From NCBI GenBank assembly GCA_000473305.1, contig CP006772.1:1736001-1800000 (forward strand): a stretch of 64,000 nucleotides of DNA, in the 5' to 3' direction. A program made the translations under genes and the position numbers. Each line of letters begins with the position of its first letter. Position 1 is the first letter of the stretch. This stretch comes from Bacteroidales bacterium CF. GTDB taxonomy: Bacteria > Bacteroidota > Bacteroidia > Bacteroidales > UBA932. Below the pieces are notes generated by a model, which was given only the letters and a program-made list of their open reading frames with translations, was not told where the DNA came from and ran no database searches. Below, piece by piece: positions 1 to 64,000 of the stretch.

Positions 1-2
1 CC

Positions 3-368
3 AAAAGTGGTAAATGTGGAAGTGACTTGACCATTGCTGATTATTGGGGTGTTGCCAGTCATCATCCAGAGTGGGACGATGATAAGGGTACATCCCTTGT
101 TTTAGTTAACACTATACGTGGATGTCGTTTCTTTGACAACTTACATCCCATATATACTGAGACTACTTATTTTGAAGGATTCTTTGGTAACCCTTCCATA
201 GAAAACAGTATAACTGAGAATCGGTATGTTTCTGTCTTTTGGAGTTCGTTTCGAAAAGAAGGATTTAAGTATGCCAATAAAATATTGAGGAAGAGTTCTC
301 CATTATTAAGTAGATTTTTATTTAAAATCAACAGAATTTATATTGGTATAAAAAGATTTTTAACATAA
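3..368 (+). CDS. C-terminal part of a coenzyme F420 hydrogenase/dehydrogenase beta-subunit family protein (5' end outside window)
   Basis: The reading frame is open from base 3 and runs in from outside the window, so an apparent TTG start at 27 is internal. The visible residues include GKCGSDLTIADYWGV and DDDKGTSLVLVNT, which I recognise from the C-terminal half of the F420 hydrogenase/dehydrogenase beta-subunit family. Members of this family with Fe-S cysteines are common in bacterial polysaccharide clusters, where their exact redox role is not settled. Only about 120 of an expected 380-430 residues are present. It reads in the same direction as the polysaccharide genes that follow. Family assignment is fairly sure; function in the locus is not. 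Confidence 0.75.
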   Translation, partial: KSGKCGSDLTIADYWGVASHHPEWDDDKGTSLVLVNTIRGCRFFDNLHPIYTETTYFEGFFGNPSIENSITENRYVSVFWSSFRKEGFKYANKILRKSSPLLSRFLFKINRIYIGIKRFLT

Positions 369-540
369 ACATGCAATATACAAGACTATTGTAAAGACAG
401 CAACGCAACCCCACTCATGTGTTAAAAAGAGAAACAGTTAATAGTAGAGTCAGAAGACTTATTGTTACAAAGTTGTCCCATTACAATACTTCTATAAACC
501 CAGACCACTTGCGGAGCAAATAATTAGTATTTAATTTTAC
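369..540. other. Short intergenic stretch with no recognisable gene
   Basis: I see no open frame, terminator or repeat here. It separates the F420-hydrogenase-like gene from an IS3 remnant and may itself be part of that decayed element. Confidence 0.4.
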
Positions 541-1000
541 GCAAAAGGAAAAGTTACGGGAAAAAGAGAACCTTATTCAGCCTTATTCAAAGCCAGGGTG
601 GCAATCGAGGCAATAAAAGAAAAAAAGACATTACGGGAGTTGTCGGAGAGGTTCAATGTAAGCATAATGACAATAAGCAAATTGAAGGGCAATTTTTTGG
701 AGAACAGTACAAAGGTTTTAAGAACGGACAGTCGGCAACTGATGACAAAGAGAAGGAAATAGAGCATATGCACACCAAGATCGGACAATTGACAATAGAA
801 CGCATTTTTTCGTAAACGCCTGTATGAAAACCAGTTTAAATTAGGTTTAAGACAACATCTGGATTGAGCGATTCTGGAAAACTATCAAACAGGAGCACTT
901 CTATCTAAATCCGGCTAATGACGGTATGAAACTCTACGTTGGAATAAAAGACTATGTCAATTTCTATAATCACAAAAGTGCCCATCAGGGAATCGGTAGG
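541..1000 (+). pseudogene. Degraded IS3-family transposase (orfA and orfB remnants)
   Basis: Two pieces of an IS3-type element are readable. From about 551, KVTGKREPYSA followed by FKARVAIEAIKEKKTLRELS resembles the OrfA helix-turn-helix region of the YSAEFKAKVALEAIKGEKT type. It then shifts frame into KEKEIEHMHTKIGQLTIER, the end of OrfA. From 851 to 1000, DNIWIERFWKTIKQEH and LNPANDG plus YVNFYNHKSAHQ match the C-terminal part of an IS3 OrfB integrase-type transposase around its last catalytic Glu. The central part of OrfB is missing and there are frameshifts and stops, so it cannot be functional. It marks past rearrangement at this end of the polysaccharide locus. Confidence 0.75.
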
Positions 1001-1019
1001 GTAAGGCTAGTGTAAAAAT

Positions 1020-1354
1020 ATGAAAAAGCAGCTTAGAAATAAAAATATTCAAAACAGTTCAATTAACTTAAACTCCTCAAGGTGGTTTAAATTAATGGAA
1101 TATTATTTCTTGGCCGGAGAGAAAGGTGAAGATCTCGATTTTATAATATATATAACTGATAGAGCCTGTTATAACCTTCGCTATTCCGTTGATTCCTCAA
1201 AAGTACAGAAAGTATTGGTTTGGGAATCTGATCAGCAATTTGAAGAAGGAATTATAATATTGTGAGGTTCTATCTTGAGAATCATACTTAGAAGGAGAAT
1301 ATTACTTGTGGAGAGTATGAAAAATATTACAAATTAATATACATAAACAGATAG
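1020..1354 (+). pseudogene. rmlB: 3' remnant of dTDP-glucose 4,6-dehydratase (rmlB-like)
   Basis: The 81-residue frame 1020-1265 contains ITDRACYNLRYSVDSSKVQK then WESDQQFEEGI, a diverged copy of the RmlB C-terminus ([26 protein letters not shown]..FEEGI). After a stop, another frame reads RFYLENHT, stop, KENITCGEYEKYYK, matching the normal RmlB ending (WYLDN..W..NITSGEYEKYYE). So this is the last third of rmlB with at least one frameshift and one stop. RmlB makes dTDP-4-keto-6-deoxyglucose, the substrate of the FdtA-type enzymes that follow. A working copy must therefore exist elsewhere if the pathway is active. Confidence 0.8.
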
Positions 1355-1358
1355 CCTT

Positions 1359-1769
1359 ATGACTATAGCCGAATGTAAATTAATAGATCTTCCAAAATTC
1401 TTGGATTCAAGAGGAAATCTATCTTTTGTTGAGAACTACACTCATGTCCCTTTTGAAATTATAAGGGCCTATTGGATATACGATGTTCCTGGTGGAGAAA
1501 AGCGAGATGGTCATGCATATAAAGAAAATCAAGAATTCATTATTGCTTTGTCTGGGGCTTTCGATGTTACTGTGGATGATGGAAAAAATAAAAAAACCTT
1601 CTCACTCAATCGTTCATACAATGGCCTATATATACCAAAGGGCCTTTGGCGTGAGTTGGATAATTTCTCCACAAATGCCTTTGCTATGATACTATCATCG
1701 ACTAAGTTTGATTTGAATGATTACATATTAGATTATCAAGTATTTAAAGCATTACAAAATTATGAGTAA
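1359..1769 (+). CDS. FdtA/QdtA-type dTDP-4-keto-6-deoxyhexose 3,4-ketoisomerase, copy 1 (altered HxH)
   Basis: The 136-residue single cupin matches the FdtA/QdtA (WxcM-like C-terminal) sugar 3,4-ketoisomerase family, which converts dTDP-4-keto-6-deoxyglucose to the 3-keto isomer before 3-amination. DSRGNLSFVE (16-25) and IYDVPGGEKRDGHAYK (40-55) are the usual cupin signatures. Family members normally carry RG.HAHK, a two-His motif used in catalysis. Here it reads RDGHAYK, so the second His is Tyr54, while the next gene keeps HAH. The gene overlaps the next start by 8 bases, implying translational coupling. It may be an inactive or specialised partner of copy 2. Confidence 0.85.
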   Translation: MTIAECKLIDLPKFLDSRGNLSFVENYTHVPFEIIRAYWIYDVPGGEKRDGHAYKENQEFIIALSGAFDVTVDDGKNKKTFSLNRSYNGLYIPKGLWRELDNFSTNAFAMILSSTKFDLNDYILDYQVFKALQNYE

Positions 1770-2187
1770 GTTTAATGTGTTCGACTGCTCAATAATTGAG
1801 TTAGACAAACATCATAGCATAAGGAAAGGGAACTTAACAGTGATTGAAAATGGTGTAACATTGCCGTTTGATGTAAAGCGGGTTTATTACATATACGATG
1901 TTCCTGGTGGTGAGAGTCGTGGTGCCCATGCGCATAAGGATCTCAGCCAGTTTGTGGTAGCAGCTTCCGGTTCTTTCCGGGTTACGCTAGATGACGGCAA
2001 GTGCAAAAGAAGCTTCTTTTTGAATCGCCCCTATCTAGGCCTTTATGTGAAACCTGGGATCTGGCGAGATTTGGATGACTTTTCATCAGGAGCTGTTTGT
2101 ATGGTATTAGCTAGTGAAATCTATAAGGAAGACGATTATTTAAGGAGTTATGAAGAATTTATTAGGTATAGTAACGAAAACTCATGA
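1762..2187 (+). CDS. FdtA/QdtA-type dTDP-4-keto-6-deoxyhexose 3,4-ketoisomerase, copy 2
   Basis: This 141-residue cupin is a clear paralogue of the preceding protein, sharing IYDVPGG, the LDDGK..SFFLNRPYLGLYV core and the WRDLDDFSSGA segment. It has the full SRGAHAHK motif (His56, His58), so it is the better candidate for an active 3,4-ketoisomerase on dTDP-4-keto-6-deoxyhexose. It starts inside the end of copy 1, and its stop overlaps the ATG of the acyltransferase, so the three form one tight operon. Whether the product has gluco (Qui3N) or galacto (Fuc3N) configuration cannot be read from the sequence. Confidence 0.88.
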   Translation: MSKFNVFDCSIIELDKHHSIRKGNLTVIENGVTLPFDVKRVYYIYDVPGGESRGAHAHKDLSQFVVAASGSFRVTLDDGKCKRSFFLNRPYLGLYVKPGIWRDLDDFSSGAVCMVLASEIYKEDDYLRSYEEFIRYSNENS

Positions 2188-2858
2188 ATAAAATCCATCC
2201 AACAACCATAATTGGCAAAAATGTCTTTATAGGTGATAATAATGAAATTGGGCCTTATTCCATTATTGAAGATGATGTTATCATTGGCAATAATAATTAT
2301 ATCGGTTCCCATGTAGTAATTGGATGCCAACCAACTGATACCAAGAACATTAAACACGATCAATCTTCTAACATTATAATAGGGAACAATAATATTATTA
2401 GGGAGTATTGCCTTGTGGAGAAACCTTGTTATGAAGACAAAACACTCATTAAACATAACACATTTTTAATGCAAGGAGTTCATGTTTCTCACGATTGCAT
2501 TATTGATGACTATGCTGTTATTACTAATCAAACGGTGTTAGGCGGGATTGCTAAGATTTTAGAGGGTGCAAATGTCGGTATGGGTGTAACAATAAATCAA
2601 TACACTATTATCGGGCAATATTCAATTGCTGCTACAAACTCGGCAGTCATGAGAAACATCCGACCTTTTTCCAGATATATTCCAAACAAACCCAAGAGTG
2701 TCAATTACTATGCGATTAAGAAATATAATTTTGCAGAATATGTTGACGAGATAGTTGCATACGTGATGGAAAATGCAAAAGTAACCTCGCCAAAATTGGT
2801 CGAAATAATAAATATTTTTGATAATTGGGTGGCTAAATATGGCCATGAAACTTACTAA
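2184..2858 (+). CDS. LpxA-like hexapeptide-repeat acyltransferase
   Basis: The 224-residue protein starts with left-handed beta-helix hexapeptide repeats (IHPTTIIGKNVFIGDNNEIG, VIIGNNNYIG, NIIIGNNNIIREY) to about residue 165 and ends with a helical tail, the LpxA layout. HVSHDCIID places a likely catalytic His at 103, matching the HxxHD of LpxA-type enzymes. Next to two FdtA-like genes, the best guess is N-acylation of the 3-amino sugar, analogous to FdtC/QdtC, although the fold is closer to UDP-GlcNAc O-acyltransferases. The start overlaps the preceding stop by four bases. Confidence 0.8.
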   Translation: MNKIHPTTIIGKNVFIGDNNEIGPYSIIEDDVIIGNNNYIGSHVVIGCQPTDTKNIKHDQSSNIIIGNNNIIREYCLVEKPCYEDKTLIKHNTFLMQGVHVSHDCIIDDYAVITNQTVLGGIAKILEGANVGMGVTINQYTIIGQYSIAATNSAVMRNIRPFSRYIPNKPKSVNYYAIKKYNFAEYVDEIVAYVMENAKVTSPKLVEIINIFDNWVAKYGHETY

Positions 2859-3079
2859 TAACATATACCATTTTCTTTAACAAAACTATGCTCTATGAAT
2901 GTTCCATTTTTTGCTATCCAAAGGCTTATTTCAACACAGTATTAAATATTTTTCATTGATATCAACGAGGCTAGAACAGATTCATTTATAGACTATTCGA
3001 AGACGGGATGCTGTCCTAATTATGAAAACCCAATTGTCATTTACGCAGAATTATTTACAGTGCCAGAAAATTATAGACA
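2859..3079 (+). other. Intergenic stretch, possibly remnant of an unidentified gene
   Basis: This 220-bp gap holds a frame of about 45 codons just before 3080, reading FIDINEARTDSF then NYENPIVIYAELFTVPENY. It looks protein-like but has no start and is closed by a stop. I cannot assign it to a family. No terminator is evident, so it may be the tail of a decayed gene inside the operon. Confidence 0.3.
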
Positions 3080-4195
3080 ATGGATAAGTTGACTCCAAAG
3101 ATTGCAATCATTACACATTCGTTACGGTATAATTATGGTGGAATTATGCAGAACTATGCACTTCAGCAGGTGCTAAAAGACTTAGGCTATTTGCCAATCA
3201 CCCTAAGGTTGCGGAGGAAAGATTCTATCATCCATGGAATTAATGTTCGGGTCAAAAAGAAAATTTTCCAATTATTGCATATAAAGTATAATCCTTTAAC
3301 TCCTGAAGATATTGATATTCTATGTTGTAATACCGATTTGTTTATTAACAAGTATATAAACCTGTCTCCTCGAATGGGAAGTATTAACAAACATTGGGTA
3401 AAAAAGCAGCATTTTGATGGTTTTGTTATTGGGAGCGATCAGGTTCTTCATCCATCCTCATATCCGGACATAGAAGAGGTATATCTGAATTTCGTACATA
3501 ATGATTATAAACTTATGTATGCTGCTTCATTTGGTGTTGAAGATTGGAGATACAATGAGTTACAAACTAAAAAATGCAGAGTTTTAATCAAGAAGTTCCG
3601 TGCAGTCTCTGTCAGGGAAAATACTGGGATGCAACATATGCAGCATTACTTTGGAATAGATTCCATAGTAGTAATGGATCCGACATTGTTGTTAGATGAT
3701 CGAAAATATTTTCAATTTATCCAAAAACGAGGAGAGCATTTAGGGGTTGTAACATATATTTTGGACCCAAATGAGACAAAAAAGTCTATAATTAATACTG
3801 TTTCTAAAGTATTATCTCTTTCCATATATAATGCAAACAATGAAAAGATGGATGATAATAATGCTCCATTGTGTGATCGCGTTACTATAAGTGTGGAAAA
3901 ATGGTTGACAGCAATATGTAATGCCGACTTTGTGATTACTGACTCATACCATGGGACATTATTTGCAATAATCTTCAAAAAACAATTCATTGCTATAGGA
4001 AATAAAAAGCGAGGATTAGATCGATTTATTACGATTTTAGACCGATTAAAAATGAGAGGACGCTTGATAAATGATATATCAGAATTGTCACAATCACTAT
4101 TTGAAGATATAATTGACTATGACTACGTAGAAACATTTCTGTCAGAATTTAGAAGAGAATCAAAAGATTTTTTAAAACAAAACCTGCCCATATAG
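3080..4195 (+). CDS. Polysaccharide pyruvyl transferase family protein
   Basis: The 371-residue protein has the landmarks of the polysaccharide pyruvyl transferase (CsaB/WcaK-like) family. These are an N-terminal Rossmann-like start IAIITHSLRYNYGGIMQNYALQ, GFVIGSDQVLHP around residue 117, the VMDPTLLL segment, and the C-terminal nucleotide-binding signature FVITDSYHGTLFAIIF. These enzymes transfer pyruvate from phosphoenolpyruvate to a sugar residue as a ketal, adding negative charge to the polymer. It sits one base after a tag stop and before a GT4 gene, inside the same operon. Confidence 0.88.
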   Translation: MDKLTPKIAIITHSLRYNYGGIMQNYALQQVLKDLGYLPITLRLRRKDSIIHGINVRVKKKIFQLLHIKYNPLTPEDIDILCCNTDLFINKYINLSPRMGSINKHWVKKQHFDGFVIGSDQVLHPSSYPDIEEVYLNFVHNDYKLMYAASFGVEDWRYNELQTKKCRVLIKKFRAVSVRENTGMQHMQHYFGIDSIVVMDPTLLLDDRKYFQFIQKRGEHLGVVTYILDPNETKKSIINTVSKVLSLSIYNANNEKMDDNNAPLCDRVTISVEKWLTAICNADFVITDSYHGTLFAIIFKKQFIAIGNKKRGLDRFITILDRLKMRGRLINDISELSQSLFEDIIDYDYVETFLSEFRRESKDFLKQNLPI

Positions 4196-4196
4196 T

Positions 4197-5405
4197 ATGG
4201 TTATAATTGAGATTAATACTGTCAATTACGGTAGTACAGGTAATATTATGCATCAAATCGCAGAACTAGCAAGATTGCGAGGTGATAAAGTTATCACATG
4301 TGTTCCTGATAGTAGATCTTGTGCTATGTATAAGTGTCTTGATGAAATTTTATTTGGCAATCGTTGGTTGCGAAATATAAGCGCGATATGTGCAAAGTTC
4401 ACTGGATTGCACGAATTTCTATATGTAATCGAAACATGGAGTTTATTGAGACAAATAAAAAATATCAAACCAGATCTTATACACCTACATAATCTACATG
4501 GAAATTATATTAATCTGGCAATGCTCTTTCGATACATAAAAAAACATAACATTAAAGTAGTTTGGACACTTCACGATTGTTGGTCGTTCACTGGTCACTG
4601 CCCTTACTTCGATATGTCTCAATGCTTTAAGTGGCGAACTGATTGCTTTGAATGCCCTAGTCATAAAGAGTATCCATCATGTATGGTGGATGACTCAAAA
4701 AGGATGTATAGTCTGAAGAAGAAATGGTTCCTTGGCATAAAAAACATGACATTAGTGGCTCCTTCAAAATGGATGGAGAACCTTATACCTCAATCTTTTT
4801 TAAAGGATTACCCTGTCGCGCAAATAAATAATGGTATTGATATAGAAGTGTTTTATCCAACTGAGAGTGATACTAGGAAGAAGTATAAGTGCAAAGATAA
4901 ATACATCATCATTGGAGTTGCCTTCGCTTGGGGAGAGAGAAAAGGGCTAGATGTGTTTGTTGAATTGGCAAATCGATTGGACGAGAAATTCCAAATAGTA
5001 TTGGTTGGAACGAGTCAGGATGTGGATGCCATCTTGCCCAAAAACATTATTTCGATTCATCGAACTCTAAACCAAAATGAACTTGTTGAAATATATACTG
5101 CTGCAGACTTGTTTGTAAATCCTACTCGTGAAGAATTGTTCGGTCTTGTAAATGTTGAAGCATTAGCATGTGGAACCCCTGTATTAACATTCCGCAGTGG
5201 AGGAAGTCCTGAAGTAATTGATGAAACCTGTGGGGTTGTTGTTGATAAAAATGACATTGATGCTATGGAAAAAGAAGTAAAACGTATCTGTTTTGAAAAG
5301 CCGTTTTCTATTGAAGCGTGCCGAAAAAGAGCATTAATGTTTAATAAGAACAATGAATTTCACAGCTATGTGGATTTGTTTCATAATTTAAACATATTAA
5401 CATGA
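4197..5405 (+). CDS. Glycosyltransferase family 4 (WcaC-like)
   Basis: The 402-residue GT-B enzyme has the GT4 C-terminal signature REELFGLVNVEALACGTPVL with the E-x7-E pair and a following GGSPEVI loop. The N-terminal half has HLHNLHGNYIN and a cysteine-rich HDCWSFTGHCPYF region, with later cysteines in CFKWRTDCFECPS, typical of WcaC-like transferases in capsule loci. It should transfer a sugar from a nucleotide donor to the growing lipid-linked repeat unit on the cytoplasmic face. Donor and linkage cannot be told. Its stop overlaps the next start (ATGA). Confidence 0.88.
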   Translation: MVIIEINTVNYGSTGNIMHQIAELARLRGDKVITCVPDSRSCAMYKCLDEILFGNRWLRNISAICAKFTGLHEFLYVIETWSLLRQIKNIKPDLIHLHNLHGNYINLAMLFRYIKKHNIKVVWTLHDCWSFTGHCPYFDMSQCFKWRTDCFECPSHKEYPSCMVDDSKRMYSLKKKWFLGIKNMTLVAPSKWMENLIPQSFLKDYPVAQINNGIDIEVFYPTESDTRKKYKCKDKYIIIGVAFAWGERKGLDVFVELANRLDEKFQIVLVGTSQDVDAILPKNIISIHRTLNQNELVEIYTAADLFVNPTREELFGLVNVEALACGTPVLTFRSGGSPEVIDETCGVVVDKNDIDAMEKEVKRICFEKPFSIEACRKRALMFNKNNEFHSYVDLFHNLNILT

Positions 5406-6652
5406 GATTTAAAGCAAAAATAACTGATAAGGAAACTTCTTGGGATTATAAGATAAGTTTTTATGTGGTATTTTACTTCTTTGCAGAAATTGCAAATGCG
5501 ACTATAAAAACGGTGTTCCCAATTCCAGATAGCTTATGGGCACCTCTTAGTGCTTTGTGGGGTGTTGTAATTATTTTCCTCATGCTTAGAAGTATTAAGT
5601 TTGTTTATAAAAGATCTTCTACTATCATAATAAACTCGTTATATCTGTTTATTTTTATTTATTCTTTGAGCTTAGCCATGATCCTTTTAAGGGAAGAACC
5701 TTTACAGGCATTTTGGCGAGGGACTGTGCTTATGACATTTGCTTGGTGGATTCCTGTTGGAGTTTCTGCTTGTTCAGTTAAGAACAAACAGATATTATAT
5801 GATGTTTTCTTGAAGTGGAGTTATCCAATGAGTATTTTATTGTTTGCATGTGTGTTTTTCAGACGGTCAGATGGACTTATGCCAGGTGAAACAGAATACA
5901 ATATGTTTTTTGGATTTCATATTGTTGTACCAGCACTATTTCATATTAACGAGTTTTACAGGTCGCATAATAAAAAAATTCTGTTTTTTTTTATTTTTGA
6001 ACTTCTTTTAATAATAATATATGCAAATAGAGGATCCTTGCTCCCATTTGCTTTTTATTTCTTTTACAAATATGCATTACAGCCTAATGTTTCTTCAATA
6101 ATTCGCGTTTGGAAGTCTAGCATTCTCCTTTTTTCGGTTTTCCTTGTAGTGGTTTTTTCGCATGGCATAACAAATGTAATTTCCTCTCTGGCAGAAGAAT
6201 TGAATATCAAAAGTCGAACATTAGCGATGATAGAGGAAGGCAATATATTAAATCCTACAGGCCGAGATCAATTATCTGATATTTCATGGAATATGATTAT
6301 GGAGAAGCCTATATTAGGATGGGGATTAGGAGGAGAATACTATAGAATAGCTGAAGAACTCGGACAACAGACAATTGGTGAAACAAAGGTAGCATTTACC
6401 CCACATAATGGTTTATTGGAATTCCTAATCAGTTTTGGCTTGTTAGGAGGAAGTATCGCATGTTTGTTGTTTATCATTCCAGCATTACGAATCAATATAA
6501 TTAAAGACACATACTGTGCATATTTGATTTTGATTTTTAGTTCTGCCTTCTTAATCCCTGGTATTATATCTGCCGATGGTCTTTTAGTTAAACCTGGGGC
6601 TGCTATATATCTATATCTCTTTTATACATACAAAAGAAATAGCACTTATTAA
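5402..6652 (+). CDS. Wzy-like O-antigen/capsule polymerase
   Basis: The 416-residue protein is strongly hydrophobic with roughly ten to twelve predicted membrane helices. Its long periplasmic-type loop near residues 285-335 reads NPTGRDQLSDISWNMIMEKPILGWGLG and then TPHNGLLEFLISFGLLG. That combination (a GRD..W.......P..G.G motif followed by HN..LE) marks the O-antigen ligase/polymerase (Wzy_C) superfamily. In a repeat-unit locus without another polymerase this is most likely the Wzy that links repeat units in the periplasm. A ligase role cannot be excluded from sequence alone. Confidence 0.82.
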   Translation: MRFKAKITDKETSWDYKISFYVVFYFFAEIANATIKTVFPIPDSLWAPLSALWGVVIIFLMLRSIKFVYKRSSTIIINSLYLFIFIYSLSLAMILLREEPLQAFWRGTVLMTFAWWIPVGVSACSVKNKQILYDVFLKWSYPMSILLFACVFFRRSDGLMPGETEYNMFFGFHIVVPALFHINEFYRSHNKKILFFFIFELLLIIIYANRGSLLPFAFYFFYKYALQPNVSSIIRVWKSSILLFSVFLVVVFSHGITNVISSLAEELNIKSRTLAMIEEGNILNPTGRDQLSDISWNMIMEKPILGWGLGGEYYRIAEELGQQTIGETKVAFTPHNGLLEFLISFGLLGGSIACLLFIIPALRINIIKDTYCAYLILIFSSAFLIPGIISADGLLVKPGAAIYLYLFYTYKRNSTY

Positions 6653-6658
6653 TCAGAT

Positions 6659-7888
6659 ATGAATATATTAATTGTATATTGTGGCCACGACACAAACACA
6701 AGTGCCAATGGTGTATGTGTGTGGAATATTGCAAAAGAGTTAAAGTCTCGAGGGCATGAAATCTGGGTAATCTGGCAATACGAGAACGACAAATTGACTG
6801 AATTCATAGATAAAGGTATACATTGCTATGGTATTCGGGAGTCATGGTATTATAAAGCAACAAAATTTTTTAGCCGCCATAGAAATGTATTTTACGACAC
6901 TGTATATAGAACAATTAGCCTTTTGAGATTTATATATGTCATACCATATTATCCAAATATCTCTCCTGTAATTGCTATGAAGTGTCGCAAGTTAGCCAAG
7001 AAGATCGTTGATAATGCGAATATTGATAAGGTCCTAGGAATATATTTACCATATGATGCAATTAGCACCTCAATAGCATTAAAACTGAGATATAAAGAAC
7101 GTCTTCATGTTACTAATTACCATTTGGATTTAATTTCTTCGCCTATCAATACCAATATGCTAATTCGAAAATTTAAGGTATGGAAAGGGAATATAGCATT
7201 AAAGCGAGAATTTAAAATTGTTGATCAAATATTGCTACCCGAATCTTTTTATGGTCACATCAAATGTGATAAGATAAAATATGTAGGCTTTCCTTTGTTT
7301 CTTCCGAATCCACAAATCGAACCCTACGAATTCACATTTCCAAAAGATTGTATCAATGTGTCCTATATTGGCTCTTTAGATAGTGTGAATAGAAATCCAA
7401 ATTATATTCTAAATTTGATATTCCGTTGTTCTGTTGAATTTGGAAAAAAAATAATGGTTCATATCTGGGGAGGGCTGGCTGACGAAGAGACTATTGCAAC
7501 AATACAGAAATATGAAAATGTGATTTATTATGGTGTGGTTGAAAATAAGTTTGTTCGTTGTTTATTGGAGAACAGCGATATTCTATTGAATGTATCTAAT
7601 GCTGTTACCTATAATATGATTCCTAGCAAGATTTTTCAGATGTTCTCCACTCATAAACCAATTATAAACGTAGTAAAACACCCCGAGGATTGTTCAATAC
7701 GATACTTCAGCAAATACCCCAATTCGATAAACATAAGAGAGTATAGGCATACTAATGACAAGAATGTTCAAGAGCTTAATAACTGGATTGATATGATGGG
7801 AAATTCCGTTACTAAAGTTGACGAAAGCCTATTTATTAAAAGTACTCCCCAATATATTTGTAATTTGATTGATGGAAGGGATTGTTAG
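6659..7888 (+). CDS. Putative glycosyltransferase, GT4-like fold
   Basis: The 409-residue protein begins MNILIVYCGHDTNTSANGVCVWNIAKELKSRGHEIWVI, a typical GT-B opening with a glycine loop. Its later half has VSYIGSLDSVNRNPNYIL and a C-terminal NMIPSKIFQMFSTHKPII segment of the kind seen in divergent GT4 enzymes where the usual E-x7-E is weak. It follows wzy by six bases. The fold call is reasonable; donor, acceptor and exact family are unknown. Confidence 0.65.
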   Translation: MNILIVYCGHDTNTSANGVCVWNIAKELKSRGHEIWVIWQYENDKLTEFIDKGIHCYGIRESWYYKATKFFSRHRNVFYDTVYRTISLLRFIYVIPYYPNISPVIAMKCRKLAKKIVDNANIDKVLGIYLPYDAISTSIALKLRYKERLHVTNYHLDLISSPINTNMLIRKFKVWKGNIALKREFKIVDQILLPESFYGHIKCDKIKYVGFPLFLPNPQIEPYEFTFPKDCINVSYIGSLDSVNRNPNYILNLIFRCSVEFGKKIMVHIWGGLADEETIATIQKYENVIYYGVVENKFVRCLLENSDILLNVSNAVTYNMIPSKIFQMFSTHKPIINVVKHPEDCSIRYFSKYPNSINIREYRHTNDKNVQELNNWIDMMGNSVTKVDESLFIKSTPQYICNLIDGRDC

Positions 7889-7915
7889 AATGTTTTCAAA
7901 CAATAATATAGCACT

Positions 7916-8830
7916 ATGTATTTGGACCAAACAAAATTATTTAGAAAAATAGTACGGCTCATTAACACAAACTTTCCAATAATGATGGCCAAATTAAGGT
8001 TCAGGATATTGTTTCACAGAAAACTGGATCTCAAAAATCCAAAAGACTTGAATGAAAAAATTCTATTTCTTTCATTATATACCGACACGTCAAAATGGGC
8101 AGAATGTGCTGACAAGTACTCTGTTCGAAAATATATAGTGAATTGTGGTTTGTCAGAAATTTTAGTGGATCTTTATGGTAAGTGGGACAAACCAGAAGAT
8201 ATAGATTGGTCTATTTTACCGAATTCTTTTGTGTTGAAAACAAATAATGGATGTGGTACAGTCTTGCTTGTTGATAACAAGTCAAAGCTGGATTTGAAGG
8301 TAACAACTATCCTTTTGAGAGAATGGTTAGATCGAGATATTAGTAATGAAACAGCTGAATTCCACTACCGAAGAATTAAGCCCTGCATAATTGCTGAGGA
8401 AATGTTGATTCCATCAGGATTTGATGAAAAAATATCATCTACAATAATTGATTATAAAATCTGGTGTTTTAATGGCAAAGTGGATTCAATACTAGTTTGT
8501 TCAAATCGGAGACCTGATGGTTGCGATTTATCGGTTTATGATTCAGAGTGGAACTATTATCCAGAAGCTTCTGTTTTTGATAAACATCATCAAGAGCGAA
8601 AGTTCCCTGTCCCAAAACCAGCCAAATTGGAACTAATGCTTGAAGTGGCTGAAACCCTTTCTACTGGGTTTCCTGAGGTAAGAGTAGATTTATATTACAT
8701 TAACGATAGGATATATTTTGGAGAGATGACATTCACATCATTTGGCGGGACTATGACATATTATTCGCCAAATCAACTATTGAAGATGGGGCAGAAGATA
8801 GATTTATCGACAGTAAAAAAAACTCGTTAG
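7916..8830 (+). CDS. TupA-like ATP-grasp protein
   Basis: The 304-residue protein resembles TupA-like ATP-grasp proteins. DLKNPKDLNEKILFLSLYT near the N-terminus, FVLKTNNGCGTVLLV as the ATP-binding strand-loop (about 105-119), IAEEMLIP, the DYKIWCFNGK segment and VRVDLYYINDRIYFGEMTF support this. TupA was named for teichuronopeptide synthesis, and members are frequent in capsule loci where they are thought to attach an amino acid or peptide through an amide. Here it could decorate a uronic acid or amino sugar of the repeat unit. It ends three bases before the next gene. Confidence 0.82.
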   Translation: MYLDQTKLFRKIVRLINTNFPIMMAKLRFRILFHRKLDLKNPKDLNEKILFLSLYTDTSKWAECADKYSVRKYIVNCGLSEILVDLYGKWDKPEDIDWSILPNSFVLKTNNGCGTVLLVDNKSKLDLKVTTILLREWLDRDISNETAEFHYRRIKPCIIAEEMLIPSGFDEKISSTIIDYKIWCFNGKVDSILVCSNRRPDGCDLSVYDSEWNYYPEASVFDKHHQERKFPVPKPAKLELMLEVAETLSTGFPEVRVDLYYINDRIYFGEMTFTSFGGTMTYYSPNQLLKMGQKIDLSTVKKTR

Positions 8831-8832
8831 AA

Positions 8833-10038
8833 ATGAAGAACATTTTGCTAATTAGCAATATTTATCCTACGAATGATCCCAGTTATGATGGTACACCAAT
8901 TTGTCACTTTTTTACTCAGGAATGGATAAAAATGGGATATAATGTACGAGTTATTCATTTTGATTCATTATTTCCCAAAGCTTTCTATCTTTTAGGGAAA
9001 CTCTTAAAATCTCACATTCAGGCCAAGACTGGCTGTGTGACATACACAAATACACCCTCAAAACCAGTGCAGTACAATGTAGATGAAGTACCAGTGTTAT
9101 TTGTTCCTATTCGTAAAATGATACCCCATAAATCATTCTCGGAACAAAGGATCAATAAAGCATTTGAAACAGTTCGCGATTATTTAAATAATATGGGGTT
9201 CATACCAGATGCGGTGGTGGGTCACTTTGTTTTGCCTCAATTGCATTTTCTATATCTATTTAAACAGAAATACCCACAAGTAAAAACTTCCTTAGTTCTT
9301 CATAGTGGGGGAAACGATATTCCTTCGATATATCCAGAATATAAGTGTTTTATGAAAGCCGTTGATGTGTGGGGATTTCGTTCAATAGCATTTAAGAATC
9401 AATTTGAACAACTGTATGGTAAACAAGCTCATGAATTTCTGTGTTATTCTGGAATTCCCGAACAATATTTGGAACCTTTTGAGAGAAATTTTCCGTCTGG
9501 AGTCCACAAGTTTTCATTTGTCGGTAATCTTTATAAATTAAAACGAGTCGAAGACACATTGCGGGCTTTGCACACCACATTAAAACCAGATGACTATTCG
9601 TTTGACATTGTGGGAGATGGAGCAGAAAGTGATAACCTCCATTCTTTGGTTACAGAATTAGGTATGGGGCAGCAGGTTAAATTTCATGGAAAACAACCTA
9701 GAGATGTGACTCAGCAAATTATTAAAGGTTCCGACTGTTTTGTTATGGTCAGTAAGCGAGAAGCTTTTGGGTTAGTATATTTGGAAGCCATGGCTAAGGG
9801 ATGTATAACAGTGGCAACAAGAGGTCAAGGGATGGATGGAATAATTGAAGATGGCAAAAATGGGTTTCTGTGTGATTCGGAAAATATTGAGGAGCTCTCA
9901 TCAATTATTAGCAAAATCACTCAGCTTTCTCCATTAGAGTTGCAAAAGATTTCGAACAAAGCATTCGAAACCACTAAGGATTTGACTGACACGAAGGTCG
10001 CCGAAAGATATATGAATGCAATTGCTCAACTTAATTAA
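8833..10038 (+). CDS. Glycosyltransferase family 4
   Basis: The 401-residue GT-B protein starts [26 protein letters not shown], a classic GT4 N-terminus. It ends with [31 protein letters not shown] and the signature [19 protein letters not shown], which carries the E-x7-E pair, then [16 protein letters not shown]. These positions bind the nucleotide-sugar donor. It should act on the cytoplasmic face in repeat-unit assembly. Its tail reaches eight bases short of the start I prefer for the aminotransferase. Confidence 0.9.
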
Positions 10039-10045
10039 AATACGA

Positions 10046-11161
10046 ATGATACCTTTTCTTTCATTAAAAGATGTAACCACACTTCATGGAGAAGAAATTA
10101 ATGAAGCGGTTAGCCGTGTTATAAAAAATGGATGGTACCTTCAAGGTAAAGAAAACGAAAAGTTCGAAGAGAACTACTCAAAGTTCATAGGAACCAAATA
10201 CACCATTGGTTGTGCAAATGGGTTGGATGCACTTATTTTGATATTTCGTGCATATATTGAGATTGGTGTAATGAAACCAGGGGATGAAATAATCGTTCCG
10301 GCAAACACATTTATTGCCACAATACTAGCCATTACAGAGACTGGACTGAAGCCAGTTCTATGCGAACCTAAGTTCAACACGCTGGAGATAGACGATGACA
10401 AGATTGAAGAACTAATTACTCGAAAAACCAAAGCTATAGTTATTGTCCATCTATATGGCCGTATTGCCTACACCGAAAAGATAGGCCAACTTTGCAAAAA
10501 AAATAACCTAAAACTTGTGGAGGACAATGCGCAAGCGCATGGATGTATATATAGAACACCAAACCACAGACAATGGATAACAGGATCTATAGGTGATGCA
10601 GCCGGTCATAGTTTCTACCCCGGGAAGAATCTTGGGGCATTGGGTGATGGCGGCGCAGTTACTACCAACGATCCTGAATTGGCAACTATTATTAGAGCTC
10701 TTGCCAATTATGGAAGCCAGAAGAAATATATCTTCAAACACACAGGTCGCAACAGCCGATTAGATGAGATTCAGGCAGCCGTTTTGGATGTAAAATTGAA
10801 ATATCTTTTAGAAGACAATGCCCACCGTAAGGAAGTTGCAAAATATTATATAGAACATCTGAACCATCCTAGCGTGACCCTTCCTGATACTCTTCCATAC
10901 GAGCAGAATGCCTTCCATCTTTTCCCAATACTATGCACTCATCGTGATGCACTGCATGTCTATCTGGAGAAGAATGAGGTAGGGACAATTATCCATTATC
11001 CTGTACCACCTCATAAGCAGGAGTGCTATAAAGAGTGGAACATCTTGAGCTTACCTATTACGGAACATATTGCTAATCACGAGTTGAGTCTTCCTATAGG
11101 TCCAACTATTACCGTCAAAGAAGTTAGCCAAATAGTAAATCTGATAAATCAATTCTCATAG
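10046..11161 (+). CDS. DegT/DnrJ/EryC1/StrS sugar aminotransferase (FdtB/QdtB-like)
   Basis: A 371-residue PLP-dependent sugar aminotransferase. I choose ATG 10046 ([10 protein letters not shown]) over an in-frame ATG at 10016 because the family starts at this motif and the earlier start overlaps the upstream gene. Features are [11 protein letters not shown] (phosphate site), [10 protein letters not shown] (Asp160 ring contact) and [16 protein letters not shown] with Lys194 as the likely Schiff-base lysine. With FdtA-like genes at the head of the operon, it probably aminates the dTDP-3-keto-6-deoxyhexose to a 3-amino sugar. The order isomerase-acyltransferase-aminotransferase is split here by glycosyltransferases. 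Confidence 0.88.
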
Positions 11162-11235
11162 TTGAAATATAATCGACTCGTTATAAGCAGAATCCAGCGT
11201 TGAAGTTTGAAATGATAGAACTTTAAAGTCTTGAT

Positions 11236-12486
11236 ATGGAAACTAAGCAAAAGCATATTTGGATTGTGAACTATTATTGCAACCCACCTGATTATGTAAC
11301 GAATGAAAGACATCTCCAGTTTGCTCATTACTTACAGAAATCAGGCTATAAAGTAACTATTTTTTCCGCAGGTTATCTGCATTACAGAGATATTGACCTA
11401 GTAGGACAGGAAAAAATCAAAAAAATAAAGTATGGAGAATACAATTTCTGCCATATTAAAGTTCATTTATATCAAGGGAATGGGCTTGGAAGGATGTACT
11501 CTATCAATAAATTTGCTCGGGATATATATAGAAATAGGAAGAAACTAGAGAAGCCTGATATTATATATCACAACATGCATGCTCCATTTGATTATCCGAT
11601 ATGTCTTTGCGCGAAAAAGCTTAAGGCTCGATACATCGCTGAGGAATGGGATTTGTGGCCAGAATATTTTGTTACATTTGGATTGATTTCTGCTAATAAT
11701 CCTGCGATGAAATGGGCTTATTCAAAAGAGCGGAAAATGTTTGAGTATGCCAGTAATATTGTTTATTCTTTTGCAGGCGGTATAGATTATTTAAAGGAAA
11801 AGAAATGGCTATTGTCTACTGGGGGTAAAATTGATGAAAAAAAGGTAATATATATCAATAATGGTTTTTGTCTGTCAGAAATAGAATATAATAAATCCCA
11901 TTATTCTCTCGATGATGCAGATATTAATAATCCCTTTTTTTTTAAAATAGTGTATTTGGGTTCAATACGATTGGTTAACAACGTAAAAACACTTATTGAC
12001 GCTGTATCATTATTACAATCCCATAAAGACATACGTCTGATTATTATTGGGAACGGAGAACAGAAAGAATCTCTGGTTCAATACTGTAAAGACAATGACA
12101 TAAACAATGTCATATTCAAGCAGGACTGGATTCCTTTCACTCACGTTCCCGACACCTTATCACATGCTGACCTGAATATCTTGAATTACGAAAAAGGGTT
12201 TGGCGATTTAGGAATAAGCTCTGGAAAGTTGTTTCAATCCTTAGCTTCGGGTAAGCCCTTGATCTGCAATATTGATATCAAATATGATGATGTGATAACA
12301 GATAATTATCTCGGCATTGCTGGAGGATTGGACACTCCTCAGAAATATGCAGATGCAATATTAAAAGTATACAATTTACCTTCAGACGAATACTATGCAA
12401 TGTGCGGGCGGGTAAAAGAGGTTTCAAAGAGATTTGACTATAAGGTTTTGTCTGATCAACTAATAAATATCATTGAATCAATATAA
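11236..12486 (+). CDS. Glycosyltransferase family 4 (WbuB-like)
   Basis: The 416-residue GT-B protein opens with HIWIVNYYCNPPDYVTNERHLQFAHYL, typical of WbuB/WbpZ-related GT4 enzymes with a wide N-terminal domain. In the C-terminal half FKIVYLGSIRLVNNVKTLIDAV, IIGNGEQKESLVQYC and GISSGKLFQSLASGKPLI mark the donor-binding domain; the usual E-x7-E is replaced by SGKLFQSLASG, which is common in this branch. It lies directly before the initiating sugar transferase and likely adds an early sugar of the repeat unit. Confidence 0.85.
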   Translation: METKQKHIWIVNYYCNPPDYVTNERHLQFAHYLQKSGYKVTIFSAGYLHYRDIDLVGQEKIKKIKYGEYNFCHIKVHLYQGNGLGRMYSINKFARDIYRNRKKLEKPDIIYHNMHAPFDYPICLCAKKLKARYIAEEWDLWPEYFVTFGLISANNPAMKWAYSKERKMFEYASNIVYSFAGGIDYLKEKKWLLSTGGKIDEKKVIYINNGFCLSEIEYNKSHYSLDDADINNPFFFKIVYLGSIRLVNNVKTLIDAVSLLQSHKDIRLIIIGNGEQKESLVQYCKDNDINNVIFKQDWIPFTHVPDTLSHADLNILNYEKGFGDLGISSGKLFQSLASGKPLICNIDIKYDDVITDNYLGIAGGLDTPQKYADAILKVYNLPSDEYYAMCGRVKEVSKRFDYKVLSDQLINIIESI

Positions 12487-12489
12487 GTT

Positions 12490-13125
12490 ATGTACAATCA
12501 TTTCTTCAAACGCATCCTCGATTTCAGCTTAGTATTTTTTACTTTATTGATAATATGGCCTATTATTCTTGTCATTACATTATGGGTTGGTATCGCGAAC
12601 AAAGGAGCAGGGATTTTTTTCTATCAAGCACGTGCAGGACGCTATAGCAAAACTTTCAGGGTGATTAAATACAAGTCTATGACCGATGAAAAAGGTCCAG
12701 ATGGTAAATTACTTCCTGACACAGTACGAATAACGAGAATAGGCAGATTTATCCGCAAAACATCTATTGATGAACTGCCTCAGTTGTTTAACATATTAAA
12801 AGGCAATATGGCATTGATAGGACCAAGACCATTACTTCCAGAGTATACACCTTTATACAACGAAGAACAGCTGAAACGCCTTAATGCTCGTCCAGGAATT
12901 ACAGGGTTGTCGCAAGTATATGGCAGGAACGGCTTGAAACTTAGTAAGAGATTTGAACTGGACATTTATTATACAGAGCACATCACATTATGGTTTGATA
13001 TAAAAATACTGTGGATGACATTCTATAATTTGTTTGCTACGAAGGTTGAAGTCGATCGTAATGCCCTTGAAGGTGTCGACGACCTAGGCTTTGACAAAAT
13101 TGCATTTGGAGAAGACCATAAATAA
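12490..13125 (+). CDS. Initiating phosphoglycosyl transferase (PglC-like bacterial sugar transferase)
   Basis: At 211 residues this is the small, monotopic PglC type rather than the large WbaP/WcaJ type. One membrane helix (about 9-34) is followed by FRVIKYKSM and TSIDELPQLFNILKGNMALI, with the catalytic Asp-Glu pair at 94-95, then GPRPLLPEY and ARPGITGLSQVYGRN. It transfers a sugar phosphate from a UDP-sugar to undecaprenyl phosphate, starting repeat-unit synthesis. PglC enzymes prefer UDP-diNAc-bacillosamine-like donors, which fits the aminotransferase at 18267. That link is inference. Confidence 0.9.
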   Translation: MYNHFFKRILDFSLVFFTLLIIWPIILVITLWVGIANKGAGIFFYQARAGRYSKTFRVIKYKSMTDEKGPDGKLLPDTVRITRIGRFIRKTSIDELPQLFNILKGNMALIGPRPLLPEYTPLYNEEQLKRLNARPGITGLSQVYGRNGLKLSKRFELDIYYTEHITLWFDIKILWMTFYNLFATKVEVDRNALEGVDDLGFDKIAFGEDHK

Positions 13126-13144
13126 ATAATCAAATTTTAATCCT

Positions 13145-14149
13145 ATGAAAAGAGTTATTATATTCGGTGCCACTGGCACTTTAGGGGTTTATACTTCACT
13201 GAGATTCAAAGAATTGGATTATAATGTCATCGCTGTTGGCAGACGTAAAAGTGACAATGGTTTTTTTGCTGACCATAATATTCCTTATTATTCAGTTGAC
13301 ATTTCCAAGAAGGAAGAATTTGACAAACTTCCAACTGAAGATGTCGAATGCGTGATTCATTACGCTGGAGCGATGCCTGCACATATGAAAGGCTACCGTC
13401 CACATGAATATATTGATAGCATTATTACAGGTACTTTAAACGTTTTGGAGTACACAAAGAAGGTTCACGGAAAGAAAATTGTATTCACACAATCAATTTC
13501 CGATTGCTTCTGGATGGTTCATGATGCGACACCTGTGCCTGCTGATATCTGGAGAAAGTTCCCCTTAAACAACGATCACTCCATTTACGTTATAGCAAAA
13601 AATGCAGCTGTTGACTTAATCGAGCATTATTATGAGGCATTTGGCATTAAGAGATTCATACTTCGTCTTCCTACTATTTATCTATACCATCCAGACCCAT
13701 TCTATCATGTCAATGGTGAGAAACGTGAGATGTTCTATCGTATGTTTATCGACAAGGCAATATCAGGAGAGCCAATTGAGATTTGGGGAGACGCATCGAA
13801 AGTGAAGGAAATAGTGTATGTCAAGGATTTTGTTCAGATAGTTGAAAAATGTGTAGAATCACCATTAGATGGGGGATTTTACAACGTTGGAGAAGAGGAG
13901 TGTGTGTCATTGGAAGAGCAGGTCCGTGGAATAATTGATGTGTTTGGAAAAGAGGGGCACAAATCGCCTGTAATCTATCGTTCTGAAATGCAAGATCCAA
14001 GTGAGTTTGTATTTGATATTTCAAAGACTAAGAATGAATTGGGATATAAGCCTAAGTTTAACTATAGAAAGTCTCTGACTGACTTCAAACAGGAGATGGA
14101 AACCAATCCATTTGAGAAGCTCTGGGGTAAAGAATCAGATTATCGATAA
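13145..14149 (+). CDS. NAD-dependent sugar epimerase/dehydratase (SDR family)
   Basis: The 334-residue extended SDR protein has the cofactor loop GATGTLG (8-14), the VIHYAGAMPA segment that replaces the usual H.AA, and the catalytic pair Tyr148-x3-Lys152 (YVIAK). The late segment VKEIVYVKDFV followed by GGFYNVGEEE is typical of sugar nucleotide epimerases. It likely epimerises or dehydrates a nucleotide sugar used in this polysaccharide; the substrate cannot be told. It follows the initiating transferase by 19 bases and ends one base before the next start. Confidence 0.85.
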   Translation: MKRVIIFGATGTLGVYTSLRFKELDYNVIAVGRRKSDNGFFADHNIPYYSVDISKKEEFDKLPTEDVECVIHYAGAMPAHMKGYRPHEYIDSIITGTLNVLEYTKKVHGKKIVFTQSISDCFWMVHDATPVPADIWRKFPLNNDHSIYVIAKNAAVDLIEHYYEAFGIKRFILRLPTIYLYHPDPFYHVNGEKREMFYRMFIDKAISGEPIEIWGDASKVKEIVYVKDFVQIVEKCVESPLDGGFYNVGEEECVSLEEQVRGIIDVFGKEGHKSPVIYRSEMQDPSEFVFDISKTKNELGYKPKFNYRKSLTDFKQEMETNPFEKLWGKESDYR

Positions 14150-14150
14150 A

Positions 14151-15191
14151 ATGAGTTCTATCAAAATACTTGGTATCGAAATGGCAAACGAGTGGAATGA
14201 AATTATCCGTTCGTTTACCAATTATGACGTCTACTATCTGAGTGGATATGTAAAGGCATTCCAAATTCACGGCGATGGCGACCCACAACTGTTGTTCTAT
14301 GAAAACGATGGGTTGAAGGCAATTTATGTCTATATGAAACGGCCTATAGCTAGCGGATGGTATGACAGTGTGACACCATATGGCTACGGTGGTGTATTGT
14401 TTGAAGTGGATACTTCTGCTGCAAAACTGGAGATGTTTAGAGAAGAATATGAACAGTTGATGCAAGAGAATCATATAGTGTCGAACTTTGTTCGTTATCA
14501 TCCTGTTTTAGCCAATGCCGTCCCCATGAAAGTTATCTCTAATGTTATTGACCTTGGAAAAACGGTTGCTATGGATTTGGCTTCACCAGAGATGATTTGG
14601 GAGAATATCCATAGCAAAAACCGTAATATGATCCGCAAAGCAGAGAAAAATGGTATTGAGATAAAACATGGAAAAGGAATGGATTTGTTTGATAAGTTCA
14701 TTGAGATTTACAATGCCACGATGGATAAGGATGCTGCTGGGGATTATTATTACTTTCAGCGTCCATTCTATGAGTCTATCCATAATGACTTGCTAGACAA
14801 TTACGAAATATTTTATGCCGAATATGAAGGGAGGATTATCTCAATGGCGATAATGATTTTTGCCAACGGCAGATTGAATTACCATTTGAGTGGATCGGTT
14901 ATAAAATACCGCAATCTCGCATCTTCTAACATGTTGCTATATAAGGCAGCGTTGTGGGGATGTGAACAAGGTATGAAGACTTTCCATCTCGGCGGAGGTG
15001 TTGGAAGTGAGGAAGATAATCTTTTCAAGTTCAAGATTGCCTTTAATAAGAATAGTGACTATCAGTTTTCCATTGGTAAACAAATATTCAATCATAACCG
15101 TTATCGGGAACTAGTTGAATTGAAAAAATTCTTTGTTCCAGATTTCTCCGGTGAGTCTGGATTCTTTCCCTTGTATCGAGCACAACATTGA
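14151..15191 (+). CDS. FemAB/GNAT-like acyltransferase
   Basis: I start this 346-residue protein at ATG 14151, one base after the previous stop, because an in-frame ATG at 14112 lies inside the upstream gene. It has the two-GNAT-domain FemAB (BioF2-like) layout: an N-terminal half with YYLSGYVKAFQ and WYDSVTPYGYGG, a central basic helix ENIHSKNRNMIRKAEKNGIE, and a C-terminal SMAIMIFANGRLNYHLSG with FHLGGGVGS. FemAB enzymes transfer aminoacyl groups; members in sugar loci are thought to acylate amino sugars. It is the last clear gene before the IS66 insertion. Confidence 0.8.
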   Translation: MSSIKILGIEMANEWNEIIRSFTNYDVYYLSGYVKAFQIHGDGDPQLLFYENDGLKAIYVYMKRPIASGWYDSVTPYGYGGVLFEVDTSAAKLEMFREEYEQLMQENHIVSNFVRYHPVLANAVPMKVISNVIDLGKTVAMDLASPEMIWENIHSKNRNMIRKAEKNGIEIKHGKGMDLFDKFIEIYNATMDKDAAGDYYYFQRPFYESIHNDLLDNYEIFYAEYEGRIISMAIMIFANGRLNYHLSGSVIKYRNLASSNMLLYKAALWGCEQGMKTFHLGGGVGSEEDNLFKFKIAFNKNSDYQFSIGKQIFNHNRYRELVELKKFFVPDFSGESGFFPLYRAQH

Positions 15192-15374
15192 CGTTATAAT
15201 CTGAAAATGACAGAAAAATATGGATTCTGCCCATCTGCGGTAGGGAACCAGATTCCCAATTACACCATCTTTGAAGAAGCAATAAAAACTGTATTGCCAA
15301 GACCATAAGAAAAAAAAACCATCGTACCTGTAGCACTTATAATTTGTCATATAATTCCACTATATAAATGGAGA
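15192..15374 (+). other. Remnant sequence upstream of the IS66 insertion
   Basis: A short frame at 15207-15308 (MTEKYGFCPSAVGNQIPNYT..., 33 residues) is closed by a stop, and a second open stretch reads on toward the IS66 end. I do not recognise either. With the residues at 18055-18247 on the far side of the IS, this looks like a decayed gene or genes into which IS66 landed. Confidence 0.35.
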
Positions 15375-15445
15375 GTAAGCATCCGATAAAACCCATATTG
15401 TAACCCTAGTTTGGCCTATTTAATTTTGTTTTAAAATTAAACGTC

Positions 15446-15811
15446 ATGACACTAGAGGAGTACGAACAACTGGAACATGATTTTTTATCATCGTCCACCA
15501 ACATCCGGTCCTTTCTTCAAAGCAGAGGAGTTAGCCACCACAAGTATTACTACTGGAAGCGCAAATCAAGAGAGCAAAAAGAGTCTGCAGTTGTCTCTGA
15601 GGGTCAGTTTCTACCTATTGATCTTCATTCTGGCAGCTTAATCAAGCCTTCAAAACGAGGCAAAAGCACAAAACAGCCATTAATAGGCCAGGGCGAGATT
15701 GAGATCGAACTTCGTACCCCTTCGGGAGCAGAGTTCCGTATCCGGGGTATTATGGACTCACTTATGTTAAGTACCATCATCGCTTCTACCGGAGGTCGGC
15801 GCAATGTTTAG
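15446..15811 (+). CDS. tnpA: IS66 accessory protein TnpA
   Basis: The 121-residue first gene of the IS66 element. A short helix-turn-helix-like N-terminus (RSFLQSRGVSHHKYYYWKRKSREQ) is typical of the IS66 accessory protein often called TnpA or Orf1. The C-terminal IEIELRTPSGAEFRIRG is the matching beta region. It overlaps tnpB by eight bases. It helps transposition but is not the DDE enzyme. Confidence 0.85.
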   Translation: MTLEEYEQLEHDFLSSSTNIRSFLQSRGVSHHKYYYWKRKSREQKESAVVSEGQFLPIDLHSGSLIKPSKRGKSTKQPLIGQGEIEIELRTPSGAEFRIRGIMDSLMLSTIIASTGGRRNV

Positions 15812-16160
15812 TCTTAATGATAGCATGCGTTACCTTCTCTACAGTGAGCCCACAGATATGCGCAAGAGTTATCACACCCTGAGCGGCCTTGTAACAAACA
15901 ATATGGGACTCAATGTACGCAACGGAGATGTCTTTATCTTCGTTAACAAGGCCCGTAACAGAATCAAACTACTTCATATGGAGCCAGGAGGTCTTGTTAT
16001 CTACTCCAAACTGCTTGAAGAGGGTCGTTTTCGCCTTCCTTCAAGAGATCCTGAGCAAGGTAGTGTCAAAATGAACTGGCTTGACCTGGTGATGATGGTT
16101 GAGGGAGTTATGGATGACCCGGCGACAAGATTAAGGCGATTAAAAAGAGTAAATATTTAG
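15804..16160 (+). CDS. tnpB: IS66 accessory protein TnpB
   Basis: The 118-residue protein matches IS66 Orf2/TnpB: YLYSEPTDMRKSYHTLSGLV-type start (here YLLYSEPTDMRKSYHTLSGL), FIFVNKARNRIKLLHMEPGG and GRFRLPS. These are the standard conserved blocks of the family. Its start overlaps tnpA and it ends 73 bases before tnpC, where a Bacteroidetes-type -7 box is visible. Confidence 0.9.
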   Translation: MFSLNDSMRYLLYSEPTDMRKSYHTLSGLVTNNMGLNVRNGDVFIFVNKARNRIKLLHMEPGGLVIYSKLLEEGRFRLPSRDPEQGSVKMNWLDLVMMVEGVMDDPATRLRRLKRVNI

Positions 16161-16203
16161 CATAAAATATTGGTAATTATTTGGTTATCTAAAACATTGT
16201 TAC

Positions 16204-16211
16204 TATCTTTG
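16204..16211 (+). promoter_or_regulatory. Putative -7 box (TATCTTTG) before tnpC
   Basis: TATCTTTG fits the Bacteroidetes sigma-ABfr -7 consensus TAnnTTTG. It lies in the gap between tnpB and tnpC, 22 bases before the tnpC start, so tnpC may have its own promoter. Confidence 0.5.
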
Positions 16212-16233
16212 TATCAGATAATTACAGTGTTTT

Positions 16234-17850
16234 ATGGCTTCCGGATACACCCAGCAGGATATAGCAAAGATGGCAGCAGAGATAGAGTCTCTTCGCAGTC
16301 AGCTTGCTGCAAAAGAAGAGGTTGTATCCAATCTTGAATCAGATGTCACCAAGCTGGAATCCCACATCTCCAAATTAGAGTACGAACTTACCTGGTTGAG
16401 GAAGAAGCTATTTGGCAAGATGAGCGAACGCTTTATTAACTCAGATCCTGATTCCCGCCAGCTTGATATCTTTGGAGAGCAGCTTAGCGACAATGAGAGA
16501 GAGGAGCTTGAGAGGGCTGCAACACAGGAGCAGGAGCTAATAACCAGAATAGTAACAGTAAGCAAGCCTCGTACAACTCGCAAGGATATATCCTTTGAAA
16601 ACCTGCGTGTTGAAGAGACAATAATAGAGCCCGAAGGATTAAATTTTGAGGAATATGTTTGTATTGGGACAGAAGAAACAAACAGACTGGCTTATAAACC
16701 GGCAGAGTTCTTTGTTAAGAGAACTATCCGTAAAAAGTATGCTCTTAAAAATCAGTTAACCGAGATTGAGGATGAGCAAGAAAAGAGGCCTTCAGTAGTG
16801 ATAGCGCCACTTCCCGATAGTCCCATCCACAAATGCATGGCAGATACTAGTCTTTTGACAGAGATAATCATCCAAAAATATCTTTATCACCTCCCTTTTC
16901 ACCGACAGATAGCCCGGTTTGGGGATCTTGGGGTTAGAATAAGCTCTTCCACTGTGGGAGACTGGTTCTCCCAGAGCTGCGAGTTGCTCAGACCACTCTA
17001 TGACCATCTGCGACGACGGGTCTTGTCCACCGATTATATCCAGGTTGACGAGAGTACCCTCCCGGTGATAGATAATGAGAAGCGAAGAGCTGTGAAGGGT
17101 TATCTGTGGGTAGTACGCAATCCGGACAACGGAGAGGTCTTCTTTCATTATGACAGAGGTTCCCGTTCAGAGAAAACTGCCTTGGTTCTTCTTCATGGCT
17201 TCAATGGCGCAATACAGAGTGACGGCTATCAGGTTTACAATCGTTTTGAGGCGCTTGATGGTAAGCTGATGCTCGGCTGCTGGGCTCACGCCAGGCGTAA
17301 GTTCGATGAAGCACTGGCAGAGAATAAGAAGCTGGCAACAGAGGCACTTCTTCAGATACAGTCTCTTTATGCGATAGAGAGGGAGGCAGACGAGATGGGA
17401 GCTACAGTGGAGCAGAGAGGAGAACTAAGAAGTACAAAAGCATATCCGTTACTTGTCACCTTTGAAAAATGGCTTTACGACAACTATACAACTCTCTTAC
17501 CACAAAGCAGAACGGCAAAAGCGATATCTTATACATACAGTATCTTCCCTAAGCTATCAAGATACCACCTTAACGGCAGATACAGATTAGACAACAACCT
17601 TGTTGAGAATGCCATCCGTCCCCTGGCAATAGGAAGAAAGAACTATCTCTTTTGCGGTAACTCAGATGCTGCTATAAGGGCAGCAATGGTATACTCGCTG
17701 CTTGGATCATGCAAGGCTGCCGGAGTAAACCCGGCTGAATGGCTCGGAGATGTTCTTTCAAAAATTTACTCTTACACAAAAGAGAACAGAAACATGGAAG
17801 AGCTATTGCCTCATTTGTGGAAAAATAGTCAAACTTGTATCGAATCGTGA
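16234..17850 (+). CDS. tnpC: IS66 transposase TnpC (DDE type)
   Basis: The 538-residue transposase starts with a coiled coil (about 10-60), followed by the LTWLRKKLFGKMSERF segment and a central zinc-ribbon-like/HTH region. The DDE core is visible: YIQVDEST (first Asp), QSDGYQVYNRF (second Asp) and NNLVENAIRPLAIGRKNYLF (Glu). GCWAHARRKF sits between, as in other IS66 enzymes. Length and motifs are normal, so it should be active. Confidence 0.95.
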   Translation: MASGYTQQDIAKMAAEIESLRSQLAAKEEVVSNLESDVTKLESHISKLEYELTWLRKKLFGKMSERFINSDPDSRQLDIFGEQLSDNEREELERAATQEQELITRIVTVSKPRTTRKDISFENLRVEETIIEPEGLNFEEYVCIGTEETNRLAYKPAEFFVKRTIRKKYALKNQLTEIEDEQEKRPSVVIAPLPDSPIHKCMADTSLLTEIIIQKYLYHLPFHRQIARFGDLGVRISSSTVGDWFSQSCELLRPLYDHLRRRVLSTDYIQVDESTLPVIDNEKRRAVKGYLWVVRNPDNGEVFFHYDRGSRSEKTALVLLHGFNGAIQSDGYQVYNRFEALDGKLMLGCWAHARRKFDEALAENKKLATEALLQIQSLYAIEREADEMGATVEQRGELRSTKAYPLLVTFEKWLYDNYTTLLPQSRTAKAISYTYSIFPKLSRYHLNGRYRLDNNLVENAIRPLAIGRKNYLFCGNSDAAIRAAMVYSLLGSCKAAGVNPAEWLGDVLSKIYSYTKENRNMEELLPHLWKNSQTCIES

Positions 17851-18054
17851 ACACTTTGTGCAATTTGCGCTCTAATTACACGAATTTGTGTCAAACCAGC
17901 ACAAATTGACACAACTTTAACCAAAATCGCACGAATTTAACCTAACTTTATACGAAGTGGTCCGGTAGCCGCCATAAATACAAAATGGGGAATCCTAATT
18001 ACGAAAAAGTGGGGACGCTTAATTGCCAAAATATGCTGTTTATCGGATGCTTAC
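17851..18054 (+). other. Noncoding right end of IS66
   Basis: About 200 bases between the tnpC stop and the right inverted repeat. No gene is visible. Repeated short words (ACACGAATTTGTG, GCACAAATTGACACAA, GCACGAATTTA) could be transposase-binding sites near the end. Confidence 0.4.
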
Positions 18055-18115
18055 AATGGAGAAAGATGAGAAAAACAATAACTTTCAAGTGTAATTAAAA
18101 TTTCAGAATAAGAAA

Positions 18116-18247
18116 ATGAGTATCCCCGGCATCAATAAAAAGACATATTACATAACATCTCGTCTGATAGAAATCAATCCAATATTTATTAAAGATATTC
18201 CTGACAATGTTTTGGTGTTGGGTTTCCTACATAGAGTAAAAAAATGA
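18116..18247 (+). pseudogene. C-terminal remnant of a hexapeptide-repeat acetyltransferase (PglD-like?)
   Basis: A 43-residue frame ends FIKDIPDNVLVLGFLHRVKK. This closely follows the usual end of PglD/NeuD-type sugar acetyltransferases (VVKDIPDNVVVVGNPAKVIK), with the conserved NPA changed to FLH. It sits where pglD often lies, between a PglC-like transferase and a PglE-like aminotransferase, and just after the IS66 insertion. The rest of the gene is missing. I infer that an acetyltransferase was lost here; its function may have passed to the hexapeptide protein at 2184. Confidence 0.6.
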
Positions 18248-18266
18248 TTTAACATAAATTCTTGAT

Positions 18267-19472
18267 ATGTCAACTTCTTCTAAAATCTGGCTCTCACTCG
18301 CCCATATGTCCGGGAAAGAGCAGCAATTCATTCAAGAGGCGTTCGATACCAACTGGGTGGTGCCTCTTGGACCTAATGTGGATGGTTTTGAAAAGGATCT
18401 CACTGAATACCTTGGTGAAAATAAACATATAGTTGCACTGAGTGCTGGCACTGCTGCGATTCACCTTGGGCTACTGCAACTCGGAGTCGGGCCGGGCGAT
18501 TATGTGATATGCCAGTCATTCACCTTTTCTGCCACTGCAAATCCAATTAAGTATCTAGGTGCAGAACCCGTGTTTGTTGACAGTGAAAGAGATACATGGA
18601 ATATCTCCCCCACTTTGCTTGAGAGAGCAATCAAGGACATAATTGAGATTACCGGGAAAAAGCCTAAAGCAATTATGCCTGTTCATTTGTATGGCATGCC
18701 GGCAAGAATGGACAAAATCATGAATATTGCCAGTAAGTATGGAATTCCTGTACTGGAAGATGCGGCCGAGGCTTTAGGCTCAAAATATAAGGGGAAATAT
18801 TGTGGTACATATGGTGATTTCGCATGTCTCTCTTTTAATGGCAATAAAATGATTACCACATCCGGTGGTGGTGCTCTTGTTTGTAAAACAGCTGAGGCCG
18901 CCGCAAAGACGAAATTCTATGCAACACAGGCACGTGATAATGCCCCTCATTACCAACACTCAGAGATTGGTTACAACTACAGGATGAGTAATATTTGTGC
19001 AGGCATCGGGCGCGGACAGATGTTCGTTCTTGATGAACACATAAGAAGGAGACGTGAGAATAATGCTCTATACAGGAAGCTTCTGAAGGATTTACCAGGT
19101 ATATCTATCCTTGATAATCCATCAGATGATTTTGAATCTAACCACTGGTTAACCTGTATATTGGTAGATTCCGAAAAGTTCGGATTCACAAGGGAAGATC
19201 TTCGCCTTAAAATGGAAGCTGAGAATATTGAAACAAGACCTCTATGGAAGCCAATGCACCTACAGCCGGTATTTGCAGGCACACCCTTTTACACATACGA
19301 TGAGGCAGATGAAAGCTATTCAAAATATAGCAAAGTTGACGAAAACGGCGTTCAGCTTGGTGTATGCGGCGAACTCTTTGAAAAAGGGCTCTGCCTACCA
19401 TCAGGGCCTCTGGTAACAGCTGAAGATGTCCAAAAGATTGTAGATGTTTTTTCCCACATGAACAAAAGATAA
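18267..19472 (+). CDS. DegT/DnrJ/EryC1/StrS aminotransferase (PglE-like)
   Basis: The 401-residue PLP enzyme opens KIWLSLAHMSGKEQQFIQ and FDTNWVVPLGPNVDGFE, the form seen in PglE-like UDP-4-keto-6-deoxyhexosamine 4-aminotransferases of Bacteroidetes capsule loci. The phosphate site is ALSAGTAAIHLG, the ring-contacting Asp is in VLEDAAEALGS (Asp165), and FNGNKMITTSGGG carries the likely Schiff-base Lys194. Together with the PglC-like transferase it suggests a bacillosamine-type first sugar. It is 17 bases before the nucleotide-sugar dehydrogenase. Confidence 0.87.
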   Translation: MSTSSKIWLSLAHMSGKEQQFIQEAFDTNWVVPLGPNVDGFEKDLTEYLGENKHIVALSAGTAAIHLGLLQLGVGPGDYVICQSFTFSATANPIKYLGAEPVFVDSERDTWNISPTLLERAIKDIIEITGKKPKAIMPVHLYGMPARMDKIMNIASKYGIPVLEDAAEALGSKYKGKYCGTYGDFACLSFNGNKMITTSGGGALVCKTAEAAAKTKFYATQARDNAPHYQHSEIGYNYRMSNICAGIGRGQMFVLDEHIRRRRENNALYRKLLKDLPGISILDNPSDDFESNHWLTCILVDSEKFGFTREDLRLKMEAENIETRPLWKPMHLQPVFAGTPFYTYDEADESYSKYSKVDENGVQLGVCGELFEKGLCLPSGPLVTAEDVQKIVDVFSHMNKR

Positions 19473-19489
19473 ATAATATAAATTTCAAA

Positions 19490-20785
19490 ATGTATAATTC
19501 TATTTTGAGTAAAAAAGCCAAACTCGCAGTTGTTGGCCTTGGATATGTCGGGCTTCCTATTGCCCTTGAATTTGCTAAAAAAATATCTGTAATAGGATTT
19601 GATATAAATGAGAATCGCCTTGCCAAAATGAGGGAGGGTGTGGATCCTTGTAATGAACTTGGTGGTGATGCCTTTAAAAATAGTGACATTGTATTTACCT
19701 CTTCGTTGGATGTTTTAAAAGAGGCTTCATTCTACATCGTAGCTGTGCCCACTCCTATTGACGATGCCAATATGCCTGACTTGAAACCTTTACTAGGTGC
19801 AACCAGTAGTGTCGGTAAAGTGTTGAAGAAGGGTGATTATGTGGTTTATGAATCGACTGTTTATCCGGGATGTACTGAGGAGGATTGTGTACCGTTGCTT
19901 GAGGAGCTTTCGGGGTTGAAGTGCGGAAGAGATTTTAAGGTTGGCTACTCTCCTGAGAGGATAAACCCGGGTGATAAGATTCACACACTAACAAATACAA
20001 TAAAAATTGTTTCCGGGTGTGACTCTGATGCTTTAGAGAATATTTCTAAAGTATATGAACTTGTTGTTAAACCTGGTGTACATAAGGCGTCTTGCATCAA
20101 GGTAGCAGAAGCTGCTAAAATTGTTGAAAATACTCAGAGGGATGTCAACATAGCTTTGATGAACGAACTCTCTATTATTTTCAGCAGGATAGGCATCAAC
20201 ACATTTGATGTTCTGGATGCAGCTGGTACTAAATGGAACTTCCTTAAATTTTACCCGGGTCTTGTCGGGGGGCATTGCATAGGAGTTGATCCATATTATT
20301 TAGTCCATAAGGCTCACAAGTTGAAATATCATCCTCAGATTATTGATTCAGGCCGTTTTGTGAACGACTCGATGGGTGGTTATATCGGTAAGAAGGTTGT
20401 CAAGAATCTGATTCGTCTGGGGCGCAATGTGATGTCTTCGAGGGTGCTGGTTATGGGCATCACTTTTAAGGAGGATGTCTCGGATATCCGTAACTCCAAG
20501 GTGGTTGACATTATAAGGGAGTTGCAGGATTATGGTACAAATGTGGATATTGTGGATCCGCATGCGGATGGGGCTGAGGTGCGTGCTGAATATGGGCTTG
20601 AGATGGTACCTTCACCTCAGCCCCACGCCTATGATGCAGTGATCGTAGCCGTATCTCACAAAGAGTATCTCAACCTCACCGAGGAGTATTTCAAGACCCT
20701 CACCACCTCTCCCGATGCCATCCTCGCCGATATCAAAGGGCTCTATCGAGGCAAAATCCAAACCCTCAGCTACTGGAGCCTGTGA
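19490..20785 (+). CDS. UDP-N-acetylhexosamine 6-dehydrogenase-like nucleotide sugar dehydrogenase (WbpO/TviB type)
   Basis: The 431-residue protein has the NAD loop VVGLGYVGLP (14-23), the ESTVYPGCTEE segment, and the catalytic Cys263 in GGHCIGVDPYYL. The GCTEE and VDPYYL variants fit the WbpO/TviB branch that oxidises UDP-GlcNAc or UDP-GalNAc to the uronic acid, rather than the UDP-glucose branch (a separate gene at 34292). A HexNAc uronate would be a natural site for TupA-type amide decoration. The stop TGA lies in the first bases of the CCTTGCCAAAGTTTTT repeat. Confidence 0.88.
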   Translation: MYNSILSKKAKLAVVGLGYVGLPIALEFAKKISVIGFDINENRLAKMREGVDPCNELGGDAFKNSDIVFTSSLDVLKEASFYIVAVPTPIDDANMPDLKPLLGATSSVGKVLKKGDYVVYESTVYPGCTEEDCVPLLEELSGLKCGRDFKVGYSPERINPGDKIHTLTNTIKIVSGCDSDALENISKVYELVVKPGVHKASCIKVAEAAKIVENTQRDVNIALMNELSIIFSRIGINTFDVLDAAGTKWNFLKFYPGLVGGHCIGVDPYYLVHKAHKLKYHPQIIDSGRFVNDSMGGYIGKKVVKNLIRLGRNVMSSRVLVMGITFKEDVSDIRNSKVVDIIRELQDYGTNVDIVDPHADGAEVRAEYGLEMVPSPQPHAYDAVIVAVSHKEYLNLTEEYFKTLTTSPDAILADIKGLYRGKIQTLSYWSL

Positions 20786-20805
20786 CCTTGCCAAAGTTTT
20801 TCGCA
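20784..20805 (+). repeat. REP-A copy 1 (CCTTGCCAAAGTTTTT core)
   Basis: First copy of a repeat that recurs on the same strand at 21994, 24863, 26260, 27582, 29995 and 31407. The core is CCTTGCCAARGTTTTT, usually followed by YGCA. This copy overlaps the stop codon of the preceding dehydrogenase gene and is followed by a TTCACTTTTCACTTTCCAC tract to about 20850. Confidence 0.9.
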
Positions 20806-20853
20806 TGTGCCTCACTTCCATCACTTTTCACTTTCCACTTTTCACTTCCAAGC

Positions 20854-21102
20854 ATGACCTTAATTCCAAGCCACATTGACGTATCCGACCTTAGAGTTTA
20901 TTGTATTTGTCTGAATGAAAGAATATTAATTCTTGGTAATGGAGGTATTAAGAACACCCGAACCTATAATGAGAACCCTGCCCTATGTATGTTTGTTAAT
21001 AATATGCAGGAAATTGATAAGCAAATAAAATTTAAAGAAGCATCAGGGAAAATAGTCATTGAAGGAAAAAATATTTGTGGAGAACTATTCATAGAAATTT
21101 AA
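20854..21102 (+). CDS. Small conserved-looking protein, candidate toxin of a TA-chaperone module
   Basis: An 82-residue protein starting at ATG 20854; the longer open frame begins inside the repeat and its first 24 residues are repeat-derived, so I reject that start. Motifs are LNERILILGNGGIKNTRTYNE and GKIVIEGKNICGELFIEI. I do not recognise a named toxin fold. Position is the argument: it is followed after 22 bases by an Xre-type regulator and then a SecB-like chaperone, the order toxin-antitoxin-chaperone. It could instead be an uncharacterised partner of the regulator. Confidence 0.55.
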   Translation: MTLIPSHIDVSDLRVYCICLNERILILGNGGIKNTRTYNENPALCMFVNNMQEIDKQIKFKEASGKIVIEGKNICGELFIEI

Positions 21103-21124
21103 GACTTATAAATAATATAACAAC

Positions 21125-21532
21125 ATGAAGCGCAATAGTCTTATGCAGGAATGCAGGGAGTTTATAACACCTGAGATTAAAGAAGATATCGATTTTAACA
21201 TTGATGTGGTAAATAGAATTTTTGATCTTCTTGAAGAGAGGAATCTATCACAAAGAGAATTTGCAAAACTTCTTGGGAAGAACGAGGCAGAGATAAGTAG
21301 ATGGATGCAGGGAACCCATAATTTCACATTTAAAACAATCCGCCTAATCGAAAATAGATTAGGAGCACCTGTACTTAAAGTTGTTAAGCATAAAAAGACA
21401 TTTTCTACAATCACTACACAAAGTAATAATTATTCGATTTTTGCCGGCCATAAACCAAAATTGTATTGTATTAAGAATACAATTTCTATCGGAGACAATC
21501 AATTCCGCAGTTTTGCCCCTTGTCTTGGCTAA
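21125..21532 (+). CDS. Xre/HTH_3 DNA-binding protein, candidate antitoxin with C-terminal extension
   Basis: The 135-residue protein has a clear helix-turn-helix at about 30-85: IFDLLEERNLSQREFAKLLG then NEAEISRWMQGTHNFT. That is typical of HigA-like antitoxins. After residue 88 comes a 45-residue tail (KTFSTITTQS...FRSFAPCLG) with no known domain. In the Mycobacterium HigBA-Rv1957 system, a C-terminal tail of the antitoxin makes it depend on a SecB-like chaperone. Such a chaperone gene lies 25 bases downstream here, so the tail may be a chaperone-addiction segment. That role is inferred. Confidence 0.75.
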   Translation: MKRNSLMQECREFITPEIKEDIDFNIDVVNRIFDLLEERNLSQREFAKLLGKNEAEISRWMQGTHNFTFKTIRLIENRLGAPVLKVVKHKKTFSTITTQSNNYSIFAGHKPKLYCIKNTISIGDNQFRSFAPCLG

Positions 21533-21557
21533 CCAAATCCCCTTTAAAATTTTAATT

Positions 21558-21995
21558 ATGGATAATGTTGCCCCTAAAAACATACAGATGAAGTTGTTAT
21601 CAGTTGAGGAGAAGAGATTCAAATCAGATTTGGATGAGGCTCTTTCTGATGTTATTAATGACAGTAATCTTAAATTCAATATAGGGTATTCTCTGCTTCC
21701 TAACCAAAAAAATAATTCAATAGTGGTTGAGATTGCTGCAAAATATCTATTTGACGAACGTGAATTGCTTTACTTTGTAGCCTCTCTAACATTCAAATTT
21801 TCTGCATTTGATGAAATTTTTGAAATAAAAGATAGTAAGATTTTAGAGAAAGTAACAGTTATTCCGACATTGATTAATGTTGCTATCGGTACATTAAGGG
21901 GAATGGTTGCTTCAAAGACAAGTGGAACTTTTCTCAGGAACTTCCCTTTGCCTCTAATTGATCCAAATTCGTTACTAAACAAGCAAGACAATTGA
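21558..21995 (+). CDS. SecB-like chaperone
   Basis: I start at ATG 21558, giving 145 residues near the usual SecB length; an open frame reaches further upstream but overlaps the regulator gene. The protein has alternating strands (NSIVVEIAAKYLFDE) and ends with GTLRGMVASKTSGTF then FPLPLIDPNSL. This resembles the conserved SecB C-terminal pattern RG...P.....P.....L. General SecB is not usual in Bacteroidetes, so a module-linked, antitoxin-dedicated chaperone is more likely. The stop TGA is part of the next REP-A repeat. Confidence 0.65.
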   Translation: MDNVAPKNIQMKLLSVEEKRFKSDLDEALSDVINDSNLKFNIGYSLLPNQKNNSIVVEIAAKYLFDERELLYFVASLTFKFSAFDEIFEIKDSKILEKVTVIPTLINVAIGTLRGMVASKTSGTFLRNFPLPLIDPNSLLNKQDN

Positions 21996-22015
21996 CCTTG
22001 CCAAAGTTTTTTGCA
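21994..22015 (+). repeat. REP-A copy 2
   Basis: CCTTGCCAAAGTTTTTTGCA overlapping the stop of the SecB-like gene. The following GTAACTCACTTCC is shared almost exactly with copy 8 at 31407, so the conserved unit extends past the core in these two. A TTCACTTTTCACTTTCC tract follows to about 22085. Confidence 0.9.
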
Positions 22016-22020
22016 AGTAA

Positions 22021-22085
22021 CTCACTTCCATCACTTTTCACTTTCCATTTTTAACTCTTCACTTTCCACTTTTCACTCTTCTCTC
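22021..22085 (+). repeat. Heptamer-like TTCACTTT tract
   Basis: Degenerate tandem TCACTTT/CACTTTTCA words between REP-A copy 2 and the cupin gene. Similar tracts lie at about 20811-20850, 24757-24815, 27608-27655, 31441-31480 and, much longer, at 63122-63495. Confidence 0.7.
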
Positions 22086-22089
22086 TAAC

Positions 22090-22476
22090 ATGCTGATCGA
22101 CTCCGATTTATTAAACAAAATAAGTGAACAGGCGGTGGTGTCGCCCCGATTGCGGATGAATTTCAATCTGCATAAGAGTGAAAGTGCGCCTGCGCAACGT
22201 CTGCTAAATGCTCTGGAACCGGGGACGGTGCTGCCGATTCACCGGCATAATCATACTGATGAGACATATATATTGCTTCGGGGCAAGATTGATGTTATGT
22301 TCTACTCCTCTGACAAAACTGAGACAGAACGCTTTCATCTTGACCCATTAACCGGCAATTTCGGAGTGCATATCCCACGCGGCCGGTGGCACTCTCTGGA
22401 AGTCTTGGAATCAGCCGTTATCTTCGAAGTGAAGGACGGCCCCTACACCCCTCTCCTACCGGGTGACACCCTCTGA
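22090..22476 (+). CDS. WbuC-family cupin protein
   Basis: The 128-residue single cupin matches the WbuC family found beside O-antigen and capsule genes. LEPGTVLPIHRHNHTDETYILLRGKI holds the metal-type His motif HRHNHTDE, and FGVHIPRGRWHSLEVLE gives the second cupin box with another His. WbuC function is not established; it may modify a sugar nucleotide. It lies on the far side of the toxin-antitoxin module from the polysaccharide genes, so it may be the displaced end of that locus. Confidence 0.85.
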   Translation: MLIDSDLLNKISEQAVVSPRLRMNFNLHKSESAPAQRLLNALEPGTVLPIHRHNHTDETYILLRGKIDVMFYSSDKTETERFHLDPLTGNFGVHIPRGRWHSLEVLESAVIFEVKDGPYTPLLPGDTL

Positions 22477-22815
22477 CCTTCGTTACCAACGAATTGAATT
22501 GGAAGAGTCTACAGGTACAAGTAGTTGCCAACTTTTGTGCCAGTCTTTCTTTCCCAGTAGTCAATCCATGAAGAGTAACCAATGGGTGTAGGTCTTGAAC
22601 CTTCTTGCAAATTATGAATATAATATTGCATTGTGTTTTTACCCCATTAAGCTTGCGGTTTCTGCAGCCCGTCATTAATTGTTTAAGTTTAGGTGACAGT
22701 GCCTGCATTCAATTTAAACAACAATAGTACCATTGCATAATTCATGCTATTTTTTTAGTTTAAATGGTGACATATTGTCATTTTATCTGTCATTTTTACA
22801 TTTTTTCTGCATTTA
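22477..22815. other. Intergenic stretch with a possible minus-strand gene remnant
   Basis: The minus strand between about 22500 and 22640 reads YIHNLQEGSRPTPIGYSSWI followed by DYWERKTGTKV. This looks like a decayed small protein with a SWIDYWE..TG motif, but I cannot name its family. The rest is AT-rich sequence leading to the promoter of the next gene. Confidence 0.35.
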
Positions 22816-22826
22816 TTGAATTTATA

Positions 22827-22857
22827 TTTGTGTGACAGGAAAAAGTTCGTACCTTTG
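22827..22857 (+). promoter_or_regulatory. Bacteroidetes-type promoter for rloA-rloB
   Basis: TTTG at 22827-22830 and TACCTTTG at 22850-22857, separated by 19 bases, match the -33/-7 consensus TTTG-N17-23-TAnnTTTG. The ATG I choose for the ATPase is 22 bases after the -7 box. Confidence 0.7.
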
Positions 22858-22878
22858 TATTCCAAAAAGTTTAAAACA

Positions 22879-24168
22879 ATGATTCAAGAGATCAAAATAC
22901 AGAACTTCCTCTCTTTTAAAGATGAGGCAACCTTTAGTTTTGAAGCCACAAAGGATTCATTTGCTGAAGAATATCAGGTAGTAGAGGTGGAAAAGGGTGT
23001 GCGTCTATTAAGATTGGCTGTGGTCTATGGAGCAAATGCCTCAGGCAAATCAAATCTTTTAAGTGCTTTTGATTTTCTTCATAGTTTTCTTTTTAAGAAA
23101 AATAGTGACTTGGACGAACCTACCATGGTGACTCCATTCAAGCTTGATGTTGAGAGACCAAATCAACCTTCAAGGTTTGAGTTAGTCTTCTATGTCGGTT
23201 CAGTAAAGTATTGTTATCAACTTGTGTTGGATAGTAAGCAGGTATATCTTGAAAAATTGTCAGTGTATCATACTATCCGGCCTACTATGCTTTTTTGCAG
23301 GGAATTAGAGAATAATCAATCGGTTATTACTTTTAATCCAAATGTTGTAATGGTGAGTCAAGTAATAAAAGAGAAAATATCTGCTGAATGTTTGATAAAT
23401 ATGTCTTTTTTTGCAGCAAGAGATAAGGTTAATGTTAGTATTCCTGAGATAGATGAAGCAAAAGAGTGGCTTAAAAATCAGATTATGCAGATGATAGGAC
23501 CGGGTACCCGGATGTTTACATATGCAGAAAATAAAATAGCTTCTGATGATAAACTAAAAGCCTACTTGTTGTCGGTAGCCAATAATGCTGATTTTAACAT
23601 TTCAGATATTAGTACTCAAATGATTAAGGAAAATATACCTCAAGATTTATTGAAAGTGATTCTTGGAAGTGATACTATTTCAGAGCAAGACAAAGATAGG
23701 CTCAGAAAGGAGCATTCCTTGTCAAAACCGAAAACTGATTTCATTCATTCGGTAAATAACGAAAGAGGGAGAGAACAGTATAGTATGACATCTGAATCTC
23801 AGTCAAGGGGTACCAGAAGGATATTTGGACTGGAGGCAGTTTTGTATGAGGTTTTTAGTCGTAATGGATTTCTAACAATCGATGAAATTGAGACTTCATT
23901 ACATCCTGATTTAGTGGAATTTTTTATTGCAAGTTTCTTAAAACAGAAGAGTCGTTCTCAAATGATAGTTACTACTCACTATGATCCTCTGTTGGAAACA
24001 ATAGGTGATTTATTGCGAAAGGATTCGGTATGGTTCACCGAGAAAAAGGAATCTGGACATACGGAATTGTATTCGCTGGTTGAGTTTTCCGGACTAAACC
24101 GCTTGTCTTCCATCAGAAAGGCATATAGAAATGGAAATTTTGGTGCGCTTCCCAAAGTAAAAGAATAA
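22879..24168 (+). CDS. RloA-like AAA ATPase (OLD/AAA15 family), abortive-infection type
   Basis: From ATG 22879 the protein is 429 residues; an upstream in-frame TTG would start inside the promoter. IKIQNFLSFKDEATFSFE is the typical opening of RecF/OLD-like ATPases, with Walker A GANASGKS at 51-58. Late motifs are the signature region QSRGTRRIFG and Walker B FLTIDEIETSLHPDL, then MIVTTHYDPLL. With the RloB-like gene four bases downstream it forms an RloA/RloB (AbiL-like) pair. Such pairs are associated with phage defence, the ATPase being the sensor. Function here is inferred. Confidence 0.85.
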   Translation: MIQEIKIQNFLSFKDEATFSFEATKDSFAEEYQVVEVEKGVRLLRLAVVYGANASGKSNLLSAFDFLHSFLFKKNSDLDEPTMVTPFKLDVERPNQPSRFELVFYVGSVKYCYQLVLDSKQVYLEKLSVYHTIRPTMLFCRELENNQSVITFNPNVVMVSQVIKEKISAECLINMSFFAARDKVNVSIPEIDEAKEWLKNQIMQMIGPGTRMFTYAENKIASDDKLKAYLLSVANNADFNISDISTQMIKENIPQDLLKVILGSDTISEQDKDRLRKEHSLSKPKTDFIHSVNNERGREQYSMTSESQSRGTRRIFGLEAVLYEVFSRNGFLTIDEIETSLHPDLVEFFIASFLKQKSRSQMIVTTHYDPLLETIGDLLRKDSVWFTEKKESGHTELYSLVEFSGLNRLSSIRKAYRNGNFGALPKVKE

Positions 24169-24172
24169 GGCT

Positions 24173-24742
24173 ATGTCACGTAATAGTGGTAATCGTAAAC
24201 AGATTGAGGCGATTCCTACGGTAATAGGTGCCGGAATAACTGAACAGTATTATTTTCAACATATATCACACTGTACTGAGTTCATTTTCCGAATTCGCCC
24301 ACGTTTTTTTGGAACGGAATCCATATATGAGTTAGCCAAGAAAATTGACAAAGTAATATCTGACAGAGGCGTTGCCATTTGTGTTTTTGACGCAGATGTA
24401 GCTCGTAATAGTGATGCAGAGAGAGCTAAATTTGAGAGATTCTGTAAAAAATATTCTAATAAGAAAAATGTGATTCTTTGTGATAGCTTACCCTCTATAG
24501 AATATTGGTTTTTATTGCATTTCTGCAAAACAAATAAGTACTACAAAGATGCAGACACAGTACAAAGAATGCTTCGTAAGTTTATTCCTTTGTACGAAAA
24601 AAAAGAAGATTTTTTGAAAACCGAAAAATGGGTAGCTGATATGTGTAGTGATGGGAAACTGGGAAAAGCGATAGCCAACGCAAAACAGTTTGGCACTACA
24701 GGCGAATCTTATTCATTGATATATAGGGCATTTGAGAAATAG
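24173..24742 (+). CDS. RloB-like protein (Toprim-type nuclease candidate)
   Basis: The 189-residue protein fits the RloB family: PTVIGAGITEQYYFQHIS (family form xVEGxTEqxYF, with the acidic residue in ITEQ), VAICVFDADVARNS with the D-x-D pair, and PSIEYWFLLHF. RloB proteins share features with Toprim nucleases and are paired with RloA ATPases in abortive-infection-like systems. The start is four bases after the rloA stop. A heptamer tract, then REP-A copy 3, lie downstream. Confidence 0.85.
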   Translation: MSRNSGNRKQIEAIPTVIGAGITEQYYFQHISHCTEFIFRIRPRFFGTESIYELAKKIDKVISDRGVAICVFDADVARNSDAERAKFERFCKKYSNKKNVILCDSLPSIEYWFLLHFCKTNKYYKDADTVQRMLRKFIPLYEKKEDFLKTEKWVADMCSDGKLGKAIANAKQFGTTGESYSLIYRAFEK

Positions 24743-24756
24743 TAAAATTCTCTTAA

Positions 24757-24815
24757 CTTTTAACTCCTCACTTTTCACTTTTTCACTCTTCACTTTTTCA
24801 CTTTTCACTCTTAAA
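24757..24815 (+). repeat. Heptamer-like TTCACTTT tract
   Basis: Repeated CTCACTTTTCACTTTTTCAC words following the rloB-like gene and preceding REP-A copy 3. The order (tract then repeat) is the reverse of that at the other sites. Confidence 0.7.
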
Positions 24816-24862
24816 ATTCGGTGGATACCGGCATTTTGTAAAAAAACATTTGGTGCAACGCA

Positions 24863-24881
24863 TGACCTTGCCAAGGTTTTT
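24863..24881 (+). repeat. REP-A copy 3
   Basis: CCTTGCCAAGGTTTTTC, 120 bases downstream of rloB and only four bases before the first 23-bp direct repeat of the following ATPase gene. It uses the CAAGG form, which makes CCTTG-C-CAAGG a short inverted repeat. Confidence 0.88.
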
Positions 24882-24885
24882 CTTT

Positions 24886-24954
24886 TCGACAACTACACAA
24901 ATAGAATTACGCCAACTACACAAATATAATCTCGCCAACTACACAAGTGGGCGA
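24886..24954 (+). repeat. Three 23-bp direct repeats upstream of ATPase gene A1
   Basis: Units start at 24886, 24909 and 24932, each 23 bases, sharing CGMCAACTACACAA. The third ends just before the -7 box TATCTTTG. The spacing is the same as before genes A2 and A3, though the sequence differs. They look like operator or iteron-type binding sites for a gene-specific regulator. Confidence 0.9.
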
Positions 24955-24961
24955 AAATTAT

Positions 24962-24969
24962 GTATCTTT
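24962..24969 (+). promoter_or_regulatory. Putative -7 box (TATCTTTG) for ATPase A1
   Basis: TATCTTTG fits TAnnTTTG and lies eight bases after the third 23-bp repeat and 28 bases before the start codon. The -33 position would fall inside that third repeat, so a bound factor could block or aid the polymerase. Confidence 0.6.
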
Positions 24970-24997
24970 GCATTACGATTTTTTAAAGTTGTAAACG

Positions 24998-26260
24998 ATG
25001 GCAAAAAAATACCTTTCAAGGATTTGTGATTCACTTTTGTTAAGACAGTTGGCTTCTTCAGGTGCTGTATTGATTGATGGTGCTAAATGGTGCGGCAAAA
25101 CGAGTACTGCTCGCCAAGTGGCGAAAAGTGTGCTTTATATGCAAGATACAGACCGCAGTCAGGGTTATCTGAAGATGGCAGATACAATGCCGTCACGTCT
25201 GCTTCTCGGTGACAATCCTCGTTTGTTGGATGAATGGCAGATGGCACCGGTTCTTTGGGATACCGTTAGATTTGAGGTCGATAAACGCAGCGAAAGGGGT
25301 TTGTTTATTCTCACAGGCTCGTCAGTTCCTAAAGATGGCGTAACGGCTCATACCGGTACCGGTCGGATTTCGCGTCTGTTGATGCGGCCAATGAGTCTTT
25401 TTGAGTCGGAGGAGTCAAACGGCAGCGTTTCTCTTGAGCGACTGTTTGCCGGTGATGCTGATGTTGTGGGTGAAAGTAAGTTGACAGTACCTGATTTAGC
25501 TCAGATAATATGTCGCGGGGGATGGCCCGAAGCTGTAGTGAATGGCGATAGTGATTCCTTAGTAGCACGTAATTATGTGGATGCCGTCATTAATATGGAT
25601 GTGCAGCGTGTGGACGATGTAGAAAGAAACCCTGCAAGAGTACGGCAGTTCCTTCGGTCGTATGCTCGTAATATTTCTACAATGGCTCCGCTTACCACCG
25701 TATTAGCCGATGTAAAATCAAATGATACAGTCTTTTCGGACACAACCTTGTATAGTTATGTGAATGCGTTGCGTCGTATTTTTCTGATTGAAGATATTCC
25801 GGCCTGGAAACCATCGTTGAGGTCGAAAACAGCCATCCGCACTTCAGATAAACGGCAGTTTGTGGATCCGTCTATTGCTACGGCATTAATGCATGTCAAT
25901 GTTGACAGTCTTCTTGATGACATGACATATTTTGGTTTTTTGTTTGAATCATTGGCTGCGCGCGATTTACGTATTTATGCGCAGGCTCTCGATGGCGATA
26001 TTTTCCACTATCACGATAAAAGTGATTTGGAAGCCGATCTTGTAATCCGTCTTCATGATGGTCGTTGGGCACCTGTGGAAGTTAAATTGGGAAGTAGTGA
26101 GATAGAGGAAGGTGCAGCACATCTGATAAAACTACAGAAAAAAATAGATACAGAAAAGGTGGGGCAACCCTCTTTTAAAATGGTGCTGACGGGTGGTCAA
26201 TTCGCTTATAAGCGTAATGATGGTGTGTTGGTAGTACCGATAGGGTGCCTAAAACCATAG
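24998..26260 (+). CDS. AAA_14/DUF4143 ATPase, subfamily A, copy A1
   Basis: The 420-residue protein has Walker A GAKWCGKT at 28-35, Walker B-like RLLDEWQ (Asp78, Glu79) and a sensor LTGSSVPKDG. A winged-helix-like middle follows, then a C-terminal DUF4143 domain whose DLEADLVIRLHDG plus PVEVKLG pattern is that of the PD-(D/E)XK nuclease fold (D...E-x-K). The biological role of this family is not established. The gene stands alone with its own repeats and promoter and ends in REP-A copy 4. It is paralogous to the genes at 27750 and 30147. Confidence 0.88.
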   Translation: MAKKYLSRICDSLLLRQLASSGAVLIDGAKWCGKTSTARQVAKSVLYMQDTDRSQGYLKMADTMPSRLLLGDNPRLLDEWQMAPVLWDTVRFEVDKRSERGLFILTGSSVPKDGVTAHTGTGRISRLLMRPMSLFESEESNGSVSLERLFAGDADVVGESKLTVPDLAQIICRGGWPEAVVNGDSDSLVARNYVDAVINMDVQRVDDVERNPARVRQFLRSYARNISTMAPLTTVLADVKSNDTVFSDTTLYSYVNALRRIFLIEDIPAWKPSLRSKTAIRTSDKRQFVDPSIATALMHVNVDSLLDDMTYFGFLFESLAARDLRIYAQALDGDIFHYHDKSDLEADLVIRLHDGRWAPVEVKLGSSEIEEGAAHLIKLQKKIDTEKVGQPSFKMVLTGGQFAYKRNDGVLVVPIGCLKP

Positions 26261-26282
26261 ACCTTGCCAAGGTTTTTCGCAT
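26260..26282 (+). repeat. REP-A copy 4
   Basis: CCTTGCCAAGGTTTTTCGCA beginning at the last base of the A1 stop codon. Its last two bases (AT) are also the start of the direct repeat that precedes gene B1, so the repeat and the next regulatory region abut directly. Confidence 0.9.
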
Positions 26283-26338
26283 GGTCATAACCCTAAATTT
26301 CCAAAATAATATACTATCTTTATGGTCATAACCCTAAA
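26281..26338 (+). repeat. Two 17-bp direct repeats flanking the promoter of ATPase gene B1
   Basis: ATGGTCATAACCCTAAA occurs at 26281-26297 and 26322-26338, 41 bases apart. A -7-like TATCTTTA at 26315-26322 lies between them, so the second copy covers the likely transcription start. This is a plausible operator pair. The spacing differs from the 23-bp rule of the A-type genes. Confidence 0.88.
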
Positions 26339-26349
26339 ACAAGCTAAAA

Positions 26350-27561
26350 ATGATACGTCGAGAGAGTTATTTGAATTTGCTGAGAGATTTTATTGACAAA
26401 CCTTTTATAAAGGTTATTACAGGTCTGAGGAGATGCGGGAAATCTGTCTTGTTGATGATGTTGAGGGATGAACTTATCAACAAAGGAATTGATGAGAACA
26501 ATATTATTTATTTGAATTTTGAGAGTTTCGAATTCTCTGAAATTGATGATTCTAATAAGCTTTACCTTTTCCTGCGTTCAAAAATGTCCAATAAAAAGCA
26601 ATACTATATCTTGCTTGACGAAATTCAGGAGGTTAAGTCTTGGGAAAAATCAATCAATTCATTGCGGGTAGATTTTAATGCAGATATATATTTAACCGGA
26701 TCTAACTCCAAGCTATTGTCTTCTGAACTGGCAACTTATCTTGCCGGCAGATATGTAGAAATACCTGTCTACACTTTGTCTTTTGCAGAGTACCTTCTTT
26801 TCCGGCATGAATATGCTCCCGGCGAAACAGAGGAGATCTACGCTGAATTTGAGAATTTTTTACGTAAAGGTGGTTTTCCGGCCATCCACACAGGTAATTA
26901 TTCATCAGAAACGACTTACAAAGCAATTTACGATATCTATTCGTCTGCTATTTTGCGTGACACAGTTCAACGCTATGGCATTCGCGATGTAGAGCTTCTG
27001 GAACGAGTTGTAAAATATGTATTTGATAATATTGGCAATTCTTTTTCAGCTAAGAATGTTGCCGACTATTTCAAAAGCCAGAATCGCAAAATCGATCTGA
27101 ACACTGTATACAATTATTTGAACGCTCTGGAAGGTGCATTCATAATTTATAGGATTCCCCGATATGATATTAAGGGTAAAGAGCTCTTGAAAACCAACGA
27201 AAAATACTTTGTTGGCGATCAGTCTTTGCTTTACGCTGTAATGGGCTTTAAAGACAGGCTTATTTCAGGCGTACTTGAAAACATAGTAATGCTTGATCTC
27301 AAACGCAGAGGGTTTAAAGTATTTGTTGGCAAATCAGGCGAAAAAGAGATTGATTTTATTGGAGAAAAAGCCGGATATAAAATTTATGTGCAAGTAACAT
27401 ATAAAATGACAGAGCAATCTACTATCGACAGAGAGTTCTCGCCTTTGCTGGACATTAAGGATAACCATCCGAAATACGTTGTAAGCATGGATGAAACATG
27501 GAAGGATAATATTGAGGGTATTCAACACATGCACATAGCAGATTTTTTACTGAAGGATTGA
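26350..27561 (+). CDS. AAA_14/DUF4143 ATPase, subfamily B, copy B1
   Basis: The 403-residue protein has Walker A GLRRCGKS at 25-32 and Walker B YYILLDEIQEVKSWE (Asp90, Glu91). YLTGSNSKLLSSELATYLAG, the sensor block typical of this common branch, is followed by FAEYL. The C-terminal DUF4143 part ends GEKEIDFIGEKAGYKIYVQV, where the nuclease-type E-x-K is changed (QVTYK), so nuclease activity is doubtful. It differs clearly from the A subfamily. Stop and REP-A copy 5 are 20 bases apart. Role unknown. Confidence 0.88.
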   Translation: MIRRESYLNLLRDFIDKPFIKVITGLRRCGKSVLLMMLRDELINKGIDENNIIYLNFESFEFSEIDDSNKLYLFLRSKMSNKKQYYILLDEIQEVKSWEKSINSLRVDFNADIYLTGSNSKLLSSELATYLAGRYVEIPVYTLSFAEYLLFRHEYAPGETEEIYAEFENFLRKGGFPAIHTGNYSSETTYKAIYDIYSSAILRDTVQRYGIRDVELLERVVKYVFDNIGNSFSAKNVADYFKSQNRKIDLNTVYNYLNALEGAFIIYRIPRYDIKGKELLKTNEKYFVGDQSLLYAVMGFKDRLISGVLENIVMLDLKRRGFKVFVGKSGEKEIDFIGEKAGYKIYVQVTYKMTEQSTIDREFSPLLDIKDNHPKYVVSMDETWKDNIEGIQHMHIADFLLKD

Positions 27562-27581
27562 GTCACTTTGGCGCAACGCAG

Positions 27582-27604
27582 GACCTTGCCAAAGTTTTTT
27601 GCAA
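27582..27604 (+). repeat. REP-A copy 5
   Basis: CCTTGCCAAAGTTTTTTGCA, 20 bases after the B1 stop, followed by a TTCACTTTCCACTCC tract to about 27655. The preceding GGCGCAACGCAG resembles the GGTGCAACGCAT before copy 3, so the conserved unit extends upstream too in these copies. Confidence 0.9.
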
Positions 27605-27663
27605 CTGCTTCACATTCTTCACTTTCCACTCCTCACTTTCCACTCCTCACTCTCTAGTTTCAG

Positions 27664-27700
27664 CCAACTTTGGAAACATATTTCATCCAACTCTGGAAAC
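27664..27700 (+). repeat. Two 23-bp-spaced direct repeats upstream of ATPase gene A2
   Basis: CCAACTTTGGAAAC at 27664-27677 and CCAACTCTGGAAAC at 27687-27700 start exactly 23 bases apart. They lie 50-86 bases before the A2 start. The sequence differs from that before A1 and A3, but the period is the same. Confidence 0.82.
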
Positions 27701-27749
27701 GAACCATTATTTTATTACTTTTACATCAGATTTTCAAATGTGATTTCTT

Positions 27750-29024
27750 ATGGATAATTACAAAAAACGCGTAGTTGACAACTTGCTTGAAAGAAAGTTA
27801 AAAGGCAAGGGCGCGGTACTGATACAAGGTGCTAAATGGTGTGGCAAAACCACCACTGCCGAGCAAAAGGCTAAAAGCATATTGTATATGGACGATCCTC
27901 AAAAGAAGGCTCAAAACCTGCAGATGGCTGAATTCAATATGCAACGGCTGTTGCAAGGAGATGCTCCGCGGTTGATAGATGAATGGCAGCTTGCTCCTCA
28001 AATATGGGATGCTGTGAGATTTGAAGTTGATCACAGAGATGCGATGGGTCAGTTTATTCTTACAGGTTCTGCTGTTCCTGCCGACAAACAAAAAATAAGT
28101 CATAGCGGTACAGGCCGTTTTGCATGGCTCACCATGCGTCCTATGTCATTGTATGAGAGCGGCGATTCTACTGGAGGAGTCAGCATCGGTCAGTTGTTTG
28201 ATTCTGATAAGACAGTTGATGGCTATTGTAAACTGGAACTTGCCGACATTGCATTTCTTATTTGTCGCGGAGGGTGGCCTCGTGCTGTTTCTTTGGATAA
28301 AGATATAGCATTAGATCAGGCAAAGGATTATGTGGATGCTATAACTGATTCCGATATTTCTCGCGTCGATGATGTCAATCGTGACAAGGAGTCGGCACGC
28401 AGGCTTATGCGCTCGTATGCCCGGCATCAAGGTTCGCAAGCCACCATTGGAACAATACGTGAAGATATGACTGCAGGCGGGGCTTTTGAAATAAGTGAAC
28501 GTACAATTACTTCATACATAAATGCTTTAAAACAAATATTTGTCATTGAAGATATGCCCTCGTGGAATCCGAATCTGAGGTCAAAGACGGCTATCAGAAC
28601 TTCGGATACTCGCTATTTTGTCGATCCTTCCATCGCCACGGCTGCTCTGGGTATTGGCCCTGAAGATTTAATGAACGATCTGAATATGATGGGGCTGCTG
28701 TTTGAGACTATGTGTGTGCGCGATTTGAGAGTTTTTGCAGATGCTTTGGACGGCGATGTTTATCATTATCGCGATAAAAACGGGCTTGAATGTGACGCGG
28801 TGATTCATCTACGTAATGGAAAATACGGATTGATTGAAATCAAGCTCGGAGGCGAGACACTGATAAATGAAGGAGTAAAAACTTTGACTTCATTTGCCTC
28901 AAAAATTGATACCGGAGCGATGAAGGAACCTTCATTCAGAATGATACTTACGGCCACAGGAAATTTCGCATATCGGCGTGACGATGGAATTCTAATTGTT
29001 CCATTAGGTTGTCTTAACGCATAA
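27750..29024 (+). CDS. AAA_14/DUF4143 ATPase, subfamily A, copy A2
   Basis: The 424-residue paralogue of A1 has Walker A GAKWCGKT at 27-34, RLIDEWQLAPQIWDAVRFEV, LTGSAVPADK, and the nuclease-like GLECDAVIHLRNG with GLIEIKLGG near the C-terminus. The strings NLRSKTAIRTSDTRYFVDPS and RRDDGILIVPLGCL are shared almost unchanged with A1. It sits between the two B-type genes. A degenerate REP-A begins at its stop. Role unknown. Confidence 0.88.
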   Translation: MDNYKKRVVDNLLERKLKGKGAVLIQGAKWCGKTTTAEQKAKSILYMDDPQKKAQNLQMAEFNMQRLLQGDAPRLIDEWQLAPQIWDAVRFEVDHRDAMGQFILTGSAVPADKQKISHSGTGRFAWLTMRPMSLYESGDSTGGVSIGQLFDSDKTVDGYCKLELADIAFLICRGGWPRAVSLDKDIALDQAKDYVDAITDSDISRVDDVNRDKESARRLMRSYARHQGSQATIGTIREDMTAGGAFEISERTITSYINALKQIFVIEDMPSWNPNLRSKTAIRTSDTRYFVDPSIATAALGIGPEDLMNDLNMMGLLFETMCVRDLRVFADALDGDVYHYRDKNGLECDAVIHLRNGKYGLIEIKLGGETLINEGVKTLTSFASKIDTGAMKEPSFRMILTATGNFAYRRDDGILIVPLGCLNA

Positions 29025-29037
29025 CCTTGGCAAAACA
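29023..29037 (+). repeat. Degenerate REP-A copy (6)
   Basis: AACCTTGGCAAAAC overlaps the A2 stop codon at the place where the other cassettes carry REP-A. It keeps only the first half of the core and lacks the T-run, so it seems a decayed copy. Confidence 0.5.
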
Positions 29038-29091
29038 TCCATAATAATTTGGTGGCGGATGAAAAAATAGTTATTTTCACAAAGTAAATGT

Positions 29092-29958
29092 GTGTATATA
29101 CACAAATATATTCCTCATAATCAAGGTATAGATCAAAAACATATCATTGAGATTCAGTTGGATAGTTTTGCTGACCGCAAATATCGTAAAGCAAAGGTGC
29201 TTTACGATTTTGTGGAGAAGAAGGCCTTGTCTGACCCGGAGATGTTTTATGTTTTGCTCGATGAGGTGCAGATGTTGGAGGATTTTGTGGATGTGCTGAA
29301 TGGCTTTTTGCATTTTCAGAATTTAGATATCTATGTAACAGGTAGTAATGCTAAGTTTTTATCATCGGACATCATTACCGAATTTAGGGGGCGTGGAGTA
29401 CAAATCCACTTAGTGCCTTTGTTATTCAAGGAGATAGTAACAGAGATGAATGTTGAGCCAAGTATGGCATGGCGTGACTACATGTTCTATGGTGGCATTC
29501 CGATGGTGGTGATGGAAAAGGATGAACGGCTTAAAGTGGAGATGCTTCATCAGTTAGTTCATGAGACCTATTTGACTGATATTATCAATAGGAACAGAGT
29601 AAAGAATGATGCGGACTTGGAGGAACTCTTTAAGTTGTTGGCTTCTACTATTGGCAGTTTGACAAATCCCACTAAATTGTCTAATACTTTTAAGAGTGAG
29701 AAAAAGGTTGACATCAATTCCTGGACTATTAAAAATTATATCGATTATTTCATAGATTCTTTTTTGCTGTCACGTGCCATCAGATACGATATCAAGGGGA
29801 AAAGGTATATTGACACACCTTGCAAGTATTATTTCTCTGATATGGGGCTGCGTAATGCTTTGCTGGATTTCAGAGAGGTGGAACCGACTCATCTCATGGA
29901 GAATATTCTGTATAACTACTTGCTGGAACAGGGATATGGAGTTGATGAATGTATTTGA
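29092..29958 (+). pseudogene. Truncated AAA_14/DUF4143 ATPase, subfamily B (B2)
   Basis: The 288-residue frame matches the middle of B-type ATPases: YVLLDEVQMLEDFVDVLNGF (Walker B), IYVTGSNAKFLSSDIITEF, FYGGIPMVVMEKDE and YYFSDMGLRNALLDFREVEP. It lacks the first about 50 residues with Walker A and stops at EQGYGVDECI, before the C-terminal nuclease-like part. The real remnant therefore has both ends missing. No direct-repeat operator is visible upstream, unlike its intact neighbours. It should be non-functional. Confidence 0.8.
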
Positions 29959-29994
29959 TTATCTGCTACGGTAATCATTGAGTCCCGAACGCCT

Positions 29995-30014
29995 GACCTT
30001 GCCAAGGTTTTTCG
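29995..30014 (+). repeat. REP-A copy 7
   Basis: CCTTGCCAAGGTTTTTCG, 37 bases after the end of the truncated B2 gene and directly before the 23-bp repeat array of A3. It has no heptamer tract after it, like copies 3 and 4, which also lead straight into an operator. Confidence 0.88.
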
Positions 30015-30021
30015 TGAGATA

Positions 30022-30110
30022 TTTTCGCACAACAGTCTATCTGAATTTTGCGCAACAGATTGTCTTGTTTTTGCACAACAAATTATCTGATTTTTGCACA
30101 ATAATACAAT
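30022..30110 (+). repeat. Four 23-bp-spaced direct repeats upstream of ATPase gene A3
   Basis: Units carrying TTTTSGCRCAACA-type cores start their GCACAACA word at 30027, 30050, 30073 and 30096, exactly 23 bases apart each time. The first three also share a following TCTATCTGA/TTATCTGA-like part. The last unit runs up to the -7 box. Confidence 0.9.
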
Positions 30111-30116
30111 ATATAT

Positions 30117-30124
30117 TATCTTTA
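30117..30124 (+). promoter_or_regulatory. Putative -7 box (TATCTTTA) for ATPase A3
   Basis: TATCTTTA lies 13 bases after the last GCACAATA repeat word and 22 bases before the ATG. It is one base off TAnnTTTG, as is the box before B1. Its place relative to the repeats is similar to that for A1. Confidence 0.55.
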
Positions 30125-30146
30125 TAGTAAATCTAATTGCATTACT

Positions 30147-31400
30147 ATGAAGTACATTAGAAGATTGATAGAAGATGATATGTTGGAAAAGCTCGCAGCC
30201 TCAGGCGCTTTACTAATAAAAGGACCAAAATCTTGTGGAAAGACAGAGACTGCCAAGCAATATGCTAAAAGTATATTGCAAATAGACAGGGATCCACAAG
30301 TTCCTGTGATTATGGCTACAAATCCACAACTGTTACTGGTAGGTCAAACTCCCAGACTGATTGATGAATGGCAGGAGCAGCCTCAAATTTGGAATTATGT
30401 AAGACATGAGGTCGATGACCGCAAGTTAAAAGGACAATTTATCCTTACGGGCTCTTCAAATCCAACTGATGATGTAAAATTGCACAGCGGCTCAGGACGT
30501 TTTACAGTATTGCAAATGGACACCATGAGCTGGCAGGAATTGGGATATTCCTCAGGAACAGTCAAATTATCGGACTTGGTGGCCGGGCATTTGAAAGAGT
30601 TTAATGAACCGGCTATATCGCTTGACTTCATCATAGAAAGAATGTGTATAGGTGGTTGGCCCTCTTTAATAGGCGAAAGCACAAAAAATGCTCTTAATAT
30701 GAATCGCAGCTATGTTGATTTACTTTGTGAAGTGGACATGAGCAATGTTTCGGGAGTGAGACGCGACCCTCACAAAGTGCGTAGTTTGTTACGCTCTTTG
30801 GCAAGGAATATAGCTACTTTAGTGGATAATACAACCTTGGAAAAGGATGTGAAATCCAGAGATATTAATGAATTGTCAAGAAACACGATATCTGACTATT
30901 TGAATGCACTTTCCAGATTAATGATTTTGTATGAACAACCTGCTTTTAATATGCATATTCGCTCATCTGCATCGTTGCGTAAGTCACCTAAGAGACATTT
31001 GTGCGACACGTCTCTGGCTGTGGCAGCCTTGGGTTTAGACAAAGAATCGTTAACAAAAGATATTAAATATGCCGGGTTCTTGTTTGAGTCACTTGCAATT
31101 CACGAATTGAATGTGTATGCCAAAGCTAATGATGCTAGTGTGTTTCACTACAATGACTATTATGGTAATGAAGTGGATGCTATTGTACAAGGGCGAAATG
31201 GAAATTATGCCGCTTTTGAAATTAAACTGGGCGTGGGTTTTATTGATGAGGCAGCGGATAATCTCAAAAAATTTGCTAAAAACATTGATACTGCAAAAAT
31301 GGAGTTGCCTAAAAGTCTTAACATCATCACCGGAACCGGCATGAGCTATCGCCGTCCCGATGGTTTAAATGTTATTTCTTTAGCCTCTTTGGGGCGCTGA
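30147..31400 (+). CDS. AAA_14/DUF4143 ATPase, subfamily A, copy A3
   Basis: The 417-residue paralogue of A1 and A2 has Walker A GPKSCGKT at 26-33, RLIDEWQEQPQIWNYVRHEV, LTGSSNPTDD, and a C-terminal GNEVDAIVQGRNG plus AAFEIKLGVG with the PD-(D/E)XK-like D...E-x-K. It is more diverged than A1 is from A2 (for example HIRSSASLRKSPKRHLCDTS in place of NLRSKTAIRTSD). It carries its own four-unit repeat array and ends six bases before REP-A copy 8. Confidence 0.88.
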   Translation: MKYIRRLIEDDMLEKLAASGALLIKGPKSCGKTETAKQYAKSILQIDRDPQVPVIMATNPQLLLVGQTPRLIDEWQEQPQIWNYVRHEVDDRKLKGQFILTGSSNPTDDVKLHSGSGRFTVLQMDTMSWQELGYSSGTVKLSDLVAGHLKEFNEPAISLDFIIERMCIGGWPSLIGESTKNALNMNRSYVDLLCEVDMSNVSGVRRDPHKVRSLLRSLARNIATLVDNTTLEKDVKSRDINELSRNTISDYLNALSRLMILYEQPAFNMHIRSSASLRKSPKRHLCDTSLAVAALGLDKESLTKDIKYAGFLFESLAIHELNVYAKANDASVFHYNDYYGNEVDAIVQGRNGNYAAFEIKLGVGFIDEAADNLKKFAKNIDTAKMELPKSLNIITGTGMSYRRPDGLNVISLASLGR

Positions 31401-31406
31401 ATAAAT

Positions 31407-31428
31407 GACCTTGCCAAAGTTTTTTGCA
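31407..31428 (+). repeat. REP-A copy 8
   Basis: CCTTGCCAAAGTTTTTTGCA followed by AGTAACTCATTTCC, nearly identical to copy 2 over 34 bases, then a heptamer tract to about 31480. It is the last same-strand copy before the RAYT region. Confidence 0.9.
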
Positions 31429-31491
31429 AGTAACTCATTTCCTTCACTTTTCACTTTTAACTTTTAACTCCTCACTTTCAAGGTCTTTATT

Positions 31492-32604
31492 TTAATCCTT
31501 TATGCAACGTACCGAGAAGCCGTAGGCACGACCGAGATCGTTTATATAGGCATTGCTGCTTCCTATTAGCATGTATTTTGACTCTGTTCCTATAGTGGTG
31601 CTTGACCAGTAGCTTCCGTATATGTTTTGGTCGGTATATTCAGCTGTAACCCAGTGGCGATAACCGGCAATAGTAATTTTTAACGGGCTGGCGAAAGCTC
31701 CTGCAGCATTTTTGGGTTCCCATATTTCCCATTCGGCTGTCCATTCTGTCTCTGTGGGTATTCTAAATCCTGCCGGGCATGGGTTGTTTATGCCATTAAC
31801 ACCTTGCCAAAGATTGTCATTCTGAGGGTTGCGCCAGTCATATGGTGCTGCATCAGCTGTGATGAAGTTACCATGACCGGGGGTGTCACTCGTTGCCAAA
31901 CTGGCGATTGTTATGCTGGTACTTATCTGATGGCCGTCCGATCCCCTTCCCCATTGATAGTAATAACCATAGGCCTGACTGTCGCCGCTGCTTATGGCAA
32001 CGCGTGAGACTCCAAGGTTTCTGTCCATCCAGACCTTTTCTGTAGAGCTGGTTACTGTGTAAAAATCCACAACTCCTGCATCTACTGAAACAACATACTT
32101 GACACCCCTCTTAAAGCCTTCAGTGGGGGCTGCTTTGTAAATATACTGCCATGTAGTACCGTCAGATGTGAGCCCGATCAGGCAATTGCCTGTAGGGGTG
32201 CCGGGATTTATAACCATATATACTTTGGTATCGGTGTTGTTCGATGTAAGGGTTGCGGCTGTGGTGAGTGTAGTTGTTACCTCGCTTGATGTCCCTGTCT
32301 GAGAAGCGAAGTTATACGCAGTTCTGGCTGCAGGTGCCGTCTGTGTTATATCTAACGTCCCGCTGCTGAATGCAAGGGTGGCGTTTGTTATCAGTCTTAC
32401 AGCCTTGAGATTGCCTGAGCCCTTTATCTGAAATTCCAGTATGGTAAAGAGGTGGTTGTATTTCAGATCCACCTCGTTCGCTACTGCAGCCGTGCTGGTC
32501 GGTGAAGTGACACTCAGCGGTGTAGCGATAAGAAAATCAAGTTCGCTTATATGTGCGGAGCTGTTACTCTCTAAAGGGAATAACCTTGCCACAGTTTTTG
32601 GCAT
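31492..32604 (-). CDS. Fimbrillin-like/FISUMP surface protein, 5'-truncated at a REP repeat
   Basis: The C-terminal half carries the Fibrobacter succinogenes paralogous (FISUMP) domain: VWMDRNLGVSRVA, YGYYYQWGRGSDGHQ, NPCPAGFRIPTETEW and SYWSSTTIG with a final FSVRCIKD. The N-terminal half (VDLKYNHLFTILEFQIKGSG) resembles fimbrillin (Mfa-like) beta-sandwich proteins. The first nine residues MPKTVARLF are encoded by the RAYT-type repeat, and there is no signal peptide. A secreted protein of this class should have a lipoprotein signal, so the 5' part seems replaced by the repeat and the gene is probably inactive. Confidence 0.72.
   Translation of the reverse strand: MPKTVARLFPLESNSSAHISELDFLIATPLSVTSPTSTAAVANEVDLKYNHLFTILEFQIKGSGNLKAVRLITNATLAFSSGTLDITQTAPAARTAYNFASQTGTSSEVTTTLTTAATLTSNNTDTKVYMVINPGTPTGNCLIGLTSDGTTWQYIYKAAPTEGFKRGVKYVVSVDAGVVDFYTVTSSTEKVWMDRNLGVSRVAISSGDSQAYGYYYQWGRGSDGHQISTSITIASLATSDTPGHGNFITADAAPYDWRNPQNDNLWQGVNGINNPCPAGFRIPTETEWTAEWEIWEPKNAAGAFASPLKITIAGYRHWVTAEYTDQNIYGSYWSSTTIGTESKYMLIGSSNAYINDLGRAYGFSVRCIKD
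32581..32603 (+). repeat. RAYT-type REP, left arm of inverted pair (R9)
   Basis: AACCTTGCCACAGTTTTTGG core. The whole 23-bp sequence is repeated exactly, inverted, at 32730-32752. It differs from REP-A mainly by CAC in place of CAA/CAR after CCTTGC. It encodes the first residues of the minus-strand fimbrillin-like frame. Confidence 0.9.
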
Positions 32605-32729
32605 TTATCTGAAAATTTGATTGTTATATACAGCATTTTTATCATTATCCACAGTATTTATTTTCGCGGGGGAAATGATATATCCAATTCGGAAAAATAG
32701 TATTTCCAAGCGCCTATTAGCCATGTGTT
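32605..32729. other. Spacer of the 172-bp inverted-repeat element upstream of the RAYT
   Basis: No gene is visible. With its two 23-bp arms this forms a doublet of the REPIN type. TATCTGAAAATTTG next to the left arm has an echo in the ACCTGATATATT beyond the copy at 33981. Confidence 0.5.
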
Positions 32730-32752
32730 TGCCAAAAACTGTGGCAAGGTTA
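32730..32752 (-). repeat. RAYT-type REP, right arm of inverted pair (R10)
   Basis: Exact reverse complement of 32581-32603. It ends 28 bases before the RAYT start codon, so it is the 5' flanking repeat of the transposase gene. Confidence 0.9.
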
Positions 32753-32780
32753 TTGCGGGCTTTTCATAATAAGAAAATTT

Positions 32781-34019
32781 ATGGGAGGGGATGTGATGAG
32801 AGATTTTTCTTCTTTAATATCAGCTGCCGAAAAGGCTATTTCGGCAGCTAAAACTCAAAATTCGACGGGTGTGGCTGATGCGACGGGTGCTCCTGATGTG
32901 TCGAGTGCGGCTGATGCGACGGGTGCTCCTGATGTGTCGAGTGCGGCTGATGCAACGAGTGTGACGGATGCTGCTGATGTGTCGAGTGCGACGGATGTGT
33001 CGGCTGGTCCGGTGGTAGGTGGAACTCTACTAAAACGAACGCAGATTAACCTCAAACGTGATCAGATTGGGTTTTTCCATGTGTGGATCAGAGGGAGCAA
33101 TCGGAACAATGTTTTTTACAACAATGCTGATTTTATTGGTTTTCTTGAGCGATGCCATAAGTCTGCAATTAAAAATGAGACCATTGTCTCCGCGTTTGTC
33201 TTAATGGACAATCATGTTCATTTACAAATATATACTCGTGCACTTAACGCATTTATGAAATCATTATTAATGAGCTTTAATCAATGGTACAACTGGCGTA
33301 AAGGGCTTAGCGGACAACTTTTCAACAGTCCGTTCTCCAGCAAACTTATTGACAATGAGGATTATCTTCTGTATAATTATTTATACATTCTTACAAATCC
33401 CGTTAGGGCCGGAATTTGTAAAAACATAACAAAATATAAGTGGAGTTCTTATCATTTTACAAAGAAAGAAAAATTCAACTTTTTAAATAAATACATTAAT
33501 GTCAGCGATTTGGTTTTTAATAACTTTTTCAAAAGTAATATTGAATTGCATTATACAGCAAACAAGCATTTAAGAGAATATTGGTCGCTTTTAGATGATA
33601 AAAAAACAATAGAAACTAACACAAAAGCGATAGCAGATTATAAAAGAGCTAACGATGATAAAAAAACATTAGAAAGGGAAAAAGAATCAATTAAAGGATT
33701 AGAAACAATAGAATCAGACAATAAAACAAGGGCAAATAATAATAATAATAATAATAATAGAGAAAAGCGCAGTTATTTATCCAGGCAAACGAATCATTTA
33801 GTCAGGCCGACAGATCATGAGGTGGCTACAAGTCTCAGTTTTTTATTGAAAGAGCGAAAATTAAATGAGCTGTCTCACAAAGAGTTAATCAGGGTTATGA
33901 AAATTCTGAGGGATCATGGGAATGCGACTTATCGTCAGATTTCCTCTGTTACCCATGAAAGTTTGTATGAAGTGATTAGGGACCTTGCCACAGTTTTTTG
34001 TATTTACCTGATATATTAG
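32781..34019 (+). CDS. REP-associated tyrosine transposase (RAYT, Y1/HUH type)
   Basis: The 412-residue protein carries a Y1-type HUH domain from about 85: INLKRDQIGFFHVWIRGSNR, FVLMDNHVHLQIYTR with the metal-binding His145-x-His147, and MSFNQWYNWRKGLSGQLFNS, where Tyr170 or a neighbour is the likely nucleophile. ILTNPVRAGICKN and YKWSSYHF complete the RAYT pattern. A 12-residue repeat (ATGAPDVSSAAD) stretches the N-terminus, and an (AAT)8 run encodes eight Asn near 319-326. The C-terminal part looks like a helix-turn-helix, and the last residues IRDLATVFCIYLIY are encoded by a REP copy. RAYTs are thought to spread REP/REPIN sequences. Confidence 0.85.
   Translation: MGGDVMRDFSSLISAAEKAISAAKTQNSTGVADATGAPDVSSAADATGAPDVSSAADATSVTDAADVSSATDVSAGPVVGGTLLKRTQINLKRDQIGFFHVWIRGSNRNNVFYNNADFIGFLERCHKSAIKNETIVSAFVLMDNHVHLQIYTRALNAFMKSLLMSFNQWYNWRKGLSGQLFNSPFSSKLIDNEDYLLYNYLYILTNPVRAGICKNITKYKWSSYHFTKKEKFNFLNKYINVSDLVFNNFFKSNIELHYTANKHLREYWSLLDDKKTIETNTKAIADYKRANDDKKTLEREKESIKGLETIESDNKTRANNNNNNNNREKRSYLSRQTNHLVRPTDHEVATSLSFLLKERKLNELSHKELIRVMKILRDHGNATYRQISSVTHESLYEVIRDLATVFCIYLIY
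32880..32951 (+). repeat. Two perfect 36-bp tandem repeats in the RAYT N-terminal region
   Basis: GCGACGGGTGCTCCTGATGT begins a 36-bp unit at 32880 that is repeated exactly at 32916. A partial, diverged third unit follows. It encodes Ala/Asp/Ser-rich sequence outside the catalytic domain. Confidence 0.9.
33735..33758 (+). repeat. (AAT)8 trinucleotide run within the RAYT gene
   Basis: Eight AAT codons encode a poly-Asn linker between the HUH domain and the C-terminal helices. Length changes would stay in frame. Confidence 0.9.
33981..34000 (+). repeat. RAYT-type REP at the 3' end of the RAYT gene (R11)
   Basis: CCTTGCCACAGTTTTTTG lies inside the last codons of the RAYT gene. Inverted partners follow at 34111 and 34184, so the gene is framed by inverted doublets on both sides. 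Confidence 0.9.
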
Positions 34020-34071
34020 CCTTTACATTGAGCATTTTGTAAACCCAAAACAACCAGGAACAAATAACTAT

Positions 34072-34204
34072 AAAAATGAATTATGCAATCATCTGTCAAC
34101 CTGACACTTACCAAAATCTGTGGCAAGGTTACATGTTTTTTTGCAAAAATGAATTATGCAATCATCTGTCAACCTGACACTTACCAAAAACTGTGGCAAG
34201 GTTA
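34072..34204 (+). repeat. 60-bp direct duplication ending in inverted REP copies (R12, R13)
   Basis: 34072-34131 and 34145-34204 are the same 60 bases with one difference (AAAATCTGTGG versus AAAAACTGTGG). Each ends in the inverted repeat CCAAAAACTGTGGCAAGG (34111-34131, 34184-34204). The period is 73 bases. It suggests a recent local duplication of one doublet arm. Confidence 0.9.
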
Positions 34205-34291
34205 TGTTGCCTGAGTCCAGCATTTTACCTATTTTTATACCTGAATTTCTCTCTTTAAATTTACCTGAATTTCAAATTTGAAAACATTATA

Positions 34292-35689
34292 ATGAAAAAG
34301 ATATCAAAGATTTGCTGTATCGGAGCCGGTTATGTTGGCGGGCCTACAATGGCTGTGATTGCCTCTAAGTGCCCCGAGATTAAAGTTACAGTTGTGGATG
34401 TCAATCCCGAAAGGATTGCAAGATGGAATAGCGACAACCTCGATGAACTTCCGGTATATGAGCCTGGTCTGAAAGAGGTTGTGGCCGGTGCAAGAAACAG
34501 AAATCTCTTTTTCTCGACTGATGTTGAGCAGAGTATCAGGGAGGCTGAAATGATTTTTATTTCGGTTAATACTCCTACTAAGACTTACGGCAAGGGCAAG
34601 GGGATGGCCGCCGACCTGAAATATGTTGAGCTTTGCGCAAGACAGATTGCAGATGTTGCCACCGAGGACAAAATTATTGTTGAGAAATCGACGCTTCCGG
34701 TGAGAACGGCGCAAACCATAAGAACTATAATGGAGAATTGCGGAAAACACATCAATTTCCAGATTCTTTCCAATCCTGAGTTTCTTGCAGAGGGAACTGC
34801 TATTGCCGATCTTCAGAATGCGGACAGGGTTCTTATCGGTGGTGATCGCTCCACTCCTGAAGGCCGTGAGGCAATAGATGCTCTCGCCTCCATTTATGAA
34901 CACTGGCTCTCTCCGGATAAGATTTTAAGGACAAATCTCTGGTCCTCTGAGCTTTCTAAATTGACAGCAAATGCATTTCTTGCACAAAGGGTATCTTCTA
35001 TAAACTCTATCAGTGCTTTGTGTGAGATGACCGAGGCCGATGTGGACGAGGTTGCCGGGGCTATTGGTGCGGACTCGAGGATCGGGTCAAAATTCCTCAA
35101 GGCTTCTGTCGGTTTTGGCGGCTCTTGTTTCCAGAAGGATATCCTCAACCTCGTCTACATCTGCAAATCACTGGGATTGAATGATGTTGCCGAATACTGG
35201 CAGGGTGTGATTGATATCAATAATTATCAGAAGAGACGTTTTGCTGAAAAAATCGTGACAAGTTTGTTCAATACCGTTGCCGGCAAAAAGATTGCATTTC
35301 TCGGATGGGCTTTCAAGAAGGACACTAATGACACTCGCGAGACAGCTGCCATGTATGTAGCTGATTATCTGCTTGATGAAACTGCCAATATAACTGTCTA
35401 CGATCCAAAGGTTACTCAGACTCAAATGTTGACCGACCTCAACTACCTGGCCACAAGGGAGGAGAGCAAGAACAGTGCAATGCTTCATAGTGTAAAGGAT
35501 CCTTATGAGGCTTGCAAAGATGCACACGCTGTAGCTATTCTGACAGAGTGGGATGAGTTTAAGGGCTATGACTGGCAAAAAATTTATGACAACATGAAAA
35601 AGCCTGCGTTTGTATTTGACGGTCGCAACATAGTAGATGCGGAAAAGCTTAGGAATATTGGTTTCAAGGTTTCTCAAATCGGTAAATAG
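34292..35689 (+). CDS. ugd: UDP-glucose 6-dehydrogenase
   Basis: The 465-residue protein has the NAD loop GAGYVGGP (11-18), [20 protein letters not shown] (160-170), Lys224 in [12 protein letters not shown], and catalytic Cys279 in [10 protein letters not shown]. This is the form and length of the eukaryote-like UDP-glucose dehydrogenase branch ([20 protein letters not shown]). It makes UDP-glucuronate, a likely precursor for the surface polysaccharide. It follows the RAYT repeats and starts a fresh, less AT-rich stretch. Confidence 0.92.
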
Positions 35690-35765
35690 ACATATTGCGG
35701 GATTATGAAATAAATATATATTTGTAATAATTTTCAAACAAATTATAACAAAATCAATTTTTTTC

Positions 35766-36902
35766 ATGAAATCCATTTTTAAATATTTTGCTATTATATC
35801 AATAATAACAATTTCTATTATCGGAAGTAAAAATACCTCTTCTGCTCAATCTGCACCTGTTACTCTTAAAGCCGGAGATGCCGCACCTGCTCTTAATGTT
35901 AACTGGATCAAAGGAACGCCTGTAACCGGTTTTGACAATAACATGGTCTATGTTGTCGAATTCTGGGCAACCTGGTGCGGCCCGTGCAAGTCTGCAATGC
36001 CTCACCTCTCTGAACTTGCCAAACAGTATGCAGGCAAGGTTACATTTATAGGTGTCAACATCTGGGAAAAAGGGACCGAGAACAAACCGTATGAGTCTGT
36101 AATGCCGGCTGTCCAACAATTTGTTGAATCTATGGGCGACAAGATGGGCTATAATGTTGCAATGGATAAGAATGAAAAATTCATGGCCAACAACTGGATG
36201 AGAGCCGCCGGCCAGAACGGAATTCCGGCTTCGTTCCTTATTAAGGAGGGTAAAATTGCATGGATCGGTCATCCTATGGAGATTGACAAGATTATTGATG
36301 AGGTTCTTGCCGGAACTTTTGACGTTGAGGCGTATAAAGCTGCGGTAGAGAAGGAGAAAGCGGAGGAGGCTCGTATGATGGCTGCTTACAAGGAGATGGC
36401 AGAGAAGGTTGCAAAAGCTGTTGAACAGAAGGACTATACAACTGCTGTAGCAACTATTGACAACGCTTTACCTACAATGCACCCTGAATTGAAAGCCAGA
36501 GCATACTCTTTGAAATTAAACACATTAATCTCCGAAGACCCTGATAAAGCAATTGCTTTTTGCCGGGAGTGGAAAAAAGAGGACCAAAATGCTGTCTTTA
36601 ACATTATAAATCTTGTGGTTTCAAAAGATGGCTACCCTGCTGAAATATACCAAATGGTTATTGATGATCTCAACGGGCTGTCGTCGGATTCAAGATTTAA
36701 TAACTCCAACGGACAAGTGAATATTTTCATGACTCTTGCGGAGTGCTATTACAAGATGAAAGATAAGGACAATGCTGTCAGCTCTGCTCAAAAGGGTATT
36801 GAGGTTGCAGAAAAAGCCATAGCCAATCAGGACAAAGAGGCCGGCTTTGATGAGAAAATTGTCGCACAATTGAAGTCCACTCTAGAGAGATACAAGCAGT
36901 AA
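35766..36902 (+). CDS. TlpA-like thioredoxin-fold protein, exported
   Basis: The 378-residue protein begins with a signal peptide (IFKYFAIISIITISIIG, cleavage near SSAQ-SA). AGDAAPALNV and VEFWATWCGPCKSAMPHLS follow, with the CGPC redox pair at Cys71/Cys74. FIGVNIWEKG and GIPASFLIKEGKIAWIGHP complete the thioredoxin fold to about 180. The rest is helical with repeated alanine/lysine helices, possibly TPR-like (AECYYKMKDKDNAVSSAQKG). It likely works as a periplasmic disulfide reductase. A strong terminator follows. Confidence 0.87.
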   Translation: MKSIFKYFAIISIITISIIGSKNTSSAQSAPVTLKAGDAAPALNVNWIKGTPVTGFDNNMVYVVEFWATWCGPCKSAMPHLSELAKQYAGKVTFIGVNIWEKGTENKPYESVMPAVQQFVESMGDKMGYNVAMDKNEKFMANNWMRAAGQNGIPASFLIKEGKIAWIGHPMEIDKIIDEVLAGTFDVEAYKAAVEKEKAEEARMMAAYKEMAEKVAKAVEQKDYTTAVATIDNALPTMHPELKARAYSLKLNTLISEDPDKAIAFCREWKKEDQNAVFNIINLVVSKDGYPAEIYQMVIDDLNGLSSDSRFNNSNGQVNIFMTLAECYYKMKDKDNAVSSAQKGIEVAEKAIANQDKEAGFDEKIVAQLKSTLERYKQ

Positions 36903-36937
36903 GACCTTCCAGGTTTCATACCGGCTAACCATACATC

Positions 36938-36980
36938 AGGGCCATTTCAAGGGTTAAATCCTTGTTTTGGCCCTGTTTTC
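36938..36980 (+). terminator. Rho-independent terminator after the TlpA-like gene
   Basis: CAGGGCCATTTCAAGG pairs with CCTTGTTTTGGCCCTG across the loop GTTAAAT (with a small internal mismatch), then TTTT follows. Confidence 0.8.
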
Positions 36981-37038
36981 TAACAAGGCCTTGCCGGGAT
37001 TTTAAACCTTTGTAAGGTTCTAACTGTTTTATAAAGAT

Positions 37039-38307
37039 ATGACCACGGAATCAAACAAAAATAATTGGCAAAGAACCTTCGCATTTATATGGGTGGGGCA
37101 GTTGTTTTCAACTATAACAAGCTCTGTTGTCAGTTTTGCCATTATCTTCTGGCTCAGCGTACGGACGGGTTCTGCAGAGGTGCTCGCCTACTCTACCCTT
37201 GCATCCATGATGCCTCACCTTGTACTAGGTCTTTTTACCGGTGTGCTGATTGACAGATGGAACCGCAAAAGGATTATGATCATTGCTGACATGTACGTTG
37301 CTGCCCTGACTGCTGTGATGGCTGTTCTTTTCTACACTGGCAATGTCCATCTGGGTTTTATTTATACTTTGCTGGCACTCCGCTCTATAGGAAGCGCTTT
37401 TCACTCTCCCGCAATGGAGGCCTCTGTTCCTCTTCTTGCTCCTGAGGACCGGCTGATGAGGGTTGCCGGGGTAAATAATATGATTTTTTCTGTCAGCACA
37501 ATTGCGGCTCCGGCTATAGCCGCACTTTTCATCTCAATATTCGACATGACCTGGGTGCTGATGCTGGATGTGATTGGGGCGCTGATTGCCTGCACATCTC
37601 TGCTGTTTGTCACTATACCGAATCCTGTAAAGGCTCCTGAAGGTGAAACGGATGTGAATCAAGGGAGTTTAAAGGCAGAGTTTCGGAAATTCTTCATGGA
37701 ATTCCGTCAGGGGATTCATGAGATCAAAAAGAGGCGTGGCATAATGTGGATGTTTATCTTTACTGTGTTTGCCAGCCTTGCGATGGTGCCTGTCTCTACC
37801 CTTTTTCCTCTGATGACATTGGACCATTTTGCGGGTGATACTTACAAAATGAGTTTCATTGAGATTACCTGGGGTGTCGGAATGCTGCTCGGCGGGGTGC
37901 TGATGACTCTTCCCACGTTTAAATTTGACAATGTAAAACTAATTAACTCGTCGTATATTGTACTTGGTGCTTCGTTTTTGTTTTCGGGATTCCTGCCTCC
38001 TGAAGGATTCTACCTGTTTTCCGGTTTTTCACTGATTGGCGGGATTGCCGGTGCTATTTTCTGGGGAGCTTTTACTGTTCTTCTTCAAACTAGTATTGAT
38101 CCGGGAGTTTTAGGCCGCGTGTTTTCCATCCACGGTAGTCTGATAATGATTCCGGCCATGTTCAGTCTGGTCGCAACCGGCTACATTGCCGATACAATCG
38201 GCATTACAAACACATTCATTCTTGGCGGTGCCTCATTAATCCTGATTGGAATTATATCTTTTTATGTGGCACAGATTTTTCTATCTCGCAGAATCACAAG
38301 CGATTAA
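37039..38307 (+). CDS. MFS exporter, MefA/DHA3-like
   Basis: The 422-residue protein has twelve predicted membrane helices. FAFIWVGQLFSTITSSVVSF opens it, and GVLIDRWNRKRIMIIAD is the MFS loop 2-3 signature. LRSIGSAFHSPAMEASVPLL is typical of the MefA-type macrolide-efflux branch, but the substrate cannot be inferred from sequence. The repeat GTGGCACTGATTTTTCTA begins five bases after its stop. Confidence 0.85.
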   Translation: MTTESNKNNWQRTFAFIWVGQLFSTITSSVVSFAIIFWLSVRTGSAEVLAYSTLASMMPHLVLGLFTGVLIDRWNRKRIMIIADMYVAALTAVMAVLFYTGNVHLGFIYTLLALRSIGSAFHSPAMEASVPLLAPEDRLMRVAGVNNMIFSVSTIAAPAIAALFISIFDMTWVLMLDVIGALIACTSLLFVTIPNPVKAPEGETDVNQGSLKAEFRKFFMEFRQGIHEIKKRRGIMWMFIFTVFASLAMVPVSTLFPLMTLDHFAGDTYKMSFIEITWGVGMLLGGVLMTLPTFKFDNVKLINSSYIVLGASFLFSGFLPPEGFYLFSGFSLIGGIAGAIFWGAFTVLLQTSIDPGVLGRVFSIHGSLIMIPAMFSLVATGYIADTIGITNTFILGGASLILIGIISFYVAQIFLSRRITSD

Positions 38308-38311
38308 TTTT

Positions 38312-38330
38312 AGTGGCACTGATTTTTCTA
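38312..38330 (+). repeat. IR-B copy 1 (GTGGCACTGATTTTTCTA)
   Basis: First of nine copies of a second repeat family. It lies just after the MFS stop, with an inverted partner at 38450-38469, between two convergent genes. Confidence 0.9.
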
Positions 38331-38375
38331 TCTATCTTATTTTAAGATATTTATACATACTTGATTGTGTGTTAA

Positions 38376-38407
38376 TTAGAAAAAACAGTGGCACTGATTT
38401 TTCTAAT
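38376..38407. repeat. IR-B copy 2, fused head to head with a partial inverted copy
   Basis: ATTAGAAAAAACAGTG is joined directly to GCACTGATTTTTCTAAT, so two oppositely oriented copies meet and share the GTGGCAC centre. The full forward copy starts at 38389. Confidence 0.85.
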
Positions 38408-38449
38408 CATTTCACTTCGTGGTAGTTATATTACCTTGAATATGTGTCG

Positions 38450-38469
38450 ATTGGAAAAATCAGTGCCAC
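38450..38469 (-). repeat. IR-B copy 3 (inverted)
   Basis: ATTGGAAAAATCAGTGCCAC, one base from the consensus, five bases from the end of the transaldolase gene. It closes the 38312-38469 inverted-repeat block. Confidence 0.9.
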
Positions 38470-38474
38470 AAAAA

Positions 38475-39122
38475 TTACTTATTAAAATCAGCGAGGAACT
38501 TTGCCAGGCCGGAATCGGTCAGCGGGTGTCTCAGAAGGCCGAGAATCGCATCCAGAGGACAAGTGGCAACATCAGCCCCGGCTTCAAGGCACTGGATAAT
38601 GTGCATAGTATGCCTTATTGAAGCAGCCAGCACCTCAGTCTCATAACCATAATAGTTATAGATTTCAACAATCTGACGAATCAGCTCGACACCATCTGTC
38701 GAGATATCATCCAATCTGCCGACAAATGGCGACACATAAGTTGCTCCGGCCTTCGCAGCAAGAAGTGCTTGCCCTACGGAAAACACAAGCGTGCAGTTTG
38801 TACGAATCCCGTTATCAGAAAAATATTTGATAGCCTTAATGCCCTCTTTTATGCAAGGCACCTTGACAACGATCTGAGGATGAAGGGACGCAAGCTCTTT
38901 GCCTTCCCTGATCATGCCTTCAAAATCTGTGGAAATCACCTCCGCACTTACATCACCTTTCACAATATTGCATATGTCGATGTAGTGTTGCTTGATATTG
39001 GCCTCACCTTTTATCCCCTCTTTTGCCATTAAGGAGGGGTTTGTAGTTACTCCGTCGAGTACTCCAAGGTCGTTTGCCTCTCTGATTTGATTGAGATTTG
39101 CTGTGTCTATGAAAAATTTCAT
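38475..39122 (-). CDS. Transaldolase (TalC/FSA-type)
   Basis: The 215-residue protein is of the short transaldolase/fructose-6-phosphate aldolase class: [36 protein letters not shown] with the Schiff-base Lys87, [20 protein letters not shown] and [12 protein letters not shown]. It moves dihydroxyacetone units in the non-oxidative pentose phosphate route. Which of the two activities dominates cannot be told with confidence. It is transcribed toward the MFS gene with the IR-B block between them. Confidence 0.93.
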
Positions 39123-39163
39123 GATTGTATGTTTGTGTTTGGCAAATTTAGTTAAAAACTGAG

Positions 39164-39185
39164 GACCTTGGCAAGGTCATTGCAA
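39164..39185. repeat. REP-A-related palindrome (GACCTTGGCAAGGTC)
   Basis: GACCTTGGCAAGGTC with trailing ATTGCAA lies in the divergent gap between transaldolase and the M16 protease. It is like REP-A but lacks the T-run, and may be a decayed copy or an unrelated operator. Confidence 0.45.
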
Positions 39186-39262
39186 CCCTGTGCTAAAATC
39201 CGAATTTATATTGTTAAATTCGAGGGTTTTAAAGAATTTGATTAAAGTTAACAATAATTAAG

Positions 39263-42211
39263 ATGAAAAAAATTGCTTTGCTTTTGTTGTGTTCCATATT
39301 ATGCATTGTAACTTATGCACAAGCCGAAGTGACAAAGGTGGTGCCCGAAGCCGCTGTTGTACAAGCTGAAACTGCGAAGGTACATTGGGGTTCTTCAGAC
39401 CCGCTGGAGGTCAAGGAGTTTAAATTGAAAAATGGTCTCACTGTGTGGATGAATGAGGACCACTCTCAGCCAAAAGTTTTCGGTGCGGTAGTTGTGAAAG
39501 CCGGGGCAAAGGACTGCCCTAACACCGGTATTGCTCACTATTTTGAACACATGATGTTCAAGGGAACTGATAAAATAGGGACAATCGACTATACATCTGA
39601 AAAGATTCTGCTCGATTCAATCGCATTGAAATACGACGAGTTGGCTGCCACAACAGAAGAGACAAAAAGAAAAACGATTCAAAAAGAGATAAATGCTCTT
39701 AGTATCAAAGCATCCGATTTTGCCATACCAAATGAGTATGACCGTCTTATATCAAAATACGGAGGCAGTGGTCTTAATGCCGGCACCTCGTATGACCTGA
39801 CTGTATATTTTAATGAATTCTCTCCACAGTATTTCAGGCAATGGGCAGAGGTGAACAGCGAGCGTCTGTTGAATCCTGTGTTCCGTCTTTTCCAGAGTGA
39901 ACTTGAGACTGTATACGAGGAGAAAAATATGTACAGCGATTCTTTTGGCAATACTGCCCTCGAAAAGGGGTTGGAAAGATTCTTTGCTCCCCATCCTTAT
40001 GCATACCCAATTGTAGGCAGCACTGAAAATTTAAAAAATCCGAAACTTTCTGAAATGAGAAAATTTTTTCAGGATTATTATGTTGCGGGAAATATGGGTT
40101 TGATATTAAGCGGTGATTTCAATAGCGAGGAGGTAATGGGTGTGCTTGAGAGTACTTTCGGAAGGGTGCATGCAGGCGAGGCTCCAGTAAGACATGCAGC
40201 CGAGCCCGCTGCGTTAAATGGCCGTGAGAAATTTGACGTAAAAATACCGCTTCCTGTTGTCAAAGCAAGGGTTATCGCCTGGAGAGGCATACCTGCCAAT
40301 CACAAGGATGAGGCTGCCCTTACAATCGCAACCCGGATTTTGAATAATGAAAGCAGTACAGGATATCTTGATATACTGACGGTTGAAGGAAAACTATTGG
40401 CCGGAGGTGCGTTGTCTCAGAGCTTCAATGACGCCGGTCTGGTTGCTGTGGCAATAGTCCCTAAGTTGTTTTTCCACTCGCTCGAAAAGGCTGAGAACCT
40501 GGTTATGAATGAAGTGGAGAGAGTTAAGAGAGGCGATTTCTCTGATGAGTTGTTCAGCAGTCTCAAGATGGAGCTTGAGCGCAGCTATAAGCTCAAACTT
40601 GAAGATATCGATTCCCGTTCACAAGAGATGCTCACCGTCTTCTCTCAAGGAAAGAGCTGGAAGGATTACCTTAACGAAATAAAGCAGATTGAATCTCTGA
40701 CAAAAGATGATGTTGTTGCGGTTGCCAACAGGTATTTCAATGAGAATTACCTTGCAATGACTAAAAAAACAGGCAATTATCCAAAGGATAATCTCAAAAA
40801 ACCGGGTTTTGCCCCTATTATTCCAAAAAATGGTGAGGCAAAATCAAAATATGCAGAAGAACTCGCGTTGACCCCTGTAATGGAATCACATCCGCGTTTT
40901 CTTGATTTTGAAAACGATGTAAAGAGAACGAAGTTATCTTCACTTGTGACCTTGTACGTTACTGAAAACCCGATAAATGACATTTTCTCGCTTGATTTTG
41001 AATTTGGAAAAGGGACCCTCGAATCAAAGCTTCTCTCACCACTTACGTCATATCTGGCTGTCTTAGGGACTGATTCCCTTTCATTTGATCTGTTCAAGGG
41101 CAAACTCCAAAATATCGGCAGCACAATCAATTTCAATGCTGAGAATGATAAATTCGTAATGGAGGTAACCGGATTTGACAAAAATTTTGATGCCACCCTG
41201 GATCTTGTCAGAGATTTTACTAAAGGGGTAAAAGCTGATCAGAAAAAGATGAAACCGATAGTAGAGGCCAAGAAGGTCGCTGATAAGGCCGAAAAGGAGT
41301 CCCCGGATGAAATTGCCTCGGCACTACTGGAATACGTGCGTTATGGGGAGAAATCAAGTTATATTAACAGGCTCTCTTATGCCGAAACAAAAGCCCTTAA
41401 AGGGGAACAACTTATTGACGAATTTAAATCTGTCATGAAGGTGGAGTGCAACATTCACTATTGCGGCAATCTTCCATCAGATGTTGTTGCTTCAATGATT
41501 AAGGAGAAAATCGATCTCGGCAATATAACTGTTGCATCTAAAACGCCTGTTTACAGGCAACCTGCGACTGTGGATGGTGCCGTTGTATATTTTGTCGAAG
41601 TACCGAAGGCATCCCAAAGCATCATATACGGTTACGCGCCGGGAGGTATAATCTCGTCCGAGGCTTCGCGCTACGCCGGCGCCCTCTTCAACAACTACTT
41701 CGGCGGCTCTATGAGCTCCCTGGTCTTCCAGCAAATCAGAGAGTTCCGGTCTCTCGCCTACAGGGCCGGTGCAAAATACTCTATTCCTGCACTTTGTCAC
41801 AGGGATAAACAGGGGCAATTTGTTGCCTCACTCTCTACACAGTGCGACAAGACCGTTGAGGCTATCGGAGTACTGGATTCACTGATAAGATTTATGCCTG
41901 TTAAGGCTGAACGTGTTGAGACTGCCCGTCAGGATGTAATAAATGAGGCAACTAATCAGTACCCGCCAATCCGTTACCGTTCTTCAGATATTGCTTCACT
42001 CCGCAAGAGCGGATATGAGTCCGATCCGAACAAAGATCTTGCAGATGCCGTAAAAAACATGGGAATCGATCAGATAGTGGAATTTTACAATCAGAATGTA
42101 AAAGACAACAAAGTGACCTACTTAGTCGTCGGCAGTTCTAAAAAAATAGACATGAACAAGCTTGCCAATTATGGCCGCATTGTCAAGTTGAAGAAAATTC
42201 TGTGGCACTGA
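39263..42211 (+). CDS. M16-family zinc protease (two fused halves), exported
   Basis: The 982-residue protein has a signal peptide (KKIALLLLCSILCIVTYAQA). The first M16 domain holds the zinc motif HYFEH (His92, Glu95, His96) and the further Glu in SELETVYEEKNM. The second half contains the inactive-type M16 domain (VPKASQSIIYGYAPGG, YFGGSMSSLVFQQIREFRSL). Length near 950 is normal for this two-domain periplasmic class. The final residues ILWH and the stop come from IR-B copy 4: TGGCACTGA supplies Trp, His and the stop codon. Confidence 0.9.
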   Translation: MKKIALLLLCSILCIVTYAQAEVTKVVPEAAVVQAETAKVHWGSSDPLEVKEFKLKNGLTVWMNEDHSQPKVFGAVVVKAGAKDCPNTGIAHYFEHMMFKGTDKIGTIDYTSEKILLDSIALKYDELAATTEETKRKTIQKEINALSIKASDFAIPNEYDRLISKYGGSGLNAGTSYDLTVYFNEFSPQYFRQWAEVNSERLLNPVFRLFQSELETVYEEKNMYSDSFGNTALEKGLERFFAPHPYAYPIVGSTENLKNPKLSEMRKFFQDYYVAGNMGLILSGDFNSEEVMGVLESTFGRVHAGEAPVRHAAEPAALNGREKFDVKIPLPVVKARVIAWRGIPANHKDEAALTIATRILNNESSTGYLDILTVEGKLLAGGALSQSFNDAGLVAVAIVPKLFFHSLEKAENLVMNEVERVKRGDFSDELFSSLKMELERSYKLKLEDIDSRSQEMLTVFSQGKSWKDYLNEIKQIESLTKDDVVAVANRYFNENYLAMTKKTGNYPKDNLKKPGFAPIIPKNGEAKSKYAEELALTPVMESHPRFLDFENDVKRTKLSSLVTLYVTENPINDIFSLDFEFGKGTLESKLLSPLTSYLAVLGTDSLSFDLFKGKLQNIGSTINFNAENDKFVMEVTGFDKNFDATLDLVRDFTKGVKADQKKMKPIVEAKKVADKAEKESPDEIASALLEYVRYGEKSSYINRLSYAETKALKGEQLIDEFKSVMKVECNIHYCGNLPSDVVASMIKEKIDLGNITVASKTPVYRQPATVDGAVVYFVEVPKASQSIIYGYAPGGIISSEASRYAGALFNNYFGGSMSSLVFQQIREFRSLAYRAGAKYSIPALCHRDKQGQFVASLSTQCDKTVEAIGVLDSLIRFMPVKAERVETARQDVINEATNQYPPIRYRSSDIASLRKSGYESDPNKDLADAVKNMGIDQIVEFYNQNVKDNKVTYLVVGSSKKIDMNKLANYGRIVKLKKILWH

Positions 42212-42219
42212 TTTTTCTA
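42202..42219 (+). repeat. IR-B copy 4 (left arm of 111-bp element)
   Basis: GTGGCACTGATTTTTCTA encodes the last two residues and the stop of the M16 protease. The inverted partner is at 42295-42312. Confidence 0.92.
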
Positions 42220-42286
42220 TTTATCTAATTTATTGTACTTTCATTTTTACATAGAATTCTAAATAATTACTCAACTTGCAGATTGT

Positions 42287-44563
42287 ATGAAAAATAGAAA
42301 AATCAGTGCCACAAAAATTGCATTTTTTCTTTTGCTATCCGTCTCTTTAAGCGCGAAGGAGAAAAACGATGTTATATCTGTCAAATCACCGGACGGGAAA
42401 ATCGTAACCAATATCTATATCGACTCTCTCCTGAGCTTCTCGGTAAAGCAGGATGGCGTTTCTGTCCTGGAGAGATCCCGCATTGGGATGAAACTCGCGG
42501 ATGGCACGGAGTTAGGGAAATCACCAAAGCTGGTCTCTAAGAAGGTGCGGGTTGTGAATGAGGTTGTGAACGCTCAGTTCTACAGATTCAGCAAGTTCAA
42601 CGACAATTTTCAGGAGATTGACCTGAAGTTCAAAGGCGGATATGGTGTTGCGTTTAGGATTTATAATGAAGGTGTTGCTTATCGTTTTCATTCAGAGATC
42701 GATCACGAGATAGAGATAGCGGCTGAAACGGCAGAGTTCAATTTTGACAAGGATTACCTGACATATCTTGCTCACTCGAAAGGCAAAAAAGAGCAGTTTT
42801 TCATGTCTTTCCAGAATTTCTACTCTGTGAAACCACTGTCAGAGGCGGATACTCGTCTGGCCTTTCTGCCTGCGACGGTTGACCTTGGTGGTGGAAGGAA
42901 ACTCACAATCACAGAATCGGACCTGGAATCTTACCCCGGGATGTTCCTGCAGGTGAATCGCCCGGATGAATCAAACTCAGGGGTAAGCAGTGCAAATGTT
43001 AACAGCGCAACTCTAAATAGTGCAAATGTTAACAGCTCAACTAAAAAGCCGGCTGGTGAAAACTTCACAAACGGAAATCCCACAGCTTCTGCTTCAGGGC
43101 AGATGTCCGGCAAGTATTCACTGACAGGAGTCTTTGCCCCGATTCCTTCTGGATTGGAGCGTAACGCAAAACGTCTGCAAGAGGTTGTAACCGGCCGTAG
43201 CAATATACTCGCAAAAGTAAATGGCAACCGCACATTCCCGTGGAGAGTCCTTGCCATTACCGAGAAAGACACGCAGCTTCCGGTGAACAATATGGTCTAT
43301 GCACTTGCATCTCCAAACAGAATCGGCGATTGCTCCTGGGTTAAACCCGGCAAGGTTGCGTGGGACTGGTGGAACGACTGGGGTTTGTATAATGTTGGAT
43401 TCAAGGCAGGTATCAATCAGGAGACCTACAAATATTTCATAGACTTCGCATCCCGCTACGGACTTGAATATGTGGTGCTTGACGAAGGCTGGTATAACCC
43501 TGCAAAAGGAGATCTGATGACAGTTGTGCCTGAACTTGACCTGAAAGAGCTGGTTGAGTACGGGAAAGGCAAAAATGTCGGAATCGTTCTCTGGTCTGTC
43601 CTCAAAGTTCTGGACGATCAGCTGGAGGAGGCATGCAAATACTATTCGGAACTCGGAATAAAAGGTTTTAAGGTTGACTTCCTTGACAGAGATGACCAGG
43701 TGGCTGTAGATATGGTTTACAGAGTTGCCGGAGCTGCTGCCCGTCACAAACTCATGCTGGACTTCCACGGTTTCTACAAACCTACCGGAATCAACAGGAC
43801 ATTTCCTAACGTTGTCAATTTTGAGGGAGTGTTCGGACTTGAGGAGCTGAAATGGTCAACCGAGAAGGTAATGCCGGAATATGACGTCACATTGCCTTTC
43901 ATCCGAATGATGGCCGGGCCTGTCGACTACACCCCGGGTGCAATGAGAAATGCCACAAAAAAGGATTTTGCTCCGATTTACAGCAACCCGATGAGTCAAG
44001 GCACACGTTGTCATCAACTTGCAACATACATTGTATTTGACTCTCCTTTCACAATGTTGTGCGACTCCCCTACATTGTATGAGCAGAACAAAGAGTGCAC
44101 AGAGTTTATCGCTTCAATCCCTATGGTTTATGATGAGACCCGAATACTCGACGGTGAACTTGCCCAATTTATTATCACCGCACGCCGTCATGAAATACCT
44201 TCTGCCAAAGGCGCTGCTTCCGGAAACGGAATTGGAGCAACAACCGGATATGCAACCGGTACACCTGCCGGCAATGCTCAGAATTATGTCAGAATTTCTC
44301 CTGCAGACAAGACACAAACAATCTGGACCGTGGGCGGGCTTACAAACTGGAACGCCCGCGACATAACTCTCGACCTCTCTTTCCTAGAAGCCGGCAAAAC
44401 TTACAAGGCAACTCTTTTCAAGGATGGAATCAACGCTGAGAAGCAAGGTGCAGATTATGCCGTTGAGAAACTGACGGTCGACAGGAATACAAGGCTGAGA
44501 ATACATATGGCATCCGGCGGTGGGTTCGGAATGGTGATTAGTGGCACTGATTTTTCTATTTAG
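42287..44563 (+). CDS. Glycoside hydrolase family 97 (SusB-like)
   Basis: The 758-residue protein has a signal peptide in which residues 3-9 (NRKISAT) are encoded by the inverted IR-B repeat. The N-terminal beta-sandwich (VKSPDGKIVTNIYI) is followed by the catalytic barrel with WDWWNDWGLYNVGF, EYVVLDEGWYN, IKGFKVDFLDRDDQ and the FEGVFGLEELKWS loop, all typical of GH97. The enzymes are calcium-dependent alpha-glucosidases or alpha-galactosidases; which one is not clear. Two low-complexity inserts (about 229-273, Ser/Asn-rich; 641-665, Gly/Thr-rich) are unusual. The C-terminus GTDFSI is encoded by IR-B copy 6. Confidence 0.9.
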   Translation: MKNRKISATKIAFFLLLSVSLSAKEKNDVISVKSPDGKIVTNIYIDSLLSFSVKQDGVSVLERSRIGMKLADGTELGKSPKLVSKKVRVVNEVVNAQFYRFSKFNDNFQEIDLKFKGGYGVAFRIYNEGVAYRFHSEIDHEIEIAAETAEFNFDKDYLTYLAHSKGKKEQFFMSFQNFYSVKPLSEADTRLAFLPATVDLGGGRKLTITESDLESYPGMFLQVNRPDESNSGVSSANVNSATLNSANVNSSTKKPAGENFTNGNPTASASGQMSGKYSLTGVFAPIPSGLERNAKRLQEVVTGRSNILAKVNGNRTFPWRVLAITEKDTQLPVNNMVYALASPNRIGDCSWVKPGKVAWDWWNDWGLYNVGFKAGINQETYKYFIDFASRYGLEYVVLDEGWYNPAKGDLMTVVPELDLKELVEYGKGKNVGIVLWSVLKVLDDQLEEACKYYSELGIKGFKVDFLDRDDQVAVDMVYRVAGAAARHKLMLDFHGFYKPTGINRTFPNVVNFEGVFGLEELKWSTEKVMPEYDVTLPFIRMMAGPVDYTPGAMRNATKKDFAPIYSNPMSQGTRCHQLATYIVFDSPFTMLCDSPTLYEQNKECTEFIASIPMVYDETRILDGELAQFIITARRHEIPSAKGAASGNGIGATTGYATGTPAGNAQNYVRISPADKTQTIWTVGGLTNWNARDITLDLSFLEAGKTYKATLFKDGINAEKQGADYAVEKLTVDRNTRLRIHMASGGGFGMVISGTDFSI
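42295..42312 (-). repeat. IR-B copy 5 (right arm of 111-bp element)
   Basis: TAGAAAAATCAGTGCCAC lies inside the first codons of the GH97 gene, three codons after its ATG. Confidence 0.92.
44541..44558 (+). repeat. IR-B copy 6 (left arm of 160-bp element)
   Basis: GTGGCACTGATTTTTCTA encodes the last residues SGTDFSI of the GH97 protein; the stop TAG follows immediately. The inverted partner is at 44683-44700. Confidence 0.92.
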
Positions 44564-44682
44564 CAGAATTTCTGGTGTTTACTTATAGGGCTTCATTTTC
44601 AGGCATTTGTATATCCTGATTTTCAGATATTTGCACATCCATGTTTTCCACATACTTACTAAATCATTATTAACGAAATAAA

Positions 44683-44700
44683 TAGAAAAATCAGTGCCAC
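44683..44700 (-). repeat. IR-B copy 7 (right arm of 160-bp element), containing a GTG start
   Basis: TAGAAAAATCAGTGCCAC. Its GTG at 44694 is the only standard start codon available to the nuclease frame, since a TAA lies four codons upstream. Confidence 0.9.
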
Positions 44701-45518
44701 AAAAAATAAAAAAATCATCGGGCGAACTTGAGGAGTTTTCACCCGAGAAGCTGAGAAGGTCGCTGCTTCGTTCAGGAGCTTCTGAAGATATTGTAGAGCC
44801 GATTATCGAAGAGATAAACGGCTGGATATATGAGGGTGTCCCAAGTAAGTTAATCTATGAGAAGGCTTTCGGGATGCTTCGCAAAAACAAGCTGGGAAAT
44901 GCTGCGCGTTACCGGCTCAAAAAGGCAATGATGGAGCTCGGCCCTACCGGCCACCCATTTGAACACCTCGTCGGAGAGTTGTTCCGGCTGAGAGGATATG
45001 ATGTCGAGGTTGGAGTGGTTGTTGACGGAGTTTGCGTAACTCATGAGGTCGATGTGATTGCCACAAAGAACAAGCACCAGATCTTTATCGAGTGCAAATA
45101 TTACCAGACTACCGGCAAAAACGCCAATGTGCAGGTTCCTCTCTACATAAGGTCCAGAGTGAATGACATCATAAAAAAACGAGAAACAATGCCCGAGTAT
45201 GAAGGGTATACATTCTCGGGGGGAGTTGTCACAAATACAAGGTTTACAGCTGATGCCACAGCTTTCGGAGATTGCAGCGGATTGATCCTGATAAGTTGGG
45301 ACTTTCCTGCAAGTAAAGGGTTGAAGGAGATAATAGACAGCGAGAAGATTTTCCCGATTACAGCCCTCACCCGACTCAACAGAGCCGAAAAGGTTAAGCT
45401 GATGGATAACGGGATTGTGCTCTGTAACCAGATTGCAGAAAATCCGGAGGTCCTGACTGACATCGGAATGGAACCGAACCGCCGGAGCAAGATTCTCGAG
45501 GAGGTGAAATCGTTGTAA
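44694..45518 (+). CDS. ATP-cone domain plus Mrr-like restriction endonuclease fold protein
   Basis: The 274-residue protein starts with an ATP-cone (IKKSSGELEEFSPEKLRRSL, about 4-90), then GHPFEHLVGELFRLRGYDVE and VTHEVDVIATKNKHQIFIEC with KYYQ. This is the D...E-x-K pattern of the Mrr_cat PD-(D/E)XK fold. The C-terminal third is helical (TRLNRAEKVKLMDNGIVLC). ATP-cones bind nucleotides and usually regulate; the nuclease may be a nucleotide-sensing DNA cutter, but no role is proven. The start is GTG 44694, lying within an IR-B repeat. Confidence 0.82.
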   Translation: MPQKIKKSSGELEEFSPEKLRRSLLRSGASEDIVEPIIEEINGWIYEGVPSKLIYEKAFGMLRKNKLGNAARYRLKKAMMELGPTGHPFEHLVGELFRLRGYDVEVGVVVDGVCVTHEVDVIATKNKHQIFIECKYYQTTGKNANVQVPLYIRSRVNDIIKKRETMPEYEGYTFSGGVVTNTRFTADATAFGDCSGLILISWDFPASKGLKEIIDSEKIFPITALTRLNRAEKVKLMDNGIVLCNQIAENPEVLTDIGMEPNRRSKILEEVKSL

Positions 45519-45520
45519 GG

Positions 45521-45620
45521 GGCACAACCCTTCATTGAGGCACACAATCATTCATTGAGGGGCACAACCCTTCAATGAGGCACACAATCATTCATTGAGG
45601 GGCACAACCCTTCATTGAAC
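45521..45620 (+). repeat. Five 20-bp tandem repeats, alternating two forms
   Basis: GGCACAACCCTTCATTGAGG and CACACAATCATTCATTGAGG alternate in exact 20-bp steps (45521, 45541, 45561, 45581, 45601), ending in CATTGAAC. The array lies right after the nuclease gene stop and before the exbB promoter. I see no hairpin or ORF in it. Confidence 0.92.
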
Positions 45621-45692
45621 CAATAGGGCTATCAAGTTACCCCGGTGGCATAAAATATGCAGCTATACAAAGTCCGTAACGGTTAATTTTTA

Positions 45693-45700
45693 TATTTTTG
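45693..45700 (+). promoter_or_regulatory. Putative -7 box (TATTTTTG) for exbB-exbD-tonB
   Basis: TATTTTTG fits TAnnTTTG and lies 30 bases before the exbB start codon. I see no clear -33 TTTG at the usual distance. Confidence 0.5.
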
Positions 45701-45730
45701 TGAAATTATTGAAATAACACTATAAAGTAT

Positions 45731-46435
45731 ATGATCTTCCAAATTCTTGCAGCACTCCCTGAAGGGACAGCCGATGCAGCTGCTCAGGCAGCTCCGGCAG
45801 TAGAAAAAGTTTCTTTTTCATTGATTGAGATGGCCTTCAAAGGTGGTTGGCTGATGATTCCGCTGTTCCTGCTATCGATTTTAGCAGTATATCTTTTCGG
45901 TGAAAGGTGGTGGGCAATCCGCAAAGCCTCTCAGATAGACGAGAACTTCATGAGAAATATCCATGATTATGTCCATGAGGGTAAAATCAAGGCTGCAGTA
46001 AATCTTTGCCAGTCAAGCGACACTCCTATCGCCCGCCTTATCGAGAAAGGGATCGAGCGTATAGGACGTCCTCTTACTGACATCCAGACTGCTGTTGAGA
46101 ACACCGGAAACCTTGAGGTTTCAAGGCTCGAAAGCGGGCTCCCATTCCTTGCAACTATTGCCGGTGGTGCTCCGATGATCGGATTCCTCGGCACAGTAAT
46201 CGGTATGATTCAGGCATTTTACAACATGTCTCAGGCAGGCAGCAACGTAGACATCACATTGCTTTCCGGCGGTATCTACACCGCAATGGTAACCACCGTG
46301 GCCGGTCTTGTTGTCGGTATTATGGCTTACTTCGGATATAACTATCTTGTAGCAAGGATAGATAAGATTGTATACAAAATGGAGTCATATACAATCGAGT
46401 TTATGGATCTCCTCCACGAACCAGCAAATAAGTAA
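45731..46435 (+). CDS. exbB: MotA/TolQ/ExbB proton channel protein
   Basis: The 234-residue inner-membrane protein has three main helices (about 37-54, 138-165, 180-205). PFLATIAGGAPMIGFLGTVIG and GGIYTAMVTTVAGLVVGIMAY are the conserved ExbB/TolQ channel motifs. It forms the proton channel with ExbD to energise TonB. It heads a three-gene operon with six and three bases between genes. The Gln/Ala-rich N-terminus is longer than in E. coli ExbB, which is usual in Bacteroidetes. Confidence 0.92.
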   Translation: MIFQILAALPEGTADAAAQAAPAVEKVSFSLIEMAFKGGWLMIPLFLLSILAVYLFGERWWAIRKASQIDENFMRNIHDYVHEGKIKAAVNLCQSSDTPIARLIEKGIERIGRPLTDIQTAVENTGNLEVSRLESGLPFLATIAGGAPMIGFLGTVIGMIQAFYNMSQAGSNVDITLLSGGIYTAMVTTVAGLVVGIMAYFGYNYLVARIDKIVYKMESYTIEFMDLLHEPANK

Positions 46436-46441
46436 CCGGTC

Positions 46442-46855
46442 ATGGCAATCAAACGCAGAGCAAAGGTTGAGATGAATTTCAGCATGTCTTCAATGACAGA
46501 CTTGGTGTTCCTTTTGCTTATCTTCTTTCTGATCACCTCAACACTGGTAAATCCCAACGCACTCAAACTGTTGTTGCCAAAGAGCACCAATCAGGTAAAT
46601 ACAAAGCCCGAGGTGAGCATCTCCATAAAGCACTATGTCGAAAGCAACACATTTTCATATCACATAAACGGAGAACAGACCCCAGTCCCGTTCAGCCAGA
46701 TAGAGCCTCTCATTCAGGCATCTCTCCAGGGAACAGAGGACCCTACAGTGTCTCTCCATGTTGACCGTACCGTTCCTATGGAGCAGGTGGTCAATGTTAT
46801 GAACATAGCTAAAAGAAATCAATACAGGATAATCCTGGCTACGGCACCGGAATAA
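46442..46855 (+). CDS. exbD: ExbD/TolR-family biopolymer transport protein
   Basis: The 137-residue protein has one N-terminal membrane helix (about 20-38) with FSMSSMTDLVFLLLIFFLIT, where the Asp is the proton-carrying residue of ExbD/TolR. A periplasmic domain follows, ending VSLHVDRTVPMEQVVNVMNI, typical of the family. It partners with the ExbB upstream and the TonB-like protein downstream. Confidence 0.92.
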   Translation: MAIKRRAKVEMNFSMSSMTDLVFLLLIFFLITSTLVNPNALKLLLPKSTNQVNTKPEVSISIKHYVESNTFSYHINGEQTPVPFSQIEPLIQASLQGTEDPTVSLHVDRTVPMEQVVNVMNIAKRNQYRIILATAPE

Positions 46856-46858
46856 CAG

Positions 46859-47641
46859 ATGTCAAGAAATCAGAAACATAATTTGCAGAATGTTGCACGA
46901 GCCCGTTGGGTAGGTCTCGGCATGACATTCTGTATTCATATTGTCGGTTTTCTGATTTTCTTCAATACCGGCCTCTCTGCTGTCTACCCGCCTCCTGCAG
47001 AATTGGGAATAGAGGTTGATCTGGAAAAATTGCCTCCTGTGACTGTGCCTGTTCAGGTAAAAAGCGGACCTGAACCCAGGGCAGAAGTTCCGGATCCTAA
47101 AAAAGAGATTCGCCTTGTACAGTGTTCTGAATCTGCAATCAAGGGTAAAGGTGCAAACAAAGGCGCCGAGAGTACAATGGGAGACAAGGGTGACGTTGAA
47201 CAATACGAGGCCCCAAGACCTAAGCCTATTGACAGAAGAGCACTCTTTCCATCTGCATCTAACACAAATAAAGACACATCTGCCCCACAAGTTGCCCGTA
47301 GGGTGAGCGATGCGCTCACTGCCGGCCACGCTGAAGGTAACACCAAAACCGGAAGCATTGAGGGAGAACCATCGGCAAGACTTGCCGGAAGGACTCTGAT
47401 GGGAACACTGCCTGAACCGGAATACAGTGTTAACAAATCAGGCAAGGTAGTGGTAAGGATAACCGTAGATCAATACGGCAGTGTGATTAGTGCCACTCCG
47501 GGACATACCGGAACAACGGTTCAGGATAATACATTGTGGGCAGCCGCCAAGAGGGCGGCCCTGAAGGCAAAGTTCAACATCAGTTCATCCGCACCTGCTG
47601 TTCAGGAGGGAACGATCACATACATTTTCAAACTGAAATAA
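46859..47641 (+). CDS. TonB-like energy transducer
   Basis: The 260-residue protein has one N-terminal membrane helix (about 17-38: WVGLGMTFCIHIVGFLIFF), a long Pro/Lys-rich periplasmic linker (40-200) and a TonB C-terminal domain. That domain shows SGKVVVRITVDQYGSVISA then AAKRAALKAKFN and GTITYIFKLK. It transmits proton-motive force from ExbB/ExbD to outer-membrane receptors. The C-terminal domain is of the periplasmic energy transducer type common in Bacteroidetes. It ends four bases from a convergent ABC permease gene. Confidence 0.85.
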   Translation: MSRNQKHNLQNVARARWVGLGMTFCIHIVGFLIFFNTGLSAVYPPPAELGIEVDLEKLPPVTVPVQVKSGPEPRAEVPDPKKEIRLVQCSESAIKGKGANKGAESTMGDKGDVEQYEAPRPKPIDRRALFPSASNTNKDTSAPQVARRVSDALTAGHAEGNTKTGSIEGEPSARLAGRTLMGTLPEPEYSVNKSGKVVVRITVDQYGSVISATPGHTGTTVQDNTLWAAAKRAALKAKFNISSSAPAVQEGTITYIFKLK

Positions 47642-47645
47642 AAAA

Positions 47646-48899
47646 CTACTCGTAGCGGAGTGCCTCGATTGGATCAAGCCTTGAGGCACGGACTGCAGGA
47701 ATATAACCAGATATAATGCTTACTGCCAGACATGTAAGCACCCCGCAGAACATCCAGAGCCAAGGAATCACAAACGGAGATTTCATAAGCGTTGCAGTAA
47801 GGTTGCCCACAATAATTCCCAGAATTATACCCAGCCCCCCTCCTATCTGACCTATTACAATCGATTCAAAAAGAAACTGTTGCTTTATTGTCTTTGAATT
47901 TGCTCCGAGAGCTTTGCGTGTTCCAATCTCCCTGGTCCTCTCCTTGACAGAGACAAGCATAATGTTCATCAAGCCCACAGCCGCTCCCAAAAGAGTTATA
48001 AACCCTATTACAAAAGCAGCTATTGTGACATATGACATTATTTTGGAAATCTCCTCCATTGTGGCATCCGACTTTGTTATCCTGAAATCAGAGGCATCCA
48101 TCGGGCTAAGCCTCCTTACCGATCTGAAAAGCTGCTCCGCAACATCGATTGCCTTCTCCTGACTGACTCCCTCCTTTGGCATTATACCTATTGTGTAATA
48201 GGAGTTATCATTCAAAAAAACATTTTTTGCGTTTGAAACGGGAATCAACACAGTGTTGTCCGCACCTCCTCCAAATGTACTCCCTTGACTTTCAAGCACA
48301 CCGATTACCTCATACCTTACAGCCCCTACACTTATAATCTTTCCTACAGGGTCAGGGACACCCTTGAAGATTGAGGTCAACGTTCCTGAACCTACAACAG
48401 CCGAAAATGTTCCTGCCTCAAGGTCACGGGCATTGAATCCGCGTCCCTTTGCAATCTTTGAAGCAGAGTAAGTTATGTAATTTTCATCTACAGCCCTGAC
48501 AGAGAAGGTTGGATTTGTCTTTGACGAACCATATTTTATTGTTGCATTGTTAAGTGCAGACGCATAAACCGTGCTTGTAGAGGGTATCGGATAGTTCTCC
48601 AGAAAATATTGCGCCTGATTTAATGTAATATTTCTTCTGTTTATAACACGGATCTTCCTGCCTCCCGATTGTGTATCTGAATACAGCGAACGTATTGCAA
48701 ATGATGTTGCACCCATTTTTCCGAAGTTCTCTTTCATGAGAGCTTTCAATGAATCTGTGGCTGTAAGTATTCCTACCAAAGAGGTGATACCTATGGCTAT
48801 AATCATCATGGTCAGAATCGAGCGTAACCTTGTACTCAGGATTGACTTAATGGCTACGTCCAGGTTCTCTTTTAAAAGCGGAGATACTTTAAATCTCAT
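47646..48899 (-). CDS. MacB/FtsX-type ABC transporter permease
   Basis: The 417-residue protein has a first helix at about 30-48 ([20 protein letters not shown]), a large periplasmic MacB_PCD domain (50-285), and three C-terminal helices of the FtsX domain. [21 protein letters not shown] is the cytoplasmic signature and [13 protein letters not shown] the family ending. Such permeases work with an ATPase that is not adjacent here. Substrate is unknown; lipoprotein, peptide or drug export are all possible. Confidence 0.9.
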
Positions 48900-48959
48900 T
48901 AAAAAAATCTATTTGAAGGAATTATGTTTGTAAATGTAGGAAAATATCCGGGATTGGCA

Positions 48960-48967
48960 TAACTTTG
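48960..48967 (+). promoter_or_regulatory. Putative -7 box (TAACTTTG) for rluB-like gene
   Basis: TAACTTTG fits the consensus TAnnTTTG, 17 bases before the ATG. It lies in the short divergent gap shared with the ABC permease gene. Confidence 0.6.
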
Positions 48968-48984
48968 CACCCGATTATATAAAA

Positions 48985-50526
48985 ATGAGAAATTTTTCAA
49001 ACAGTGCAGGTGGGCGCCGGGATGGTAGAGCTCACAGCAAAAATGACCGCCAGGATGGCGACAGACCAAAAAGAAGCTACACTAAAAGAGAGGATAAACC
49101 TTTCGGAGAAAAACCAAGAAGAAGCTTCAGTAACGACAGACCGGAGGGTGATCGCCCTTACGGTGACAAACCAAAAAGAACTTACACTAAAAGAGATGAC
49201 AGACCTGAAGGAGGTCGTTCATTCGGTGACAGGCCAAAGAGAGCATTCGGAGGCGAAAGGTCACGTGAAGACCGTCCTTACAGTGACAGACCAAAGAGAT
49301 CTTTCGGTAGCGACAGGCCTCGTGAGGAGCGTCCTTACAACGACAGACCAAAGAGATCATTCAGCAGTGACAGACCTCGTGAAGAGCGTCCTTACAGCGA
49401 CAGACCAAAGAGAGCTTTCAGCAGCGACAGACCTCGTGAGGATCGTCCTTACAGCGACAGACCAAAGAGATCTTTCGGCAGTGACAGACCTCGTGAAGAG
49501 CGTCCTTACAGCGACAGACCAAAGAGAGCTTTCAGCAGCGACAGACCTCGTGAGGATCGTCCTTACAGCGACAGACCAAAGAGATCTTTCGGCAGCGACA
49601 GACCTCGTGAGGATCGTCCTTACAGCGACAGACCAAAGAGAGCGTTCAGCGGTGAGAGATCACGCGAAGATTCGGGCTCATTCAGGAGAGACGAGCGTTT
49701 TTCAAGAGAGCGCGAGCTAAGGGAGAGTTTCGGAGAAAATCCTCAGAAAAGTTTCCGTGCAAAAGCCGAGGAGTACACTCCTAAGCCAAGAAGAGCCAAG
49801 GCCATGGGTGATGACGGTATAAGACTCAACAAGTTTATATCCAATTCTGGTGTCTGCTCACGTCGTGAGGCTGACGAGTATATTGTAGCAGGGCTGGTTT
49901 CCGTTAACGGACAGATTGTTACCGAGCTTGGCACAAAGATTCAGGCTTCTGATGATGTTCGCTTCAACGGCGAAAGGCTCAAAGGTGAAGAGAAGGTTTA
50001 TATCATAATGAACAAGCCTAAGGATTTTGTGACTACTTTGTCTGATCCTAATGCTGAAAAGACCGTGATGGACCTCATTACCGGGAAATGTGCGCAGAGA
50101 GTCTACCCTGTAGGCCGTCTGGACAAGGCAACCACAGGCGTATTGCTTCTGACTAATGACGGAGACCTTACAGAGAAACTCACTCACCCCTCTAACAAAG
50201 TAAAGAAGATTTACCATGTGTTCCTTGACAAGAATCTTTCCGGAACTGATTTCAAGCAACTCATAGAAGGTGTTCAGCTTGAAGACGGGCCAATGTATGC
50301 TGACACCCTTTCATACATAGACGAAGACAACAGTCAGGTCGGTCTTGAGATTCACTCGGGAAGGAACCGTGTCGTAAGAAGAATGTTCGAGGCTTTGGGA
50401 TACAAGGTCAAGAAACTTGACAGAGTTCTCTTTGCCGGACTTACCAAAAAGAACCTCCGCAGAGGACAGTGGCGTTTCCTTACAGAACAGGAGATTACAT
50501 CACTCAAAATGGGTATTTTTGAATAA
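48985..50526 (+). CDS. RluB/RsuA-type pseudouridine synthase with long RPR-repeat N-terminus
   Basis: The 513-residue protein has two parts. Residues 1-270 are a disordered, highly charged stretch of about seven 19-residue repeats (RPYSDRPKRSFGSDRPREE). Residues 275-510 carry an S4 RNA-binding domain (RLNKFISNSGVCSRREADEY) and the synthase core, with MNKPKDFVTTLSDP, VYPVGRLDKATTGVLLLTND (catalytic Asp) and EIHSGRNRVVRRMFEALGY. The core fits RluB/RsuA-type rRNA pseudouridine synthases. Arg-rich tails are common in Bacteroidetes; their length often varies. It overlaps the era start. Confidence 0.92.
   Translation: MRNFSNSAGGRRDGRAHSKNDRQDGDRPKRSYTKREDKPFGEKPRRSFSNDRPEGDRPYGDKPKRTYTKRDDRPEGGRSFGDRPKRAFGGERSREDRPYSDRPKRSFGSDRPREERPYNDRPKRSFSSDRPREERPYSDRPKRAFSSDRPREDRPYSDRPKRSFGSDRPREERPYSDRPKRAFSSDRPREDRPYSDRPKRSFGSDRPREDRPYSDRPKRAFSGERSREDSGSFRRDERFSRERELRESFGENPQKSFRAKAEEYTPKPRRAKAMGDDGIRLNKFISNSGVCSRREADEYIVAGLVSVNGQIVTELGTKIQASDDVRFNGERLKGEEKVYIIMNKPKDFVTTLSDPNAEKTVMDLITGKCAQRVYPVGRLDKATTGVLLLTNDGDLTEKLTHPSNKVKKIYHVFLDKNLSGTDFKQLIEGVQLEDGPMYADTLSYIDEDNSQVGLEIHSGRNRVVRRMFEALGYKVKKLDRVLFAGLTKKNLRRGQWRFLTEQEITSLKMGIFE
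49258..49665 (+). repeat. 57-bp coding tandem repeats in the pseudouridine synthase gene
   Basis: About seven copies of a 57-bp unit containing GACAGACCAAAGAGATCTTT and encoding 19 residues. Copies differ mainly at Ser/Ala and Glu/Asp positions, and pairs of adjacent copies recur almost unchanged, suggesting duplication in 114-bp steps. Confidence 0.88.
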
Positions 50527-51425
50527 TGGCCGAACAGAATAAAATACATAAAGCGGGATTTGTCAACATTATAGGAAACCCTAATGTTGGCAAGTCCACT
50601 CTTATGAATGCCCTTGTAGGAGAAAGACTCTCGATTGTAACAGCCAAGGCTCAGACCACCCGTCACAGGGTTATGGGCATCGTCAACGGGGATGATTATC
50701 AGATTGTTTACTCTGATACTCCGGGCATTATAAGACCAAATTACAAGCTTCAGGAGAGCATGATGGATTTTGTCGAAACCGCCATAGGCGATGCGGACAT
50801 TATCCTCTACGTTACTGATGTGGTTGAGAGTTCGACAAAGAACATGGAGTATATCGAGAAGATGAATCGTATTGATATCCCTGTACTTATAGTTCTCAAC
50901 AAAATTGACCTTTCCAACCAGGCTGCTCTTGAAGAGCTCTACACAAAATGGCAGGCTCTTGTGCCAAAAGCTGAAATATTTCCTCTGTCAGCCAAGGAGA
51001 AATTCAACATCGACTCTCTTTTCAACAGAATACTGGCTTTGATTCCTGCAAATCCTGCATGGTACGATAAAGATACCCTTACCGACAGAAACCTCAGGTT
51101 TTTCGCCTCAGAGATTCTCCGTGAAAAGATTCTTCTCAACTATGAGAAGGAGATTCCGTATTGTTCGGAAGTTGTTATAGAAAATTTCAAGGAGAAGGAG
51201 AATGTGTTTCATATAGAGGCTGTAATAAATGTTCTCAGAGATTCCCAGAAGGGCATAATCATTGGTAATCAGGGGACTTCGCTCAAGAGGACAGGTATGA
51301 TGGCAAGGAAGGATATGGAAGCTTTCTTTGAAAAAAAGGTATTTTTACAGATATTTGTAAAGGTGAATCCGGACTGGAGGGATGACAAGAGAAAACTCAA
51401 GCAGTTCGGTTATATTCCTGAATAA
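50526..51425 (+). CDS. era: GTPase Era
   Basis: The 299-residue protein has GNPNVGKSTLMNALVGERLS (G1), QTTRHRVMGI (G2), DTPGI (G3), NKIDLS (G4) and a SAKE (G5). A C-terminal KH domain with QKGIIIGNQGTSLKRTGMMAR follows. Era binds 16S rRNA near its 3' end and aids 30S assembly. Length is normal. Its ATG overlaps the stop of the pseudouridine synthase gene, a fitting partner in ribosome maturation. Confidence 0.95.
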   Translation: MAEQNKIHKAGFVNIIGNPNVGKSTLMNALVGERLSIVTAKAQTTRHRVMGIVNGDDYQIVYSDTPGIIRPNYKLQESMMDFVETAIGDADIILYVTDVVESSTKNMEYIEKMNRIDIPVLIVLNKIDLSNQAALEELYTKWQALVPKAEIFPLSAKEKFNIDSLFNRILALIPANPAWYDKDTLTDRNLRFFASEILREKILLNYEKEIPYCSEVVIENFKEKENVFHIEAVINVLRDSQKGIIIGNQGTSLKRTGMMARKDMEAFFEKKVFLQIFVKVNPDWRDDKRKLKQFGYIPE

Positions 51426-51442
51426 ATTTTGTAATAATATAT

Positions 51443-54148
51443 ATGAGTACTCCTGATATTGACAACGACCTCGAGGTTGAAGAGCCTCTTGATGGTTCAG
51501 AGTCTTCTGAAAGCAATAAATACGACAAACTTATTGTAGATGGCGAGAAAAGGTACAAACTGACAGGTATGTACAAGGAGTGGTTTTTGGACTACGCCTC
51601 CTATGTGATACTTGAAAGGGCCGTGCCACACATCGATGACGGGCTTAAGCCTGTCCAGCGGCGTATTTTACATGCTATGAAGAAGCTGGACGACGGCCGT
51701 TACAACAAGGTTGCCAATATCATAGGAAGCACCATGCAGTATCACCCGCACGGTGATGCCTCTATCGGGGATGCTCTGGTACAGCTAGGACAAAAGGATC
51801 TTCTTGTGGATTGTCAGGGTAACTGGGGTAACATCCTTACCGGAGACTCGGCTGCTGCTCCGCGATACATTGAGGCGCGACTGAGCAAATTTGCAAACGA
51901 GGTGCTTTTCAACCCTAAGACAACAGTCTGGATGAGGTCATATGATGACCGTAATCAGGAGCCGGTTAATCTCCCGGTGAAATTCCCGCTCTTGCTTGCA
52001 CAGGGTGTTGAGGGTATAGCCGTGGGTCTGGCATCCAAGATTCTCCCTCACAATTTCAACGAGTTGATAGATGCTTCAATAGCATATCTGACAAATAAAG
52101 AGTTTACCATATACCCGGATTTCCCGACCGGCGGTCTTATCGATTGCTCAAAGTACAATCAGGGTCTGCGCGGCGGTGCTGTTAAGGTTAGGGCAAGGAT
52201 TACAAAGCTCGACAAGAAGACTCTGGTCATAAATGAGATTCCGTTCGGCCAGACGACCTCTAAGCTTATCGAGTCTATCCTTAAGGCAAACGACAAGGGG
52301 AAAATCAAGATTCGCAAGGTTGACGACAACACCGCCGCCGGGGCTGAGATCGTCGTTCACCTTCACAATGACATATCTCCGGATAAGACAATTGACGCGC
52401 TGTATGCTTTTACCGACTGCGAAATGTCTATTTCGCCAAACAGTTGTGTGATTAAAGACAAACATCCTAACTTTCTGGGTGTTGATGAAATACTGAAGCA
52501 TAACACCGAAATCACAAAATCTCTGTTGAAGTTGGAACTTGAGATCAGGCTCGGTGAACTTGAGGATTCATGGCATTACACATCTCTGGAGAAGATTTTC
52601 TTTGAACAACGTGTTTACAGATTACTTGAGGAGAAGGCGAAAAGCTGGGAAGAGCAACTGGACACTGTTGAGGTTGAACTCAAGAAATATCAGTCACAGC
52701 TAAAGAAAGAGATTGTCCATGATGATATTCTCCGTCTCGTGGAGAAGCCTGTCAGGAAGATCTCCACTTTTGATATCAAACAGCTTGAAGATGCTATAAA
52801 AAGGATTGAGGAAGAGGAGAAAGAGGTGCAGCACAATCTCGACCATCTGGTTGATTTCACTATTCAGTATTTCTCTCAACTGAAGAAAAAATACGGAGCC
52901 AGATATCCCAGAAAGACAGAGATCTGCAGCTTCGAGACGATTGAGGCCACAAGAGTTGTGGTAGCTAATGCCAAACTTTATGCAAACAAGGCTGAGGGGT
53001 TTGTCGGAATGGACCTGAAAAGGGATGACAACGCCGAGTATATTTGTGAGTGTTCTGATATAGATGATGTCATTGTATTCCTGAAGAGTGGAAAATATAT
53101 GGTCACAAAGATCAGCGAAAAGGCTTTTGTGGGCAAGGATATCATACATATAGGCATCTTCACCAGAAATGATGACCGTTGCATTTACAATGCCGTGTAC
53201 CGTAACGGCAAGGGTGGCGAGACCTTTGTCAAGAGGTTTGCAGTAACAGGTGTGACTCGTGACAAGGAGTACGACCTGACTCAGGGTAAAGAGGGGTCGC
53301 AGGTCATCTGGTTCACAGCAAATCCTAACGGCGAGGCTGAAGTGCTGAAGGTATTCCTTAAACCGAGACCTAAACTCAAAAAACTGGTTTTCGACTATGA
53401 CATGTCGAATCTTGCCATCAAGAACAGGGCCTCAATGGGAAATATCCTGACCAAGAACAGCGTCTACAAGATACAACTCAAGAGTAAGGGTGTCTCTCAG
53501 TTCGGCGGACAGTCAATCTGGTTCGACAACGACATTAACAGACTGAATGTAGATTCAAGAGGAATCTTCCTGGGCGAGTTCAATCCAGGGGACAGGATTC
53601 TTGCAATCTGCAAGAATGGTGAGTATTACACCACCAATTTCGATCTTAGCAATAGGTATCAGGGTGATATACACACAGTAGAAAAACTTGACATTCATAA
53701 GATATACACAGCCGTCTACTTTGACAGTGAGCAGAATTGTTTCTATATCAAGAGGTTCTGTTTCGAGCCGAGTGACAATGTCGTAACTTGGTTTATCAAC
53801 GATGCTCCCGGCTCATACCTGCACAGTCTCTCTGCAGACGCATATCCTCAGATAGAGATTAGCTTCGGCGGTAAGCACAGCAAGCGTGCCAACGAGATTG
53901 TCGATGTCGAGGAGTTCATTGGATGCAAGAGTTTGAGAGCAAAAGGTAAACGCCTCACAAATTTCGAAGTCGGGCAGGTTATCTTTATTGAACCTCTGGT
54001 CAAGGAGAGCTCCTCTGATATTATTGCCACATCCGGAGAGGAGGGAGAAAATCTTGATAATATAGATAGTGACTCAATCGATGGCTCCAATGACTCCGAT
54101 GGAGACGGTGAGGAAAATTTCACTGAAGATCTGCCTACACTTTTTTAA
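51443..54148 (+). CDS. parC: DNA topoisomerase IV subunit A (ParC-like)
   Basis: The 901-residue protein has the type IIA A-subunit core. YASYVILERAVPHIDDGLKP and QRRILHAM precede IGSTMQYHPHGDASIGDAL, and the catalytic tyrosine is Tyr142 in APRYIEARL. A coiled-coil tower follows (about 395-470), then the beta-pinwheel C-terminal part and an acidic tail (GSNDSDGDGEENF). The QTTSKL and DGLKPVQRR forms, and the absence of a clear GyrA box, favour ParC over GyrA. The partner ParE is not in this window. Confidence 0.88.
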   Translation: MSTPDIDNDLEVEEPLDGSESSESNKYDKLIVDGEKRYKLTGMYKEWFLDYASYVILERAVPHIDDGLKPVQRRILHAMKKLDDGRYNKVANIIGSTMQYHPHGDASIGDALVQLGQKDLLVDCQGNWGNILTGDSAAAPRYIEARLSKFANEVLFNPKTTVWMRSYDDRNQEPVNLPVKFPLLLAQGVEGIAVGLASKILPHNFNELIDASIAYLTNKEFTIYPDFPTGGLIDCSKYNQGLRGGAVKVRARITKLDKKTLVINEIPFGQTTSKLIESILKANDKGKIKIRKVDDNTAAGAEIVVHLHNDISPDKTIDALYAFTDCEMSISPNSCVIKDKHPNFLGVDEILKHNTEITKSLLKLELEIRLGELEDSWHYTSLEKIFFEQRVYRLLEEKAKSWEEQLDTVEVELKKYQSQLKKEIVHDDILRLVEKPVRKISTFDIKQLEDAIKRIEEEEKEVQHNLDHLVDFTIQYFSQLKKKYGARYPRKTEICSFETIEATRVVVANAKLYANKAEGFVGMDLKRDDNAEYICECSDIDDVIVFLKSGKYMVTKISEKAFVGKDIIHIGIFTRNDDRCIYNAVYRNGKGGETFVKRFAVTGVTRDKEYDLTQGKEGSQVIWFTANPNGEAEVLKVFLKPRPKLKKLVFDYDMSNLAIKNRASMGNILTKNSVYKIQLKSKGVSQFGGQSIWFDNDINRLNVDSRGIFLGEFNPGDRILAICKNGEYYTTNFDLSNRYQGDIHTVEKLDIHKIYTAVYFDSEQNCFYIKRFCFEPSDNVVTWFINDAPGSYLHSLSADAYPQIEISFGGKHSKRANEIVDVEEFIGCKSLRAKGKRLTNFEVGQVIFIEPLVKESSSDIIATSGEEGENLDNIDSDSIDGSNDSDGDGEENFTEDLPTLF

Positions 54149-54151
54149 ATA

Positions 54152-54712
54152 ATGATAATATCTCTCACAGGTTTCATGGGTGTCGGCAAAAGCACAATTG
54201 CCGGCCTGCTTGCAAAACATCTCTATTGCAAGGTGGTCGACCTTGACAAACAGATAGAGCATGAACAGGGAATGGCTGTGAGTGAGATATTCAGTACCAA
54301 GGGTGAGGCCTATTTCCGCAAGTTGGAGGAGCAGAGTCTTGAAAAAATAATAAAGGAGAACAAGGAGAAGATTCTCATTCTATCTCTCGGCGGCGGAACT
54401 CTGATGTCCGAGGCTAACAGGAGAGTTATCAGAAAAAATACTCGCTGTATCTATTTGAGAGCATCTCTAAAGTTGCTCACAGAGCGCCTTATGACACATA
54501 AAGGCAAGCGTCCCGTTGTCGACAACATTGATGATGCAAGCCTCCATGAAGAGATCAGTACCCTGTTCGAAAAACGCAAACCCGGCTACGAAGCAGCAGC
54601 ATCAATTATTATAGACGTGGATGGTAAGTCTGTGAGAACCTTGCTCTTGGAGATTATGAGTATTTTTAGTGGCACTGATTTTTCTAATCCACTGAATAAT
54701 AATTCATTATAA
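54152..54712 (+). CDS. aroK: Shikimate kinase
   Basis: The 186-residue protein has Walker A GFMGVGKST (about 6-14), VVDLDKQIEHEQGM with the shikimate-binding Asp, FRKLEEQSL, LGGGTLM and the lid region RLMTHKGKRPVVD. It phosphorylates shikimate in aromatic amino acid synthesis. The last residues GTDFSNPLNNNSL come from IR-B copy 8 and the sequence behind it, so the natural C-terminus was probably near IFS. AroE, another enzyme of the pathway, lies at 58996. Confidence 0.93.
   Translation: MIISLTGFMGVGKSTIAGLLAKHLYCKVVDLDKQIEHEQGMAVSEIFSTKGEAYFRKLEEQSLEKIIKENKEKILILSLGGGTLMSEANRRVIRKNTRCIYLRASLKLLTERLMTHKGKRPVVDNIDDASLHEEISTLFEKRKPGYEAAASIIIDVDGKSVRTLLLEIMSIFSGTDFSNPLNNNSL
54669..54688 (+). 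repeat. IR-B copy 8 (left arm of 165-bp element)
   Basis: GTGGCACTGATTTTTCTAAT encodes residues near the shikimate kinase C-terminus. The inverted partner at 54814-54833 touches the stop codon of the convergent recJ gene. The spacer contains a smaller hairpin, TTTCTCAATTTGTTGAGAAA. Confidence 0.92.
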
Positions 54713-54813
54713 ATTTTTAACAATCAACGGATTAGGAAATTCCATGTCGTAAGAAACAACTTTTTCTCAATTTGTTGAGAAACAATTCATTATAATCTAA
54801 TAATAATCAACTG

Positions 54814-54833
54814 ATTAGAAAAATCAGTGCCAC
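54814..54833 (-). repeat. IR-B copy 9 (right arm of 165-bp element)
   Basis: ATTAGAAAAATCAGTGCCAC ends at the first base of the recJ stop triplet (minus strand TAG at 54833-54835). Confidence 0.92.
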
Positions 54834-56569
54834 TAAATTTCCTCTTCCACGAGTTTTATATCCTTAACGCGAAGCTGGATATTTGCAATTCCTCTGTAAT
54901 AGTTCTCTGCGATTGAGTAGCAGATATCTACAGGATTACCGGAGCGGAGATGCTCGAAATGCTCTGAACGGTTGAAGGCTATTGCCGAGATATGTCTGTG
55001 GAAGTCATCCTCCTGTATGAGCTCAAGTTTGAGGTGACCACTCTCCGACCCTACTTTTCTTCCGTTACCGTTGTCATATACCTTCTCTGAAATGAATACA
55101 GGAGATAAGTTCCCGGGACCGAAAGGCTGAAATTGCTTCAACAGATTGAAGAATCTGGGTGTTATCTGTTTGAAGTCAAGATATGTGTCGATGTTGACAA
55201 CCGGTGTGAGTACCTCTTTTGTTATGGTTGATGCAACTATTGATTCAAACTTCTCGCAGAAAGGGTTAAAATTCTCCTCCTTGAGGGTAAGTCCTGCAGC
55301 ATACATATGCCCGCCGAAGTTTTCCAGATATTCGGAACACTTCTCTATTGCCTCATAGAGGTCAAATCCCGGGATACTCCTTGCAGAACCTGTTATCAGT
55401 CCGTTGGATTTACAGAGAACGATGGTTGGCCTGTAAAAACTCTCCACAAGCCTTGAGGCCACTATGCCCAGAACACCCTTGTGCCAGTCAGGATTATAGA
55501 CCACGGTGGCCTTCCTGTCATTGAAATGGTTGATATTTGCAACCATCTCACTTGCCTCAAGTGTTATCTTCCTGTCCTCGTTCTTTCTGTCGTTATTGTG
55601 AGTATTGATGGCATCACCGATATTTCTTGCATCGTCATCGTTCCTTGAGGTCAGAAGGTCAACTGCAGTCTTGCCGGACTCCATCCTTCCTGCTGCATTT
55701 ATCCTTGGTCCTATCTTGAATACAATATCATCTATTGTAATCATGTGCTTTTCAAGCCCGGCAAGCTTGATTATCGATAAAAGCCCTCTCCTGGGAGAGG
55801 TGTTGAGCTGTTTCAACCCGAAGTATGCCAGGACTCTGTTCTCCCCTGTGATTGACACTAGGTCTGATGCAATGCTGACAACCAGAAGATCCAGTAATGA
55901 AAGTACATCTGCCTGAGGAATATCCATTTTTTTTGAGTATGCCTGCATCAATTTGAATCCCACTCCACAACCTGAAAGGTCGTCAAATGGGTAACTGCAG
56001 TCAGATCTTTTGGGATCCAGTACCGCCACTGCTTCCGGCAGATGGCCGTCCGGGAGGTGGTGGTCACAGATGATGAAATCTATCCCCTTCTCCTTTGCAT
56101 ATTTGACCTTCTCAACGGCTTTAATTCCGCAGTCAAGTGCAATTATCAGCGTAAATCCGTTCTCGTAGGCCCAGTCGATTCCTTTGTATGAAATCCCATA
56201 ACCCTCTGCATATCTGTTGGGTATGTAATAATCAAGATTATTGTTTGAGTGCTTTCTCAAAAAAGAGTAGACAAGCGATACAGCTGTAGTTCCGTCTACA
56301 TCATAATCTCCGTAAATAAGTATCTTCTCTTGTCTGCTAATAGCCGAAATCAGCCTCTCTACGGCTTTATCCATATCTTTCATCAAAAAAGGATCATGAA
56401 GCTGATCAAGCTGAGGTCTGAGAAATGCCCTCGCTTCTGCCTGCGATTTGATATTTCTTTGCACTAAAAGATTGGCAAGTGTCTGATCGATTCCTAAATC
56501 GGCAGACAACTGTCTAACCAGAGCCGGATTGCCCGGTTCTTTCACTATCCATTTCTTTTCTAAAGCCAT
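54833..56569 (-). CDS. recJ: Single-strand DNA exonuclease RecJ
   Basis: The 578-residue protein carries the DHH phosphoesterase motifs IYGDYDVDGTTAVSLV and FIICDHHLPDG, the DPKRSDCSYPFDDLSGCGV segment, and GPRINAAGRMESGKTAV. The DHHA1 region has GVLGIVASRLVESFYRPTIV and GSARSIPGFDLYEAI. An OB-fold-like end (LKQFQPFGPGNLSPVF) closes it. RecJ degrades single strands 5' to 3' in recombination and mismatch repair. Length is normal. It is convergent with the shikimate kinase gene. Confidence 0.94.
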   Translation of the reverse strand: MALEKKWIVKEPGNPALVRQLSADLGIDQTLANLLVQRNIKSQAEARAFLRPQLDQLHDPFLMKDMDKAVERLISAISRQEKILIYGDYDVDGTTAVSLVYSFLRKHSNNNLDYYIPNRYAEGYGISYKGIDWAYENGFTLIIALDCGIKAVEKVKYAKEKGIDFIICDHHLPDGHLPEAVAVLDPKRSDCSYPFDDLSGCGVGFKLMQAYSKKMDIPQADVLSLLDLLVVSIASDLVSITGENRVLAYFGLKQLNTSPRRGLLSIIKLAGLEKHMITIDDIVFKIGPRINAAGRMESGKTAVDLLTSRNDDDARNIGDAINTHNNDRKNEDRKITLEASEMVANINHFNDRKATVVYNPDWHKGVLGIVASRLVESFYRPTIVLCKSNGLITGSARSIPGFDLYEAIEKCSEYLENFGGHMYAAGLTLKEENFNPFCEKFESIVASTITKEVLTPVVNIDTYLDFKQITPRFFNLLKQFQPFGPGNLSPVFISEKVYDNGNGRKVGSESGHLKLELIQEDDFHRHISAIAFNRSEHFEHLRSGNPVDICYSIAENYYRGIANIQLRVKDIKLVEEEI

Positions 56570-56613
56570 AGCTGCAAATGTACTTATAATTTCGTCAAGT
56601 TATTAAAAAAAGT

Positions 56614-56621
56614 TAATTTTG
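56614..56621 (+). promoter_or_regulatory. Putative -7 box (TAATTTTG) for lysS
   Basis: TAATTTTG fits TAnnTTTG. It puts the likely transcription start near 56628, which supports the ATG at 56646 rather than upstream in-frame starts at 56619 (TTG) or 56634. Confidence 0.55.
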
Positions 56622-56645
56622 CAGGCACATAAAATGTTACACGAA

Positions 56646-58181
56646 ATGGATTATACCGAACTTAACGAACAGGAAAGGAATCGTAGGGATTCTCTTAAGG
56701 CAATGCGCGATTTAGGCATTGAACCCTACCCGGCTGAAGCATTTGAGATAAACGCTACAACTAAGGAGATAAAAGAGCGGTATAAACAGGAGTCCGGAAA
56801 TTTCCAGGATGTGAGAATTGCCGGTCGTATTATGACCAGAAGGATTATGGGTGCAGCTGCATTTATTGAACTTCAGGACGAACTTGGAAAGATTCAGGTT
56901 TATATAAAAAGAGACGAGATTTGCCCCGGAGAGGACAAAACTTTATACAACACTGTTTTCAAGAAACTTCTTGATATCGGTGACATTATTGGTATTCAAG
57001 GCTTTGCCTTTATCACACAGACCGGAGAGCTTACAATTCATGCTAAGATGCTTAAGGTTCTCAGCAAATCGCTGAGAGTTCTTCCTATTGTTAAGGAGAA
57101 AGAGGATCAGGTATATGATGCCTTCTCTGACCCTGAGCTACGTTACAGGATGCGTTATGTTGACCTCATTGTAAACCCGTCAGTAAGGGAGACATTTATG
57201 AAGAGGAGCAAGATCATGACTACAATGCGTGAGTTTTTCAATGAGCATGGCTATCTTGAGGTTGAGACACCGATACTTCAACCTATTCCCGGTGGTGCAA
57301 ATGCGAGACCTTTCATAACTCACCACAATGCTCTGGATATTCCGCTTTACCTCAGAATTGCCAATGAGCTGTATCTGAAAAGACTTATTGTAGGAGGATA
57401 TACCGGTGTTTATGAATTCGCCAAGGACTTCAGGAACGAAGGTATGGACAGGACTCACAATCCTGAATTCACCGTACTTGAGATATATGTTGCCTACAAG
57501 GATTACTTCTGGATGATGAAGTTTGTGGAAGATATGATTGAGAGAGTTGCAACCTCGCTCCATGGCAAGACACTTCTCACTCTTGGTGACAAGGAGATTG
57601 AGTTCAAGGCTCCGTACAGGAGACTCCCTATGCTGGAAGCGATTAAGGAGTATGCAGGTGTTGATGTTGCAGGGATGAATGAGGAGGAGCTGAGGGCTGT
57701 ATGCAACAAGCTTCATGTTCAGGTGAACAGCACAATGGGTGTCGGTAAGCTTATCGAGGAGATCTTCGGTGAGTATTGCGAGCCGCACCTTATCCAACCT
57801 ACATTTATCACTGACTATCCTGTTGAGACATCTCCTCTTACCAAGCGCCACAGAGACAACCCTGACCTTACAGAGAGATTTGAGTTATTTGTTAACGGCA
57901 AGGAGCTTGCGAACGCATATAGTGAGCTGAATGATCCGATTGACCAGCTCGAGAGGTTCCAGGATCAGCTCAAGTTGAAGGATAAAGGTGATGATGAGGC
58001 TATGTATATAGATATGGACTTTGTCAGAGCACTTGAATTCGGTATGCCTCCTACTTCAGGTATGGGTATCGGGATTGACAGGCTTACAATGTTCATGACA
58101 AACAACTCATCGATTCAGGATGTGCTCTTCTTCCCGCAGATGCGTCCGGAGAAGGAGCAAAAAGCTGAAAAAGAGCAGTAG
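56646..58181 (+). CDS. lysS: Lysyl-tRNA synthetase, class II
   Basis: From ATG 56646 the protein is 511 residues, opening MDYTELNEQERNRRDSLKAM as in other LysS. The OB-fold anticodon domain shows VRIAGRIMTRRIMGAAAFIE. Class II motifs include RSKIMTTMREFFNEHGYLEVETP, GGANARPFITHHNALDIPLY, FRNEGMDRTHNPEFTVLEIY and GMGIGIDRLTMFMTN. It charges tRNA-Lys. The next gene starts directly after the stop, so the two are co-transcribed. Confidence 0.95.
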   Translation: MDYTELNEQERNRRDSLKAMRDLGIEPYPAEAFEINATTKEIKERYKQESGNFQDVRIAGRIMTRRIMGAAAFIELQDELGKIQVYIKRDEICPGEDKTLYNTVFKKLLDIGDIIGIQGFAFITQTGELTIHAKMLKVLSKSLRVLPIVKEKEDQVYDAFSDPELRYRMRYVDLIVNPSVRETFMKRSKIMTTMREFFNEHGYLEVETPILQPIPGGANARPFITHHNALDIPLYLRIANELYLKRLIVGGYTGVYEFAKDFRNEGMDRTHNPEFTVLEIYVAYKDYFWMMKFVEDMIERVATSLHGKTLLTLGDKEIEFKAPYRRLPMLEAIKEYAGVDVAGMNEEELRAVCNKLHVQVNSTMGVGKLIEEIFGEYCEPHLIQPTFITDYPVETSPLTKRHRDNPDLTERFELFVNGKELANAYSELNDPIDQLERFQDQLKLKDKGDDEAMYIDMDFVRALEFGMPPTSGMGIGIDRLTMFMTNNSSIQDVLFFPQMRPEKEQKAEKEQ

Positions 58182-58976
58182 ATGTATATAGATACGCTTT
58201 CATCTGTCAAGAATCCGAGAATTAAGGAGCTTGTAACACTTCAGGAGAGATCAAGGGAGCGTCGTGAAAGCGGTCTGTTTGTAGTTGAGGGAATCCGCGA
58301 GCTGGAGGCGTGCATCAAAGGTGGTTTCGTAATTGAGACTCTGTTCTTCCAGCCCGAAATCTTCCCGCTAGACCGGGCAAAGGATACCGGATGTCAGCAA
58401 CTTAACGAAGTTACTGCTGACCTCTATTCTAAAATTGCATACAGGGACAGTACCGAGGGTGTAATTGCCATTGTCAGGGAGAAACAGACCTCCCTCGATG
58501 GGTTTACTCTCTCCGCCAACCCGCTGATTTTAGTTCTGGAAGCCGTGGAGAAACCGGGAAATCTGGGGGCAGTCCTTCGGACCGCCGATGCTGCCAGGGC
58601 TGATGCCGTAATTGTATGTAATCCTTTGACTGATCTTTTTAATCCGAACCTTATCCGCTCAAGTCTCGGTACAATTTTTACCACTCAGGTGGCGGCATGC
58701 ACCTCCGAGGAGTGCTGTAAGTGGCTTAAAAAGAACCAGGTTAAAATCTTCACTGCAGAGCTTCAGGCATCCGAATGGTATCACAAGACAGATTTCAGAG
58801 GAGCTTCGGCGATAGTCATGGGAAGCGAGGCTGAGGGGCTTTCGCAATATTGGCGTGAAAATGCCGACGGCAGAATCAAGATTCCGATGAATGGCTTTGT
58901 TGATTCTCTGAATGTCTCCGTTTCAACTGCTATTATCTGTTTTGAGGCTCTCAGACAAAGAGATTTCAAATTTTAA
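58182..58976 (+). CDS. TrmH/SpoU-family RNA 2'-O-methyltransferase
   Basis: The 264-residue protein has the N-terminal substrate-binding part (VKNPRIKELVTLQERSRERR and FVVEGIRELE) and the SPOUT knot motifs LEAVEKPGNLGAVLRTADAA, NPNLIRSSLGTIF, VMGSEAEGLS and IPMNGFVDSLNVSVSTAII. It methylates a ribose in rRNA or tRNA using S-adenosylmethionine; the exact site is unknown. It starts at the base after the lysS stop. Confidence 0.92.
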   Translation: MYIDTLSSVKNPRIKELVTLQERSRERRESGLFVVEGIRELEACIKGGFVIETLFFQPEIFPLDRAKDTGCQQLNEVTADLYSKIAYRDSTEGVIAIVREKQTSLDGFTLSANPLILVLEAVEKPGNLGAVLRTADAARADAVIVCNPLTDLFNPNLIRSSLGTIFTTQVAACTSEECCKWLKKNQVKIFTAELQASEWYHKTDFRGASAIVMGSEAEGLSQYWRENADGRIKIPMNGFVDSLNVSVSTAIICFEALRQRDFKF

Positions 58977-58995
58977 TATCAATAAATTTTCCCTT

Positions 58996-59751
58996 ATGCG
59001 TTTCGCCGTAGCCGGAAATCCTGTCTCCCACTCGCTTAGTCCTGCACTTTTCAGGGCTGCGTATGGCAATTGCAACCACACTTATGGTCTGCTTGAGGCT
59101 TCCTCAGCTTTGGAGGTTATGGAGAGATTCAGAAACGAGGGGTATGACGGGCTTAATATTACAGCTCCGTTCAAGGAGAGCATTCTAGAATTTGTTGATG
59201 TAAGAAGTGACCTGGATATTTCGATAGGTGCTGTTAACACTATTTATATCCGGGATGGCAAGGTTCACTCTTTCAACAGCGACTATGGCGGGGTTCAGGA
59301 GTGTATAAAACCTTATACAAAACCCGGCTCGTGTGTTACTGTTCTGGGATGCGGAGGCGCAGGAAAGGCAGCGGCTTTGGCGGCGGCCGGCCTGGGATGC
59401 AGTGTTACGGTCATAAACCGCTCCTTTGATAAAGCAGATGCCTTTGCACGGAAATTCTCCTTGCAGGCCGCCCGCCCGGAAGATACCCCAACCACAATAA
59501 ATCATTCCGACATAATTATCAACACATTACCGGAACACCTTCCTGTTTTAAGCGCTTTGGATTTTACCGGCAAGACTATTCTGGAAGCTAATTATAAATC
59601 TCCTCAACTGGATTTTTTACAAAATATCAATGGTGTAAATTACATCTCCGGACGATATTGGCTGCTCTATCAAGCCGTTCAGTCGTTCAGGCTGTTCACG
59701 GGTGTCGAGCCTGACCTAAAGTCAATGATTTTGTTAATAAATAATATCTAA
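58996..59751 (+). CDS. aroE: Shikimate dehydrogenase
   Basis: I start at ATG 58996 (MRFAVAGNPVSHSLSPALFR), giving 251 residues; an upstream in-frame start lies inside the methyltransferase gene. SHSLSP (11-16) binds shikimate, GLNITAPFKE carries the catalytic Lys, and VTVLGCGGAGKAAALAAAGLG is the NADPH loop. GAVNTIYIRDGK is also typical. It reduces 3-dehydroshikimate. Slightly short, but all key positions are present. Confidence 0.93.
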   Translation: MRFAVAGNPVSHSLSPALFRAAYGNCNHTYGLLEASSALEVMERFRNEGYDGLNITAPFKESILEFVDVRSDLDISIGAVNTIYIRDGKVHSFNSDYGGVQECIKPYTKPGSCVTVLGCGGAGKAAALAAAGLGCSVTVINRSFDKADAFARKFSLQAARPEDTPTTINHSDIIINTLPEHLPVLSALDFTGKTILEANYKSPQLDFLQNINGVNYISGRYWLLYQAVQSFRLFTGVEPDLKSMILLINNI

Positions 59752-59766
59752 ATTTTTATATCTTTG
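59730..59766 (+). promoter_or_regulatory. Putative promoter for ssb
   Basis: TTTG at 59730-59733 and TATCTTTG at 59759-59766. The -7 box is a full consensus match; the spacing of 25 bases is a little wide. It lies at the end of aroE and 23 bases before the ssb ATG. Confidence 0.55.
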
Positions 59767-59789
59767 CCACGATTACAAAGTATAAAGCT

Positions 59790-60209
59790 ATGTCATTGAA
59801 CAAGGTCATGCTAATTGGCAATGTCGGTAAGGATCCCGAAATAAGGCATCTGGAAAACGACTCGGTAGTTGCCAATTTTACACTCGCCACAACAGAAAGA
59901 TACCGCGACAAGAACGGAAACTGGCAGGAACAGACCGAATGGCACAATATTGTGTGCTGGAGGCTGTTGGCTGAAAGAGCCGAGAAATATGTCAAAAAAG
60001 GTTCCCAGGTTTTTGTGGAGGGCAAAATAAGGAGCCGGGAGTGGGTTGACCAGACAGAACAAAAAAGATCTGTGATAGAGATTGTAGCAGAGAGTTTTCA
60101 ACTTCTTGGCAAAAAAACTGACAGTCAACCATCTGTTCAAAACATACAACCAGTTACAACTTCGGCAGCCGTTGTTGGTGATGATCTTCCTGACGATTTG
60201 CCGTTTTAA
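59790..60209 (+). CDS. ssb: Single-stranded DNA-binding protein
   Basis: The 139-residue protein has the OB fold of SSB (LNKVMLIGNVGKDPEIRHLE, VANFTLATTERYRDKNGNW, TEWHNIVCWRLLAERAEKYV, KGSQVFVEGKIRSREWVD). A Gln/Ser linker and the acidic tip DDLPDDLPF follow. That tip recruits partner proteins. Length and motifs are normal. Confidence 0.95.
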   Translation: MSLNKVMLIGNVGKDPEIRHLENDSVVANFTLATTERYRDKNGNWQEQTEWHNIVCWRLLAERAEKYVKKGSQVFVEGKIRSREWVDQTEQKRSVIEIVAESFQLLGKKTDSQPSVQNIQPVTTSAAVVGDDLPDDLPF

Positions 60210-60226
60210 ATTTATTATATAATATT

Positions 60227-61501
60227 ATGAAAGTTGATGTGATTCTTGGTCTCCAATGGGGAGATGAGGGAAAGGGAAAGATTGTGGATGTACTGGCTAA
60301 GGGATATCCGGTCATTGCAAGATTTCAGGGAGGGCCAAACGCTGGTCACTCATTGCAGTTCGAAGACAAAAAAGTTGTCCTGCATTCTATTCCTTCGGGG
60401 ATTTTCCGCAAAGGAACTACTAACATCATTGGGAACGGAGTGGTTCTTGATCCCATTATCTTCAGGGAGGAGTGCACAAAACTGATATCTATGGGGGTAC
60501 CTGTTCAGGAGAGACTCATGATTTCAAAGAAGGCGCACCTTATCCTTCCGACTCACAGGATTATCGATGCAGCTTCCGAACAATCAAAGGGTGCATCCAA
60601 AATAGGTTCTACACTCAAGGGTATAGGCCCTGCATATATGGACAAGACAGGCAGGAACGGCCTCAGGGTTGGCGACATTCTGTCTTCCAATTTCAAAGAG
60701 AGATTCCTCGCCCTTAAGGAAAAACATATTAGCTTCCTGAAACAGTTCGACTTCCAGTACGATGCGAACCAATATGAGGAGGAGTGGCTGAGTGCTGCCG
60801 AATACCTCAAGGAGTTCTCTATTGTTGATGGCGAGTATGAAATTAACCAGCTTCTTGATGACAGCAAGAGAATTCTTGCGGAGGGTGCTCAGGGTTCACT
60901 TCTTGACATAGATTTCGGATCATATCCTTTCGTTACATCTTCAAATACAACATGCGCAGGTGCATGCACAGGACTAGGTGTGGCTCCTTCAAAAATAGGC
61001 ACTGTTTCAGGTATTTTCAAAGCATATTGCACAAGAGTCGGCAGCGGTCCGTTCCCTACAGAACAAGACAATGAGACAGGTGAACTGCTCAGAAAACTCG
61101 GATTTGAATATGGTGCAACCACAGGCAGACCCAGGAGAACAGGCTGGCTTGACCTTGTTGCCCTTAAATTCGCTGTAATGGTAAGCGGCGTTGACCAGCT
61201 TATCATGATGAAGGCTGACGTGCTTGACACAATCGACACCATTAAGGTTGCAGTGGCATATGAGGTGGACGGAAAGGTTACCGAACGTATACCTTATGAC
61301 ACATACGCCGAAATCACCCCTGTTTACAAGGACTTCAAAGGCTGGAAAAGAGATCTTACAAAGGTCACTGCCGAAGAGGATCTTCCTTTCGAATTCATGA
61401 ACTATGTAAGATTCATTGAGAAAGAGATCGGAATTCCAATCAAGATCATCTCTTTAGGCCCGGACCGTGAGCAGACAATAATCCGCGAGAGTAATAGTTA
61501 A
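60227..61501 (+). CDS. purA: Adenylosuccinate synthase
   Basis: The 424-residue protein has LQWGDEGKGKIVDVLAKGY (catalytic Asp and P-loop), RFQGGPNAGHSL (with the catalytic His), GSTLKGIGPAYMDK, EGAQGSLLDIDFG and TTTGRPRRTGWLDL-type signature (here ATTGRPRRTGWLDL). It joins IMP and aspartate using GTP in AMP synthesis. Length matches the family. A terminator hairpin follows. Confidence 0.95.
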   Translation: MKVDVILGLQWGDEGKGKIVDVLAKGYPVIARFQGGPNAGHSLQFEDKKVVLHSIPSGIFRKGTTNIIGNGVVLDPIIFREECTKLISMGVPVQERLMISKKAHLILPTHRIIDAASEQSKGASKIGSTLKGIGPAYMDKTGRNGLRVGDILSSNFKERFLALKEKHISFLKQFDFQYDANQYEEEWLSAAEYLKEFSIVDGEYEINQLLDDSKRILAEGAQGSLLDIDFGSYPFVTSSNTTCAGACTGLGVAPSKIGTVSGIFKAYCTRVGSGPFPTEQDNETGELLRKLGFEYGATTGRPRRTGWLDLVALKFAVMVSGVDQLIMMKADVLDTIDTIKVAVAYEVDGKVTERIPYDTYAEITPVYKDFKGWKRDLTKVTAEEDLPFEFMNYVRFIEKEIGIPIKIISLGPDREQTIIRESNS

Positions 61502-61523
61502 AAGTGAAGAGTGAGAAGTGAAA

Positions 61524-61561
61524 AGAGGGTGTTCAAAATCTATTTGAGCACTCTTTTTTTG
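61524..61561 (+). terminator. Terminator hairpin after purA
   Basis: AGAGGGTGTTCAAA pairs (with mismatches) with TTTGAGCACTCT around ATCTA and is followed by TTTTTTT. Confidence 0.75.
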
Positions 61562-61653
61562 TCTGTATACGGCAAAGGAAAGCTTGGCTCCCGAATAGGG
61601 AGGGGACCCACCGCAGGTGGGGAGGACTTTCCGTGCGGATACAGACAAAAAAA
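61554..61653. repeat. 100-bp imperfect inverted repeat with inner palindrome
   Basis: TTTTTTTGTCTGTATACGGC at 61554 pairs with CGGATACAGACAAAAAAA ending at 61653. Within the loop, CCCACCGCAGGTGGG is a perfect short hairpin in a GC-rich setting (GGAGGGGACCCACCGCAGGT). This resembles an extragenic palindromic element set between convergent genes. Confidence 0.75.
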
Positions 61654-61677
61654 GGGCTGACCAATTTGGGCAGCCCT
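61653..61677 (-). terminator. Terminator-like hairpin shared at the end of the MFS gene
   Basis: AGGGCTG-ACCAATTTGGG-CAGCCCT. On the minus strand it is followed by TTTTTTT, so it can end the MFS transcript. Confidence 0.7.
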
Positions 61678-61695
61678 TAGTTCTTGCTATTACAG

Positions 61696-63114
61696 TTATT
61701 TCTGCTTATTAGGCAAATCAATCCTCAAATGAGGATTCTTGTCCGCAGACCTTCCCAGGATAATTGATACAGCAATCGCAACCAACGAAAGTCCGACAAA
61801 GAAGTACTCAGCATTGATGGCCGATTTCAAAGCGGCTGCTGTCGGATCTGCAACTGCAGCAGTAGTCTTGATGAATATCTGCCCTACAACTATCGGTACT
61901 AAAAGCATACCCATGTTCTGGATCCAGTATATAAGGGAATACGCAGTACCAAGGTTCTTCTCCTTGATAATCTTCGGAACTGTAGGCCACATGGCAGCAG
62001 GAACGAGCGAATAGCCGATTCCGAGGATACCAAGACCTATGTACCCGAATACCGGAAGCCCGGGAGCAAAGCCGATAATCAGATGGGAAACCAGAACCAG
62101 AACAGAGCCTATGATCATAAACCGGCTTGCCTTACCTTTTGTATCAATGAGCAGTCCGAAGATCGGCGTAAATATCATTGTAAAGAAAGGGATTAGTGAT
62201 ACCATGACTGATGCCACATCATCATCAATGCCAAAGCGAGGAATTATGATAGTAGTTGCAAAACGTCTGAACGATATTATACAGCAGTAGAAGAATACAC
62301 AAAGCAGAGAGATGAGTATGAAGTGTTTGTCTCCGAGAATTTTGAAAATATCAGAGAAACGGAACTTGTCATCCTTATCTACCTTGACATCATTTTTCTT
62401 TGCCTCTTCTGCTGTCTGCCTGTCCAGCTTGCTGTCCATGAAGATAAAGACAGACCATACAACAACCGCAACAACCATCAAAATCATGGCAACTATTGTA
62501 GGTTTGCTTGTCTCCGAGAATGGAATATAGGAAAGGTCCAGATTTACGATTCTCGGAACAAGAATAAGTGCTGTGGCTGTACCCATACGTGCAAGCGCCA
62601 GCTGAAGACCCATGGCAAGTGCCATCTCTTTTCCTTTAAACCACTTGGCTATTGATCTGGTAACTGCAACTCCTGCTATTTCACTACCCAGCCCGAAAAG
62701 TGCACAACCTGCATAGGCCAGGGCAAGCGAAGGTTTTGAGAATATCCCGCCAAGCCATGTGTTCAACGAACTGTGTGCAAAGCTTTCAGAGATGGCATAC
62801 ACAACAATCAATGAACCACCTACCATCAGTCCCACAAAAAGAGAACCGGTAAAACGTACACCCCATTTGTCAAGGAGCATTCCGCATATAACCAGACCTC
62901 CCCATACGCAGAGGAGAGAGTAAGCGCCGCCGTAGAAACCGTAATCACTTAAGTTCCAACCCAGGTCAAGAGCTTCAGGATGGCTGAATATCTGACTTAT
63001 AGTCGAAAAAATATCGTCGAAAAAGTACGAGGCAAACATTGGTATTGCAAGACTCATGAGGACGATCCATCGCGCACTCTTTGAATCTTTGAGCAGTTTA
63101 ACGGGAGAGTTCAT
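61696..63114 (-). CDS. MFS transporter (paralogue 1)
   Basis: The 472-residue protein has about twelve membrane helices, with GMLLDKWGVRFTGSLFVGLM (loop 2-3 motif) and SIAKWFKGKEMALAMGLQLAL. In the second half IFGLLIDTKGKASRFMIIGS and YSLVPAAMWPTVPKIIKEKN stand out. These match a Bacteroidetes MFS branch related to MFSD1-like dipeptide carriers, but I am not sure of the substrate. The next gene upstream in its transcription direction is a clear paralogue. Confidence 0.85.
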   Translation of the reverse strand: MNSPVKLLKDSKSARWIVLMSLAIPMFASYFFDDIFSTISQIFSHPEALDLGWNLSDYGFYGGAYSLLCVWGGLVICGMLLDKWGVRFTGSLFVGLMVGGSLIVVYAISESFAHSSLNTWLGGIFSKPSLALAYAGCALFGLGSEIAGVAVTRSIAKWFKGKEMALAMGLQLALARMGTATALILVPRIVNLDLSYIPFSETSKPTIVAMILMVVAVVVWSVFIFMDSKLDRQTAEEAKKNDVKVDKDDKFRFSDIFKILGDKHFILISLLCVFFYCCIISFRRFATTIIIPRFGIDDDVASVMVSLIPFFTMIFTPIFGLLIDTKGKASRFMIIGSVLVLVSHLIIGFAPGLPVFGYIGLGILGIGYSLVPAAMWPTVPKIIKEKNLGTAYSLIYWIQNMGMLLVPIVVGQIFIKTTAAVADPTAAALKSAINAEYFFVGLSLVAIAVSIILGRSADKNPHLRIDLPNKQK

Positions 63115-63121
63115 ATTTTTT

Positions 63122-63495
63122 AGTTTAAAGTTATTAGTTAACAGTTAAAAGTTAAGAGTGAAAAGTGAAAATTTAAGAGTTAAAAGTGAAGTGTTAAGAG
63201 TTAAAAGTTAAGAGTGAAGAGTTAAGAGTGAAGAGTTAATAGTTAAGAGTTAATAGTTAAGAGTTAATAGTGAAGAGTTAAGAGTGAAGAGTTAATAGTG
63301 AAGAGTTAATAGTGAAGAGTTAAGAGTGAAGAGTGAAAAGTTTTCGTTTTTCACTTTCTCACTTATCACTTATCACTTTCTCTCTTATCACTTTCTCACT
63401 TATCACTTATCACTTTCTCTCTTATCACTTTCTCACTTATCACTTATCACTTTCTCACTATTCACTTATCAATTTTTCACTTATCACTTATCACT
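63122..63495. repeat. Long heptanucleotide tract forming an inverted repeat between two MFS paralogues
   Basis: 63130-63341 is built from AGAGTTA and AGAGTGA heptamers. From 63345 the pattern reverses to TCACTTATCACTT and TCACTTTCTC words until 63495. The two halves are roughly complementary, so a large cruciform is possible. No gene is supported within it; any open frame there is an artefact of the repeat. Confidence 0.9.
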
Positions 63496-63496
63496 T

Positions 63497-64000
63497 TTAG
63501 TTTTTTATATTCGGAAGTTCCAGTCCGTATCCCTTCTTCTTATCCTCACCCTTAAGCCAGATTGCGAGCACGAATGCAAGCACTCCAAGAGAGGCGAAGA
63601 TTAACATAGGAACTGTATAGTTATATTCGAGAGGGTTTGTAATCCCTTTGTTTGTCTCTGCCAGTGCCCATCCGATAAGCATAGGGAACAGCATCAGACC
63701 TATGTTCTGAATCCAGAAGACAACCGAGTAGGCAGAACCCAGGTAACGGTTTTCCACTAGCTTTGGAACTGAAGGCCATAGAGCAGCAGGAACGAGTGAG
63801 AAGCTTACTCCAAGTAGTACAATTGCCGAGTATGCAACAACTTTTGAGAAGTGGGCTGCAGGTGTGAGGGCAAATACAAGGTGACACCCGATCATGAGTA
63901 AAGATCCCAAAATAAGCATGGTTGCACCTTTTCCCCTCTTGTCAAGGAAACCGCCCAGAAGTGGTGTCAATATCATTGCACCTATCGGGAAGTATGAAAA
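63497..64000 (-). CDS. MFS transporter (paralogue 2, 5' end outside window)
   Basis: The minus-strand frame is open to the window edge (FSYFPIGAMILTPLLGGF), so only the C-terminal 167 residues are seen. ILGVSFSLVPAALWPSVPKL is cut from the same pattern as in paralogue 1, with YSVVFWIQNIGLMLFPMLIG following (compare YSLIYWIQNMGMLLVPIVVG). Both end in short charged tails. The two are tandem duplicates, diverged, with the heptamer tract between. Confidence 0.85.
   Translation of the reverse strand, partial: FSYFPIGAMILTPLLGGFLDKRGKGATMLILGSLLMIGCHLVFALTPAAHFSKVVAYSAIVLLGVSFSLVPAALWPSVPKLVENRYLGSAYSVVFWIQNIGLMLFPMLIGWALAETNKGITNPLEYNYTVPMLIFASLGVLAFVLAIWLKGEDKKKGYGLELPNIKN

Follow-up and report, generated by a model that had tools for sequence, protein, structure and literature searches.

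Gene-specific 23-bp repeat arrays upstream of AAA_14/DUF4143 ATPase-nuclease genes as candidate autoregulatory sites

MalT and other STAND regulators are nucleoside-triphosphatases that bind direct-repeat arrays near promoters, and iteron-binding initiators have, ahead of their own genes, an array of direct repeats of ~22 bp. In the literature covered on DUF4143, COG1373, PDC-S01 and AAA_14 (mostly titles and abstracts, with few subscription papers), no 23-bp array was described. RptR, the repressor of a defence island, shuts down its own defence promoter by binding three direct repeats, and two of the three overlap its -10 box (PMC12255303). PDC-S01, in which an ATPase domain is joined to a domain of the PD-(D/E)XK superfamily, is described as ranking fourth among prokaryotic defences by abundance, with 39,480 copies detected (9986 archaeal and 29,494 bacterial), and as a very common, unvalidated defence candidate (PMC12988326). 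Here we analyzed 64,000 bp of Bacteroidales bacterium CF (CP006772.1, positions 1,736,001 to 1,800,000; hereafter the window), in which three genes of this kind, A1, A2 and A3, are each preceded by direct repeats at a 23-bp step.

Genes and repeat arrays in the window

All features described below are on the + strand of the window. A1 (24998–26260, 420 aa) encodes an AAA_14 ATPase with a winged helix and a PD-(D/E)XK-like DUF4143 domain, and A2 (27750–29024, 424 aa) and A3 (30147–31400, 417 aa) encode AAA_14/DUF4143 proteins. B1 (26350–27561, 403 aa) encodes an AAA_14/DUF4143 protein of a sister subfamily, and B2 (29092–29958, 288 aa) is a B-type remnant in which the N-terminal part with the Walker A motif is absent. 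The Pfam bit scores for AAA_14/DUF4143 were 39.9/105.9 in A1, 57.9/118.2 in A2, 43.4/116.1 in A3 and 120.3/63.5 in B1, all of which pass the curated cut-offs of 27 (AAA_14, PF13173) and 28.1 (DUF4143, PF13635). When A1, A3 and B1 were scanned with the PADLOC models of PDC-S01, matches were obtained with E-values of 2e-64, 8.5e-60 and 9.7e-158, respectively (PDLC04790 for A1 and A3, PDLC04787 for B1). A phage-defence role of the A-type family is predicted by this database assignment only.

The AlphaFold2 model (pLDDT 95.4) placed residue 249 at the start of helix 248–260, the predicted recognition helix, of which it is the second residue (codon at 25742–25744 in A1). This residue is T in A1, R in A2 and N in A3. 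Residue 341 (K in A1, codon at 26018–26020) is located between strands 333–340 and 345–352, six residues N-terminal of D347. Residues E317 (181/182 proteins), D347 (182/182), E361 (181/182) and K363 (182/182) were conserved. We take these residues to be the PD-(D/E)XK motif and DUF4143 to be that fold; the presence of Card1/Cdn1 among the Foldseek matches and the published description of PDC-S01 (PMC12988326) were in line with this assignment. With respect to a STAND-type NTPase fold, the matches were mixed: 2qen, NLRs and Avs5 were among them, as were ORC, RFC and RuvB, and the best TM-score by query length was 0.43. Because the ATPase and nuclease motifs are intact and invariant, they show that autoregulation would not be the whole function of the protein.

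An earlier sequence-only reading had placed the repeats at 24886, 24909 and 24932 (A1), 27664 and 27687 (A2), and 30027, 30050, 30073 and 30096 (A3) with an invariant 23-bp period; these nine starts were correct, and each step in all three sets was exactly 23 bp. The A1 repeat, CAACTACACAA, occurs three times with zero mismatches, and 11/11 columns were identical across the three copies (best of 2000 shuffles, 7). The A2 repeat, CCAACTYTGGAAAC, occurs twice with 13/14 identical columns (best of 2000 shuffles, 12), and 9/11 columns were identical across three copies of A3 (best of 2000 shuffles, 7), the fourth copy being partial. In the register of the family, the A1 array covers 24887–24955 (units at 24887, 24910 and 24933; bases 11–13 ACA) and the A2 array covers 27662–27707 (units at 27662 and 27685; bases 11–13 GGA). 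The A3 array covers 30018–30109 (four 23-bp steps at 30018, 30041, 30064 and 30087; bases 11–13 CAC or CGC) in an inferred register that we chose by its AA at 14–15, the unit model having found no two units there. The same reading had considered the sets conserved internally and different from each other. The first part held, but the sets do have something in common: A1 and A2 share CAACT at positions 4–8 (first A1 unit and both A2 units) and AA at positions 14–15.

Spacing and protein-DNA co-variation in the A-type family

One search retained the best 80 of 584 relatives. Of 268 ORFs collected in all, 226 passed the thresholds (at least 300 bits, at least 390 aa, best match not B1); 225 were unique and 222 had at least 120 bp upstream. 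As the sequence-only reading had expected of homologues, 23-bp periodicity was present upstream: the best repeat lag was 23 bp in 192/222 genes, 46 bp in 11/222 and another value in 4/222. The remaining 15/222 had no repeat scoring at least 12, and eight of these 15 still had 23 as the best, weaker lag. Lag 23 with a score of 12 was observed in 0/1110 shuffled upstream regions, in which, as in the shuffles of the window arrays, dinucleotide blocks were moved and not all dinucleotide counts were preserved exactly. The arrays were distributed over 12 named phyla, archaea included.

Among other ORFs of the same loci, lag 23 was found in 11/278; eight of these share the upstream DNA of the A gene, one is a fragment of a disrupted A gene, and two reach the array farther upstream. 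Other genes of these loci lack the lag unless they reach an A array, and the computation shows the 23-bp array to be restricted to the A-type family. A generic three-unit pattern matched four times in 99 genomes (reversed control, 0), each time 52–86 bp upstream of an A-type match. Sister subfamilies leaned to other spacings (32–34 and 39–42 bp), with one B-like ORF (L095) also having 23 as its best lag (score 18). Upstream of B2, there was no clear repeat pair (best score 7–8).

The search for the A1 pattern in its own genome with at most one mismatch gave its own three sites and five scattered single sites, where 5.7 were expected from base composition, although the reversed-pattern control gave 0. 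For A2, the same search gave its own two sites and none elsewhere (reversed control, 1). No second A1 or A2 array was found in this genome, and an A1 or A2 regulon elsewhere in it was rejected.

The family repeat unit consists of CGCCAA, a variable core, AA and an A-rich spacer, and the core is constant within a gene and different between genes. The unit model found at least two units in 182/222 genes, a set outside which A3 falls. Co-variation was examined in 147 of these 182 genes differing by at least 12%, with bases of less than 60% agreement within a gene left undefined. The strongest co-variation was that of residue 249 with DNA positions 12–13. In these 147 non-redundant genes, K249 occurred with G12 in 31/32, D249 with CCG at 11–13 in 27/40 and P249 with A13 in 14/14; N249 occurred with C13 in 19/25, and C13 was present in two of the remaining 122 genes. 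Residue 341, in the nuclease-fold domain, co-varied with bases 2–4 (K341 with GCC in 72/81, other residues in 2/66). On a tree built without the contact regions, independent pairs supported N249-C13 (7.6 for and 0 against, of 12) and K341-GCC (7.5 for and 0 against, of 10), while the tests of D versus K and of P at 249 had only four pairs each. The pairing of residue 337 with base 4 rests on few lineages.

With relatives of less than 40% divergence excluded, residue 249 alone gave bases 12–13 in 72/136, the best of 420 columns; the next column gave 42/136 and the nearest allowed relative 25/136. Residue 341 was outside the best predictors of bases 2–3 in this test. After training on 105 genes from the own-phylum searches and testing on other phyla, 249 was first for bases 12–13 jointly (21/45; next column, 17), was not first for base 12 alone (27 versus a best of 30) and was outside the top five for base 13 alone. 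Co-varying pairs were also present beyond the proposed interface (A61, G114 and T278).

The sequence-only reading had suggested that recognition by a DNA-binding protein co-evolves with the gene of that protein at fixed geometry, and had named the ATPase or its winged-helix region as the possible reader. The 23-bp lag and the co-variation of the core with residue 249 support the first idea, and the location of this residue in the predicted winged helix supports the second. Since residues in the predicted DNA-reading parts change with the repeat bases, each A-type protein is most likely the reader and regulator of its own gene. No pair of A paralogues within a genome shared a core (0/48). Selection for distinct addresses among paralogues was not supported, as the within- and between-genome differences were 0.631 and 0.641 at like divergence.

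Promoter position and alternative readings

The -7 consensus of Bacteroidota is TAnnTTTG. A1 has a -7 element, TATCTTTG, at 24963–24970, 30 bp from position 1 of the last unit; A2 has a -7-like element, TACTTTTA, at 27716–27723 (31 bp), and A3 has one, TATCTTTA, at 30117–30124 (30 bp in the inferred register). Because these boxes lie downstream of the arrays, a transcribed guide RNA is disfavoured for the window genes. Upstream of B1, a putative operator pair, ATGGTCATAACCCTAAA, at 26281–26338 (copies at 26281 and 26322, lag 41) flanks a -7-like element at 26315–26322, with one operator beginning at the end of that element. In the family, the -7 box occurred at two phases modulo 23 in 78/85 genes having one. 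The distances 31/54 and 21/43 form two phase classes and not four, because the values of each pair are ~23 bp apart. Promoter overlap and phase favour autoregulation over a nuclease target.

The array could also be an activator platform like that of the STAND regulator MalT, on which ATP-bound oligomers on direct repeats would recruit RNA polymerase as positive autoregulation or a switch. The -7 box was at least 42 bp from the last recognisable unit in 49/85 non-redundant genes (15 at 42–44, 29 at 52–55 and five others); the read bases therefore end upstream of -33, where an activator would fit as well. The Foldseek matches also included 8bob_C, a chain from a maltose-regulation structure that we take to be MalT. 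However, the last unit overlaps the core promoter in the remaining 36/85 genes, the B1 operator starts at the end of its -7-like box, and many promoters have both core elements: in 112 genes, TTG preceded TAnnTTTG by 21–24 bp 60 times. We consider activation of this kind unlikely.

Viral contigs contained six stretches with three GCCAA-AA units at 23 bp: one belongs to an A gene, one is inside an ORF, and four had no DUF4143 match in their own record. These four represent three sequences (L332 and L334, which are alike, L333 and L336); the L333 array overlaps a 124-aa ORF, and the L332 array had a low unit-model score. With a relaxed pattern there were 29 stretches, and 23 of these fell within ORFs; the gene of L345 may lie beyond the contig because its array is at the contig's end. 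The 22-bp spacing control gave nine stretches, whose loci contained neither A nor B relatives. The 24-bp control gave at least 120 and lends the orphan idea no support, but it is not a fair control because in-frame coding repeats tend to fall on multiples of three. The orphan arrays are a weak lead to a quite unlikely reading, in which the array would be autoregulator and sensor under an address code, and foreign matching arrays would titrate the protein off its promoter, which would either raise its expression as an alarm or act as a decoy for the phage. If this were true, much of the fourth commonest candidate defence family would be sequence-addressed ATPase-nucleases, and their DNA address would diversify through a simple residue-to-base code.

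That the array is a nuclease substrate or address, with the protein cutting or marking DNA that bears its repeats and the upstream copies serving immunity, self-targeting or storage, appears doubtful. The conservation of E317, D347, E361 and K363 in 181–182 of 182 proteins and the position of the co-varying residue 341 six residues before D347 would agree with it, but the arrays are intact next to the gene in 203/222, and the search beyond A-type loci yielded only a few arrays of similar kind, on viral contigs. An iteron-like origin, at which a Rep-like initiator would act on direct repeats of 22–23 bp that precede its own gene, is very improbable. In its favour are direct repeats spanning about two turns ahead of an AAA+/winged-helix gene, Foldseek matches to ORC/Cdc6 and to a DnaA-type initiator, and some plasmid-borne copies, but a relative of A2 (E 1e-40) was present in only 8/72,556 plasmid records and genomes carry up to six gene copies. 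Transposons with repeated end sites exist and the phylum distribution is scattered, but the arrays can hardly be end repeats of a transposon or other mobile element, as none of 109 genes examined had a clear copy of its own unit within 300 bp downstream (12 or 13/16 base matches in 7/109, versus 2 in the coding control).

Proposed mechanism and comparison with known systems

These results suggest that each A-type gene is probably a self-contained autoregulated unit, whose protein would bind its own array and control its own promoter, probably by repression. We infer that binding would be cooperative, with one protomer or dimer per 23-bp unit, and that the constant step would reflect contacts of adjacent protomers. 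The recognition helix of the winged helix would read the variable core through residue 249 against bases 12–13, and the nuclease-fold hairpin beside the conserved D347 would read the first half-site through residue 341 against bases 2–4. As the array lies across the core promoter, or just upstream of it and in phase, protein bound there most likely keeps the gene repressed, and a signal or a falling protein level would relieve this. What more the ATPase-nuclease may do would come on top of this control. The array offers a molecular handle on the A-type branch (a probable DNA target, reading residues and likely control), helps to annotate promoters of A-type genes, and provides a natural data set from which the protein-DNA recognition code of an ATPase-nuclease might be worked out.

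Compared with MalT and other STAND regulators, the A-type protein has a PD-(D/E)XK-like domain at its C terminus, the motif of which is intact, and A1 and A2 have no second array found in their own genome. Unlike those of iteron initiators, A-type arrays are in phase with the promoter, and the proteins combine AAA+ and nuclease-fold domains and have few plasmid copies. PDC-S01 is a single-gene PADLOC candidate with AAA_14 and DUF4143, whose models A1, A3 and B1 match; the sections of its description consulted name no repeats, DNA-binding site, regulation or tested mechanism, and direct repeats, operators, autoregulation and a winged helix go unmentioned in the main text (PMC12988326). RptR serves as a dedicated repressor and acts as a homodimer on 9-bp repeats that contain a 6-bp palindrome (PMC12255303), whereas in A-type genes the likely reader is the ATPase-nuclease itself, on 23-bp units with gene-specific cores.

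Spacing of the repeats upstream of A-type genes

Repeat units had been placed by the sequence-only reading at 24886, 24909 and 24932 (gene A1), 27664 and 27687 (A2), and 30027, 30050, 30073 and 30096 (A3). These positions were exact, each step was 23 bp, and repeat identity exceeded anything obtained from shuffles of the same regions. AAA_14 and DUF4143 domains were detected in the proteins of A1-A3 and of two genes interleaved with them, the sister-subfamily gene B1 and the B-type remnant B2, which lacks the N-terminal part including the Walker A motif.

To the best 80 of 584 relatives from named genomes, we added loci from the genus, family and phylum of the window and from four viral contigs, giving 222 distinct A-type genes whose upstream DNA spans 120 bp or more, in which lags of 15-59 bp were compared. 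The 23-bp periodicity that the earlier reading had proposed to look for upstream of homologues was found, with a best lag of 23 in 192 genes, 46 in 11 and another value in 4. The other 15 had no repeat of score 12, and in 8 of these the weaker best lag was still 23. Among named loci, labeled by record titles that include many metagenome bins, the repeat was found in 73 of 78 tested: Bacteroidota (24/25), Bacillota (22/24), Spirochaetota (8/8), Actinomycetota (5/6), Pseudomonadota (4/4), Fibrobacterota (2/2), Thermoplasmatota (2/2), Methanobacteriota (1/2), Nitrososphaerota (1/1) and others (4/4). An A-type gene was present in 95 of 249 genomes of the window's family (E 1e-40).

As controls, 278 non-A ORFs of the named loci were examined, and lag 23 was observed at 11. 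Eight were divergent neighbors having upstream DNA in common with the A-type gene, one (L034) was a fragment of a broken A gene, and two (L027, L059) reached an array that lies upstream of the A gene beyond the 220 bp examined. A further control ORF (L033) showed lag 46 in GC-rich DNA, and a B-like ORF (L095) had a best lag of 23 with score 18. Lag 23 was absent from 1110 shuffled upstream regions. A three-unit DNA pattern gave four matches in 99 genomes, all 52-86 bp upstream of A-type matches, and the reversed pattern gave none.

Iterative alignment with fixed phase yielded a unit in which positions 1-7 read C-G-C-C-A-A-a, 8-13 form a variable core, 14 is A, 15 is A/G and 16 is T/C, followed by an A-rich spacer. 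Three units per gene were commonest (94/222), with up to 12 within the 330 bp scanned; the unit model found fewer than two in 40 of the 222 genes. Identity at positions 9-13 was 79-94% within a gene and 25-40% between genes.

Co-variation of repeat bases with the A-type protein

With overall protein distance removed, core distance tracked protein windows 236-260 (partial r 0.18-0.20; mean over all windows 0.00, s.d. 0.065), while the top windows for spacer positions 18-23 (0.13) lay elsewhere. Counts from 147 non-redundant genes show what reads, at the sequence level, as a code for core bases at residue 249. D249 accompanied CCG at bases 11-13 in 27/40 genes, K249 G at base 12 in 31/32, E249 CGG or CCA in 14/16, and P249 A at base 13 in 14/14; N249 accompanied C at base 13 in 19/25, and C13 occurred without N249 in 2/122. 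K341 accompanied GCC at bases 2-4 in 72/81, compared with 2/66 for other residues. In the window, A2 has R249 and core bases GGA, as in most K249 genes, and neither of the two other R249 genes has GGA. A3 has N at this position, with CAC or CGC preceding the AA of its unit, and A1 has T249 and ACA, T249 genes (n=4) being too few for judging a code.

The contact regions were left out of the tree from which phylogenetically independent pairs were taken. Support was obtained for N249-C13 (n=12; 7.6 for, 0 against, 4.4 no difference; median p 0.008), K341-GCC (n=10; 7.5, 0 and 2.5; 0.008), D249-CG at 12-13 (n=9; 6.5, 0.1 and 2.4; 0.03) and K249-G12 (n=6; 5.3, 0 and 0.7; 0.06). D versus K at 249 (3.8, 0 and 0.2) and P249 (3.0, 0 and 1.0) had only four pairs each, too few, and Y337-A4 was unsupported (n=4; 1.2, 0 and 2.8).

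In an unbiased screen covering 7876 residue-base pairs, with the shuffling done inside clades, 341-base 3 (z 8.8), 249-base 13 (8.7), 249-base 12 (7.8) and 342-base 7 (7.3) ranked highest; pairs off the expected interface scored as well (A61, 7.0; T278, 6.8; G114, 6.6). When relatives below 40% divergence were excluded, residue 249 was the best single predictor of bases 12-13 (72/136, against 42 for the next column, 25 for the nearest allowed relative and a baseline of 7), and residue 341 was not among the best predictors of bases 2-3. When 105 genes from own-phylum searches served for training and other phyla for testing, residue 249 ranked first for bases 12-13 jointly (21/45; next 17, median 9); it was not first for base 12 alone (27 versus 30) and fell outside the top five for base 13 alone.

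An AlphaFold2 model from a 109-sequence alignment (pLDDT 95.4, pTM 0.93) placed residue 249 second in a predicted helix 248-260, preceded by helices 212-224 and 232-240, a predicted order that would fit a winged helix. Residues 341-342 fall between predicted strands 333-340 and 345-352, directly before D347. Both Walker motifs (A and B) and the E-D-ExK residues were essentially invariant in 182 proteins. Foldseek returned no full-length solved relative; its best match was the archaeal Walker ATPase 2qen (TM-score 0.43), followed by ORC, Cdn1, Card1, RuvB, NLRs, clamp loaders and a maltose-regulation chain. No significant match was obtained when solved structures were searched by sequence.

Promoter geometry and neighboring elements

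In 85 non-redundant genes that carry one, the Bacteroidota -7 box lay in two distance phases modulo 23 from the last unit (50 at 6-9, 28 at 19-22, 7 elsewhere), about 11-12 bp or one helical turn apart; distance to the start codon showed little phasing. The -7 box lies 30 bp from the first base of the last unit in A1, 31 bp in A2 and 30 bp in A3, whose register was set by its AA. The last unit overlapped the core promoter in 36/85 genes and was at least 42 bp from the -7 box in 49/85, so that in the latter the bases read end upstream of -33. TTGACA started one base before the last unit in 5/74 named loci. At B1, the expected -33 position falls within one putative operator, and the second starts at the last base of a -7-like box. 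This geometry leans towards repression; activation would be less likely.

Immediately before A1, 22816-24742 encodes an AAA_21 ATPase and a RloB-like protein matching PADLOC AbiLi (E 2e-75) and AbiLii (1e-14), probably an AbiL-type defense pair. Seven plus-strand copies of ACCTTGCCAAGGTTTTT (0-1 mismatch) occur at 20785, 21995, 24865, 26261, 27583, 29996 and 31408, where shuffling expects none; the five by A and B genes are intergenic, and the repeated element is terminator-like. Heptamer-like TCACTTT/AGTGAAA simple repeats were seen at 24756-24812, 27608-27652, 63122-63496 and other places in the window, and 18/36-bp repeats at 32863-32997, within the repetitive N-terminal region of ORF 32781-34019, which matches no Pfam family.

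A-type-like 23-bp arrays were also present on viral contigs L333 (1797-1900), L336 (96-154) and L332 (2639-2689), whose records contain no DUF4143 match; they are possibly decoys or targets. L333 also carries TCGACYATAACCGA twice, at a distance of about 39 bp and somewhat like B-type operators, a pair found in no other viral contig. Viral ORFs of about 270-320 aa (L341, L349, L357, L360 and others) contain CCCAAA-type 23-bp repeats within the coding sequence, perhaps origin iterons inside an initiator gene.

Other DUF4143 subfamilies and known systems

B1 and its homologues (n=29) had a best lag of 39-42 in 12, no repeat in 13 and another lag in 4, and the gene at 333100 of the same genome and its homologues had 32-34 in 24/30. 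Because these subfamilies show typical lags, private repeats with subfamily-typical spacing look to extend beyond the A type, which alone among the three is sharp at a single value. Of two further DUF4143 genes in this genome, the one at 2573772 has upstream repeats with lags 31 and 40, and the one at 2127881 has an inverted repeat spotted by eye, ATGTTC...GAACAT.

By sequence, the A and B genes are assigned to the DUF4143 family that PADLOC names PDC-S01, with a candidate role in defense. PDC-S01 is described as among the commonest defense candidates (PMC12988326) and as the individual locus found most often in rumen genomes (PMC13356809), in accounts of PDC-S01 that make no mention of repeats. 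The nearest regulatory parallel that we found is RptR, as presented in PMC12255303.
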